64,000 bases of DNA from Sinohyriopsis cumingii (taxonomy: Eukaryota; Mollusca; Bivalvia; Unionida; Unionidae): assembly GCA_028554795.2 (NCBI GenBank), contig CM068827.1, positions 144,615,751 through 144,679,750 of the forward strand. Reading direction: 5' to 3'. Shown here piece after piece: positions 1-64,000 of this stretch. Position 1 is the first letter of the stretch. Every line of letters begins with the position of its first letter. Under the pieces are notes generated by a model. That model did not search any database, was not told the origin of the DNA, and saw only the letters and a list, made by a program, of their open reading frames with translations. Both the position numbers and the translations under genes were made by a program.

Positions 1-502
1 GTGAATGTCCCTCTGTGCTGTCTGACTTGCTGTTGCAGTAACCACAAGGACTCTTAGGCACTTTTGTATACTAGAGTAATTTTATACTGGAAAGTCTCTT
101 GAACTAAGTCCTTCCCCCATCATAAAATGCAGTGGGCCTCATCAACTACAAGATAAGTGATGTCATATTTTTGGGATACTGTCCCCAGCTTTTCAGCATG
201 ATATAGGATGTCTTCAGGATGACCAATAAATGGGAGATTTGACTAGTATGTTCAAAGTCAATACTGGTTTTAAGATAGAAAATTTGAGCTTTCAACTTCT
301 GGATCTCCTGCTGCAGAATTGAGTTTAATGGCACAACTATAATGGCAATGCATGTTTTGGCAAGTACATATTGTGAGTAATTGGGCAGTATTTCAAATAT
401 GAGTGACTTCCAATATCCTGTTGGTAGTATAGCAACTGTGTCCTGTTTTTCTAGTGACTTGAGACAATTCAGCTGATGAGGTGTTAAAAACTGAATTGCC
501 AT
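1..502 (-). pseudogene. RecQ-type DEAD/DEAH helicase fragment, degraded, runs off the left edge
   Basis: Seen: the minus strand from an ATG at 500-502 encodes about 118 residues containing AILPTGYWKS, a Walker A-like motif I, followed by IAIIVVPLNSILQQEI, which fits motif Ia of superfamily-2 helicases. After a stop near 146, the next frame reads VVDEAHCI (motif II, DEAH box). Further left another frame reads VVTATAS (motif III) just before the window edge. Known: this motif order and the DEAHCI spelling are typical of RecQ/WRN-like helicases, which unwind DNA with ATP, and many molluscs carry repeated helicase fragments of this kind. Odd: the motif I glycine before KS is replaced by W (GYWKS), and the three motifs sit in more than one frame, so this copy is probably inactive. 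An intron could explain part of the frame change, but I see no good splice pair. It may be host-derived or carried by a transposon. Confidence 0.6.
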
Positions 503-3500
503 GCAACATGTTCAGCAAAGCTAGTGCCATTATATGCTATATGCATCTTCGTATCATTTTACTTACAGTATTATCTGAAATGAAAAATGTTCTTTCAAGG
601 TAAAGTAAACCTATATATTCAACACTAATTTGATGGAATTTTCAGCAATAAATTTCATATTCAATAAAACTGGTCAGCAAGATTTTTTTTAGCCAAGTGT
701 TTACTTTAATGCAAATGGAGCCAGGTAGATAATACTGGGGAACCCCTATAAAACACTGGTTGATATCTTGTGTAAGAATGTTCTCTAGCTAAATATAGTA
801 AATGGTGCATTTCAAAGCTATGGCCCTAGCATGTTATATCCAAACATAAATTATTATGAATAGTGTTAACTCATGCAGGGTTTCAATGTTGACCCTTCAA
901 ATTTGCTTCTCTCTCAAATATATCCAAATAATTTTAAATTCAGGTACATAGCTTTTATGATCAAAGGACTTACAAATAAGGATAATTGGGGGAAGATTCA
1001 AGCTATATAATCACATTTGGTTTAAAAGCAGGCCTAAGATGATCTAATACAATAAAAAAGGAAAGACAAAACATGCACAATTCCTTCATGTTTATTGAAC
1101 ACATGGAAAATGGTAACATGTTTCCTCAATACGTTTCAGAGAATTTTGGGGACAATTTATACCTTCGTCTTTGATTTTCGATAATTACAAATGATCTGTA
1201 ACTCTTAAGTGTGCAAATAATCTATATGTAATAAAAGAAAAGCTAATGTCTTTCAACAAAATATGTAAAATGAACAAAAGAGTATACATGTAGTACCTTT
1301 ATATAACCTCTACTACGTAAGACAGTATACATACCCATACATTTTATACAGCTGCTTATGTCATGACATCGACATGTAGGTTATGAATGCTGATCTATAT
1401 AATTTTAACGATCAGACATAGACAACCATTTTGAAAGAACATGTAATGGCTGATATATCACAATTCCATCCTGTAATCGGCAGCTTTGGAGGAAAATGGA
1501 GAGGGGAGATCAAGCATGTAGTCCACAGACATACACCCTGAATGAACATGCAACGACTGATATGTAACAGTTCCATCCATCTTTGAATGAAATTTGTGCT
1601 AGGAAAGTGTGTGCATGTGGGTGGGTGGGTGGCTTAGGTGGGTGGGGCAGAGGATTAAATCAAAGAAATGCAGTTTGCAAGAAATATTCTATAAAAGAGG
1701 TCAAAAATATATTTTAACTTATTCTACTTACAGAACTTAAAATCTCAACCTCATTCTACATAACAGCAAGACATATTAATCATGCATTTGTCAAAAATTG
1801 TCCTGGATGTGTTAATGTTGTTTATCAAATCCTTGGTAATAATTTAAGAATCACAGATGTCTTAAGGCCTGGACCTATTTTAAACTATTATACTGTATGG
1901 TCACAAAATAAATCAGTATAAAAAGACTAAGCCTTGCTTAGTTATGTACAGGGTCGAGTACAATGGTATTTACACCCCACCCCACATTAGTCCGATGAAT
2001 CAATCCCACAAATCTGTGTTGATACTGGTGGACGATGTTGTGGGTCTGATGTCACATGTTCATTAGAATGTGCAATTTTGCTGCATGAAAATCATTCCAG
2101 AACAAACCTGCATACACTTCAGGCACATATCGGTAATTGGTAATAGCCATATTAGCGCGAAATTCAAAATGGCCTCAGGACAGATGGTTGTGCTATTCCA
2201 GGTGGATTTACAGGTCACCAAACATATAATTTGCTCAGGAAATATAATCTACATGTCACCAAAAGAACCAATCAGCCAATGGTAGTTGCACAGCCACGAG
2301 AAATACCGGTAAGTGTATAACATGTACACTGATGCGTGCAGCCAAATATTGATGCAGATAATTGTAGCTTTTAATGAACAGTACTATATATACTTTTTAT
2401 TTTTATTTATTTATTTTGCAGTTGCTTTATTGCATAGTTGGATTGTGCTGCCATTTTTTGTCATAACAATATTAACTTATTTTTAAACAGTAAAATAATG
2501 ATAAAACCACAGACAAATGAAGATGTTTATGCAGGGGGTATGGATGTTACAACAGCCTGAGCTGTGAGTAACCTTAAAAACTTCAAAAGTTTCTTTTAAA
2601 TTATTACAGGGTGGGGGGTCTGATTCTTAAAACAGAAAACAATCACATCTCATCTGTGAAGATATAAGTACATATATAAATTTTATTAATCTTTTTTACT
2701 ACTACATTAATTTCATATCCAAATGTATCAAGCAGGTTTTATACTATTTTGTAGCAGTAATAATAAAAACGAACTGCTGGTGACAGGTAACGGTAGCAAC
2801 GATATTTATATTCATCGAGTATATAGTTGCTACCGAAGGAATCTGACTTTTTTTCAGTAAAGTACCTTACAGTAAGTCACCTAAATGTACTATAAATATG
2901 TAAATATTTATTATACAGATAAGGTGATTTCGTGTTGTCACAGATTTTGTTGTACTTTATTGATAAAACGTGAGCCTCTGGTTGCCACCTCTAGGATACA
3001 CAGTACTAATGATATGGAAAAATGGGAACCAGCCTGGAAAATAGAGTATATATGGGTTTGGCTGACCAGGATTGGAAAATAATGTAAGTTCTGTTTTGGG
3101 AAAATGAATCTTTTGAGAACTTATCCTAGTCGTAAGTGGAAAAAAAATAGAGACATTGTTTTATTGATGGAATTTCAGTCCTTTAACAGTCCTGAGTTAG
3201 GAACACTCATTACTAAAATTAGCACCTGACTCTTTGGTGTGGAATTGAGAGCACATGTTTCAAACACATGCAGGTCCAGAAAATGATGCAACTCATATCC
3301 TTTCCTCTACACAGAAGCTGACATCCAGGTTTCATCTATGCTGATAAATATAGGTTTGACCATGAACACTCAAAAATTGTAAGTTATTGAATTTTTAATA
3401 TCATGGTGTTTGCATAGGTTTCCTATGGGAACTGAATTAGTACCGTGAGTCCTCTACCAGATGCTCAAGGGAGAGAACTGATACAAATTTCCGGTTAATG

Positions 3501-5140
3501 ATGAGACAGAGGGTATGTTATAATAAAACCCTATTCCCACGAAACGAAGATAAGTACCACAATATTCTTGGTGCATTCTGTATTTAGATACACAAATTAA
3601 ACCTCTCCTGTGTGAAACCCTACATGATCCACACATTTTGTGGATTTTTCATGAAACTTTTCTCTGAGCTGTATACAATTCTTACCAATAACATATAGTT
3701 TAAAAGAAAAGCCAAATGGTTTCCTTTGTGCAGGTTATGATGTAAAATGTGGTTGTTGTTGTTGTTGTTGGGGGGGGCACTAGACAGATCCTCCCCCCAT
3801 TTCGAAAAAAAATAAAAAGGTATTTTATGTTTTTGTGTTTCCCCCTCAGATATGTAGTATGTTTTATTTCAAATAGAAATTTTATATAAAAAATTTAGTC
3901 TTAGAATTCTTGATGGGGTACTTATGTTTCCTTTGTGTTATCTAAAAGGTTGTTTGTCCGAGCCTGTTTTTTTTCCACCTTGCTCGAAGTTCCTTCCCTT
4001 GTATTTTTTGTGACCTTTGCTAGAGGTCGCCTAGGTCTCAGTGTATGCTTCATGTAGTGGTGCTATTTTGTGTGGATGCTATTTTATATATATATGTTTG
4101 AGACAGCAATTTTGGATCCAGTGTTCTTTTTCCCAGTTGTATTTCTTTTCTACTGATTTGGATTTAGGATCCGATGTATTCTATTATGTTATATTCAATT
4201 AAATAGTTTTGGTTTTTGAATTTTAATGATGGAACGATGTACTATTTTTTTTTTTGTAACAAAATTTCTTTTGTTTTAATCAAGTGCTAATATATGTCGT
4301 TCCTCGTGGTAGTTGTAGGAGTATCAATAGGTTGGTTATACTCGATTCAAGGTCCACACTTCTTTATTTTCATTGTGTTTCTCCCGAGTCGAGTTAGGCC
4401 TCCTTTTATTAATTTATCTAAATACTGTATTAGAAAGAATCCAATTTTTTTTATTTTCCACATGTGGGTTGGTCAAACCATACAGTACTGGAGCTCTATG
4501 GTTTTATGATAGATAAATAGTAAAATATTAGACTAGGAATTAGCCTCTGTTTGTGTTTTATGTCTGTGTTTGGTCTGTTTATATTCTACATGGGTTATTT
4601 TTTCAAAACTCTTTCATGGGCCTGTCCACTTCGCGTAGCGCCATGTGACTTAGCCCCATGATGTCATAGTCTTTAATGTTCCCGCTATTCATGAAATTAT
4701 CCAATCAAGGTTAAAAGAATGGTAGCCCCGTAAAGTGGTGTACCCCTTCTGTACAAAAATAGTAAGATGGTAGCACTCGGCCCGACTGAAACGCCATCTA
4801 GTTATGTTGTTATCGCTACTTAATAGATGAACATTTTCTTTTCCATTTTCATTATATCGTAAGTTAAAAATCCCATACAGGATGTGTAAGATAACCAACG
4901 TATGCAAGTATGACCTCACAATGCAAGCATATGATTTCTTACGAGCCTTTGTTTCTCAAGGGTGTAGTCATGTAGGTAAATCCACTTGAGGTTGGTTTCC
5001 AAACGAAGAGAGTTTACGCAGTATGAAACCAGACTAATCCGCCTGGGCCAACTCTGGAAACCTATTGCGCATTTGATTCGTGTAAACAATCTTGATACAC
5101 AGCCTGTCATCCACATCTTTCAGGCAAATTTAAAGAATGA
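503..5140. other. Intergenic or intronic AT-rich DNA, no supported gene
   Basis: I find no open frame with a recognisable domain, no clear exon and no complete transposable element in this stretch. It contains a short GGGT-rich run near 1617-1645, a GTT run near 3753-3770 and scattered T-rich tracts. The short open frames here (for example 2070-2285 and 4294-4509) lack codon structure or motifs and look like chance. The interval could be introns of a gene outside the window. Confidence 0.4.
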
Positions 5141-5142
5141 GA

Positions 5143-5265
5143 TACTGTATATATATTAACATTCACGACCTGTCTGATAGAGAAGTTTTCATTTAAGGAG
5201 GTTTTACTTTCGTATACACATTTATTTTTATCCTCGGCTGCACTATTAATTAAGGTCATGACTCA
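5143..5265 (+). promoter_or_regulatory. Putative promoter elements of the ITIH-like gene
   Basis: A TATA-like string (gtatatatatta) lies near 5145-5157, and a perfect AP-1 consensus TGACTCA lies at 5259-5265, about 100 bases before the first ATG at 5361. Position relative to the long open frame is the only support. Core promoter function is an inference. Confidence 0.3.
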
Positions 5266-5360
5266 TCAGTGAGCGACGGACGAAGCTGCTTAATACATTG
5301 CATCTGCTTGAATCGATTACTGATAAAGTGCTTGCAAACATCGTAATACGAGACACGAAG

Positions 5361-7469
5361 ATGTTTTCTTTTCCAGATATACACATGAAGCTGTTTGCTT
5401 TTACAATACTTGGAATCGTTACATGCAGATCTAACACGCAGTCAATATTGGCCAGGGATCCTTTACACTTCCAATATGCAATATCATCTAACCCAAATAA
5501 TTTGGAGTCGATGAATGAAACGAAAGTAGAGTCAATGACTGTGGAATCCAGTGTCTCCACAAGGTTTGCAGAAGTGATCGTGCGTAGCATGGTTGTGAAT
5601 CAGTTGTACACAGATAACGAGGTAACATTTACTGTCCAGATACCTCAAACGGCGTTCATTTACAATTTCTCCATGTTGATTGGAGATAAGCATTACGTTG
5701 GCCTTTTGATGGAGAAAGAAAAGGCCAAACTAGAGTACTATCATGCGCGAGATCAGGGGCAGTCAGCGGGTCATGTTCATCAGGAAAGACCACTGGTCAC
5801 TGATAGGGATATGGATATCTTCACAATATCTATCAACGTCGCCAGCAAGTCACGTGTCACGTTTGAGCTTGTATACCAAGAACTGCTTGAAAGAAAGGCC
5901 GGTTATTATGAGCAACGTTTTAGTGTCCATCCCAATCAAATACTAGCAAATCTGACGTTAATAGCTAGATACTTTGAACCTCAAGGCTTCTCTGATTATT
6001 ATTATACGAAGCCAGGTTCTGACATAATTTTGAGGGCTTCATCTGAAAATGTTGTAGTTTCTCAATCGCCGGAGAAGTTGCGGATTATTTACAACCCTAC
6101 CATAGAGGAACAGTCCAACATTGATCCACATAAAGGACTAGTTGGGCAGTTTGTTGTTCGATATGATATCACACACAAACTTGACGCAGGTCTTATAGTG
6201 TATAACAAAGATTTCATGGCTCAGTTCTTTTCTCCTCCACCGGTGAAGATTTTGGGCAAGAGTATCGTATTCGTTATTGACATAAGCGGGTCAATGTCCG
6301 GCTGGAAGATGGAACAAGTAAAGCGGGCTATGTTAGCCATTTTGCCCCAGCTTCAGAAAGAGGATTACTTCAACATAGTTCTTTTCGATCATCAAATAAT
6401 CTCATGGAGAGAGGCATCGGTAATGGCATCTGCAGATAACATTGTGTCGGCTTTGGGTTTTACTTGGGAAAGTGTTGTGGCTAGAGGGTCCACCAATATC
6501 AATGGCGCCCTTTTGAAGGTCCTTCGATTATTTAGGATACAAGAATATGAATCTGACAACTTGAGGCATTACGCCAAAATTATTGTCTTTTTGACCGATG
6601 GCGCACCTACATCTGGCGAGACCACCAACGTCAAAGAAATACGTGCTAAAGTCAAAAGGGGTAACAAAAATATAGGTGGAGGGCGCCTTGTTGCTCTATA
6701 TGCGCTTGGCTTCGGCTTTGACATGGACTTTAACTTTCTAACACATCTGTCTTGGGAAAATGGCGGGTTCGCAAGAAGAATTTATGACGCTGTTGATGCA
6801 GGTAAACAACTGGAGGGTTTCTATAATGAAATACAAAGCCCATGTTACGTTGACCTCCAGTTCAGTTACATGGTAGACAAAAATGTTCTCGTTACGAACG
6901 ACTATGACGTGTCAGAAACGTCTCACATGGTGTACTATTGTGGATCTGAAATTGTTGTAGTTGGGAGGTTTGAAAATGAAGTTATTGATGTTGCCGAGAT
7001 AAGAGCAACTGGGGCAGACCAAGCGGTGACGTTGACGTCGACGCCAGTGAGTTCAGATAGCCTGCACATAGATCCCCTTTTCACAGAAAGACTGTGGGCT
7101 TATGCCATGATAAAAGATCTTATCAAGGAGTCAGACATTTTAGAAGACAACACCCAAGCATCAGAGATAAAGTCACGTGCCCTAAATATGTCTTTGAAGT
7201 ACCATTTGGTGACTCCGCTGACATCACTTGTTGTGACAGAAGCACTCAGCGACAGCAAAAGACATCGGGACAGTATAAACCTTGCAGAAATGGGAAGACT
7301 TCCGGGATTAGTCTATCTAACGGCACAGAAAGACATTAGGCAAAACATATATTATCACAAAACTGCTAACTCTGTAGACAGCTCAGCTACCAACTTGGCC
7401 ATAAACGTAATGCTTGAGTCAATTTTTCTTACTGTTTCCATCACCTTAGTTCATGTTAGCTCTGTTTAA
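5361..7469 (+). CDS. Inter-alpha-trypsin inhibitor heavy chain-like protein (VIT + VWA), single exon
   Basis: Seen: one uninterrupted frame of 702 codons from ATG 5361; a second in-frame ATG at 5385 would give 694 residues starting with a good signal peptide (MKLFAFTILGIVTC). Numbering from 5361, a VIT domain covers about residues 60-185. A von Willebrand factor A domain covers about 300-485, with an intact MIDAS: DISGS (D307, S309, S311), the threonine in GSTN and the aspartate in FLTDGA. The C-terminal region has the family signature around SLKYHLVTPLTSLVV, and the last ~18 residues are hydrophobic. Known: ITIH proteins are secreted, and the vertebrate forms bind hyaluronan and stabilise extracellular matrix. 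Inferred: secreted or surface protein with divalent-ion-dependent ligand binding; the hydrophobic tail suggests a GPI-type anchor. Odd: vertebrate ITIH genes have many introns, so an intronless copy suggests a retrocopy or a lineage-specific single-exon paralogue. The frame is intact, which argues for function. No Kunitz domain is present. Confidence 0.9.
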   Translation: MFSFPDIHMKLFAFTILGIVTCRSNTQSILARDPLHFQYAISSNPNNLESMNETKVESMTVESSVSTRFAEVIVRSMVVNQLYTDNEVTFTVQIPQTAFIYNFSMLIGDKHYVGLLMEKEKAKLEYYHARDQGQSAGHVHQERPLVTDRDMDIFTISINVASKSRVTFELVYQELLERKAGYYEQRFSVHPNQILANLTLIARYFEPQGFSDYYYTKPGSDIILRASSENVVVSQSPEKLRIIYNPTIEEQSNIDPHKGLVGQFVVRYDITHKLDAGLIVYNKDFMAQFFSPPPVKILGKSIVFVIDISGSMSGWKMEQVKRAMLAILPQLQKEDYFNIVLFDHQIISWREASVMASADNIVSALGFTWESVVARGSTNINGALLKVLRLFRIQEYESDNLRHYAKIIVFLTDGAPTSGETTNVKEIRAKVKRGNKNIGGGRLVALYALGFGFDMDFNFLTHLSWENGGFARRIYDAVDAGKQLEGFYNEIQSPCYVDLQFSYMVDKNVLVTNDYDVSETSHMVYYCGSEIVVVGRFENEVIDVAEIRATGADQAVTLTSTPVSSDSLHIDPLFTERLWAYAMIKDLIKESDILEDNTQASEIKSRALNMSLKYHLVTPLTSLVVTEALSDSKRHRDSINLAEMGRLPGLVYLTAQKDIRQNIYYHKTANSVDSSATNLAINVMLESIFLTVSITLVHVSSV

Positions 7470-8018
7470 TTCCCTGTTTGATATGATCAATTAATATACC
7501 ATCAATCACGTGATTTATACATGATAGGGTTGCAGATTTCAGCTAGCTTGGCGCATGCTTTTTGTGACGCCCTCTTTACTTACACTATGTATGATGTTCA
7601 TCTATATATAGTCAGACGATGAGATAGCACAATTTATGAATATATTCATACCTGCGTATCTAAACGATACGATGTCAGAATCTCCCCTCCCTCTTTTGAA
7701 GAGAAAGAAGACAAGAAAACTAACTGAACTTTACCAATGACACGACTGGTGTTCTACGTCATCTGGCGGTGTTAGCCGCCACATAATTTCAGGGTAAGTA
7801 TTTGTTTCTGATTCGCTTATCTTACATTGATATCGAATTGGACTGTGACTAAAATACCTGGCGAGTTTCAGGTAATATATATGCATTTGCAATGTATATT
7901 TTATATTTTTAGTTTCTTAGTCTTTTTCTCCATGATTATATGTTATGTATAATTGTATTTTGGACTTGATGGCACAGTGCCTTCTCATTTCTTACAATCT
8001 CTATTATAAATCTAGATA

Positions 8019-8024
8019 AATAAA
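8019..8024 (+). terminator. Candidate polyadenylation signal AATAAA for the ITIH-like gene
   Basis: AATAAA lies about 550 bases after the stop codon at 7467-7469, in an AT-rich stretch. Nothing else suggests a transcript end nearer the stop. It is a candidate only. Confidence 0.3.
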
Positions 8025-8029
8025 AAATA

Positions 8030-9935
8030 TATCAGAAAAGACAATTTTACATTCATTTCACAAGGGCCTTAAACCTTATGCAAGATGAAATATGTGACGT
8101 TTTATATCTGGACTGGACATGTATCTGTCTCCATATTTAAAACACAATTACAAAATCATTAGTCAAATTATTGATAGTAAGTAAAAGTACTTGTAAGTAA
8201 AATTCTACGCTTGCATAATGTATATCATAAAATTATATTTTACGTTAGACAGGTCTAAGCAAATTCAAGTTACTTTCATTTATATTCTACGTTTTCCACG
8301 TTGCAAATAAGGACCTTCTTGTCACAATTTCTCTCTCTCCCCCCCCCCCCGCCCCCGATAGTGAGGTAGTTTTATTAGATATTGCCTTAAAGTGCTAAAT
8401 TCTTACGTTAAGACATATTTTGCACAACTTTGAAAAGATTGATAATATAGGAATAATAATCGTATGAAATTTCGTTTGTGCGGGCCTTTGTATTGTGGCA
8501 AAACTTACAATCAAACATAATGACCGATTTCGCCAGTATTCATGCAATACAGCTGCTAGTGGAAAAGACAGGTTTCCTAGATTCAAACAGTATCATGAGC
8601 TTGAAGGTAAATTTGTTACGATCCTAAGCAATATGCTCACTTGGTGGTTCGTTCGTACTTCTTGTTCAGATGTTGCTAGGAGAGGGAAGCTGTCACGTGG
8701 TGTAACAAGTGGTCTTAGGACAAGGACTTTCATTTTAAGCTAAAAACTTTATTTTGTTAGTTTTTTTTCTTCCATTCTGCGCCACGATATAATTATGTCG
8801 CCATTATCACATACTGAATTGCACATTTCTATAGTACAAATAGTACCATGTTTACCATTATGTTCGGTTAGCTGGATTCCGCCATTCAGTAGATCTTTCC
8901 TGGGGCTACGACCTAGGGTACCCGGATGGTTTAGAAACTCTCCCTTGAGCTGCAGTGATTGTTTCGTACCTTAACATCAGCATGGTACATAAGAGACCAA
9001 CAATTTAATTTTCTCGCGAGGTAGGAGGTGTCTGGGCTCTTCTTTCGGGCCAGGCTATTTGTTTCTTTTACCTCGAGATAATTTTTGTCAACTAATATAC
9101 TGGATACAATACGTTTTCCCATCTAAAAAATCAGAAGAAGAATTCTTTTTCAAGCTATATGTTAGTCAGATATTTTTGTCAAACAAACAAATTCCCATGT
9201 TCCAACCCAGAAAATTGAATAGTTGGTCCCTAAAACGTAACAAGAATCAGAATTTTGTACCTTTTTCAAAGCTTGCGGTTGATAGGTTTTTACAGTCTCG
9301 CAAGCAGTAGAATATGATCGAGTCGTTGTGAACTGTGAACTGCTTTCTGTGATTTATTCAAATCATTTAAGTGTATATTTCGGATCAATTCCAATATCAT
9401 TTTACATATTGCTATAAAACTTAAGTAAGGCTGCATATTGGGAAAAAATGTTGTCTTGTGCAGACACTTAAGGCATCATGACCTCATTTATAGGTTTATT
9501 GAACATTGTTTAAATTGTTCATGCTTTTAATGCCAATACCCGTTCATGTATTGCCTCCAATCTTGCATTACACGTGCATATTAGATTGAAAGTGTCACAG
9601 TTCAAATATTGGTCACTGTGATCTACTTTCCAAGATTTTTTCTTCAAATGTCTTAGAACTTGGTTGAAGGTTTGTCACGCACCAGTGGTTACTGTTATCT
9701 ACTTTCAGCTTGCTGAACATTGCCTTCAAGATACCGATTCTTGTCACAGAAGCAGGACTATTGTGTGTGTAACCGATCACTAACAACTCTAAGATACAAC
9801 TGACACAGGTTATGTACGCACTCTGGGTTACTTTTTACAGCTATAGATGTCATTTAATAAATAAAGCTGATGTTCTCGATTGTCATATCCATTTGTCGGT
9901 ATGCTTGTGAAATATGGACGCTCGCATCAGATCTA
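8030..9935. other. Non-coding stretch without recognised features
   Basis: Apart from a C-rich run near 8340-8357, I see only AT-rich unique sequence. Near 9590-9710 a motif of the form gtcac, then tactgt/cactgtgatctactttc, occurs twice about 90 bases apart, which may be a decayed local duplication. Short frames at 8495-8743 and 9059-9310 have no recognisable motif and no good start context. Confidence 0.4.
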
Positions 9936-9939
9936 CAAA

Positions 9940-10258
9940 AAGAACCGCTCAGTTTGCCCTGTTGTTGGAGCATCCGCTTCAGATGCGTTAGGTAGTGGGT
10001 TCGAACCCCGGCTGAGTCATACTAATGATATATAAAATTGGTACTAGCAGCTACTTAGTCAGGCGTTCAGCATTAAGAGATTAGTGTTAGGACTGGTCGG
10101 CCTGGTGTCAGGATAATGTGACGTGGTGGGACATCATGCTTCATGTCTGTGGTATGATACCTCAGTGCTAGACATCATTATAGACTGGCACACTGCAGGC
10201 ATCGTAGCGATATGGCTGAAAAATTGTTAAACATACGTTAAAAATTCAAATCAAACAC
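9940..10258 (+). repeat. tRNA-headed SINE, family A (copy 1)
   Basis: A tRNA-like head contains an internal B box (gggttcgaaccccg). It is followed by a conserved body with ggactggtcggcctggtgtc and a tail ending in repeated caaatc/aaacacac-like sequence. Two more copies in this window (23849 and 37036) share head, body and tail in the same order. Known: tRNA-derived SINEs with a shared central domain are widespread in molluscs, and the body resembles the central domain of the MetaSINE superfamily as I remember it. That family name is a tentative recollection. Pol III transcription from the A and B boxes is inferred. Confidence 0.75.
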
Positions 10259-10685
10259 ACAGATTTACAAAGAAGGATTCAAACCTTTGAAATCAGATGG
10301 TACCGTAAAATATTGGACATCTTATACATTGACCATGTAACTTACAAAGAGGTCCACAACAAGATCCAACGAGCCATCGGACCCTATGAAGACCTCGTGA
10401 CCACTGTGGAAAAATGCAACTGAAGTGGTTCGGTCATGTCTCAAAATCATCAGAATTGGCAAAAGCAATCTTGAATGGAATAGTGAATGGGTGCAGACGT
10501 AGAGGCATAAAGAAAACGAGGTGGGAAGACAACATTAAAGAGTGGACTGGCATGGGGTTTGGAGATTTCTAAAGGGCTGTAGAGAACAGGGAAATATGGA
10601 GATAATTGGTTGTAAAGTCAATCGTGATACCCCACGACCACGTGCATTATGGGATTGATGATGATGATGATGATGATGTGTAATT
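10259..10685 (+). mobile_element. RTE-like LINE 3' end (C-terminus of reverse transcriptase ORF plus GAT tail)
   Basis: Seen: conceptual translation of the plus strand gives RRIQTFEIRWYRKILDI, then KWFGHV, then RRRGIKKTRWEDNIKEWTG, then ENREIWR, and the element ends in a (gat)n run near 10658-10678. Known: this series of blocks (YRK-L-I, W-GHV, GRRRGR-K-RW-DNI-EWTG, R--WR) is the hallmark C-terminus of RTE-type and related LINE ORFs in invertebrates, and such LINEs often end in short microsatellites. The copy is strongly 5'-truncated and interrupted: stop codons fall between CN and KWFGHV, after GDF and after IWR. It directly follows the SINE ending near 10258, so either the SINE landed in this LINE or the two share a target. 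Confidence 0.7.
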
Positions 10686-10689
10686 TTGG

Positions 10690-12222
10690 AGAATTTGATT
10701 AAACATAAACACAAACATTTGATTAATCATATCTTTAAATGGCAATTCAATTTGGAAGCGGAAATTAATTTTAAAATTTATATCATCAAATGAGCTTACG
10801 TGGCCCATATGACTTTTACTAAAATATTTAATCAACAAATAAATTACTTTTGAATGTACACATGAAACGTAAGAGGTAAAGCATTATCGGGCTCATGCAA
10901 ATGGTATTTACGATCGTTGCTGCACTCTCATATTGCTCTAGAAACCAACTGTATTCTATAAAAGAAATATACCTTATATAAGGATGGTCATTTTTTAAAT
11001 TTTGATTTCACATACCTGTTAATGGCAATTATCCAGTTTATTTGGATCCTCATACAACCATCTTCCTTTGGAAGATCATTATTTACAGGCCCTGAGCACA
11101 CACGGCTAAATCAACGTTAAAATACGTGGACAATTTTGGACTAGATCGAACTTATAGGATGTGGTCCAATACAACCCGGATTGAATATCACGCGCTGTGA
11201 TGTCACAATGAAAGCTAGGCATGGTGATAAACTAATTATTACCCTATAGTGTGAAGATGAGACTCGACGTGCTATTTTTGACCCAGTTTAGTACCTGACC
11301 GCCCTTGTAAATATCCATAGTAATCGATAATTTTCGTCTGTAAGTTTCTTGATGACAGTTAAGGTTCAAATCATTCAGTAATAAGGTTAAAGGTTAGTAT
11401 GAAATTTTAAACCAAAAAATTATGTTTAATTTAAGACGAGTAAATCGGCATACATCACCTGTTGACGTTTGTTATTGATTCAATCTGTTTTTGCCATCTT
11501 TATGCAATAAATATACCGAGCTTCATCTCACAAGAGTAACGAGAAGAATACGTGATTATCTTTGACTCCAGCCAGATCATGCGTGTTAGTGACTGATAAT
11601 TACAAGATCAGTTACAGTATAGTTTTGTGAAAGTTTAATTACACTGGGTGTATTTGAATATCTGTATCATTATGTCGAATGATTTTACAGTGTTTAGCTG
11701 CTTTACGTATAAAAAAGCAATATCAGCAACACTTTCGCTGTGTTTTCTTGCTGCTTAAGTTTTGATGAGATTCAAGATTATCCTTCCTGGAAAACAAAGA
11801 ACAACAACACTAACAAACACAAATAAAACTTGACATTAAAACTGAGAAAGTAAAGTACATTTGATAGAAGAAAAAAAAATCAAAGACGATAACTTTCTTA
11901 TGTTTTAATTTTTGTGAGAAATTTTCTTTCCGCTTGGCAATTTCTATTCAGCATTCCATGTTAAATGTTTCCATCTAGGTAGTTGGAAAAAAATACTCGA
12001 ATTTAACGATCATTTTATATTGTATTGTCAGTCCTGGCTGGCAAAAGGACATAGTTCATTGGTAAATGTTATGAAGAACTAGAATGACATTTAGAGATTG
12101 CCTGTAAAGTTTAAGTGAATGCAAGGCTAAACTGATTACTTAACTCCAGAGAAATTTACTTATATTTTACTGTATGAAATGGTTTCTTTTGAACTCAGGA
12201 GTTTTGTACTGTAATTGTCAGA
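10690..12222. other. Non-coding stretch, nothing recognised
   Basis: AT-rich sequence with no open frame of interest, no SINE or LINE motif and no tandem repeat that I can see. It separates the LINE remnant from the 3' end of the minus-strand membrane-protein gene. Confidence 0.4.
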
Positions 12223-12228
12223 TTTATT
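12223..12228 (-). terminator. Polyadenylation signal AATAAA of the two-pass membrane-protein gene
   Basis: Read on the minus strand, AATAAA begins about ten bases after the stop codon at 12239-12241. That implies a very short 3' UTR. The position supports it as the transcript end. Confidence 0.45.
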
Positions 12229-12238
12229 CAGGACAAAG

Positions 12239-12811
12239 TCACCTATCAGTGTTATCGATATTGGCATTCTCTTTCCGGTCACAGCTGCTGGATTGCGCGT
12301 TGTTGCACAAATCATAGCCGTTTTCCAGCGAAGATAAAGCGTCCTGCGCTCTCTGAGGAGCTACACACTTGCGGCACTGACAGTCCTTGAATTCTGGCAG
12401 GTACAATTGGTGTTTAAGAAACGCTGAAATGGCGTCATTCATGGACTGGATATAGAGCGCCAGGAAGGTGACGGTAAGTCCAAATAGCAGAGTAGCAGCA
12501 AATGGAGCCAAAACCCGTGGTAAAAAGTTGCTCGCAAAATACGTTGCTATCATTGCCAGAGTGATCGGTGTTATGAATATCATGAAAGAACGCAGAACCT
12601 CCCACATCAAACTCGACCTTTCAGCTAGAGAAAGTATTTCCTTCTGAAGTTCATCACGAACCTCTTGTATTTGTTTGGCCAGTTTTTCTCCATAGTCTAT
12701 AACCAAATAAGCAGGATTTTCTGCTCGATTCAACATACCGGTATCATCAAATGCACCCATATTTTCGGAATCTTTGCAATTAAGGCGATTAGACATGTTC
12801 GTCATTTCCAT
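12239..12811 (-). CDS. Small two-pass membrane protein of unknown family, single exon
   Basis: Seen: a frame of 190 codons from ATG 12811 (a second ATG is two codons later). Residues ~1-30 are polar. Residues ~40-68 (GEKLAKQIQEVRDELQKE) look helical and possibly coiled coil. Two hydrophobic segments separated by a very short turn (SNFLPR) lie at about residues 70-95 and 100-122, giving a hairpin. The C-terminal tail carries CQCRKC and further cysteines, and is rich in N, D and S. Composition and codon structure are protein-like along the whole frame. Inferred: both ends face the same side, probably the cytosol, and the cysteine cluster could bind metal or be lipid-modified. I do not recognise the family. 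Neighbours give no functional hint. The CRE-like cluster just upstream and the AATAAA just downstream support a real, compact, intronless gene. It could instead be one exon of a longer gene. Confidence 0.65.
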   Translation of the reverse strand: MEMTNMSNRLNCKDSENMGAFDDTGMLNRAENPAYLVIDYGEKLAKQIQEVRDELQKEILSLAERSSLMWEVLRSFMIFITPITLAMIATYFASNFLPRVLAPFAATLLFGLTVTFLALYIQSMNDAISAFLKHQLYLPEFKDCQCRKCVAPQRAQDALSSLENGYDLCNNAQSSSCDRKENANIDNTDR

Positions 12812-12867
12812 ATCCAACTATCCTTTTCTTTCCTCATCAAAGTCTCTCATTCATTATGCAGCAAGAT

Positions 12868-12900
12868 GTAACGTCATTGTCTTACGTCACAGTGACGTCA
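12868..12900 (-). promoter_or_regulatory. Cluster of cAMP-response-element-like sites upstream of the membrane-protein gene
   Basis: A full palindromic CRE, TGACGTCA, lies at 12893-12900. Two further ACGTCA-containing sites lie at about 12869-12876 and 12882-12889, all within 33 bases and 58-90 bases upstream of the ATG at 12811. Known: CREB/ATF factors bind TGACGTCA and its half site. Inferred: proximal promoter responsive to CREB/ATF. Confidence 0.5.
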
Positions 12901-12904
12901 TTGT

Positions 12905-13890
12905 AAATACACCTGAAAGCAAACCGCTAAATAGCGCGTGACATTTTAAACAGATACTATAATAGTTATTGTGGGTATGGAAAAACACGATTTAGTTAGA
13001 CGGGAAAGAAAGTCGACATGTTTTGGGATAATAAATGCTAGATGTGAAAGTTGATATTCTATCCCAAGACACTTAAAAACACAGTTCTCTTCACTTCACC
13101 ATTAGTAAATGAAAATATTCAGTTTTTAGATGTTTGTTGTTCTTTTTATTTGAGTTGTTTTCGTATTGTGTCATCCTTTATTCTAATATTCTGATATCTT
13201 TTGTTTCGTTGTTGTGTTTTATGTTCCTTTGCTTTGTTTGGATGTTTATGTTTGTGTTGTGTTTTGTTTTATTCTTGTATATATTTTGTGGGAATTTTAT
13301 GTTATGTTTGTTTTGGGGTTGTTTTATTTGTTTGTACAAAGACAAAAACAAAAAAGCGACGGAGAGTTTCTGAAAACAAATGCCAAGACAACAAACAAAA
13401 CAAATGTGTTGTTTCTTTTTCCAAAAGCGTTTATCTGCGTGTTTTTAAAATGTATGGCGTGTGCTTTTATTATATATTTGTCTTTTCAGAATGTTTTTGT
13501 GCATTAATTTTCAATGATTATTTTGCAAAAATATGTTTTATAAGGCATGTTTTACAATGTATCTCTTTCGTCACATGTTGTCATTGTGTTTCATTGTCTG
13601 TTTTCCTCAATGTGTCTTTATCGTGTTTTTATGGCATATTGTCGTATTAATTTTTAAAAATATGTTTAAACAAATTGCGTTTTTAAGAAAGGGTTTCTTT
13701 GTTACGTACTTAGCGTGTAATCAGTGTTTTCTGTTGTGCGATTTTTACAAGTTTCTTTTAATCTGTGCTTTTCGTTAATTTGTTATTTTTTGTATTTTCC
13801 TTAAATTTGCTTTGTTTGTTTCTTGGTGGAATAAAGGCGTAGCATATATCAAGCATCTCCTCAGCACGTCGAACGACTCGAGGCTGGATA
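12905..13890. other. T-rich low-complexity stretch, no supported gene
   Basis: From about 13120 to 13800 the plus strand is extremely T/G-rich, with many ttgtttt and tgtttt strings. Three overlapping plus-strand frames exist only because this composition lacks stop codons. Their translations are F/C/L/V-rich with no motif. I see no gene here. Confidence 0.5.
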
Positions 13891-13895
13891 ATATG

Positions 13896-13972
<77 letters not shown>
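13891..13972. repeat. (AT)n microsatellite, about 80 bp
   Basis: Nearly perfect alternating AT. It creates spurious open frames of Y and I on both strands. It lies immediately left of the palindromic element that starts near 14 kb. Confidence 0.95.
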
Positions 13973-13973
<1 letters not shown>

Positions 13974-14039
13974 GTGCGTATGTATTTAAGTAGGTATATG
14001 GGTAATTGGGGGGACAAACAATAATTACATAATTAAATA

Positions 14040-14330
14040 GGCACCGGTAAGTCTACAAGGAGGGGGCGATAAAGGGACTAACGGAATTGAACATGCACAG
14101 GCTTCTCTGGGGACAGTAGGAAATTTACATAAGATCTATCTTGTCCCCAGACTGCCCTAGAAATTTAGGGACAGATGGGAGTAGTAATAAGGGGCACTTT
14201 ACGGACAATGGAATTACCATTATATGACCACCTGGGTACGTTTACGGACACCATTTAAAACGGACAATTGGAATACCATTACAAAACCCATGGGTACTTT
14301 TACGGACAAGATTTATACGGACAAGGAAAA
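14040..14330. repeat. Iteron-like acggaca repeat region
   Basis: The heptamer acggaca occurs near 14212, 14246, 14264, 14304 and 14319, and again inside the adjoining inverted arm near 14384. Two longer degenerate units, each with a taccatta and a (c)tgggta block, can be seen at about 14200-14310. Variants such as ggggaca and gggacag lie further left. Such dense short repeats beside a polymerase-bearing element could be protein-binding sites or an origin. That role is inference. Confidence 0.5.
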
Positions 14331-14530
14331 TTACAGTCAAAAAGGTCTTAGGCCTGTATAGGGACAAAAGGCTGGGGTGTTATACGGACAATATGAATGG
14401 AACAGGTAAGACAGACAACATATATTATACAAAAAAAATAAATACAACAAACTAAAAAAATTAGGCAAGAAAGCAAATCTTTTGGAGGCATACGATTGGC
14501 CCCGAAAAGGGCCTTTTGTGTTTTGTTAAC
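14330..14530 (+). repeat. Left inverted arm of the palindromic element
   Basis: The outer half (about 14340-14440) carries ggcctgtatagggacaaaag and a ggggtgttatacggacaat block. The inner half (about 14462-14525) carries ggcaagaaagcaaatctttt and a ggcccc...aagggcc hairpin. Both halves reappear in reverse complement, in mirrored order, at 15800-16015. Confidence 0.8.
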
Positions 14531-15104
14531 ATCTTTCCGTTAACTTAGAGGTCATCGCTTAGGTCTTCGTCTCTTCCTCAAGCTTCTTCTGACTGCCGAT
14601 CCGTAGATAAGGACTCTCTTCAAAAAGCCTTGTCTCTCCATATAAATTCTTCTTTTCCAAACGCTCGTATCGGTGATCCTGATAATCGTCCATGATGATT
14701 TCACATACATGGGTAAGTCCGTACGGAACAACATCGACGAAATGAGGGTAGATGATTCTACGTTTGTTCACATCGAACGAAGAGAAGCAGAAGTCTTGTT
14801 ACAGCAAGCGGGGCTATCCAAAGACACATCCTGTGGCATTCCTGAAATGCAAAAATTGCAAGACGTCTTGTCTCGACGCTATACATTGAAAGGGCACTCT
14901 CAAGAAGTGCGCGGACCTTTGTTGTTTCGTGTCAAATACTTCAGAGACGGAAAATACGTTCACGTCTGTCATCACGATGAACATTTCGATGCCATTACCA
15001 GTATCACCGCATTCTTGAGATACAGCTATTAATGTGAAACATGTGACTATGACCAGAAGAAAGGCAATTTCATCTTTTTTAGATTTCGAATGCATGCAAC
15101 TTAC

Positions 15105-15195
15105 TAAAAGAAAATAGGCAAGAAACCAAATCTTTTCGAGGCATATGAGTGGCCCTGAAAAAGGGCCATTGGGTTCCTGTATTTTCTCTATTTCC
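15105..15195 (+). repeat. Third copy of the inner arm, same orientation as the left arm
   Basis: It carries ggcaagaaaccaaatctttt, the ggccctgaaaaagggcc hairpin and the gggttcctgtattttctcta extension. The extension matches the right arm (reverse complement) better than it matches the left arm. Together with the right arm it brackets the 15.2-15.8 kb coding stretch with inverted repeats, a layout that allows segment inversion. Confidence 0.8.
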
Positions 15196-15799
15196 TCCAC
15201 CATTTCCTCACTTTTTCGATGATTCCTTTCTTCGTCTTCTTCTTCATTTTCGTCTCTGGCATCCAGTCAGAATGGTCCATCGATTTAAATTTCTCCTGTA
15301 TCTTGATCCGGTTGTTATTCAATCTATCAAATATCTCTTTTTTTCTGTTGTCTTGTTCCTTTCTCTCGTTTATCCAGGTATCTTTAATTTTTTTCACCTC
15401 CTCTATCATTACCTTTTTCATCATTTATTCTGATATCTATAGCTGGCCTAGTCACCACTTTACAAAGGACCACTCTGTCCAGTGCAATGTGTCTTATAGA
15501 AAGCACCTCACTTTGATTATGTTATCAATTGCTTCCTTCAAGCTTCCTACTCTCACATACGGAGGTTGAATGAATCTTCTTTTCTCCACTTCTTTCTCAA
15601 TCATACCTTGCAACACTTCTCGTCGATGTGGTCTAAGATCCACTGGGCGAAATAGGCTAGCGTGTTTGGTCCATGAAAGATTTTTTCACGTTCTCCAGGA
15701 ATCTTGTTGCAGTGAGGGCAATGACTAAAGATAGGCTCTTGGATGCACTCCTCGTACGCTCGATGAGCCACGCAGAAATTTGGAATGTCAATGCCAGTC

Positions 15800-16015
15800 T
15801 CTTGCGGAAATAGAGAAAATACAGGAACCCAAAGGCCCTTTTTGAGGGCCACTCATATGCCTCGAAAAGATTTGGTTTCTTGCCTATTTTCTTTTAGTAA
15901 GTTGTATACTTGTTTGTATAATGTCTGTTGTTTGTTTTACCTGCTCCATTCCTATTGTCCGTATAATACCCCAACCTTTTGTCCCTATACAGGCCCAATA
16001 CCCTTTTGACTGGGA
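15800..16015 (-). repeat. Right inverted arm of the palindromic element
   Basis: Reverse complement of the left arm: the inner half at about 15800-15900, the outer half at about 15905-16015 ending near ccttttgactg. The mirrored order of both halves makes a long terminal-type inverted repeat. Confidence 0.8.
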
Positions 16016-16734
16016 ATTAGGAAGCGGTTTACGGCTGTGCATGGGACATTAAAAAGGTATTAAACGAAACGTATACTATATTACGATTCACTATGTCCCT
16101 ATTCTAATATTTATCCGATACCACATTGGACAAGGACGCACCTGTGTTGCATGATTGAATAAGTGTTATTTGTAACGAGGGTCCCCGATGAGCGTTGTCC
16201 AGTATACTGTAATTATATGTGCTGGACACGTCTTCCGTGTGAGACCTTCTTAAAAAGACGATGGAAAACTAGTACAGGTAGACTATGCTAATTACGCTGA
16301 CAATACTCCGTTGGATTTGCCAACAACTGCATCATGACGCTGTTCAACAGCGCATGCTATTTTATCGACGGAAAGGAAATCGAAGAATTTCTAGAGAAAG
16401 ACAATTATTGGACTACTCGCCACTTACAGTGAAGTTTACGCGGGGTCCGCTGACCCAGCTATGATGTTCATCAAGGACTCAAACGAGCAGGCAGAACATA
16501 TCCCACACTGCGTACTTAAATTTGACTAAATCGCTTTTCTTGATCCACAACATGCGTCTGTGTCTACCAGATGAAACGCTCGTGCCGCCCCTATACTATA
16601 TCCAAAGACTTTGCTATATTATTTCCAATTTATTACTTTTCGTTGTAACACCTGTAGTTGTTTAGGCATGACATGTAACTCAGCACCATTCCCTATTACA
16701 GATGCATTACTATTATCCTTTCTCATAAGCCCCT

Positions 16735-16743
16735 GCTGTGTGT

Positions 16744-16783
<40 letters not shown>

Positions 16784-16810
16784 GTGTGTGTGTATGTGTG
16801 TGTGTGTGGG
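16735..16810. repeat. (TG)n microsatellite
   Basis: About 75 bp of TG with a few TA interruptions. It produces spurious frames of C/V on the plus strand and T/H on the minus strand. Confidence 0.95.
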
Positions 16811-16829
16811 AAAACAGATGACCGAATGA

Positions 16830-17380
16830 GAGTCATTTACGTACCTGTGGAAAACCTGTAGTTGTTTTCGCAAACTCGTAACAGAACATTTAACATTTGA
16901 AGTAAACTGGACAGGTTGAGTTGAGGTGAACTCAAGAAGACCTCAGCCGCGATGAGAAAACAAGCGGAGTTCATTTTAAATTTTCCCCAAACATGTCATT
17001 TGGTAACACCCTACTTATGGTGACACCAACACAGGTGTGATAGTATTGCCACTAACTGCAGTATCATTTAGCACACAATTTGTTTTCAGTCTTTTCAATA
17101 CAGATTAAAGTATACCTGTGAAATTTTAAGATATAAAAACACAAGAAGAAAAAACAAAACAAGCAAATAAAGACAAAACAAAACAAGTTTTCCGTTCTGT
17201 TTTATCTTTACTTGTCACAGACCAGAAGAGTTCATGGGACGGCCTGTTGGCTGTCATCAGTCAGTCCATTAGCATAAGTTTGCTATCACTACGCCTAAAC
17301 TGCTTGGTGCATTGCCATGCAACTCTCCACATATGTTCATCACGAAGTCCAATTGATCCTTAATGAAAATGGCGCTGCTC
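16830..17380. other. Non-coding stretch, nothing recognised
   Basis: AT-rich unique sequence with an A-rich run near 17135-17190. No supported gene or mobile element. Confidence 0.4.
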
Positions 17381-17384
17381 AGGC

Positions 17385-17510
17385 ATCATATATGGATGCC
17401 AGTGGCCATCTTGAAAATCTTGTTATCGCTACTTCTGTATAGATGGACCTCTTATGATGTTTAGTTGAACTTGATCCTAAATAAAAATGGTACTGATCTG
17501 ATGTCCATGT
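17385..17510 (+). repeat. Degenerate copy of an interspersed ~142-bp repeat
   Basis: Contains ggccatcttgaaaatcttgt, then tatcgctacttctgtataga, then ttgatcctaaataaaaatgg. The same blocks recur in order at 18905-19250. I remember similar sequence as an abundant repeat in other mollusc genomes, but cannot verify that here. Confidence 0.55.
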
Positions 17511-17514
17511 TACG

Positions 17515-18100
17515 GAATTGTATGTACTTAATGTTTATGCATTATACCTGAACTAAAACACGCTCGCGTTTCGTTTTCGCGTACAGTGTTAACCGAGAGT
17601 GTTTATATACATCTGAAATTATTTCAGAATACTGAGTTCTTTTCATCCAATGCTACACAAGCTCTCTAGCAGTAGATTGCACTATAACCAGGGTACTTAC
17701 AGAGTGAAATCAGACAGTAATAGCACAATACAAATTTTATCAGGAATCTATTTTATGGGGGCAATCTTCAACTGTAGAGATATGTGAAATATAAACTTGC
17801 ATTCTCTTGTTCGTTATTCGCATTATGCATTAGAGTTATTTTATATATCGGATGATCAGTATTTCTAATATTTCAGATAGTTCATATGTCATATAACGTC
17901 ATTCTATTGAATAGACTATGGCCTATTTTCAAGTTAGCCATTTTATAACTGAGCAGGTGAATTTAATTCATTTACACGTTGCATGATTTAAAGGATGAGA
18001 AAATGTTCAAGTTCTTATAAAGCTTATTCGTGTCCAGTACTGATTCATGTACATGCCTAGCCATTATATTAATAATATCGCACAGTGTTTCCGATGAAAT
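17515..18100. other. Non-coding stretch, nothing recognised
   Basis: AT-rich unique sequence without open frames, tandem repeats or known element motifs. Confidence 0.4.
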
Positions 18101-18127
18101 GTTTTAATATGTAACAAGTAACTTCAC

Positions 18128-18397
18128 CTGCAAGCATGCGTACACCGTTGAATTTTTGCTTGACCGTGTCTCGTGTACCAAACGGCTCTGTAATATTTTT
18201 AGCCGATATCTATGATGTGGAGTCGTAAGGCTAAGTGGAGTTTCGTGTAACAGGTCTACTACTGTCTGTGATGACATTGGATCTGAGGAAGATACTGGTT
18301 TTCTCATGGTGTGGGACCAAAATTCAGGTACCATCAGATCTGCAGCGAATAGTGGGCTCTTGATGGATTCTTCGGAAGACTGGGACGGACGGACCAT
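18128..18397 (-). CDS. Possible 5' coding exon of an unidentified gene
   Basis: Seen: on the minus strand an ATG at 18397 opens 90 codons of serine-, proline- and threonine-rich sequence (it starts MVRPSQSSEESIKSPLF). The frame reaches cag|gtgaag at 18128/18127, a plausible splice donor. Another ATG six bases upstream sits in a perfect Kozak context (gccaccATG), but its frame stops after about 25 codons. That could be a short upstream ORF or could argue against the longer frame. No domain is recognised. No matching downstream exon was found towards lower coordinates, and the frame reads only seven codons beyond the donor before stopping. Treat as a weak gene candidate. Confidence 0.25.
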
Positions 18398-18904
18398 GCA
18401 TGGTGGCTTCTTGACCCTCCGACGAGAGCGGTGGGACCGAAAACACTGGACGCCACGAGTTATTTTTCGTTAAATTATTCAGTATCCTATTTGAGTGAAA
18501 ATCGAATCATTGAGTGCAGTATTTCTGTAGGAGTGAAGTTGACAGAATCATAACTTATTCCATGTTGTGTAAATCCATATACTATGATACTCTTAGTGGT
18601 AGATGAAATATTGTTGATGAAAGATTGCTATGTGTTGCGTTTATACTGTTATGTTTATAAAGTTCCATCTTGTCTAGTTTTTGTGTTGCTGTTTTTTCTA
18701 ATAACTTCCAGTTTAGGAACGATATCATTACTTATCAGTTGTTTAACTCGGTGCGCATCATTTTCTTCAATACATTGTTGGATTTTATGGGCACAAACGT
18801 TTAGTGTCAAATTCATTCGTATTAAAATAAAATTATAAATTTCATTCACGAAACTGTTTTCATTGTCTTTGCTGTAATCTAATCCCATCCTGCTACGCTA
18901 CAAT

Positions 18905-19250
18905 CAACTAGTGCCGTCATGACAGGCATCTTGTTATCGCTCCTCCCTCTAGAAGGAAAGTCGTATTGATATGGTGTTTTCACCAGGAGACGTAATCTAT
19001 GTAGAACAAAACGACAGTGATGCCATATGGAAATCCAATATGGTTGACACTGCAACCAACTTGAAAATCTTCTTATTGCTACTCCTTCTGAATGAATGGT
19101 CTTATCAACATAGGGTTTTCACTAAAATATTTTTTATGGTATCTAAATGGTCCTAAACGAAAACGGTGCTTATCTGACTTATGAAATGACTTCTACTGCA
19201 GCCATGTTACAAATCTTGCAATAGCTACTTTCTCCTTCTGTGGTTATGTT
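18905..19250 (+). repeat. Tandem run of a degenerate ~142-bp repeat (about 2.5 units)
   Basis: The block cttgttatcgctcctccctc at about 18930 recurs in degenerate form near 19072 (ttcttattgctactccttct) and 19214 (cttgcaatagctactttctc). The spacing is about 142 bases each time. Each unit also carries an accttgaaaatc-like block and a taaa-gaaaa-ggtgct block. It is related to 17385-17510. Confidence 0.55.
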
Positions 19251-19259
19251 CTATAGTTA

Positions 19260-20195
19260 TTACGGACTTTTGAAAGTGATACGATTATAAGGTCAATCTC
19301 TTTACATTTGCGACATGCACAATAGAGAGAATATATCAATGCTGCGTTCTGTTTCTTAAATTTATTTACATGTAGTAATTATGGAAAAGTAAAGAATACA
19401 GATCAAAATGGCTGCTTCCATGTACTTGAGCTTGAACTAGACCAAAGTGCACAATCTTTATCATTTAATGAAACAGGGACAGTTATTTTTTCCATAGTAG
19501 TCAATACCAGATTATGAACGTGCAATAAATTATAAAATAATTGATATGTAAAAATGTTATTGGATTATTTTCCAGTTTGGGAATAATCTATTTAAAGTTC
19601 ATGCAAGTACACCTCTCTCTCTGTGACTGTACATACATACATACATACATGCTGTGTATTATTTCAATTTATTTTACTGTAATTGTATCATGTTTTGTTT
19701 GCTTGTTTGTTTTTGGTTCTCATTCCGATGTGAGCCCTAGTGTTGCTGCAGAATGACGTCATGACCACGGTAACCTCATTTTACTGTCATTAGTCGTGAC
19801 CAAACACAGTATGTGACATACTTGTACTCTATACAAGAACATTTCATTCTGAATCGAATAAAATAGAAAAATTCAAGTTTTTATAAATGAAACGGATTTT
19901 CCGCAATACGATTGGTTGTAAACGGTCACGTGATACTAATCTGGAATTTTTTGCACATCGATACATTCTGTACTCTTTGCAATACAAATAAACATTGCAG
20001 ACACGTCATTATCAAACGATTGTTTCATCTTTTAAATTTTGTATTCAGCAAATACAAATAAATTATACCCTTTTTATACTTTTTCAAATATTCTTTGATT
20101 GAAATGCATAGTTAACATAAAGTCCTTCAGACTTTATTTACTTTGTGAGTGATTACGTAAAATTTACACATCGATAAATACCCATGTTCATTTAT
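19260..20195. other. Non-coding stretch with a short (ACAT)n run
   Basis: Contains tacatacatacatacatgc near 19631-19650 and otherwise AT-rich unique sequence. No supported gene. Confidence 0.4.
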
Positions 20196-20199
20196 GTGA

Positions 20200-21830
20200 C
20201 GTTCTGTCGTATTGGGGTGGGGTTCTCCCAATATAATTTAATTAAATTAAATTGAAAGTTCCACCCTGGCTCGTTAGGTTAGAAAGTTAAATTAGTGATG
20301 ATGTAGATTTACAGCTCTGAGCCCCCAGTCAGCGATGCCGACGGTTAAATTATAGAGAACACGAAGATGAAATTCAATCAATAACAATTTAATAAATGTG
20401 ATAATTTAAAAACGATAACTTCCAATCACTCGTCTTTCCCTCGACCAAGTGACAGCCTAATTCATCCCGTGATTTACAGTGTGAGTTCGATTTTCCCCCT
20501 GTCCTTGCATCTACTCATCTATTTCTTCCCGCTGATTCTTCCTTCTTTCCGTTCCTCTAACTCCTCCTTTGTCTGTTTCCCTCTCTACTATCTCCTCCTC
20601 CAACTTCGCTCCAGACTTCAACTTCTCCTTTCTTCTCCTTTCCCTCTCTATTATCTCCTCCAATTCCGCTCCCAGACTTCAACTTCACCTTCTCCTTTCC
20701 TCCTTTCCTCCGTCTCTCTATCTGAGACAACGGGACCAAACTTTAACTGGTCTGTCCCTCAAAGCTTCCTGTGAAAAACCACAAGGCGTTAACAAATGCT
20801 TTATCGAACCTCACCTCACACTATATCGACAATTAACCATCAGATAGCTGTCACTGTTTCGGCCACGCATGCATACACATCGAAATTCCCACACACTTCT
20901 TGCTGGGTAAACAATGGCGTAATAACACAGTATCAGCGAATTGTTATACAGACATCAATACATTGCGTCACGTCAGTATATACACATATATATTTAATCT
21001 CATCGTACTACAATCTGACAAAATCAGACGCATGTCTGTACATTACAAATATTCAACAATGGCAAAATCTATAATCATATGAACATATGTGTTAGTCTAC
21101 TATAAAATACCCACATAGTAAATTACAATATTAACTCTTACGACGGCTGGCAAGCTATATAATTCTTTACAAATATCAACTCATTTCTTCAAAATATGCA
21201 AACATATTAACAAAACAAAGTAATTCTTCGTACTACGATTCTAGTACTAATAAAGTATACATACGACCTACAATTAAAATGCAGTCGCATTCCACAAAGA
21301 CCGAACAAATATCTACTGACCTTTTGAAGCTTTCTGTACTTAGACCTTCCCGCTCTGAGATTTTCCCGCCAATAACGAATGGCTATTCGGAGTTACGCTA
21401 ACCTCTTCTCTGGGTAATTTCTCTCAGCGAACTAACTTTTGCCGGAAAACGCAGGGATATCATTCTACCCAAATCAAGGTCTCCCCCTATCTCGATTCTG
21501 ATTGGGTGGCGCTGTGCCCCTGTCCATTCGTCTTAGCGGCCAGTTCAACCTGTCTGTCTGTTTGCAGGGGAAAGAAGTTAGGACACTCCCACTTCTTCAG
21601 GCAATTTCTTTTGATCTTGGAAACATTTCGACACCTAGGTGATAATTGGCTGTCTGTGACTTCGCAACTCCAATGTCCGGTTTTTCGATTCTAGCCACAA
21701 CAGTCTTACGTAACGGATTAGTGCTAGCCTTCGGCAATGTTCGACATCAAACAATGACCCTTCAGAATTACCTTGATTATACATGTTTCAAACTGGGCTA
21801 CTCTGGGTCGGGGTAAACATGACAATTTAA
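20200..21830 (-). repeat. GC-richer island with LTR-like look, unassigned
   Basis: Base composition shifts up relative to both flanks. On the minus strand the block begins near tgtcatgtttaccccgaccc (about 21825) and ends near ccgtcggca (about 20340), i.e. TG...CA-type ends. It is followed by tggggctc-like sequence, which resembles a proline-tRNA-type primer-binding site. C/T-rich low complexity occupies 20490-20730. Known: LTRs have TG...CA ends followed by a primer-binding site. No polymerase coding is seen and no second copy exists in the window, so at best this is a solo LTR-like relic. Weak call. Confidence 0.25.
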
Positions 21831-21839
21831 TCATATAAT

Positions 21840-23205
21840 AGTTTTATTTTTTTTGGAAGACTCGGAAATATATACTAGTGCTTTATAAAAACCGACCCAA
21901 TATTGGATCTACATACAGCATGTAATACAATATTTATCATTATCACGAGCAATGGAAAACTATCTGTTCAACAATGCCTGTAATTTTATGAACTTGCATA
22001 CAGCTTTTGTACTTAAAATCGTGATAAAATTAGTAACTTTTTTTCACCAATGACGTATGTCTTTACAGTGTCAACTTTAAGCTCCAAAAAACTGATATTA
22101 AATTTTGTGAATATGTTTAATCTTAAGGTTTTATTCTTTTTGTATAAAATAAATTAAAATATAAAAAAAATGTTTAATATCTTGAACTGGACTACATTTC
22201 AAACGTTTTTGATTTATATGGTGACTTCTTGGCTTGTTATTAAATACCTCATTGACTTTTAAGTCATGCACTGTTGATAGCTTCATATTATTATTATTAT
22301 TATTATTATTATCTTTTAGGCCGCACATGCTAACAAAAAATTCCAAAGAAATCGACGACACGGTGATATACTCTCCCATCCCCGATGAAGCACTATTATT
22401 GGATGATTTACGTTAGCAATCTTTTTTGTGTTGATGTATACATAAAATGATATGGTCATTATTCCTCGTGCATGGAGACTCTATATTGCCTGGAGCAGTA
22501 TATATCACAGAAGGATGCGTATTTCCTTTTGTACGAATTGTTGATACTAAAGTTATTACTATTGTTGTTTGCTTCTTTGTTTTCTTTACCTACTGCAATA
22601 TAAGATGAACGTGTATGTAACGTTTCATGGCAATTATCGCAGTAGTTCAGGAGTGCATTTATTATGTTACATTGCTTTGCACTGTATATTACGATATGGT
22701 ACGGTCGTATGGTATTTATAATGTTCTGCGCTGTACTGTTCTCTACCTTACCATTGTTTGTAATGTATTGTAGGAAGCGCATTTCCTTCTGTTACCTCCC
22801 TCCGGTATAAAGATTCTGATGGAGATAAACAACATCCCATTCTGTGTCGAAACAATGCATTTCTTGAACCTGAAGGTGGATGGAGTAAGGCAGGAAGAGT
22901 CTTTATGGCCGTCTGTGGCTCCACTGGTGAGGTTTATTCCATGATTTTGGCGTACAAACGTGAATAATAATGTTAAAAATATGTTCAAATTGATATATAT
23001 TTCAACAATAGTACATTCCCTTTCTTGTTTTGTAGTATATAATGCACATAAGTGTATCTCGTTCCTTGAAACGCAGTAGAAAATTGGAGGGTCAAGCTGA
23101 AGTATATTATTATAAAATACATATTGCACGCTTATCTTGTGTTGAAGTCTATTTTCGAACCTAGTCTCTAAGTGTGTTTGGTGGACATTTACGGGGTTTC
23201 ATAAT
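21840..23205. other. Non-coding stretch with a short (ATT)n run
   Basis: Contains (att)n at about 22289-22313. The minus-strand frames at 22459-22782 and 22743-23129 are open but show no motif, and their composition is not convincingly coding. I do not support a gene. Confidence 0.4.
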
Positions 23206-23225
23206 TAACTCTCTCTCTCTCGCTA

Positions 23226-23262
<37 letters not shown>

Positions 23263-23275
23263 AGCACGCACGCAA

Positions 23276-23324
<49 letters not shown>

Positions 23325-23327
23325 CCG
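23206..23327. repeat. Compound microsatellite (TC)n(CA)n with CGCA variants
   Basis: TC repeats followed by CA repeats interrupted by a block of cacgcacg units, about 120 bp in all. Confidence 0.95.
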
Positions 23328-23848
23328 CCATTCTCAGTCAGTGAAACGGATCATAATGCATAATCTTCCGGTAATACTTATGTGTGAGCTCTGTTGTGTA
23401 ATGGCTGTCTGAAATGATCATTCAGTCAAAGTTAAAATATAGTGAAAAAACAAAAACAAAAAACAATCGTACATTTGTATGCTATCAAATTTCTTTCAGC
23501 ATAATTATAAAGATTCGATATAAAGTTCTCGAAATTGGATTGAACGAAATATTAAAATTGAGATTTCACTGGACACAGTTTTATTGTAGCCAATTAGAAC
23601 TCCACATTTCAGATCTATACTTATCCAATACCTTACGGTTAAATCACTTTCCTTTTCTTTATCTCCTAACAATTAAGCCGCTTGCCCTACCGTACACAAA
23701 ATAAGGAAACACTCACGGTTCAGGCTTTTCTTGTTTACCACTTCATTGCTGAATGGCCTGCTGCCTTCAATGAGATGTTTCAGTGGGTGAAAGAGGTAAT
23801 CTCTCTCTCTCTCTTGACACAATCATCATGTCTATCTTCAAATACTAC

Positions 23849-24176
23849 TGCTGCGGAGAACCGCTCCGGTGGCCTAATGGATAGAGCGTCCGCCTTGGAT
23901 ACGGGAGGTCGTGGGTTCGATCCCCGGCAGAGTCATACCAAAGACTTACAAAATTGTACTAACAGCTCCATCGCTTGGCGCTGAGCATTAAAGGGTTAGT
24001 GTTTGGACTGGTTGGCCTGGTGTCAGGATAATGTGACTGAGTGGAACATCATGCTACATGTCTGCGGCATGATGCCCCAGTACTAGACATCACTATAAAC
24101 TGCCACACTGCAGACATCGTGGCGATATGACTGAAAAATTATTAAAGCTACGTTAAAAAATCCAAATCAAACACAC
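23849..24176 (+). repeat. tRNA-headed SINE, family A (copy 2)
   Basis: The head contains ggtggcctaatggatagagc (A-box side) and gggttcgatccccg (B box). The body carries ggactggttggcctggtgtc and gtgactgagtggaacatcat, and the tail is ccaaatcaaacacac. It matches the copies at 9940 and 37036 throughout its length. Confidence 0.8.
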
Positions 24177-24204
24177 TACCGCTGCTGATTTTTGTTTCTT
24201 GTTA

Positions 24205-24205
<1 letters not shown>

Positions 24206-24253
<48 letters not shown>

Positions 24254-24256
24254 ATA

Positions 24257-24296
<40 letters not shown>

Positions 24297-24300
24297 TTAC
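24206..24300. repeat. (TTA)n/(CTA)n microsatellite between two SINEs
   Basis: About 45 bp of ATT units followed by CTA units, ending directly at the head of the family B SINE. Confidence 0.95.
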
Positions 24301-24550
24301 AGGGGCCCCGAGTGGCCGAGTGGTCTATATCGCTATCCATTACGGATCACTGCCATCTCACCTCTGTCTGCGTGGGTTCGTGACTAGAATTTGGTCAATG
24401 TGGGTATGTGAGAAAGCTTGCCAGTAGCTTCTCCTGGGTCGGTTGTTCTTCCCGGTGTTTTCCCGGGTTCTTCCTTCACCATTAATACTGGCCGCCATGC
24501 ATATCCTATCGTGTGCTGAAAAACGGAGTTAAACCCCACAACAACAACAA
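24301..24550 (+). repeat. tRNA-headed SINE, family B (copy 1)
   Basis: The head ggccccgagtggccgagtgg resembles a serine/leucine-type tRNA 5' half. A B-box-like gtgggttcgtgactaga and the body agcttgccagtagcttctc, ggttcttcccggtgttttcc follow, and the tail gttaaaccccacaacaacaa ends the copy. The near-identical plus-strand copy at 31889 and the minus-strand copies at 49560 and 54039 define the family. Confidence 0.8.
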
Positions 24551-24645
24551 CATCAACTACTACTACTACTACTACTACAATACTACTACTACTACTACTA
24601 ATAATAATAATAATAACAACAACAACAACAATAGTAGAAGAAGGA
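24551..24645. repeat. Compound trinucleotide microsatellite after the SINE tail
   Basis: (act)n, (ata)n and (aca)n runs directly after the SINE tail. They abut the left end of the Polinton relic. Confidence 0.9.
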
Positions 24646-24649
24646 AATG

Positions 24650-24760
24650 TGGATTCTGGCTCACTTTTATCAGTGCGACATATCCCCCATGGATCTATAC
24701 TGGTTATGGGCTTTCTGGCTCACTGTGCGATAAAGAGTGTTTCCTTGCCTGTGGTTTACT
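24650..24760 (+). repeat. Left terminal inverted repeat of the Polinton relic
   Basis: Carries tctggctcacttttatcagt at about 24654 and a second ctggctcactgtgcgataaa block at about 24716. Both match the right end in reverse complement, in the same order from the outside in. The intervening ggatctatactgg...atgggctttc also has a counterpart in the right end. Confidence 0.75.
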
Positions 24761-27700
24761 TTTGCGTGCGATAATGTCCGAGTGCGAGTATGTAAATACT
24801 ATCGGTGGAGTAACTCTTATCATCAAACGGACTGAGTCCTTTTTATTGATGAGCATGGTGGATATGCTATGTCCTTGTGAGAGGAAAATTCTCATGGAAT
24901 ATTAGCGTAGATGTCCTCGTAGTGACTGTCGGTAGTGGTCGAGAGTGGCGATATCACCAGTGACAGGTTTTTGACGCCTTTGGCTTTTTTCTCTGATGGT
25001 ATCATTATCGAGTTTATGGCAGTAAATTTTGGACCTAAGTTATATGAATTATGTGATGGGTATCTCACAAGTTTCATCTTTGATCTTTCTAAATTACTTT
25101 CTATTATCTTTGCAGTGGTATGGACTTGTTTCAGGATAATCGTTTATATCAAAGAGGTCTCGATGTTGATGCAGATCCGTGTAGACATATTTGGTGTGAA
25201 TTTTATAGATGAGTGGATTGTTATCGGTCATGAATAGTGTGGCTTTGTCTCCGTATTGTCGTTTGATGAAGTCATAATGACACATTTAAGAGAGAGAGAG
25301 AGAGCGGCTGTGCCAATGTAGATGGGTCTGTGTAGCCTGAGATGTGTTTTTCTGGATTTGAATGAGACGAGTTCTTCATCAAAGATTTTCATGCTGACGA
25401 AGGCATCGTTGGCCACGAGCTGATTTCGTCGTCGTTGGTTATTGATGATTTCAATTTTCTTTCTGCGTCAGATGTTTTACATGGTTTTTCCGAAGACGCT
25501 ATTGTCATGAGTTTAAGAAATTTTTACCGAAGTCCGTAGTGGCTTTAGCTCTTTGTCTCGTGTTTAAGTCGATGTAGGTTTTCATCAATGGAGATGGTTT
25601 AAACTTGAGAGCACGATGAACTTTGTCAAGAACAAGTCCATGTTGGACAGCGTGTTCGAGCATTCGATAATGAATATTGTAGCGTGCTTTGTGGTTGAGA
25701 TTGGGTACTATTTGTTCCCTTGGCATGTCCGTGTCCGAACTGGCTTTTTTGCCAAGTTATTGTGAAGAAAGCTTCGAACTGGTGACGAGGAGTTGCGTAG
25801 AGCGGAAGGGATAATTATTAGCGTCGTAGAGATGAGAGGGATAAAGGAGATCGACTTCGACAAAATAGCCATGCACATCATCGTATCCCGCTTGACTTTC
25901 ATCGAGGAACTGTTCCCAAGTGATCTAGTGAAAATCTCCCACCAGTTGTGACATGGCCTATACATAGAGATTGTTGGTAAAAATGTAGTGGCTGTGCGTG
26001 GATGGTTTTGTGGGATCGTAGTTTTTCATGTATTTGTTGTTGGCGACCGCGTGGTTTTGGCTGATGACGGATATTCCAGCGCGAATCATTTGTTCGGTGA
26101 ACATGAACATGTTCGGATTGGTAAAGAGTTCAATCTGAGCTTGAGTCGTCTTGAGGAGGGCATCACAGGAGAGGCCAGAAGAGGAGAAATACCAGAGAGG
26201 GTTGAGTTGGTAATGATCCAAGCAAGTACGTCTGAAATTTTCGAAGACATCAGTGAGCAGAGGTTTATCCGCTTTCAAGTAAAGGTCATGATAATCTATG
26301 AGAGTTTGACAGTGGAAGTCGTTCCATATATTGATGTCGGAGCGATGTAAGTGAGAATAAAAGACGTTAATGGGTGGTAGCGAGGTTTCATCGCATCTCG
26401 ACCACGCATCTATGTATTCGTAGGGATAAATCCCTTTTCGCTGGAGTAGATTTGCAGGGGTTCCAAATTCTTTTTCTAGGCGTGTGAACTTAGGGCAGGT
26501 TTAAGCGAGTTCTTCCAGTGACGACGCTATAAACTGGAACGAATCGATGGATCGAAAAGGTCCAATTGAGAACGACATGTATTTCTCAGAATTGTTGGGA
26601 TGCATTTGAACCTACCTATGCGAGAAGCGTCTTGGTGTCAGGTCGGCTGAACTCTGCGATGATGAAATGTCCATCGTATCCTCGCAGATTATGCGCCAGC
26701 ACTGGTAGAAAGTCTGGATCTTTCAAGCGTAGATTACAATCAGCACGAACAGCTCATCGACAGTGACCGGTGATACGGCAATGGTCTCTGACCATTTTAT
26801 CAAGTGACTTAAAGTACTCTTCGCAGATACGGTATTGCTGAGCTGATTTGTGCTGTCGCAGTTGTGACGGTGTTAGCAGAATGATCGGCGTTGTATTTTT
26901 CAGGAGAGCGTTCATGTATTTCCATTCAGGTACGAGTTTCTCAAAGAATCAGATGATACAATCCCCACTGCCTTGTTGTCGATACGTCGAAGATAAATGT
27001 TCATCGACGGAGCAGCAGGTTGTATAGCCTATCGAGCATGGTACATGCTTGTGTTCCACTTGAGTGAAAGAATTGACTGAATCAGGAGAGGGTCCTTGTA
27101 AATTTTTGAGGATCACTTCCGTGTCAAAGACGATATAAAACGCATGCAAGTATTTTGTGGTTTTCGAACTGTAGTGTTCCCTCGCGTGGCATCTGCAAAG
27201 TTCGTTGTTCTTGACAGTATCCAGACGCGACGTGGTCGTGTAGTCGCTGCGGTTGAGGAAAGCATTGCAACTATCGATAGCAGAAATATCCATGATTTTT
27301 ATGTTGCGTTTACTGTGGTCGATATAACCGGATAAAGTCTTTGATGTAAGCGACATAGTTTTGGTAATACAGTCAATTGGTGCTGAGTTGTGAGGTTGTT
27401 TTGGAGATTAACAGTGAATAGACGACGAACTCTTTACCTCCAGCTCAAACACGTTGATGGAGAGTCAGTTGTCGAGCGCTTCCAGTTTTTTATACGTCTT
27501 TAACAGTACAGGAAAGGTTATGTCAGTGGTTTTGATGGAATCAAAATACAGCTTGTACTTGGAGACGCGATCGGCATTGTCCTCTTCAGGATGTAGCGCA
27601 TAAAGGATGGCCCACACGAGATAGTAGTCATCGTTGTTTTCGATGTTAATGCATGCTTTGGTGGCTACCATTTGCTTGGGAAAAGGTACGTACTTACGTC

Positions 27701-28434
27701 CCGCAACAGTGTGAATTTGGAAGTTTGAAACGAGACAGAACCGACTCCGGCAAAGACTTACCCCAACAACTGGAGCTATCACCGGAGCCACACATAAGCG
27801 GTGATGAGAAATGGTGTTGCCCGTAGCAGAAGCTAACGAGGTCTCCGACAAAAACGTGCCATTGTGACATCGTCCATTGGCTATCGAAATAAACCCGTCA
27901 AAAAACACCCACCCACAAATAATAGCATTTAATATAACACCACGTCATACATTACAAACTCATCCCGGAGACTGTCTTACGTTTCTCCGCATGATCATGA
28001 TGACCCGTCTTCTCAAATGTACGCTTGAACACATATTCACATTTGATAAATTTCACGCGACCTACCAACTGAACTCGAGTCACCTTGTTCAACCAATAAT
28101 AAAACTGATCTCGCCGTGGCTCTGACAAATGATAACACTTCAGCTTATTTATGATGTAATATTGTTTATTGTACCGTTGCACCGCTGCACCAGACGTTGC
28201 TGAACATGACTGTGTCTCACCCACTCCTCATTATCATTCTCCTCGTCTTCGCTTTCCTCACGATAAATCATCTCAGGCACATAACTCAGATCCTTATCTG
28301 CTTACGTTATTAACTCCTTGGCACGCTTCAACCACTCTCTGGACTTCTCCTCAGTGAATTGCAGCACTGGACTTTTGCGAACCGGACTCAGTTTCACTCG
28401 ATCTACACTCCATGGATAACACGTAAGAGACATC

Positions 28435-28706
28435 TTCGCTATATTACAGTCACACCTCTAACACAACATAAAAAGTGAGCCAGAAACCTCATTGTATATG
28501 GAAAACTAACGCTCTTTATGACACAGTGAGCCACCATATAGATAGAAAAACACCCCCATTATTTCTCTGCTGGATACACCACACAGCCTCTAAGAAAAAA
28601 GTGAGCCATAAAACCCCATACTCTAATAGTATATAGACCCGGGGGGGGGGCCTCTCTCGACCACTCCTTATCACGCAATGTTAAAGTGAGCCAGACCCCC
28701 CATTGC
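28435..28706 (-). repeat. Right terminal inverted repeat of the Polinton relic, sub-repeated
   Basis: Read inwards on the minus strand, a tggctcact motif occurs four times in about 250 bases: outermost near 28700, then near 28597, 28528 and 28479. The outermost copy is followed by ttaacattgcgtgataagga, like the left end. The third (tggctcactgtgtcataaag) matches the second block of the left end. The right end therefore has extra internal copies. Confidence 0.75.
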
Positions 28707-28709
28707 TAT

Positions 28710-29664
28710 ATACTACTAACAGTAGTAGTAGTAGTTGCAGCAGCAGTAACAGTAAAAAAGTGTTTATCACTGATTGTAACTGAACGTGCTTTTGTGTATT
28801 ATCGAGTTAATAACCTGAACAGCCCATCTTAGGAGATAAATTGGTGAACCTAGGATTCTCATGCGTACAAAGATAGAGGTGTTCTTTGGAGGATTACTTT
28901 CGATAACAACAATATCTGTAATCTTAAATCAGAGATAACCAAAATATTTTGGAGCAATTTTAAGACATGTCTCATTCACTCGTGTTATAAATTGTTAAAT
29001 TCCATTCTGTAGTCATATAATTTCTTAAAATTTTCTTGCAGATTCTGATTTGTTAATATCAGCTATGATTACGTTTTTTAACTCTCAGATTTCTAAGTTA
29101 TTTGTTTTAAAAAAAACTTTTTATTTCTTATTTTCTTTTAGGGGAAAATCAAATATCGAGAGATTATCACGCATGGTTTCGACAAAATGGTGGATGCCTT
29201 GATTGGGTTATTCAAAGGAACTAACATTGCAAAGGTTGTTGTGAAATGTTAAGACAAAAAACGTACACAAACATGTCCAGGACTGAATATTATAGCACAG
29301 TCGATAGCCGAAATATAAAAATATGAACAAGCGAAATGCAACACGTATAGCAATTTTTGTCATCCATGATTAATACTCAGGAGCAAACATGTATTTTGAT
29401 ATCATTAAAAAAATATTTTTTGAAACTAAATCGACCCCACATATAACTTTTGAATCTTATAATAACATGCCATCAATACACAAACTGCATACATCTTTTG
29501 TTCTAAGTCGGCGGAAACAAAGAGTTTGATATGGCGTTGGGATACGCCGAGGTCGTCAGGCCGAGGCTTATTCAGAACAAAACAAGAATGCGAAATTGTA
29601 TTTATTATTATTAATAATAATAATAATAATAATAATACTAATATCTTTACTGTATGAATACCAT
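28710..29664. other. Non-coding stretch with short (AGT)n and (AAT)n runs
   Basis: (agt)n lies near 28718-28735 and (aat)n near 29608-29638. Otherwise AT-rich unique sequence without supported genes. Confidence 0.4.
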
Positions 29665-29760
29665 TCAAAACGATTTCGAGGATATAAAAGTTCGATTCAC
29701 TGCGTCTATAAGCAGCTGTGCGCGGACGTCAAGGAAAAAAAAAACATAGGCAGTGTTTGA
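29665..29760 (+). repeat. Diverged duplicate A (pairs with 31380-31475)
   Basis: Contains gttcgattcactgcgtctat, then gcgcggacgtcaagga. The later stretch has gtgcgattcactgcatctaa and gcgcggatgtcaaaga at the same spacing. The pair flanks the GC-richer block at 29.88-31.29 kb in direct orientation. Confidence 0.6.
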
Positions 29761-29875
29761 TACGGAAATACGGAATTAACAGCTGTACCGAACGCCAGAT
29801 CAATCATGTGATATTAAATGAGTATGTAATACATTGTAGATGCCACATCGTAATTTAATATTCAATATGGCATTT

Positions 29876-31290
29876 AACAACTTAATTTGGTTGTTGGTTG
29901 GTTGGCAATTTGAATTATAGTGGCGTTCACACATAGATGCACGTGCCTCTTTTTAATGCCGACACCGCAGGCTGATAATTATTCATGGGGGAATCAATTC
30001 GAGCCACATCCCCCAGACCTTAATACACTCAATGAGTGTAGTTAATTTAGCCTCAGACCGTGGACTATAAAGTCCCTAGCGACCTGAATGTAGGAATTTC
30101 ATGAGTGGGAATGGACCCAACACACTCATATTAAAATAAGAATTTGTCAGTCATTCTACTGAGCAAGGTGTCTACCAAAGCTGTATGTAACGCCCGTTGC
30201 GATTGGTTGCAACTATGAAGTCATATCGGGACATCTAGGTTTAGGCGGGTGGAAATGGGTCCGTATCTCCGTCGTGGTACAGGAAGTCCAGGAGAGGCAA
30301 GGGAGGAAAGTTACCCGGCAGCAGGCGCAAACTCACAGAGCCTTGAAACTTAGCCGTTACTTAACCAAATCTAGTCTAGTTATTTTAATGGACAATAAAA
30401 GTACAAATAATGTGTAAGCCACATGTGCAAATAATCGAATCAAATAAGTCGAGCAATAAAAAAAAATATTCATTAATAAAGTTAGAATTTAGTGTACAGA
30501 GTGTCCATACAATTAACTAATAAATACCAACCAGCGAGGTCAAAATATAAAAATCGGTGAATAATTTTTTTTTATGGTGGTAACCAAACGGATCAAATTA
30601 GATTATCAAAATAGAAATGTTATCAAAAGCAGTTTCCCAGCCAAAATGGAAACCGCATAATTCACTTTGGCAATTATGGCAGTTAACTCTACCTTTTCCA
30701 TATCGAGATAGAACCGTGGGTCATCAGAAATAAGACAGCACCTGGTTCACAGCGCTCATATCGTCAGTCCCCCGATTAGTCAGCCGGTACCAGTCTTTAA
30801 GTTCCACCCAAAAACTCGCCCGAGGGTCCACCCTACCATTGGACTGCTAACACCCCCAGCTGTTATTTTGCTTGCTATCTTTCTTCTTCCACAATTCTGA
30901 GGGTCCCCGTGTCCGCACGTACAGCATGTTATCTCATGTACCCAAATGCCACTCCGTCAAGGTACCAGGCAGAGTTCCGATGTTATTCCCTTGATGTTGC
31001 CAAATTGAACCACTATTATACCTTCAGGCAAGGGACTCTCCCCAAACCCCCTCCAGTGAAGTAATGCGGCAGCAATCTTCCCTATCCACGACTACAACAC
31101 AGTCCTTGTAGAGAGCTGGTGGCTCATTCTTCTCCATTCCAAACGGCAATTCCTGGCCGCACGTGCTCGCTAGAGTTTACTGCTCTTCGATGTTCACTGG
31201 TCCAAGTCTCCAATCTGAATAATGCTTAATTTGGTAGTGTAAAGAATGTTGAAGTCTGTAGCATCTAACCTGGCATAAACAACTTAATTA
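29876..31290. mobile_element. Unassigned GC-richer block flanked by short direct repeats
   Basis: The string aacaacttaatt lies at about 29878 and again at about 31278, with ggcat just outside at both ends. The ~1.4 kb between them is richer in G and C than its surroundings, has no long open frame and shows no inverted ends by eye. The flanking strings could be a target-site duplication of a non-autonomous insertion. They could also be part of the outer duplication (29665/31380), in which case the block lies between two diverged duplicates. Confidence 0.3.
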
Positions 31291-31379
31291 ATTAGATTAG
31301 CTGTCAAGTATGATAGGTTATATCTTAAAAGGGAAACAAATCATGTTAAATATTTTAGCTTTACGTTATGAACGAAATA

Positions 31380-31475
31380 CAAAACAATTTGGAGTTTATC
31401 AAAGTGCGATTCACTGCATCTAAAAACATACACGCGCGGATGTCAAAGACGAAACTTAAGTAGTTTTAAAGTGTT
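31380..31475 (+). repeat. Diverged duplicate B (pairs with 29665-29760)
   Basis: Same ordered blocks as 29665-29760, with about 70-80 percent identity over the best part as judged by eye. Confidence 0.6.
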
Positions 31476-31888
31476 GGTATAAAGCAATATGAAATATCAT
31501 TACCGTTGGCATATCATGTTATGATCCGCTCATGGCACATAAATACGCATATATACAAATGATTTTAACAGTAGGCAATTTCTCATATACTCTCTATATC
31601 TGTGATGAATTTCCACTTATTAATCATTACTGACATAGGAAAATAACGAGGAAAAATATTTTTAACGAATTTTAACGAATTTTTAACGGCTTTCATTTTT
31701 ATTTCTTTCTGTCTCACTTGCACGCATGAGGGACAAACATACGAATACATCTGTGGAGTGAGAGAGAAAAAGAATTTGAACTGGGTGGAATCCTTCAACT
31801 TGAGCTTACCCCAAGTAACCAACAAAAACGTGGGTCGCCTTAATGATATGGGTAGACTTATCATGGGATATATTAACATTGTTCTCAG

Positions 31889-32143
31889 AGGCCCCGAGTG
31901 GCCGAGTGGTCTAAAGCGCTCTCCGTTACAGATCACTGCCATCTCACCTCTGTCTGCGTGGGTTCGAGTCTAGGATTCGGCCAATGTGGGTATGTGAGAA
32001 AGCTTGCCAGTAGCTTCTCGTGAGTCGGTGGTTCTTCCCGGGGTTTTCCCGGGTTCTTCCTCCACCATTAATACTGGCCCCCATACATAGCCTATCATGT
32101 GCTGAAAAATGGCGTTAAACCCCACAGCAACAACAACATTGTT
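31889..32143 (+). repeat. tRNA-headed SINE, family B (copy 2)
   Basis: The head ggccccgagtggccgagtgg, the B-box region gtgggttcgagtctaggatt, the body gcttgccagtagcttctcgt and the tail gttaaaccccacagcaacaa are all present. This is the best-preserved family B copy in the window. Confidence 0.85.
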
Positions 32144-32149
32144 CTCAAA

Positions 32150-32890
32150 GTCAATGATACAGCGTTGCAGTCGCCTGTCGAGGCTGTATGCTTAGAAGGG
32201 ACACATCTACTGCAATATATTTGATTCTTTATTTAATGTTTTAAAAATAGATTATTTTAAATTATTAAAATGTCCGGAAGCCGCTCTCTTTCTCCCACGC
32301 TGTTGGTCAGGCAGCAGACTAATCAACCGACAGAGCAACATAGAGATGGGCAATGCAAAATAATGTTATTTTAAGTCTCCCGAACCGCGTAGCGTATTTT
32401 TGTCAATGTCATGTTAAAATTCTAAATGTATGTAAAATAAAAGATTGGATGAGAGATAACAAGTGCCAATTATACTAGCTCTCTCCAATGGAGGAATAGA
32501 AAGATCATTAACTATTTGTACAGTTGATAATCATAACACAATCATTCAAAAAAGTTTCATAAATCTTCCTTCATGGATGATAGAGGAGTTCAGTGATATT
32601 GCACGGGCAGGTTAAAACGTATGGAATTTGTTAACTGTATCTCTTCGTTAATTTGAAAACGTAGAAAAAAGTTTGGTCTTTAGTTAACGCGCAATTGTAT
32701 ACGATTGTTATCAGAAATTGATAACATTTGTGCTACGTCCCTTGGCTAACTTTCAATTGTATAACAACGTCGTGGGTTATCCTAAGTAATGACATTATGT
32801 AAACAGAAAGAAAAAAGAAAGAAAGACATTTGTTTGGACCAATATTAATCTTGTTGTTTCATTCGATTTCAATCCCATGTAGCTCGTCTA
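32150..32890. other. Non-coding stretch, nothing recognised
   Basis: AT-rich unique sequence with a short (aaag)n run near 32806-32827. No supported gene. Confidence 0.4.
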
Positions 32891-32892
32891 TG

Positions 32893-33303
32893 GCAGGCTT
32901 TTAATCATGTGGCTTAACTCTACCAGGAACTATGCAGGCTTTTAATCATGTGGCTTAACTCAACCAGGAACTATGCAGGCTTTTAATCATGTGGTTTAAC
33001 TCTACCAGGAACTATGCAGGCTTTTAATCATGTGGCTTAAATCTACCAGGAACTATGTAGGCTTTTAATCATGTGGTTTAACTCTACCAGGAACTATGCA
33101 GGCTTTTAATCATGTGGCTTAAATCTACCAGGAACTATGTAGGCTTTTAATGATGTGGCTTAACTCTACCAGGAATTATGTAGGCTTTTAATCATATGGC
33201 GTAACTCTACCAGGAACTATGCAGGCTTTTAATCATGTGGCGTAACTCTACCAGGAACTGTGCTGTCTTTTAATCATATGGCTTACCTCTACCAAGGACT
33301 ATG
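32893..33303. repeat. Minisatellite, ~41-bp unit, about ten copies
   Basis: Unit built from gcaggcttttaatcatgtgg followed by cttaactctaccaggaacta plus one base. Copies differ at a few positions (gcagg/gtagg, cttaactc/cttaaatc), and the last two or three are more diverged. There are no unique spacers. Confidence 0.95.
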
Positions 33304-33653
33304 CAGTATTAATTAAGTACTGATTTTGATTTACAAACCTAGTTTGATTTAATTGATGCAATAAAAGTAAATACATTGCATCCTTGAGGTTTAGATTATA
33401 AATACTAATTTTCAACACCGAGAGAAGGGAACTGTTTCTTATCTGAATCATAAAAACAGATTGTATCGTATTATATCCACCTTTTCCAAATAACTTTTTT
33501 TGACAATGCCACAATTTTGAACAGCTGTTAATAAATTTATTTAAAATGTTCAGCCAGGAAGATAAATGATATACAATATTACATATTCTCAGCAGCTTTG
33601 ATGTACAATAGAATACGCGTCTTGGCCGAAACAAAGTTCAACAAATTGGCAGA

Positions 33654-34091
33654 TCACATATCTAAGGCGCTACGTGACACTACCATCGTCGAGCAGGAGT
33701 CCTTCTTGTCCTCGATGAAGTCGACAAATATCCAACCATGAAAAATGGAATACGAGCAGAGTGCCACGAGGCATATACGTTGATTGTAATAAGTGGCAAA
33801 CAACAAACTAATACTGCGAAAGAGCTGATGCTCGTAGAGGAGATCATGACAAAATATCGTTAGGAACTCATCATACGTTGTATGTTGTCCATTAAAAGGA
33901 TCCAAATCTGGAGCTCCTTCTGATTCGAGATCAATACACATCGCAATACACATTTTCAATATCCACCAGCGCAGTGGAAACCGCGGGAAAGCAAAAACAC
34001 AATGTGTTTTCAAAGTTAGTAAACTAAAGTGCATGATAGGTGCCTCAATCGACTGACAAGATTTGTTGAAAAAACTTACTTTGACACGCAC
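33654..34091 (-). other. Open frame of 146 codons, not recognised
   Basis: A minus-strand frame of fairly protein-like composition (MHFSLLTLKTHCVFAFPRF early; DPFNGQHTTYDEFLTIFCHD in the middle). It carries no motif I can name, no convincing start context and no neighbours that help. A second unremarkable frame follows at 33299-33634. Either could be an exon fragment or chance. Confidence 0.2.
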
Positions 34092-34700
34092 ACTAGTAAC
34101 ACAACTACAAACAAAGCTGCACAGTGGGAATCACCAGAGGCATACAAGTATCGACAATAAAGTATCCGGTGCACATCTCAACCATAATACTACGATATTT
34201 ATAAACACAAAACTAATTTCAATGTTTAATGTTGAGCTATGAAATCAGTGAAACGGCAGTACAATATAAAGCTCACAAGGTATGTTGCAAAGATAATTAC
34301 CACGATCAGTGCTGACTCACCAAGGCCAAGCAAAGAGCTATTATTTTATAAAAATGAATATGCTTTTGATCAAATAAACGCCATCCTAAATCGAACGCAA
34401 AAGCGTAACTGCATGCTTGTCATAAGATGACCGAAATACATCGACACGGTCTTCTAGAAGTGACAATTTGATAGTTTATTGACCACTCATTACCAGTGTA
34501 TATCTCAGGTGGTCTTCATTTTCTCATAAGAACCACATTTTTCACAAAGTAACAAACTGAGACTTGTGTGGTTTCAGTTTCACTAATAACCCTCTAGAAC
34601 AAACAGGATATCTCATGATCTAATTCTTGTTGCTGTTCGACAACAAGTGATTGTGTTTTGTCACCCTTCTCGGAATAGAGACAATGAGAAGTAAAAGGAG
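34092..34700. other. Non-coding stretch, nothing recognised
   Basis: AT-rich unique sequence between the unrecognised open frame and the LINE 3' end. Confidence 0.4.
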
Positions 34701-34704
34701 GATT

Positions 34705-36130
34705 ACCAGTAATAATAATAATAATAATAATGAAGACGTTGTGCAGCTTCTAATCTTTAGAAGCTCTAAGCGCTTTACAACATCAGACAACACCTATAAC
34801 ATAAAAAACACATATAATGATATGACCACAAAACACAAACATCATGAAACTAGAAAACATAAAAAAACATGCTGAAAATATTTAAGGTAGAAAACATTAG
34901 TAAGTCTTTAAGTTTGTTCTTGCAGTCGAAATAAGTGAGTTTCAAGAGCACTCTTGAATTACTGTGTCTTTGTGTCTAAGTTCAGTGGGCAATTCATTCC
35001 ACGTTGCTGGGCCCTGGTATGCAAAAGAACGTTGTCCATATGACTTTGTTTTCATAGCAGGAATAATGAGTATACGATTGTCAGAAGAGGAGCGTAAGTA
35101 TCTTGCTGGTGTGTACACATGGGTAAGGTCGGATAGGTATGTTGGACTGGAGTCCGTCAGTGAAACGTAGCACAGAGAAAAAAATTTGTGTTTGATTCTG
35201 GATCGAATGGATAGCCAGTGTAGGGTACAAAGCAGCGGGGAGGTGTGCTCTGATCGTGGTACTCTAATGATAGTCCGATCAGCTGTGATTTGAACGTTTT
35301 GAAGTTTCTGGAGTAGATATTGAGATGGACCAGACATAACTGAGTTACAATTGTACAGTCTTGAAAGTACTAATGAACACACAATTGTTCTAGTGGCATC
35401 AACTAAAACATATTTACGAACGGAGCTGATGCGTCTCAGCTCAAGATATGCAGCCTTGCATATGTTCATGACATGTTGGTGCAATGTGAGAGTACTGTCC
35501 AGAGTAACACCTAGGTTTCGTACTGATTGACTGTGTAAATTTAATGTTGGTGTTGCTGATATTTATTGTTTGAGGTAAAGGATGTGAATGAGAAAGTCTT
35601 TGTGTTGTGATCAGAATGGCCTCAGATTTATCATCATTCATCTGCAGCTTGTTACATGTCATCAGTAGTTTCACATCAGAAATGCACCTCTCTACACCTT
35701 GGATGGTAGCATCAACTTCAGTTGGGTGGCTAGATTTGTATATTTGGGTGTCATCAGCGTACAACTGGTGAGACACTGGATGATGATCTATGACACTTGA
35801 GAGCGGCTGAGTGCACACAATGAAGAGAACAGGTCCAAGAACAGACCCCTGTGGAACACCACAACATAGATCAACTGGGCTGGAGTGTATTCCATTTGCA
35901 GACACAATTTGTGTCCTGTTGACCAAGTCGGACTCGAACCACAGTAAGGGTGCATCATGAATGCCAAATACATGCTGGAGGCGGTGAAGTTATATATCAT
36001 GGTCTATTGTGTCAAATGGTGCAGACAAATCAAGGAGGGTGAGGACTGTAATCTTTCCGCTATCCAAAGCAGAGAGAATGTCATTACCTCTTTACTGATC
36101 TATAGTAGGTGCAAAAGTGACATCATCAAA
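34705..36130 (-). mobile_element. CR1/L2-like LINE, 5'-truncated, with reverse transcriptase core and C-terminus
   Basis: Seen on the minus strand: RT motif A region LLDLSAPFDTIDH (near 36.03 kb), motif B GVPQGSVLGPVLF (about 35822-35860) and motif C YADDTQIY (about 35738-35761). Then come the post-RT region and a C-terminus with DLTHVYTPARYLRSSS, TKSYGQRSFAY and GPATWNELP. Known: this C-terminal series and a 3' end with aagcgctt plus a short microsatellite, here (att)n at about 34709-34731 read on the minus strand, are typical of CR1/L2-type LINEs. Damage: an in-frame TAA at 35991-35993 between motifs A and B, and a frame change near 35520 between KFTQS and the following LHQHVMNICK block. 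No endonuclease domain is present, so the copy is truncated at about 36130. Confidence 0.85.
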
Positions 36131-36139
36131 AGAATAAGT

Positions 36140-36510
36140 AATAAATGTGTCAGCTAAAGAATAATTTCTTGTCCAACATGATTCTTAATACTTTTTTTGC
36201 CATAGCTCTGGTAACTACACAAGCGTCATACAAATCAGGGTTTTTACTCTTAATACTAGGATTAATGTTTTGATTCAAACAGGGCCTGCCAGTTCCAAGT
36301 GGATTAACAACCATCGTATCTCTAGCTAGGCTATTGCTCAGCAATAAACGAATACCCTCGATTGGTAATGAAGATAATGCTCCAACAGTCGTTGGTCCTG
36401 AGACTAAGTCTGATGCCAAAGTTACATAATGGTACGGACCATTAGCAAAGCCGCATTTTACTCCATGAATAACAACACTTTCACTAGAAGACTTCTAAGG
36501 TAAAGGCAAA
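36140..36510 (-). mobile_element. Ty3/Gypsy LTR-retrotransposon scrap (protease region of pol)
   Basis: The minus strand reads VSGPTTVGALSSLPIEGIRL, then NSLARDTMVVNPL, then YDACVVTRAMAKK, with a likely start of the same region (HGVKCGFANGPYH) just upstream. Known: the pattern V-G----LP--G---LLGND-A---VVV-P followed by CAVTRAM is typical of the end of the protease region in metazoan Ty3/Gypsy pol. No reverse transcriptase, integrase or paired LTRs are seen next to it. It is a short, broken fossil. Confidence 0.65.
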
Positions 36511-36519
36511 GTAATTGAT

Positions 36520-37030
36520 AGCTAAAGACTCTCTGAAGCTCTGCTTCTCTTAATATTTTAATAGGGCAGAATCACCAATAAAACCTTTAGACATGGAATG
36601 GTTGTAATTTTCCACAATAGAACCAGACTGGGGTTTGTTTGGCCCAACCAATGTATTGTCTCTTTAAATAAGAGCGTTTGGAACAGCTCTGTATTTATTC
36701 TGTTGCTTTTATTTTAAACCTTTAGCAACAAGAAATGATGTGCTTTCTTTTTATAACAAGTGCACTTAAGAAGAGATAAGGATTTCGTATCAGTTGTATC
36801 AGATTTTCGATTTATAAAAGTTGAGCCAAATTAAGATTTAGAAGTACTCATATGAGACTGAAATGATATTGTTTCCCCCCCAAAAAAACAAAAACAAGCT
36901 GCTGAGAGTAAGCCTAACTGACACATAAAACTTTGTGAGTCAAGGAATAATCATCAGCCATGTGGGCAGAATTTTCCAAAGTTTTAAGGTAGGTCTTGAC
37001 ATTTCTATGATGCAATTCTTGAACTCTTCA
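36520..37030. other. Non-coding stretch; may hold more of the decayed retrotransposon
   Basis: A short zinc-knuckle-like scrap may be present on the minus strand near 36.6 kb, but it is too weak to call. Nothing else is recognised. Confidence 0.25.
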
Positions 37031-37035
37031 ATAAA

Positions 37036-37348
37036 GATGAAAACTGCTGCTGTGGCCTAGTGGTTAGAGCGTCCGCCTCGGATTCAGGAGGTCGTGGGTC
37101 CGATCCCCGGCCGAGTCATACCAAAGACTTACAAAAATGGTACTAACATCTGCCTCGCTTGGCTCTCAGCATTAAGAGGTTAGTGTTAGGACTGGTTGGC
37201 CTGGTGTCAGGATAATGTGACTGGGTGGGACATCATGCTACATGTCTGCGGCATGATGCCTCAGTGCTAGACACCACTATAAACTGTCACATTGCAGACA
37301 TCGTAGCGATATGACTGAAAAATTGTTAAAGCTACGTTAAAAATCAGA
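37036..37348 (+). repeat. tRNA-headed SINE, family A (copy 3)
   Basis: The head has gtggcctagtggttagagcg and gggtccgatccccgg. The body has ggactggttggcctggtgtc and gtgactgggtgggacatcat, and the tail ends in acgttaaaaatcagaac. It is the best-preserved of the three copies and differs from the others mainly in the tail. Confidence 0.85.
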
Positions 37349-37349
37349 A

Positions 37350-40135
37350 CAAAAAAAACCCGCCAACAAACCACACACACAACAAATACGAATATTCTGA
37401 GGTTATCATAATGTTGAACAACCTTCTTGGCTGAGTACGACCTATCAAAAAGTTGTTCTTTTTCCTTTGCCAATTAGACATGGATTTGTCCAGTTTTTTT
37501 CCAAAAATGCCCTACCCTTTATCGATGTATCTCAGGTAACAACGTATAACCCTTTAAGATAAATTGCTTAACCACATCATAATTATCATCACTCTTTTGT
37601 ATCGACAGTGAAATATAGACTTCACAAGTTCTGCCAATCAGTATAGTTTGCATCAATAAAGTCTAATGCTCTCTTGGCCAATTCAAGTTTTCAGGAATTT
37701 TCTATAAAAAAAGAGAAGAAAGTATTTATTTAATCTTTCATACAAAGGGGCATTAACCTAATATTATTGGTAACATCAAAACCTGAACTTGTGTATAAAG
37801 CGGGTGTGTGTGTGTGTCGTATTCTGCCTGCCAGTTCTCATTCTTTTAATCTCTATTGCATTTCTCTTTCTTCTCTCTGCATATGCATTTTGTATTTCGC
37901 TCCCGTCACTTTTTCTCTCTCTATTTGCCTCTCCCTTTCTTCTTTCTCTGCATTTGTATTTATCTTTGTTCTTTTGTCTCTGCTATTCCATTTTCTTTCT
38001 TTGCAAATGCCTCTCCTTTTGTCTTTCTGAATTTTCATTTATTTCTTCTCTCTCTCTGCTTTTGCTTCTCCTCTTTTTGTTACTGAATTTTCATTTCCGT
38101 AATTTCTTTCTGAAGCTAAACTTTTCTTAATTCCCATTACATCTGGTTTTGAACTTTAATTCCTTAAATTTCCTATCAAAACCAGAAACATGCTTCCTAA
38201 TCTAACCGAAAGCATTATCATCCCAATTTGTTATCCACCAAATACTGAATCAAAAGATTCTTTATCTCTTGCTTTGATAAAATCATTCTGCTTCAGACAG
38301 TCCAAATTTTCTGATAACCTTAAGTAAATCCTTCTTTTTCATAGACTTTAACCCCTTTTGAAACAAAGTTCTCTACATTGCATGACGTTGTGAATGGTTA
38401 CTGGTTTTAATTTTAAAAAATCCAAATGTGTGAAATTAAATTCTTTGCAAGAGACAATAAAAATTTCGAAACAATCCCAATTTAAATTTTAAAGAATTGT
38501 TTTGATATCTCTGAAATGTTTTAAAGCAGCTCGGATCCTAGATAAGCTCCCAATGTATGTTAAGACTCTAGGTCCTAAAATATGTATTAGAAAGAGGCAA
38601 AACCAACAAGTTTAGTAAAAGCAGCAAAAATATTTTCTAAATGGTAGAAAGTGCAACTTAACTAGACACTTAAAAGTGTTGTGAATTAAATCCCATAAGT
38701 CCAAAAGAATATTATATTCTGAATGAATTCCAATAGTCTTGAATGCCCGGATTTACCAGTGGTCTTTAATATCATGGTGTATCAAAACTCTTGGATATCT
38801 TGATATCCAAATAGCCTTGGATGTCCTGATATACCACAATAGTTCACTTCAGTATGCTTTTGAATATGTTTACAATAGTCCCAAATTCTAAATTAGTAGA
38901 ACGTAATTGAGCACTTCGTAATTCCAATGAATAATTTAGATAAATAATTCATCTCAGACAATATCTGAACATTTGTAAATGATTCCACAAACTGATCTTA
39001 AAACAGGAATAAATACCTTGCTTCCCTTTATATTAGTCGCTATTTGATCCCTATTTGATCAAAAGAATTTTCTGGAAAACTTAGCATTTTCATGGAAAAT
39101 TCCACTTACCCTTGAACTCATATTCTAGTAAATATCTTGTTTACCACGTATAAGCATGACAAAGTCAGGTATGCAAAACATGTATCTACAACCCTCAATC
39201 ATGGACGAAAGTCAGCACACAATGTTTCGTACAACACAGATCCGGCGATATCCGCATTATCTTTGAAAAATATACCGTCACTTGTTGATTATATTTCAAT
39301 TTATTGTAAATTAAGGAGTATTCCTTATTATATATAATGAATTTCTTTTATTATATACTGCAATGTAATCACAACCATAAACTATAAATACGTCCTCTGC
39401 ATACTAGGATTATATAGAAATTGGAGACTTTGTCAAGGTAAACATGGAAGTGGCCACTTTTCATATATTCACGCTGGATTTTGCGACGAAGTTCTTACCT
39501 ATACAGAAAGTGTTGTCAGAGTCCACGAGATGTTCCTAATAGCGTCTTGTAAGTCACAGTGGACCGTCGTAACTCACCGGCAAAGATGCCAACGCACCTA
39601 CATCAATCTTGCAACGCACTGGTGACGATATAAATGGCGGAAACGGAAAGAAGAACAATATAAAGGGTATTTGATTGGATTGTTTGTTTCAGTAATATAA
39701 AGATACTGTTCCTGCTACTGGTAATAATCACACATAATCTATATAAGTTGAACATTTAAACTTTTAATGTCCCTTATAATTCATGCCTCAGGGTGTTTGC
39801 TGTAAAAATGATTGTAATGTGACATCTTGGACTGGTTTAAAGGATATTTTTCATTTTTATATATGAAAAGCGTGAAATTGGTTGTAATGATTGTTGTTGA
39901 AATAAACATTTTACGGTCAGAAGTTGACGTGTCTGGCTCTTCAATAATATTATACGTGATTTGAAGAAATAAACATGCAATGTAGTGCATGGAATTAAAG
40001 AAAAACAACATCTGCGCAATATAAACAGAAACATTCCTTACGGAAACAATCATTTTTACACACTAATTTATCCCCCATTTTAAAGCGTGAACAATTCGCT
40101 AAGCAGGACTTGTTTTGCATATTGGAAATATGTAC
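37350..40135. other. Non-coding stretch with a C/T-rich low-complexity core
   Basis: Between 37840 and 38100 the plus strand is dominated by ttctct and tttctt strings, which create overlapping F/L/S-rich frames and lysine-rich antisense frames without meaning. Near 38770-38850 the strings tatcatggtgtatcaaaact and ggatatcttgatatccaa form a small imperfect repeat. No gene is supported. Confidence 0.4.
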
Positions 40136-40139
40136 TGCG

Positions 40140-40360
40140 TTATTTCCACGTAAAAATGAGATCCCATGTAAGTCAATATTTCCACGGTAAAAAATGAGAT
40201 ATGATCCGACAGAAGTCAATATTACCACAGTTAAAATGATTTATGATCCCTCAGAAGTCTGTATTTCCACAGTACAAAATGAGATGTCATCCCACAGAAG
40301 TCACAATTTCCTGGCTAAAAATGAGATGTGATCCCTTGAGAAGTCAATATTTCGACAGAA
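40140..40360 (+). repeat. Degenerate tandem repeat, ~47-bp unit, about five copies
   Basis: Each unit has an atttccac block, an aaaaatgagat block, then tgatccc and agaagtca. Spacing is about 45-49 bases, and the copies are visibly diverged, so the array is old. Confidence 0.65.
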
Positions 40361-40596
40361 CAATTTTAAGTTACCCAGTCAGCATGTAAATCATGCAAAA
40401 TATTTCTTTTTGAGAAACGGATGTATAGGACAGCACCAAATTAACTAACAATTATGAATTTATTGCAAAAGTAAACATTACGGCACCTCCTCCGTCAACG
40501 GCGATAAGTTTAATCCTATATGTCTTTGCTAGTAAAGGCATCTCGTACTATACTAAATTAGATTAATTGCTGCTAAAATGGAAATGACTTCACCAA

Positions 40597-40600
40597 TGAA

Positions 40601-40651
<51 letters not shown>

Positions 40652-40675
40652 AAAAGGCTCTGTGTCTTTTTCCAA

Positions 40676-40714
<39 letters not shown>

Positions 40715-40725
40715 GGCTCTGTGTC
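40597..40725. repeat. (AATA)n microsatellite, split by a duplicated ggctctgtgtc block
   Basis: Two AATA runs, each followed by aaggctctgtgtc, indicate that a run plus its flank has been duplicated. Confidence 0.9.
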
Positions 40726-40929
40726 ATTTGTTCCTGATGACTATTTATTGCTGCGTAAACGTTCCGGCTAAAAAGGAGGAAATAATAGCATTATTTCTAA
40801 TTAAAAGATTTGGAATAATCGGTTCATTTTTGTTATATTTTAGTTTCAAGTTTTTTTTTTATAGCGCTCTGCATCATCTACGAGACAAGGTCACGTGGAC
40901 GTAATGCTGCCCTGTTTGATTGTGAATTT

Positions 40930-43560
40930 GGTATCTTTAAAGGTATGTCTGTCAGTGACGTTACTGATTAATTCGTCTTGGATATGGTATTTTTAAAGGT
41001 ACGTTTGTTAGAGAAGTTAATGAGTAATTCGTCGTGGAGATTACACCTTAAAGGCATGTCTATCAAAGTTTTTACTGAATAATTAGTCTTGGAGATGGCA
41101 TCGTTAAAGGCACGTCTGTCAGAGACGTTACTAGGTAATTCGTCTTGGAGTTGGAGTCTTTAAAGGCATGTCTGCGAGAGACGTTACTGCGTAATTCGTC
41201 TTGGAGTTGGCGTCTTTAAAGGCATGTCTGTCAGAGACGGTACTGAGTAATTGGTCTTGGAGATGGGATCTTTAAAGTCGTGTCTGTCAGATGTTTTTAC
41301 TAAGTAATTCGTCTAGGAGATGGCATCCTTAAAGGCATGGCTGTCAGAGATGTAACTGAGCAATTCGTCTTGGATATGGCATCATTAAAGGTATGTCTGT
41401 CAGATGTTTTAACTGAGTAATTCGTCTTGGAGATTGCATCGTTACAGGTACGTCTGTCAGAGAAGTTATTGGGTAATTCGTCTTGGAGATGGCATCTTTA
41501 AAGGCATGTCTGCGAGAGACATTACTGAGTACGTCGTCGTGGAGATGGCATCTTTAAAGGCATGTCTATCAGTTACTGAGTAATTTGTCTTGGAGATGGC
41601 ATCTTTAAAGGCATGTCTGCAAGATACGTTACTGAGTAATTTGTCGTTGAGATGGTATCTTTACAGGTATGTTTGTCAGAGACGTTACTGAGTAATTAGA
41701 CTTGGGGATGGCATCATTAAAAGCATGTCTGTAAGAGACGTTCCTGCGTAATTCGTCTTGGAGATGGTATCTTAAAAGGCATGTCTGTGAGAAACGTTAC
41801 TGAGCAATTTGGCAAGGAAATGACATCTTTAAGGGCATGTCTGTGAAAGCCATTATTGAGTAAGTCGGTATGGTAATGAAAACTTTAACGGCATGTTTGC
41901 CAGATACGTTACTGATTAATTCCTCTTGGAGATGGCATCGTTAAAGACAAACAAAAAGAGAAACGTTAATGGGTAATTCGTCTTGGAGATGGAATCTTTA
42001 AAGGCATGTCTGTGAGAAACGTTACTGATTAATTCGTCTCGGAGATGGCATTCTTAAAGGAATATCTGTGAGAGATGTTACTGAGTAATTCGTCTTGGAG
42101 ATGGTATCATTAAATTCATATCTGTGAGAGACGTTACTGAATAATTCATCTTGGAGATGGCATCTTTAAAGGCATATCTGTGAGAGACGTTACTATGAAA
42201 TTCATCTTGGGGATGACATCTTTAAAGGCATATTTGTCAAAGACGTTAATGAGTAATTCCTCTTAGAGATGGCATGTTTAAAGGCATGTCTTTGAGAGAC
42301 GTTACTGAGTAATTCGTCTCGTAGATGGGATGTTTAAAAGCATGTCTGCAAGAGATTTTACTGAGTAATTCGTTTTGGATATGGCATCTTTAAAGGCATG
42401 TCTTTGAGACACGTTACTGAGTAATTCGTCTTGTAGATGGCATCTTTAAAGGCATGTCTGTCAGAAACGTTATTAGGTAATTTCTGTTGGAGATGGCATC
42501 TTTAAAGGCATATCTGTCAGATGTTTATACTGGAAAGGCATGTCTGTCAGAGACGTAACTGAGTAATTCGTCTTGGAGATGGCATCATTAAAGATATGTC
42601 TGTCGGAAGTTTTTACTGAGTAATTCGTCTTGGAGATTGCTACTTTACAGTTATGTCTGTCAGAGACGTTATTGAGCAATTCGTCTTGGAGATGGCATCT
42701 TTAATGGCTTTCTGTGGCAGACATTACTGAATAATTCGTCTTGGAGATTGCATCTTTAATGGTATGTCTATCAGAGACGTTACTGAGTAATTCGTCTTGG
42801 AGATGACATCTTTACAGGTATGTCTGTCACAAACGTTATTGACGAGAGATGACATCTTTAAAGGCATGTTTGTCAGAGACGTTACTGAGTAATTCGTCTT
42901 GGAGATGGCATCTTTACAGGTATGTCTGTCAGAGACGCTATTGTGTAATGCGTCCTGGAGATGGCATCTTTAAAGGTATGTCTGTTAGTTACTGAGTAAT
43001 TCGTCTTAGAGTTGGTATCCTTAAAAATATGTCTGTCAGTTAATGAGTAATTCGTCTTAGAGATGGCATCTTTTAAGGCATGTCTGTAAGAGACGTTACT
43101 GAGTACTTCGTCGTGAAGATTGCATCTTTACAAGTATGTCTGTCAGAGAAGTCATTGAGTAATTCGTCTTAGAGATGGCATCTTTAAAGGCATGTCTGCA
43201 AGAAACGTTACTGAGTACTTCGTCGTGGAGACTGCATCTTTACATGTATGTCTGTCAGAGAAGTTATTGAGTAATTCGTCATGGAGATGGCATCTTTAAA
43301 GGCATATCTATCAGTTACTGAGTAATTTGTCTTGGAAATGGTATCTTTAACAGCCTGTCTGTTAGAGATGTTACCGGGTAATTCATCTTGGAGATGGCAT
43401 CTTTAAGGTCTATCTGTGAAATGTGTTCCTGAATAATTTAGCTTGAAGATGGTATATTTAAGGGCCTATTTGAGACGTTACTGAGTAATATGGCTAGGAA
43501 ATGGTATATTTAAGGCTTATCTGCCAGATGTTTTACTGAGTAATTATGCTTGTAGAGGGA
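40930..43560 (+). repeat. Minisatellite, ~56-bp unit, about 45 copies (~2.6 kb)
   Basis: Unit in order: gagtaattcgtcttggagat, ggcatctttaaaggcatgtc, tgtcagagacgttact. Copies vary by point changes and a few short deletions, with the best conservation in the central and right-centre parts and decay at both ends. The unit is not a multiple of three and frames are broken in every copy, so it is non-coding. No unique spacers are present. Confidence 0.95.
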
Positions 43561-43634
43561 AACGTCTTGACCCAAATTTTGCTATCGAGACGCGTAAGCT
43601 AGCATTTTTACATTCCGGAATTTCTAACCTGTTA

Positions 43635-43636
<2 letters not shown>

Positions 43637-43692
<56 letters not shown>
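43637..43692. repeat. (GA)n microsatellite
   Basis: About 55 bp of perfect GA, directly downstream of the minisatellite's decayed end. Confidence 0.95.
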
Positions 43693-43693
<1 letters not shown>

Positions 43694-43699
43694 TAAATG

Positions 43700-44125
43700 T
43701 TCAATTTGCTGTAAATTAAATTGATCCTATATGCAAAGTTGTTAATTCTATCCTAATATTTTGTCTTTAATGATATTAAAGAACAAAAAACAACATAAGA
43801 AACGTACAAAATGAAATAATACCAATTAACATCCAACACGTTGCTTGTGAGAAAAGAAGAAAGAAAAGAAGCCAATCTGATTAAAATAAGATCTCCACCG
43901 TCCTTTGTGAAGATCTGACAGCGACCGATAGTGGTCATGTTCTGGTGATCTTTGTGTTAGCCAATGGAAATGCAGCTTTCTGAAATTTGATAGTGAATCA
44001 ACTCGATAGGCACACACTGATGCTCTTCAGCTATACTGCACAGTCTCCCAAACGCGAAGATATAAGGCTTCATCTGATTGGTTGACAAAATTAGCGATCA
44101 TGATAATAACACAGGTCACCAGAAC
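43700..44125. other. Non-coding stretch between two tandem arrays
   Basis: AT-rich unique sequence. Two overlapping minus-strand frames lack motifs. Confidence 0.4.
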
Positions 44126-44128
44126 ATG

Positions 44129-44555
44129 ACATTTACAAAGTGGCCACATAGACCATACCTTGACAAAGTGGCCACATAGACCATACCTTGACAAAGTGGC
44201 CACATAGACCATACATTGACAAAGTGGCCACATAGACCATACATTGACAAAGTGGCCACATAGACCATACCTTGACAAAGTTGCCACATAGACCATACAT
44301 TGTCAAAGTTGCCACATAGACCATACCTTGACAAAGTGTCCACATAGACCATACCTTGACAAAGTGGCCACATAGACCATACATTGACAAAGTGGCTACA
44401 TAAGACCATACATTGACAAAGTCGCCATATATACTAGGTGATAACAAAGTGGCCACATGGACTGTATGATAACAAAGTAGCCATATAGACTATATGATAA
44501 TAAACTGGTCATATATACTACTGTACATTGACAAAGTGGCCGTATAGACTATACG
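44129..44555 (-). repeat. Minisatellite, ~28-bp unit, about 15 copies
   Basis: Unit ttgacaaagtggccacatag plus accatacc. The first 11 or so copies keep exact 28-base spacing, and the last four are diverged. Because 28 is not a multiple of three, the array reads as one repeating peptide cycling through all three frames on the minus strand. That explains the three overlapping open frames there, which are not genes. Confidence 0.95.
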
Positions 44556-44559
44556 ATGT

Positions 44560-45050
44560 TGTAAGTGGTCAGCTAACATCGCTATGAATAAGCATTACCT
44601 TCTTCAGAATCGGATATCTACGCTCAAACGTTTTCATTTAAAAACAAATAAAAAGTACCTATTGAAGCATAGAGATTGCAGTAGTGCGCAGAAAAAGGAG
44701 AAACCCTAAAAGCGCAGCATAAGATGAAATATACATTTATATTCCCATGAAAAAATGATAACAGCATTAAATTCGTATATTATCTGTTAAACGAGATTTC
44801 AGCTAATTCACCAGTTACCTCAGTACTCGTCTCTATAATCCTTGCATTATTTTCTTTTAGAATGTCTGAGGTAATCACCACCATTTTTAACCACTATTCA
44901 ACACTGAGTTGAAATACACATAAAATCTAGGAATTCGAATTTAAATCAATATCTTAAATTAACCAACTAGTTCTGAATTTTCAATTAAAAATAAAGCCGC
45001 TTCATATCGTCTGACAGGCATTTGTTAGGTCATTCTCGAAGTGCTTGTTT
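44560..45050. other. Non-coding stretch, probably 3' flank of the spliced gene
   Basis: AT-rich unique sequence downstream of the stop codon at 45057-45059 on the minus strand. It could include the 3' UTR. No clear polyadenylation signal could be fixed. Confidence 0.4.
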
Positions 45051-45056
45051 CCTTGA

Positions 45057-45853
45057 CTACTGCATGATCTCGACTTCCTCATGCATTTTTTTGCGCATGT
45101 TGTCCTTGTATGGTACAAGCCAAGGGCGACTTATGTAAGTCAGAAATGGGCTCTGAAAGAAAAGCGAGATAGAATCAGTTTTTTTCTTTATAATAGAAAT
45201 GACTTCATGTCAAATAATATTACATTTTTATCACTTGTATAGCAATTCTCTTGAATTTGTCACTAAGTGAGTACATATACACTAAATCAAATATATTTAA
45301 AATTTTCAAATTATATAACATTGAAATAATTTTAAAAAATTAACACATTTTATAATTACATTTAACAACTTTGGGTTTGATTTGGCCAATGGATATTAAA
45401 TACGTACGTTGATTGTTGCAAGTTTTCTTTTTGATCAGGAAGGATTAAGCCAATATTCCACAATAATCTTTACATGTTGAACGAAAAAAAAGGAAAACGT
45501 ATTTACAGTGAATATTCAACATTCTGACTTGTTAAAAACCAGATATTATGAAATAATTGCGGTGGTAGTCAAAACACCTTAGAAGGGCAGTTGAACATGG
45601 GTTGCTAATGTTCTTCCATCTCAGAAAGAGGCACTTCGTTTTATCTACATGGCACCTGTATCAAACATTGCGAGAACAGTGATTAACCTGACACCAAAGA
45701 CAAACGTGGACTCGTTTGAGAATGTATTTTTGAAAATATCAATTACTACTATAAAATTGGCAAAGTTTAGTTTGATTTTAAGTCTTATTTGCTTGCATTG
45801 TGCCAATAAGCAGTAATTTTCTGTATAGAAAAGCAGTAAATACAATTGAAATA

Positions 45854-45902
<49 letters not shown>

Positions 45903-47010
45903 GTTTCTCAAATAGTACTCATTTCAATAAAGTTTATGAATGAGCTGAACATGATCTAATTTATCATTGTGAACCAAGTTGTAGTGAATCATAACAGGTT
46001 TGTCAATAAATTCTCACCTTTAACGTGTTGCTGACCTGACAGACACGCACGTACTTGCTGTTGTTATACTCCATTCCAACACTGGTCCAGTACTCTGCCA
46101 CCTCCCCAAGACCAACGTTATTCGCCATGACGACCTCGAACGTGAAGGACATTTGGCTGGCAGCAATGTTTGTATCGTATCCATTGTTAGTAACCGTACC
46201 AAGGTAAAGGGCCGCCACCTGGAAACAATATCAACATGTTTTTTGAGGTTAACATATGTTTAAATTGTCATAATAGTAGACGAAACCAAAGTAATATCTG
46301 AAACGAAAAAGAATAAATGTTTGACAGTTTTATGCTTAACCTTCGTTGTGTATAAAGAACAAATATTTTATTATTTGGAAGCAACATGCTATTTCATTTT
46401 TTTTAAATCGACCAGTGTAAATCTCAATTTAAAAACAGTAATGTTTTTAATGATCAGGAAATAAATAGCGTTCTAGTTCTGTATATATTTGTTTATTTCT
46501 GAACCTTGAGAAACAACACGAATAAATGTTAACACGAATAAATGTTAAGTTTACATCCTACTTTCTTCGATCTCTGAAATGGCAATATCCTTGGGCCATT
46601 TATCGTCCTGTGCACACTTTTCTACCACTCTGGCTTCATTATCCCTTTGATTAATTGTTCATTTAACAATTACTGTTAAATTAAGAAGTGTAATTTCATG
46701 CTTGGAATGAATATTGCCAAACTTACCAGACTGAAGTATTCTTTTCCAGGACGGGAAACTGGGATGTCTAAAAGTACTGCCTCGCCGATGTCCAGCCTAA
46801 GATTGGAGCCCACACTGAAACTCACCACCTTCACAAAGGCGGGGACTATGTACTCATAGGACGAGATTATCTCGATGGTGACATTATTTCTGACCCCGGC
46901 GGGAAATTGGACCTTTACTGTCAGCTGGGTTTTTCCAGGGACGTTGTCATTGCGCGTGTCCACAGTTCTTGTTAAGCTCAACTTCGTGTCTCTCGGCACT
47001 GCGCTCAGCG
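45057..47010 (-). CDS. 3' end of a spliced gene, three exons, unknown family (partial)
   Basis: Seen: minus-strand exons at 47010-46727, 46218-46018 and 45152-45057 (ending in TAG). Acceptors are ttgttttag, attgtttccag and cgcttttctttcag; donors are gtaagt and gtgagaa. The last two introns are both phase 0, so the three exons read through without a break (about 193 residues). The first exon enters in phase 1, so at least one upstream exon exists but was not found. The protein is rich in alternating hydrophobic residues (QLTVKVQFPAGVRNNVTIEI; SQMSFTFEVVMANN; SKYVRVCQVSNT), as in a beta-sandwich, with candidate N-glycosylation sites such as NVT and NNS. The last 31 residues (from SPFLTYISRPWLVPYKDN) are basic and charged, and contain no membrane segment. 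Inferred: extracellular beta-rich domain of a larger protein. I cannot name the family. Frame retention across three exons with strong splice sites makes a real gene likely. Confidence 0.65.
45857..45898. repeat. (GA)n microsatellite inside the last intron of the spliced gene
   Basis: About 42 bp of GA, located between the exons at 46018-46218 and 45057-45152. Confidence 0.95.
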
Positions 47011-47014
47011 CTAA

Positions 47015-48185
47015 AACAATTGATGTTTATAGGATTTTGTATGTATGTGACAAAAAGTTCAAACTTGTATATGTTTCAGTTAGCATTGATCGACTTGTGT
47101 TTCAGTTATTAAACTCTCCCAAAACTTTCGGGATTCTTCACTTCAAAGTTGTATTTATATCGGTTAGTCACAGTCACTTGATTGGGGGGAAACTAATGTG
47201 TACACTTACCAATTGGTCACATTCACTCCGAGTTATTAAATTGGCGCTTGTGTGTGGAAGACACGAAGCAACATATACACTTGTCGCAAAATTAGAGATT
47301 CAGAATCAATAAGGTTACTTAAATGGTAGCGGATGAAAGGTGTAGAATGTCTTCTTTACAGTGGTGTACATTTTGAGTGATCGAATGCGCAAATAGTATC
47401 GGAAAATTAGATCGGAGCCATCGATGGGTCAGATTGTGACCGGCGAGAGTTAGTTTCTTGTGTTAATTGGTGAGTGTACACATTAGTTTCCCCCGGAATA
47501 AAATGCCTGTGCGATTAGCATAAATTTGTGTATCTGTAATTAAATTCTCTCAACATTTGACGAATTATTCACTTTACAGTTGAGATTGTTTATACGAATT
47601 GACATCCATAAATTCGAAAGGAGCTACTTTTCGACCGTATTAAATAATCAAACTGAACTGTAGCATTTTGTTTTAATAAATATCCTTACTTGAGTCAATA
47701 ACTATTATACTAAGGAATGACAAGTTCCTTTTTTACATTTGAAACGCTTACTGTGTTTCCTCGGTATAATAATTTTAATTGGTTAGTCAGATTTGTTGAT
47801 TAAATTAAAATATCGAAGATTGTTTTGTTGTCAGGGATACAATTCAGTGATCAATCTGACGTTACTGTTTATGTTTATGCATGACGTTATTATGTCTATG
47901 CATGACGTTATTATGGCAGCGTACACAAATGAGCAGCTTCCAGAATTAAGACCTTATAGATTTCTCCATTCTATTTAGATGATAGAGCCGAAAAGGTACA
48001 AAACGAACAATTTAATCTTGAGTTCTGATCGTCCTGGCAAATTTCATCTTCATCATTTCTGACACCAACGTCGATACAATACCAATATGTGTTTCTAAAA
48101 GTGCGAAAAACAACTTATACTAGAAAATTTCGTTATTTTTCACACTGAATTGGAAGTATCACGGTTTCTAGATATGTGTTCCGTA
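47015..48185. other. Upstream intron or flank of the spliced gene, no exon found
   Basis: AT-rich. A tatgcatgacgttattatg string occurs twice near 47875-47915. I searched the minus strand for an exon ending in a phase-1 donor and found none that convinced me. The plus-strand frame at 46875-47312 overlaps the antisense of an exon and is a shadow. Confidence 0.4.
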
Positions 48186-48191
48186 TTGATT

Positions 48192-48327
48192 GTTCATTAA
48201 GTAACACAACAACTGAAAACTCATTGTTCATTAAGTAACACAACAACTGAAAACTCATTGTTCATTAAGTAACACAACAACTGAAAACTCATTGTTCATT
48301 AAGTAACACAACAACTGAAAACTCATT
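48192..48327 (+). repeat. Tandem repeat, 34-bp unit, four nearly perfect copies
   Basis: Unit gttcattaagtaacacaaca plus actgaaaactcatt. All four copies are essentially identical, so the array is young. Confidence 0.95.
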
Positions 48328-48644
48328 TGAACTTCTGATAACAGAAAATAATGAAATTGGAGCGCACGGCGTCTGTGTACTCGTAGTACGAGTTAGGTTT
48401 CTCGGCGTTATCAACCTAAAGATATGGGTAAAATAACATTTAATAAGCAATATTGCATTTACACAGGTATATATTTAATTGTAAGATGTGTACAGTACTT
48501 CTACATTCCATGTACAAATGGTATGTTTGCTCTCTTTTAATTGTAAAGCATTATTTTCTTTTATTTTTAATTTCGTTATTTTGACTTCACATAAAACTGA
48601 AATGTACCAAGACTTTCCGAGTGATTCGTGATTTTGGGGTTTTT

Positions 48645-48675
<31 letters not shown>

Positions 48676-48776
48676 TGCTTTTGAAAGCTGGCTTGAAGTT
48701 TTTTTCTCTTGAAAATATTTATTTTCTTGAGCAAAACATACTTTTGTAAGTCAAGAATCATTCTGTTCTGGCTGCA

Positions 48777-48819
<43 letters not shown>

Positions 48820-49559
48820 AGAGATTTTTCCGGTATGTTGTGTGATCAGAAACAGGCCAGGAATAAAGTTAGTATTTCTGGTGTCGATGTCGGCATGAAT
48901 CAAATCATACACATGCAGCAATACCCAGTCTAATAGAATGCATCACGAAAGCGATTCAGCTGTAGATAGATACCCAAAACTGTTGGGAATCGCTATCTAG
49001 GAAAGGCTACGTAAGCAATCACCTTGGAGGCAACGACATATATTTTTGAACATCATTAATATGCAGAAAGTTCTCTGGGTATAGCCTGACACATGAACCG
49101 GGAATATTATTCCCATGTGGGATTTACTACTGAAATATTTAAGGAAATGCAGCTTGCCAAGCACAGATGACAAATTCGGTATTGATATTTCTTGTTGAAA
49201 TTACCGATAGGATATAGTTTGGAGACAAATTCGAAGGACAACCGCTTTAATACTGCATTCTTCACTGAAGCATTGCAGACATAAATGCACATGTTAAGTT
49301 ATGGAAATTTTAAGATAGCCGGAAAGGTTACTTAAACTTGTTTCGAACAAAATCCAAATGAAACAGATATTTTAACCTTTGCTGAACTGATCTGAAATAA
49401 TTGAAGGTAGAGCACAGAAGAATAAATCCTAAAGATCAAAGTGAAATGATCATGAAACAGCCGAAATCGTTATCAGTTGTACTTCGAACAAACAAATAAG
49501 ACTTTCATAGACCAAAGCTGAGCAATGATATTGCTGGACTACTGAAGTATAAAGAATGG

Positions 49560-49792
49560 TTGTTGTTATTGTTGTTGTGGGTTCAACGCTATTTTTCAGC
49601 AGATGGCGGCTAGTATATCTGTTGGTGGAAGAACCCGTTAAAATTCAGGGAAGAACCACAGACGCACGGGAAGCTACGACAAGCTTTCAAAATACCCACT
49701 CTGGCCGAGAATCGAACTAAGCAGAGAGAGAGGTGAAATGTCAGTGATCTGTAAAGGCGAGCGCCTTAGACCAATCGGCCAGCCGGGGTCCC
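49560..49792 (-). repeat. tRNA-headed SINE, family B (copy 3, inside duplicate 1)
   Basis: Reverse complement of the family B body: gttgttgtgggttcaacgct at the tail end, tctgttggtggaagaaccc in the body and ggccagccggggtcc at the head. The homologous copy is at 54039-54274. Confidence 0.8.
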
Positions 49793-50028
49793 TAAAAAAG
49801 AATGGTAAAAAATGGTTCAATCCACAGACGTAATCCTTATCTGAGACATCTTTTTAAAATACGTTTTGAATGTTTACGTGAATATTGTTATTATTATTAG
49901 AATTAGTAGTATCGTTATTATTACTGTTATTTCAGAATATTTCAGCACATTCTTATGACATGTTTAATTTACTACATTTCAACGCTTGATTATACTTAGA
50001 TATAATTTTTTCAATACATATTATTATT

Positions 50029-50275
50029 GCTACTCTTGTGTGCTTAACGACATTATTGAGCACATCACAGGGTACAGACGGATGCCAGTAAAACTGGTGG
50101 AGGAAGAACACGGAAAATCTCTTGGAAGAACCACCGACTCACTGGAACCTATTGGCAAGCTTTTTTGCATACCCACCTTGGCCGAGCCCGAAACTCTAAC
50201 CCACGAGGAAAGAGATGAGTTGGCCGTGTTCGGTAATGGACAGCACTTTGGAACTCTCGGTCATCCGGGGCACCA
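50029..50275 (-). repeat. Older SINE related to family B (copy in duplicate 1)
   Basis: The minus strand shows head ggtgccccggatgaccgaga, body agcttgccaataggttccag and ggtggttcttcc, and tail gtcgttaagcacac. These are the family B blocks, in order, with many differences. It is an older or sister subfamily, duplicated at 54523-54762. Confidence 0.65.
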
Positions 50276-51206
50276 ATACTCTATTGTATTTTCTTATTAT
50301 ACTGGATTTGTTTAACAACGCGTTGTGCTTTGTTTCGGCCATTTATGGTAATGGTTGCAATGAGCTATGTCAGTTTGTTTTATGCATGTGATCATTTTAT
50401 GCCAAAGGAGGTCTTGAGTTATGCCTTTAATCTCCGGATCCCGTTTCACCGTGCCTATAGGTTGAAATTATTTCAGAAGCTCGTCGTCTTTCGTTTCGAC
50501 CTAGAGGCTTAAATAGGGTGTGGGGAAAAATGAGGCGGATATTGATGAAATCTCAGTTACAAAGTTAATAAAGACTAAGCAATATTTTGTATTATCAGTT
50601 ATAAAGAAACATTCTTATTCATTCTTTCTTTTCATATGCTATACACTGAACTTCATTTGTGTATAAATAATTATTCTTGTGTTTTAAAATGTAATAAAAA
50701 GAAATAAAAACTGTTTTATGGACATGTTAATATAGATTTAAAATAGAGCTAATAGAATATTACGCATATATTTAAGTCCCTGCATCATGGCATAACAATT
50801 GCTCCTATGGCTGACATGTTGCTCCAGATTTGGCGAATTTCATGGCGCAAAACAAATGTTTTCAAGGGAGGCCCTGGTTAAATAAATCTAAAACTTCGAT
50901 ACTCCATAGCAGTGCTGTAAACAAAGTAAGAACATATGAGAATCACTTTTGGTACGTTTTCGTACTAGACAATAAATATGGAGGACGAATAACTAAAACT
51001 TAAACAGAATCATACCAAAAAATACTCAGAGATTCGTTGAAAAGAAACGTACACTAATCCGATTTAATGGTGGAAACAATTACGATTTGTATAAAGTTGT
51101 CAATGACAGTCAATAAATTATTCGAAGTTTATTAGTAGAAAATTGCGACAATTTGGTCCTGTGGACCTTCAATGAGGCTTAACAATCCGACTTGTTAAAA
51201 CTCGAG

Positions 51207-51466
51207 TAGCAGAGAGGGCGAACAGACCTTTTGCTGAAACGTAACTTTGGAAACTAAAAACCCCATACGAAAACAATTAAAAAAGGTCACCGACGCTAAC
51301 CCAAAGTATCTAACTTTACCGAGAGTTTCTCTCCAAGAGTCTCTCACGGGCGTTATTTTGTTTTGTTACTTTATTTTTGTCGTTTGTTTCTTCTAAATTT
51401 TGTATGCGCGTTTTCGTTTACCCATATGACGTCTCACTGAGGTCGTGCCCTCTCTGCTGCTATAAT
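51207..51466. mobile_element. Small inverted-repeat element (MITE-like), ~260 bp
   Basis: The left end agcagagagggcgaacagac and the right end ggtcgtgccctctctgct are inverted copies over about 12-17 bases. The interior is non-coding. Known: miniature inverted-repeat elements have this size and layout. It starts only a few bases after the end of direct repeat copy 1, so its insertion, or recombination around it, may mark the junction. The target-site duplication is not clear. Confidence 0.5.
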
Positions 51467-51479
51467 TAGATCATTATTA

Positions 51480-52860
51480 TATCAATAAAGGCACCAGGTG
51501 TTGAATCTTACACAGCTAGATTAGTTCGAGAAAGATTAGAAGCAATCAAAATGTTTGTGCCTATTCGTGTTTCTCTTAGACAAAAACTTCAAGAACGTCA
51601 AGAATCACAAGTTGAATTTGCAGAGGGTACAGCACAATTATTTAAGCCTATTACAAAGATTTCTGAAAAAATGCTGAACAAACTGCAAAGATAGCAAAAG
51701 GAACTAAACAAACAAGAGATATTTTGAAAGATCTTCCAGATGGAATACCTGCTGCTCAACCTCCCCCCCCCATGGAGGAAGAAATACTTGAAGGTATTGG
51801 AAAAGTTCGTACTGAAATAGCCGATGTAAAAAAAGATCTTTCACCTAAACCTGAAGTAAGGAAAGAAAATGTTGCATTAATTAAAAAAATTAAAAAAGGT
51901 GTTATTGAAGAACTTATAAAAATTGAAGAGGAAGCTTTATCTCGTGTTGCATTTGATAGTTATTTTCGAAGGTCAGAAATTTTAAAACCTAAGTATGCTA
52001 ACATAAATACTAATAGTTATTTAAATGGCTATATCGTGTGTATTATAACAAACCCCAAGCTAGAAGTTATGATAAAGTGTATAATAAATATGATAAAGTA
52101 TAATATAAATCCATTGACGACATAAATTAATTTTATTTGGAGTCACATCTTCAACAACAACAGCAACTAAAATCTCGCCAGCAAGAACCTTCCCATTAAC
52201 TTTCTCCACCGCAGCAACAAATAGAACGACAAAAACAACTACAATCTCCTCAACAACAATTACCAGAACTAATTGATGTTAGGAATAAATTTACGTCTAA
52301 AGATATTAGGGGCATCACAAATTTGCCACGTGAAAAGGTAGTAGATATTGCTGCACGTGGAAATCGTCAACTAGAAAAATATGTAAAATCTGAATATCTT
52401 CTTCATTGGAATAATGATTATGATTGGATTAAAGATGTATATTTCATATATATTAACAGACCTGCAGAAGATAATGACCCGCATTTTCGTGATTTTAAAC
52501 GTGATGTCGAACTAAAAAGGAGTGAAAAAGAAGAAGCATTTCGTGACTTATATAGCCCAGGCACTACTGGAAGTAGCTTTTCTGTTCAAGGAAGCGGTCT
52601 TATTGCTTGTCCTGACAGTTTTCTTTCTGACGTAGATAGATTAGAAGTTCCGATTGGAGGAAAACGTACTGGAAATAATTCGCCGGAAATAATTAATGAA
52701 ATATTTGATATTTGTCGAAGATTCTTTACTGGCGGTATTATTGATATCAACGTTTATACTTCTCTCATTGATGAAATTGCTGATGATTATCGACTAAAAA
52801 CAACTAATTAATCAGTATGTAATTAAAAAATGATTATACACAATGCACAACGTGGACCTG
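51480..52860 (+). mobile_element. Unidentified coding remnant, probably from a virus-like element
   Basis: Seen: protein-like plus-strand coding across about 1.35 kb. A first part reads VESYTARLVRERLEAIKMFV near 51.5 kb. A middle part has a proline run (AAQPPPPMEEEILEGIGKV) and a charged helical stretch near 51.8 kb. A glutamine-rich stretch follows near 52.2 kb. A final block of about 160 residues at 52323-52811 has DYDWIKDVYFIYINRP, YSPGTTGSSFSVQGSGLIAC and GNNSPEIINEIFDICRRFF. Codons are strongly A/T-ending. The AGN(N/T)-xx-NE-x(6)-L/F pattern near the end reminds me of uncharacterised Polinton- or adintovirus-associated proteins, but this is a low-confidence recollection. No polymerase, integrase, ATPase or capsid motif is seen. 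It is broken in a few places and is a fossil; the good codon structure suggests a fairly recent one. Confidence 0.45.
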
Positions 52861-53224
52861 TAATGGTCAGGGTAGTAAACGCACGATTGCCAACCTATTG
52901 CAATATTGCATTTACACAGGTATATATTTAATTGTAAGATGTGTACAGTACTTCTACATTCCATGTACAAATGGTATGTTTCCTCTCTTTTAATTGCAAA
53001 GCATTATTTTCTTTTATTTTTAATTTCGTTATTTTGACTTCACATAAAACTGAAATGTACCAAGACTTTCCGAGTGATTCGTGATTTTGAATATCGTATG
53101 TTTTCTTCTTTTTCTTCTTCTTCTTCTTCTTTTTTTGAAAGGTGGCTTGAAGGTTTGCTCTTTAAAATATTTATTTTCTTGAGTAAAATATACTCTTTTA
53201 AGTCAAGAATCATAATGTTCTGAC

Positions 53225-53227
<3 letters not shown>

Positions 53228-53288
<61 letters not shown>
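53228..53288. repeat. (GT)n(GA)n compound microsatellite
   Basis: GT run followed by GA run. Copy 1 of the direct repeat has only a GA run at the matching place. Confidence 0.95.
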
Positions 53289-53292
<4 letters not shown>

Positions 53293-54038
53293 ACCGGTAT
53301 GTTCTGTGATCAGAAAACAGGCCACGAATAAAGTTAGCATTCCTGGTGTCGATGTCGGCATGAATCAAATCATACACATGCAGCAATACCCAGTCCAAGA
53401 GACTGTGTCACGAAAGCAATTCAGCTGTAGATAGACACCCAAAACTGTTACGAATCGCTATCTAGGAAAGGCTACGTAAACAATCACCTTGGAGGCAAAG
53501 ACATATTTTTGAACATGGTTAATATGAAGAAAGTTCTCTGGGTGTGCTGCTGTCATATCAATGGAGCCTGGCACAGGAACCGGGAATATTATTCCCATGG
53601 GGGATTTACTACTGAAATATTTAAGGAAATGGAGCTTGCCAAGCACAGATGACAAATTCGGTATTGATTTTTCTTGTTGGAATTACCGATAGGATATAGT
53701 TTGGGGACAAATTCGAAGGACAACCAATTTAATACTGCATTCTTCACTGAAGCATTGCAGACATAAATGCACATATTAAGTTATGGAAATTTTAAGATAG
53801 CCGGAAAGGTTACATAAACTCGTTTCGAACAAATTCCAAATGAAACAGATATTTTAATCTTTGCTGAACTGATCTGAAATAACTGAAGGTAGAGAAGAGA
53901 CGAATAAATCCCAAAGATTAAAGTTAAATGATCATGCAACAGCCGAAATCGTTATCAGTGTACTGCGAACAAAAAAATAAGACTTTCATAGACCAAAGCT
54001 GAGCAATGATATTGCTGGACTACTGAAGTATAAAGAAT

Positions 54039-54274
54039 GGTTGTTGTTATTGTTGTTGTGGGTTTAACGCTATTTTTCAGCACATGCCGGCTAGTATATC
54101 TGTTGGTGGTAGAACCCGTTAAAATCCCGGGAAGAACCATCGACCCACGGGAAGCTACAGCAAGCTTTCAAACATACCCACGCTGGCCGAGACTCAAACC
54201 CAAACAGAGAGAGGTGAAATGTCAGTGATCTGTAAAGGCGTGCGCCTTAGACCAATCAGCCACCCGGGGTCTCT
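54039..54274 (-). repeat. tRNA-headed SINE, family B (copy 4, inside duplicate 2)
   Basis: Same position within the duplicate as 49560-49792. It shares tail, body and head blocks, for example ggtttaacgctatttttcag. Confidence 0.8.
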
Positions 54275-54522
54275 ATAAAAAGGATGGTAAAAAATGGTTC
54301 AATCCACAGACGTAATCCTTATCTGAGACATCTTTTTAAAATACTTTTTGAATGTTTACGTGAATATTGTTATTATTATTAGTATTAGTAGTAGTAGTAT
54401 CAAAAATTATTATTATTTCAGGATATTTCAGTACATTCTCATAACATGTTTAATTTACTACATTTCAACGCTTGATTATACTTAGATATAATTTTTTCAA
54501 TACATATTATTATTGCTATTGT

Positions 54523-54762
54523 TGTGTGCTTAACGACATTATTGAACACATGACAGGGTATAGACGGATGCCAGTAAAACTGGTGGAGGAAGAACCCGGA
54601 AAATCTTTTGGAAGAACCACCGACTCACTGGAACCTATTGGCAAGCTTTCTCGCAGACCCACCTAGGCCGAGCCCGAGACTCTAACCCGCGAGAAAAGAG
54701 ATGAGATGGAGTGTTCGATAATGGAGGGCACTTTAGAACACTCGGTCTTCCGGGGCACCAAT
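54523..54762 (-). repeat. Older SINE related to family B (copy in duplicate 2)
   Basis: Homologue of 50029-50275, with the same block order and similar divergence from family B. Confidence 0.65.
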
Positions 54763-56461
54763 ACACTAATGTATTTTTTTATTACTGGATTTGTTTAGCA
54801 ACGCGTTGTGCTTTGTTTCGGCCATTTATGGTAATGGTTGCAATGAGCTATGTCAGTTTGTTTTATACATGTGATCATTTTATGTCCAATGGGATCTTCA
54901 GGTATGCCTTAAATCTCCGGATCCCGTTTCACCGTGCCTATAGGTTGAAATTATTTCAGAACCTCATCTTTCGTTTCGACATAGAGGCTTTAATAGGGTC
55001 TGGGGGAAAATGAGGCGGATATTGATGAAATCTCAGTTACAAAGTTAATAAAGATTAAGCAGTATTTTGTATTGTCAGTTAGAAGGAAAAATGAAGTCTC
55101 AGTGACATTGTTCATAAAGACTAAGCAGTATTTTGTATTATCATTTATAAGAAACATTTTTATTTATTCTTGCTTTTCATATGCTATACATTGAACTTCA
55201 CTTGTGTATAATGGTATAGTTATATTTATTAATAATTATTCCTGTGCTTTAAAATGTAGTAAAAACATATAAAAACTGTTTTATTGACATGTTTCTATAG
55301 ATTTAAAATAGAGCTAATAGAATATTACGCATATATTTAAGTCCCTGCATCATGGCATAAAAATTGCTCCTTTGGCTTACATGTTGCTCCAGATTTGGCG
55401 AATTTCATGGCGCAAAACAAATGTTTTCAAGGGAGGTCCTGGTTAAATAAATCTAAAACTTTGATATTCCATAGCAGTGCCATAAACAAAGTAAGAAAAT
55501 ATGAGAATCACCTTTGGTACGTTTTCGTACTAGAAAATAACTATGGAGGACGAATAACTAAAATTTAAACAGAATCATACCAAAAAAGCCTCAGAGATTC
55601 CTTGAAAAGAAATGTACACTAATGCGATTTAATGGTGGAAACAATTACGATTTGTATAATTTGTCAATGACATTCAATCCATATTCGAAGTTTATTAGTA
55701 GAAAATTGCTACGATTTGGTCCTGTGGAACTTCATTGAGGCTTAACAATCCGACTTGTTAAACTGTTAACTCGGGAAGGTGAGTAAGTGATTATAAAAAC
55801 TATTACTTCGTAATAAATCGAGTTGAAATAAATTATATTACGTTGACCTGACAATTTACATACTTGATCTAGATATGAAATAAGTGAAAGTACATGATGG
55901 CTTTTGAATAGGTTTCAATTTTCATCATTGCGCATAAATATATACGTATCAACCACCCAGAGAAAGCTAATATACAGATACAGGGTACATAATTTGTAGT
56001 CTGTACTCAGCGGGTAAACGGCAGTCATCGCCTTGCCTTCACGCACCAGTCCACATTCCATCACGACTAAGGACATAAAATTTTGCCACAAAGTCGGTGG
56101 TGTATGCACTCGTGCGTAGCTAACACACTCGGATGTCCATCTAGTAATTAATTCTCATCTCTCTACACAGACATTCTGGATTCCTGTTAAAGAAATCAAG
56201 ACATAGATGATTAATTATATAGAATTACAAATATACACCCAACAGAGCGGATAGTGCTATCCCTGGATTCTAAAGGAGAGCGTTTGATAATACTAGACAG
56301 AATTAATATTTGATACAAATCATACATGTTATAGAACTCTCTAGCATGTATGATAGTAGTCTTAATATTAAATATGAATTCCGCCTAATATTAACGAGCA
56401 TTCTCCCATTCTCCTGTAGAGTCCAGGGGTAGCAGTTTCTGCTCTGTTTGGTGTAGATTTG

Positions 56462-56465
<4 letters not shown>

Positions 56466-56554
<89 letters not shown>
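56466..56554. repeat. (TC)n(TA)n compound microsatellite
   Basis: About 40 bp of TC followed by about 50 bp of TA. Confidence 0.95.
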
Positions 56555-56558
<4 letters not shown>

Positions 56559-56825
56559 CTGCTATAATTTTCAAAGTATCTTTTTCTATGTGAAATGTGA
56601 AACGTACATGCAATACTTTATTGTTAAAAACAACAACAATCAAACACTATGCAGCAAATTTCCTTTTGAATGTTAAACTAATCAACAACATATATAACCC
56701 ATACTTTCCAGAGGAACAGTTTCTTTTCAAATTCCATACTCTGCATTGGATGCTGTTACAAAGTCAGTATTCAAAGAATTAAGACTGAAAATTGGTACTC
56801 ACAGACGAAGATAAACATTTCAACT

Positions 56826-56891
56826 ACACACACAACACCCGCACGCACACACGCACGCACGCATGCACACACACATACATACATGCATACA

Positions 56892-56922
<31 letters not shown>
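56826..56922. repeat. (CA)n/(CATA)n microsatellite
   Basis: cacacacgcacg units followed by a regular (catacata)n run. It generates T/H and C/V open frames on the two strands. Confidence 0.95.
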
Positions 56923-56924
<2 letters not shown>

Positions 56925-59314
56925 GCCGTGACGTTTCTTACCGCAAATCAAATTCAATCGGAATGTCGGTATGTGTGTAGCTAAATATAGAAGAGATACA
57001 TACAGAAGGGTACCCACAACAACAATAGAAACCATAACAACAAGCAAGCAACCGTATTATTATACTGCTAAAGTGTTCTAAGCAATGTAATTATGATAAG
57101 AACTAAAATTTCGGTGCATTTTTTGCTATCTTAATTATTTTAATTGCATTTATTATTTCAAATTGCATTTATTTTTGTACTTGGTTTTGTAGACTACATT
57201 CCACCCTTCTATAAATTCACAATCGTTAACTCTGACAAACCTGATCCGAACATAACATAATATTTTGAATCAAACATAACAAAAGTCTGAAAGTACATCA
57301 GTTGACATGTAATATTTGTCCGCATCATTATTATTTTATTTCCATGTGATGAACTATTTTAACATAATACTTCAAAGTGTTCTCTTTATTAGAAAAACAA
57401 ACCACGTATACTAGGCCCCGGATGACAGTGAACTATAACAAGAAAAAAGAAGTTTGATTGCAAGAGTTCTGCAGGAAGTATTGATTGAAGAAAAATATTT
57501 GGTTCAGCACACATTATTTAAACAAAATTCTTGTTAAATTGTGTCCCAATAAGAGGAATAAAGTCAGACTTTTATACTTCATTCAGGACTTATCGAGACG
57601 AATAGAAAGTTTGCAATGTGTAAAGTGTTATGTGTATTTGGTTTCATTTATATCTGATTTAGTTGTTTGTAAGTTTTAATATCTTTTGATTTTTTTTAGT
57701 TCATTATATGTCAAAATAATGTAGTTTTGTTTACAAGGAATTCGATACTGTATCCAGAAAATAGTTTGACCTTGACAGTTAAATTTTGTAAACACAAAAG
57801 GCTGACCTGGTTTCCGACCTTAATTCACAATTAATGAAGGTCACGTCAATAATTTTAAAAAAAATATTTTATTTTTATTGTGGGAATAATAAGGTTGAGG
57901 TCGAAGCTGTGTTGGATATGTGACACTCTACTTGTAAATAGATTTTAGTGAAGTAAACAACGTTTGTTTTATATATTGTATTCTTTGAGTAAAATGATTG
58001 GTTCTTGTCAGGGCCATACTGAGAGTACAAGATGTAAACATAGACACCTGACCCTTTTCCCGGCATCTGTTTTACACAATATTCAAGTTTTAAACCACTG
58101 CTTAGAGAGGGAGAGCTCAGAATTGGGCTTCTAAACACTGGGACGTAATGGTGTTTCTTTTGTTGTGTCATTTTGGGAATTACATTTTGATGTTTATTCG
58201 AATTATTTGGATTCTAAAGGATTAATTCGTTTCTATGGAAATATTTTGAGTGCTCATGCAGAATTCTTGAACAAAAACATTTCTTTTTATTCGGATTACC
58301 AAAAGCGATTGTTATGTCTTGTGGTTCTACAAGGAACTGTAGACTTCAACACTGTACATGATATAACATACGTCATCGCCTTCCATCTTGGATTATTGTC
58401 GGGACATTTCAATATCAGGACTTCTTAAATTTTATTCGTGGATTATTCAGGAATTATTTTTGGATTTGATTCTTAAAACCTTAAGTTCTTTTTTTATTTC
58501 ATTTTTACAGTATTTTCCAGGGAAATAAATGCTTTGTAAACTGTTTCAAAGCTTGCTGTCTTCACTCTTTCTTGTGTTGCTGTTTATTCAAGCCTAAACA
58601 CGTAACAAAAGAAAATCAATTTAATATTCAAATAGTAAGGAAAAGAAAAATCTACATTGATCACACTGTCACACAGTCTTGAAATGTAAATATTCAAAAT
58701 AATCAAGTAGTGTTGCATATGTATCAAAACAAAAATATTTGGATTGACAATAAATCCAATTGATACCTATGCATAATGTATTGAAAAAGAAATGTAAAAC
58801 CAATGAAAGTTTGTTCCTTTATTTCAACATATCTCCAAACTCTCTTTGTAAGTTATTTGGGATGAGAACGTTGTAAGCGAAGATCGTTTCCTTTACTCTT
58901 TCATTATCGATGTAAAACAAAACTCATAATTAATAATGTGTATTTTGTCTGAATTTTTTAGCAGTGTGTTTAGCAATCACACATACTGATATTTTAAAAT
59001 GTGCGCCAATATGAATAAGTTTGGCTAGGTAAGATGCTTTTCTGCACCATCAGCTGTGTTACAATCATGAACTAAAAATAAAGTAGTTATGCCTTGATGG
59101 ACATCAACCAGTATTTCTAACAACTTAACTAATTTTGTGTTCTATAACAATCACAATTCCATCTTTAATTAACGATTTTCTACTTCATGATTTAGTGAAA
59201 ATACAGCTTTTATAAAATTGGTCACCCAAATTATCACGTCCTGGGGGTCGGTTGAGTATATTTATCCACAGGTCACAAACAGTTTTCTTTTATATTTTCT
59301 TTACAGTGCGATTT

Positions 59315-60990
59315 GTTTTCCAATGCAACTTTTTCAAGTATCTTTTACAGTGTACTCTGCATTTGTTGATCCGTTGCTTGATCTGTATTTTGCTAAAGTT
59401 GAAAATACGTGACAATATTTTTTTAAAATAATTAAATTTCTTTTGACATTTTCCACACATACGACATAGCTTTACATCAATTTTATGTAGACAATTGATT
59501 TTCAAATTATCGTTCTTTTTTCAGAGTTAACATTTAAGTCATATTACACCAAACCTTTGTAAGATATTTAAATCCTGATTTATTATCTTTCTATTATTTT
59601 CAAAATAAAAGAAATAAAAACAATAACAACAAGATTATAAAACAAACCTCACAGGATTTTGAAGAAAAAAAGCAAAAATATTCACACAGAAAAGAAGGTT
59701 AAAGGCAACATATAAAACGTCCAGATCAATTTGCAAAAGATAAAGCCAAACATAGGAAAAATGAACATCCAATGTATACAAAACCAAACGATACTGAATT
59801 CAGACTACATTAATGAATGAAAGAAATTCAAACGCGACCATCTATTATTTGATAAGTAGTGGCATATTTATCTATTTCATCTTGTTTATTTTGTGGAAAT
59901 ATGATGCTATTTCCTTGCAAAGTCTTCAGCATCCATTGGTAACATTTGTTTTATTTAACTGTGAACAATAAACTAACACACAACAGAAAGATAGGATATC
60001 GGAGACTGGACGAAATCCATCAATGCTGGTGTCATTAAAACGTTACCAGGTTTACCTGTTGTATCTGCATAAATATTGATATCGTGACTGAAACTAAAAA
60101 GACCGTCGACCCATACTTTATTATGCAAAACTGAGTTCTGCTGTTCCTGTTGCATGCATCATTCTTATGGAAAATCTATTGAAGTTGACAGTTGGTTTAC
60201 AATGAATCATCTATACTGAATAAGTTATGAATGCAATCATTCCAGTTTCTTTCAGCAAGTTCACAGACTGATAATAGCGCATAGACCTTTACCTGACAAA
60301 ACTGTTATTCAGTGGATGTCTCCATAAAGTTAAAGTTCATTGAAAAGCGTTTTGGAATAGAATTAGTACTACATTTCCAACAGAAACCACATTTTAAAGG
60401 CGAATTTACTACATTCGAAAAAGAAATGAATTTGATCTTCCCTAAGGGACAAATATTTAATTCTGCATCTTCTTGAGAATTTAAAACAAAAGAATTTAAT
60501 ACTTTTTACGCGGTACGTGTTATCGTAAATTTATTTACATAATATTGCATATTTACTTTGAAATCTAACAGAAATTCAAGTACTTTGCTTCTTGTTGTGT
60601 GTTCTATTTATTATTCAGCCTTAGGAAGACAAACAAAATGAATATATAATAAAATGAAGTTACCACGTTTGTATAGGAAAATTTGATCTCGTTTTTCTGA
60701 CCTAAATTGCACTTCTAAGGTCCTGCAGTATAGTTCAGAGCGCCTCGTTCATATTTCCCCTACAAACGCAGTAACCTATACTTATTGGTACGATCCTTCC
60801 AATCAATAAGTAAGATGTGAGTACACATTCATTGCACTTGTAATGGATCTTAGTTTTTGTAACAAGAAAGTATCTCACGTTTTAGAAGCTGTAATTTGAT
60901 AACACCATATATGTCGACGTACTATAAATACAAAACTCATCGTACGTAGAAAAATGCTAAGAGATAACTGCTCTAGTCACAACACAACAT
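59315..60990 (+). repeat. Head-to-tail duplication, unit 1 (~1676 bp)
   Basis: From gttttccaatgcaacttttt to ctagtcacaacacaacat. It is followed without any gap by unit 2, which begins gttttccaatacaacttttt. Identity is about 99 percent by eye, with a handful of substitutions and one- or two-base indels. No gene or transposon motif is seen inside. Confidence 0.95.
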
Positions 60991-62668
60991 GTTTTCCAAT
61001 ACAACTTTTTCAAGTATCTTTTACAGTGTACTCTGCATTTGTTGATCCGTTGCGTGATCTGTATTTTGCTCAAGTTGAAAATACGTGACAATATTTTTTT
61101 AAAATAATTAAATTTCTTTTGACATTTTCCACACATACGACATAGCTTTACATCAATTTTATGTAGACAATTGATTTTCAAATTATCGTTCTCTTTTCAG
61201 AGTTAACATTTAAGTCATCTTACACCAAACCTTTGTAAGATATTTAAATCCTGATTTATTATCTTTCTATTATTTTCAAAATAAAAGTAATAAAAACAAT
61301 AACAACAAGATTATAAAACAAACCTCACAGGATTTTGAAGAACAAAAAGCCAAAATATTCACACAGAAAAGAAGGTTAAAGGCAACATATAAAACGTCCA
61401 GATAAATTTGCAAAAGATAAAGCCAAACATAGGAAAAATGAACATCCAATGTATACAAAACCAAACGATACTGAATTCAGACTACATTAATGAATGAAAG
61501 AAATTCAAACGCGACCATCTATTATTTGATAAGTAGTGGCATATTTATCTATTTCATCTTGTTTATTTTGTGGAAATATGATGCTATTTCCTTGCAAAGT
61601 CTTCAGCATCCGTTGGTAACATTTGTTTTATTTAACTGTGAACAATAAACTAACACACAACAGAAAGATAGGATATCGGAGACTGGACGAAATCCATCAA
61701 TGCTGGTGTCATTAAAACGTTACCAGGTTTTACCTGTTGTATCTGCATAAATATTGATATCGTGACTGAAACTAAAACGACCGTCGACCCATACTTTATT
61801 ATGCAAAACTGAGTTCTGCTGTTCCTGTTGCATGCATCATTCTTATGGAAAATCTATTGAAGTTGACAGTTGGTTTACAATGAATCATCTATACTGAATA
61901 AGTTATGAATGCAATCATTCCAGTTTCTTTCAGCAAGTTCACAGACTGATAATAGCGCATAGACCTTTACCTGACAAAACTGTTATTCAGTGGATGTCTC
62001 CATAAAGTTAAAGTTCATTGAAAAGCGTTTTGGAATAGAATTAGTACTACATTTCCAACAGAAACCACATTTTAAAGGCGAATTTACTACATTCGAAAAA
62101 GAAATGAATTTGATCTTCCCTAAGGGACAAATATTTAATTCTGCATCTTCTTGAGAATTTAAAACAAAAGAATTTAATACTTTTTACGCGGTACGTGTTA
62201 TCGTGAATTTATTTACATAATATTGCATATTTACTTTGAAATCTAACAGAAATTCAAGTACTTTGCTTCTTGTTGTGTGTTCTATTTATTATTCAGCCTT
62301 AGGAAGACAAACAAAATGAATATATAATAAAATGAAGTTACCACGTTTGTATAGGAAAATTTGATCTCGTTTTTCTGACCTAAATTGCACTTCTAAGGTC
62401 GTGCAGTATAGTTCAGAGCGTCTCGTTCATATTTCCCCTACAAACGCAGTAACCTATACTTATTGGTACGATCCTTCCAATCAATAAGTAAGATGTGAGT
62501 ACACATTCATTGCGCTTGTAATGGATCTTAGTTTTTGTAACAAGAAAGTATCTCACGTTTTAGAAGCTGTAATTTGATAACACCATATATGTCGACGTAC
62601 TATAAATACAAAACTCATCGTACGTAGAAAAATGCTAAGAGATAAATGCTCTAGGTACAACACAACAT
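60991..62668 (+). repeat. Head-to-tail duplication, unit 2 (~1678 bp)
   Basis: Partner of 59315-60990, ending ctaggtacaacacaacat. The near identity implies a very recent event, or an unmerged pair of alleles in the assembly. Confidence 0.95.
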
Positions 62669-64000
62669 CCTATCACAAACACTACACCCGAACAGCAATA
62701 AACATAACAATCGTTAAAGACAGCATTCCAAAAACTAAGTCCAAATATATTGATCATATAAGGTAGTGTCATTCATTCATGCGATATGAGGGTCAAAAGG
62801 GATTCTAACTGTGCTAGGTAGGTAGAGTGCCTGTGAACGATATCACAATATTGTACTAAAGCGAATGACCATAACAGCTTAACATATCAAACTTTATGTT
62901 TAGTATGATGTAGTCATCGAATGTTTATAAATCTTGACAAGTATCTGTCTGTTGAATTTAGTTCAAAGAAACCTTTTCCATCTGTCTCAGATACATTAAC
63001 TTTACCAAAACGTCTTGTAGCACATACGGCGTTTTTTGCTCCCACTCCCCTCCTTTTGTCCTTCACAATTCAATGTTTCCTCCTCCTCCTCTTCTTCTTC
63101 GTCTTATTCTTCTTCTTGCTTTCTTTTTTTCCTCTTCTTGTTGTTGATCGAGTAAAGTTGTTGTCGAGTAAATGACTCTTTTGTTTATTTCTGTAGTTGC
63201 GAACAATTCTTCAGTTCTTCGTTCTATCTCTGAAATCATCCCCCAATGATAATGTTAGGGAAGAATGTGAAGCTTGTTCTACTGTCGCAGAGAAATATTC
63301 ATGCAGAAATCAGATAAAGTTAAGTTGAAATCATCCTCTTCTGGAAGATTACTAGTAACAGCTGAAGTAGTAGTTGTAGTTATATTACTATCACTCCTAG
63401 TAGACGTTGTCTTCTTTCTTTCAGCCATAGGTATTGTCCCCAAACTGTTCCACAATGTTAAGCCGTATTAACCATAAATGACAATGACCTCACGCGTTTG
63501 TTCTCGTCTGATTGGAGGAGAGACCCACGTTCTGACTGAATATTTTGTAACTGTAATTTTGAATTGGTGTATCGTTTCAGTCCGTTTCGATACTGTCTTA
63601 AGCTATATACACAAGTGCATTCTCCCATTGTGTCACTAGTACTCAAGACCAGATCAACATGTGTACCACGTATACCCCCATCGACGTATCGGCCATCACC
63701 AAGTTTATGGCACGGCTATCTTGCAGAGAAGAGTGTGCGGAAAAGCAGGGGTGTTGAAGAGAGTATTAGTGTGTGGACCATCAGTGTCAATAAGTATAAG
63801 GAAGAAGAACATTGAATTGATGTGGTATTGGTGAATCATATTCGTTGATTAACAATACCAAATGCCCCTAATAGTACTACCTAGATTTCAAGAAAATAGA
63901 TATACCAATTTGCCACAACAATTTTGTGTTCTATGTGTTAGTGTATGTTGTTGACAACTAATACTTAAAACTTCCTTTCACCCGTTCTCTTGAGTTCGTA
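62669..64000. other. Non-coding stretch to the right edge, with one small hydrophobic ORF
   Basis: A C/T-rich run occupies about 63075-63135. An ATG at 63301 opens 56 codons to a stop at 63469-63471: a polar, serine-rich start (MQKSDKVKLKSSSSGRLL), then a strongly hydrophobic segment (VVVVVILLSLLVDVVFFLSA) and a short tail. It could be a single-pass microprotein or an exon, but there is no independent support. Nothing else is recognised. Confidence 0.3.

Follow-up and report, generated by a model that had tools for sequence, protein, structure and literature searches.

Introduction

Polintons (Mavericks) and adintoviruses possess TIRs that begin with AG, a 6-bp duplication on both sides and a type-B DNA polymerase. 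An rve-type integrase, an A32-like ATPase, a C5-type protease and a double-jelly-roll capsid protein also belong to the features of Polintons. In histone pre-mRNA, SLBP binds to a stem-loop, U7 pairs with a purine box, and the cleavage yields a non-polyadenylated mRNA. To our knowledge, no animal genes other than the replication-dependent histones regularly use this stem-loop to end their mRNAs.

In this study, we analyzed a 64,000-nt stretch of the genome of Sinohyriopsis cumingii (the window). The feature under study lies on contig C4 of a 2.9-Gb genome, and its relatives are other loci in the same genome (numbered with L). The relatives share with Polintons and adintoviruses the AG-starting TIRs and the 6-bp duplication (in the locus pair L015/L030) and the type-B polymerase. 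The integrase, the ATPase and the protease gave weak matches, and a double-jelly-roll capsid gene is present in the same genome. Unlike the described Polintons, the elements carry histone-type stem-loops after small genes and in the TIRs. With replication-dependent histone genes they share the 6-bp stem, the 4-nt loop, the A-rich 5′ flank, the ACCCA-like 3′ flank, the purine box 3′ of the stem-loop and the short distance from the stop codon. However, the genes are those of a mobile element, no histone family matched their products, and the stem-loops in the window score below the Rfam cut-off.

Six histone 3′ UTR stem-loops have been listed for Polinton-like virus and virophage genomes (PMC12220804), and the portions of that paper used here do not comment on their position and role. 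Compared with the cases in those portions, the stem-loops described here occur at thousands of places, many of them at gene ends, in one animal-sized genome. Our literature search, which did not reach the main adintovirus paper, recognized no description of histone stem-loops as Polinton gene ends. Polinton genes that end in the manner of histone genes, at thousands of places, appear to be new. Taken as a whole, we consider it probable that the window carries a decayed, internally deleted and partly inverted Polinton (Maverick), and that its relatives end the mRNAs of their small genes via the host SLBP/U7 system. The palindrome in the window matters only as a lead to this stem-loop.

Results

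Arms and contents of the palindromic element

An earlier note on this DNA had described two inverted arms of about 200 bp, with a third copy of the inner arm between them, as parts of a compact fossil element. In the self-comparison of the window, the inverted outer arms (14334-14516 and 15831-16012) were 85.4% identical over 185 nt (E 1e-53). The third inner-arm copy (15094-15195) was 97% identical to the right arm (15806-15907) over 102 nt (E 7e-44). A direct copy was also found (14442-14516 and 15094-15170, 84%), and the left inner arm was 83-84% identical to the other two. These similarities are far beyond chance. The arrangement of the arms was confirmed, and the arms are part of the element. 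The features are summarized in Table 1.

Table 1. Positions and strands of the features around the palindrome in the window.
Feature	Position	Strand	Evidence
Outer part of the left TIR (polymerase end)	14334..14441	+	With the inner part, 85% to the reverse of 15831-16012
Inner part of the left TIR with histone-type stem-loop 14474-14518 (-) and purine box	14442..14530	-	RF00032 25.5 bits, E 3e-4
Stretch between the polymerase-end TIR and the polymerase	14531..14772	-	Frame broken; matches L015, L014, L019
Block 1, N-terminal region of type-B DNA polymerase	14776..15051	+	80-86% DNA identity to L015, L031, L033, L034
Next piece of the polymerase gene	15045..15099	+	87-91% to L015, L031, L033, L034
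Middle copy of the inner arm, stem-loop 15126-15172 (-)	15094..15195	-	RF00032 27.2 bits, E 7e-5; 97% to 15806-15907
3′ part of gene B, small charged gene	15182..15622	-	Frame broken; adjoins TIR-type arm in other copies
Block 2, following part of the polymerase N-terminal region, opposite in orientation to block 1	15604..15805	-	85-89% DNA identity to L015, L031, L033, L034
Right inner arm, stem-loop 15829-15875 (+)	15806..15907	+	RF00032 28.9 bits, E 1.7e-5
Outer part of the right TIR	15910..16012	-	Outer end absent or diverged beyond recognition
Double-jelly-roll major-capsid-type fragment	16184..16499	+	tblastn from L021 2-1306 (-), E 1e-12

The left TIR and its inner neighbor are similar to three other loci (14401-14740, 84% to L015 6991-7331; 14401-14772, 83% to L014; 14416-14674, 84% to L019). 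More diverged sequence of the left TIR may extend back to about position 14063, where there is a weak alignment with the L015 TIR from 6653. The minus strand of 14531..14772 possibly represents a small gene reading outward. TIRs are present in the window copy; their outer ends and a target-site duplication were not found there.

The segment bracketed by the inner arms holds, besides block 2, the 3′ end of a different gene, which we call gene B. Gene B of the window matches, for example, L010 (77.7%) and L021 (77.0%). The stem-loop of the middle arm lies about 19 nt past the gene B stop. Of 20 loci fetched around further copies of the arm, 16 have gene B next to it (15 when L011, a duplicate of L010, is left out). 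In addition, the ORF at L021 2-1306 (-) matched PF21738 above the Pfam cut-off (E 2e-20). This capsid ORF and the fragment in the window are homologous, and neither was found inside one TIR-bounded element. Elsewhere in the window, 52548-52784 (+) resembles the C-terminus of a 634-aa open frame of L021 (1834-3735, minus strand; 56% identity), and is possibly another Polinton piece.

Polymerase blocks and their homologues

The two blocks that the earlier note had read as neighboring N-terminal parts of a type-B polymerase lie on opposite strands (block 1, 14709-15029, +; block 2, -). In L015, L031, L033 and L034, the homologous pieces are arranged on one strand in the order 14776-15051, 15045-15099 and the reverse of 15805-15614, with 80-89% DNA identity. 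About 340-350 nt are deleted in the window ahead of 15045..15099, and the two alignments overlap there by 3-7 bp. In L037, the homologues of both blocks lie within one open frame of at least 400 aa, and block 1 is 79% identical to it in amino acids. In L031, three pieces downstream of both block homologues matched DNA_pol_B_2 (PF03175) in colinear order (profile positions 126-207, 212-347 and 375-439; E 1e-3, 9e-6 and 0.01), all three below the Pfam cut-off of 25.8 bits (best, 25.2). When the genome was searched, many of the best 150 of 23,549 candidates for block 1 and of the best 150 of 19,177 for block 2 were in open frames of about 1350 aa. Since these lists contain the best candidates only, they give no copy number for either block. 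On the basis of the single frame in L037, the colinear PF03175 pieces in L031 and the open frames throughout the genome, the blocks are assigned as neighboring N-terminal parts of a type-B polymerase.

Thus, the reading of the blocks in the earlier note held through the homologues in L037 and L031. With the blocks of the window alone, the Pfam search detected no relevant family (two chance-level matches for block 1), and the matches to PF03175 came from the pieces downstream of the homologues in L031. IMG/VR searches with block 1, block 2, the capsid ORF, the polymerase alignment and the histone stem-loop pattern yielded no relatives; therefore, the comparison is confined to one species.

Relatives bounded by TIRs

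The neighboring stretches L015 and L030 together span a 12,355-bp element. Its TIRs are 467 nt long, 89% alike and begin with AG (AGTAGTG...), and the 6-bp duplication CCTATT is present on both sides. A second TIR-bounded element is composed of L024, L033 and L035, and its TIRs are 76% alike over 262 nt.

An rve integrase was detected as a weak match in L027 77-481 (PF00665, E 0.0017, 19 bits against a cut-off of 32.6). No rve match in Pfam was obtained for two L030 pieces or for L024 8721-9332; the integrases of L024 and L030 were named by eye from the weak L027 match. Pox_A32 (A32/FtsK-type ATPase) was detected in L030 4406-4702 (E 5e-4) and Peptidase_C5 in L016 434-1096 (E 0.04), both below the cut-off, as were most Pfam matches of single pieces. 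L033 2310-2636 had no Pfam match.

The gene order runs from the polymerase end to the integrase end. The small genes X, Y and B (L024) and E (L030) lie between the integrase and the TIR, and G (L033) lies before the polymerase. None of X, Y, E, B and G matched a Pfam family above the cut-off, and no histone family matched their products. The best match among them was MAP7 for Y (E 7e-4, below the cut-off), in a charged low-complexity stretch. We had considered that gene B and the polymerase belong to two types of elements (a split genome). This idea was dropped, since L024/L033/L035 and L022/L031 hold both in one series.

The element in the window is almost certainly of Polinton origin. The relation to elements bearing a type-B polymerase and the fossil state, both claimed in the earlier note, are borne out: the copy is decayed and internally deleted. 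What remains of it is the left TIR, the N-terminal pieces of the polymerase, the right TIR and, from the last gene (gene B), the 3′ end.

Histone-type stem-loops in the window and its relatives

The inner arm contains a histone-type 3′ stem-loop, a feature absent from the first reading. Three matches to Rfam RF00032 (histone 3′ UTR stem-loop) were obtained in the window, each below the cut-off of 34 bits (Table 1), and a scan of the whole window at the cut-off gave no match. Two of the three have a 5-nt loop instead of a 4-nt loop. Since these copies are below the cut-off, we call them histone-like remnants. Their strands fit transcripts that run outward through each TIR or leave gene B.

In the relatives, one scan of 15 loci gave seven RF00032 matches above the cut-off, namely L016 (2), L019 (2), L017, L021 and L023, and L035 brought the number to eight. 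Matches below the cut-off were found at internal gene ends in L016, L019, L036 and L024. The stem-loop is present in both TIRs of L015/L030 and of L024/L035. It is also found on the coding strand behind several small genes, about 10-42 nt past their stop codons. L016 possesses four successive stem-loops (1811, 2611, 3409 and 5007, +), each after the end of an ORF; one of them is above the Rfam cut-off and three are below.

L036 contains three consecutive genes, each of which has a perfect copy of the 19-bp motif GGATGTTTTCCTTCACGTC, then an ORF and a stem-loop (29.4-31.0 bits, below the RF00032 cut-off). The motif occurs upstream of Polinton small genes, in L036 at 355, 1219 and 2371. With up to three mismatches, it was found 37 times in the window and L009-L035 and not at all in one mononucleotide shuffle. 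By eye, a TATA-like stretch is often seen 3′ of it. The motif is likely to be a common promoter element of Polinton small genes.

The conserved flanks of the stem-loop are asymmetric, with an A-rich 5′ side, ACYCA on the 3′ side and a purine box about 13 nt further on. The purine box (GAAAAGA type) is conserved in an alignment of the stem-loops (A1). The stems differ between genes (GGCCCT/AGGGCC, AGCCCT/AGGGCT and GGTCCT/AGGACC), and the pairing is kept. It is highly probable that the stem-loop is of the histone type.

Position and conservation of the stem-loops

A model built from 21 stem-loops (R1) gave 46 matches in 27 sources, many outside TIRs; the 21 training stem-loops, including 14474-14518 of the window (80.7 bits), match by construction. 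For the following comparison, two matches in L011 (the duplicate of L010) were removed and L024 6998 was added, giving 45. Of these, 15 had an ORF of at least 100 aa ending within 60 nt upstream, compared with 3.8% for 20,000 random positions. The remaining 30, many of which are in broken copies, have no such ORF. In L036, all three stem-loops lie shortly past a stop codon.

In alignment A2, 96.5% of the cells were paired and 14 cells had two-sided changes. Both values were reached in none of 500 shuffles, which take no account of relatedness, and A2 itself had been fitted to the structure. Two of the five measures, the pairs with two-sided change (2) and the further pair types (7), were reached in 242 of 500 shuffles. 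In alignment A1, one cell had a two-sided change, and the observed pairing was reached in 31 of 500 shuffles. Since the pattern for A1 required all six pairs, the A1 test is biased and A2 weighs more, though A2 leans to structure too.

Genome-wide, two patterns of stem-loop plus purine box were searched with up to two mismatches; the TIR-type pattern (36 bases) was found at 2,986 places and the X/Y-type pattern at 17,393 places. The reversed control patterns of both types gave no match in the genome.

AATAAA was not depleted near 24 hand-picked stem-loops, all with recognizable genes or TIRs: 7 of the 24 had it, compared with 16% of random positions. When ATTAAA was allowed as well, the count was again 7 of 24, compared with 25%. 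Since AATAAA is not depleted, ordinary polyadenylation may also occur.

Proposed 3′ end formation

By analogy with histone pre-mRNA, host SLBP would bind to the stem-loop and U7 would pair with the purine box. Cleavage just 3′ of the stem-loop would then produce non-polyadenylated mRNAs. Such mRNAs would be stable in S phase, when the replication of the element itself would also run. We regard 3′ ends of the SLBP/U7 type in living copies as fairly likely, and the small-gene mRNAs would then probably be coupled to S phase. A wider proposal, to which we would give an even chance, is that of an abundant Polinton family whose accessory genes are built as histone-like units (upstream motif, short ORF, and stem-loop with downstream element). 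Their mRNAs would be replication-dependent, non-polyadenylated and SLBP-bound, and the expression would be tied to S phase and escape poly(A)-based control. If so, a virus-like element would have a direct route to time its expression to DNA replication, and SLBP/U7 processing could be studied outside histones. Poly(A)-selected RNA-seq could miss such transcripts, and the activity of Polintons may be underestimated.

The hairpin might instead be an element-specific DNA palindrome or terminator, serving the integrase, the terminal protein or replication, that only resembles the histone stem-loop. Its presence in both TIRs of L015/L030 and L024/L035 and the scores of the window copies below the Rfam cut-off are in keeping with this. 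However, the hairpin also ends internal genes on the coding strand at the short distance past the stops given above. Its flanks show the conserved asymmetry of histone pre-mRNA, which a palindrome does not need, and the eight matches in relatives pass the Rfam cut-off. We therefore consider this explanation unlikely.

It is less likely still that a real stem-loop, acquired a single time from a host histone gene, has spread as a passive relic without a role. The very large number of element copies alone would multiply any passenger sequence, but the differing stems of different genes keep their pairing, and the loop and flanks are conserved among diverged copies. Processing of the small-gene mRNAs by SLBP and U7 is thus the explanation that we prefer.

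Orientation of the blocks in other loci

Of all the other loci fetched, five contain both blocks (L015, L031, L033, L034 and L037), and in each of the five the two share one coding strand. The same was found for both locus pairs common to the two lists of the best 150 genome matches (C11:88.78M and C10:124.28M). Since the blocks lie on one strand in other loci, the layout in the window is best read as a local inversion and not as a defined element. We consider that the window copy very probably arose by an inversion at this locus. The compact element with a layout of its own, as claimed in the earlier note, was not borne out; the copy is an ordinary fossil, a locally scrambled Polinton.

The 20 loci fetched around other arm copies were matches 3-22 of the best 40 scored among 331 candidates, which involves a selection bias. 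Only L015 among them has both blocks, with no arm between them; therefore, these 20 loci test the layout once. The earlier note had suggested a search for further copies in which the arms are arranged alike. Two direct arms followed by an inverted one were found in L019 and in L015 together with L030, but at neither place do the arms enclose polymerase blocks on opposite strands. In L019 two of the arms form a tandem; in L015 the first one is part of a neighboring gene-B unit.

The changed orientation is shown by the comparison, and the inversion event itself is what we infer. The simplest ancestor would have the order TIR, block 1, block 2, gene B end, arm and TIR. The part from block 2 through the gene B end would have been inverted, leaving a 102-bp piece with the gene-B stem-loop on both sides. 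Inversion with staggered breaks, or copying in repair, can leave such flanking duplicates. The inner arms differ at 3 of 102 positions (K2P 0.030), and the TIRs have diverged by 0.134 (K2P, 180 sites). Since the divergence of the inner arms is lower, the doubling of the arm looks younger than the insertion; the dating is rough, as it is based on three differences, and gene conversion could lower the value. The earlier note had further suggested that the inner arms bracket an invertible segment. The orientation of the segment has indeed changed, but the arms seem to have resulted from that change and do not look like a permanent switch.

An assembly error at a repeat could also place the blocks on opposite strands, and the region is repeat-rich with joints at the arm ends. 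However, three differences separate the inner arms, so that neither can be a simple copy of its partner, and we regard such an error as very improbable. The least probable is a defined compact element in which the inner arms act as recombination sites and flip the 15.2-15.8 kb part: the arms, 97% alike, do bracket a segment inverted relative to other copies and recur in the same order in L019 and in L015 with L030, but the five other two-block loci have one coding strand and no arm between the blocks, gene B and the arm form one unit in most arm loci, the polymerase and gene B are broken here, and the arms of L019 and L015/L030 enclose other sequences.

Other observations in the window and the genome

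At C8:71.07-71.20 Mb, units of about 4.27 kb are repeated in tandem (at least 30 places). One unit of this array (L038, C8:71,076,900-71,081,400) carries an RF00032 stem-loop above the cut-off (38-39 bits) after a non-histone ORF of 95 aa from the first Met. Two copies of GGATGTTTTCCTTCACGTC, with three and four mismatches, lie on the same strand. Apart from one weak match, L038 was not similar to the Polinton loci. The array was considered as a host histone cluster and rejected, since the L038 ORF is non-histone and the histone genes lie elsewhere. Histone gene clusters were observed at C310, C531, C14:13.10 Mb and other places, with repeats of about 8.27-8.29 kb, many of them on small contigs.

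In the window itself, a 735-aa open frame with VIT and VWA domains, of the inter-alpha-trypsin-inhibitor type, was found at 5262-7469 (+). A tandem array of about 2.6 kb at 40920-43559 has a period near 56 bp, as estimated from self-match offsets, with units about 75% alike. In addition, there is a 1.68-kb tandem duplication (98.9%) at 59314-62668 and a 2.2-kb direct duplication (90%) at 48447-55762.
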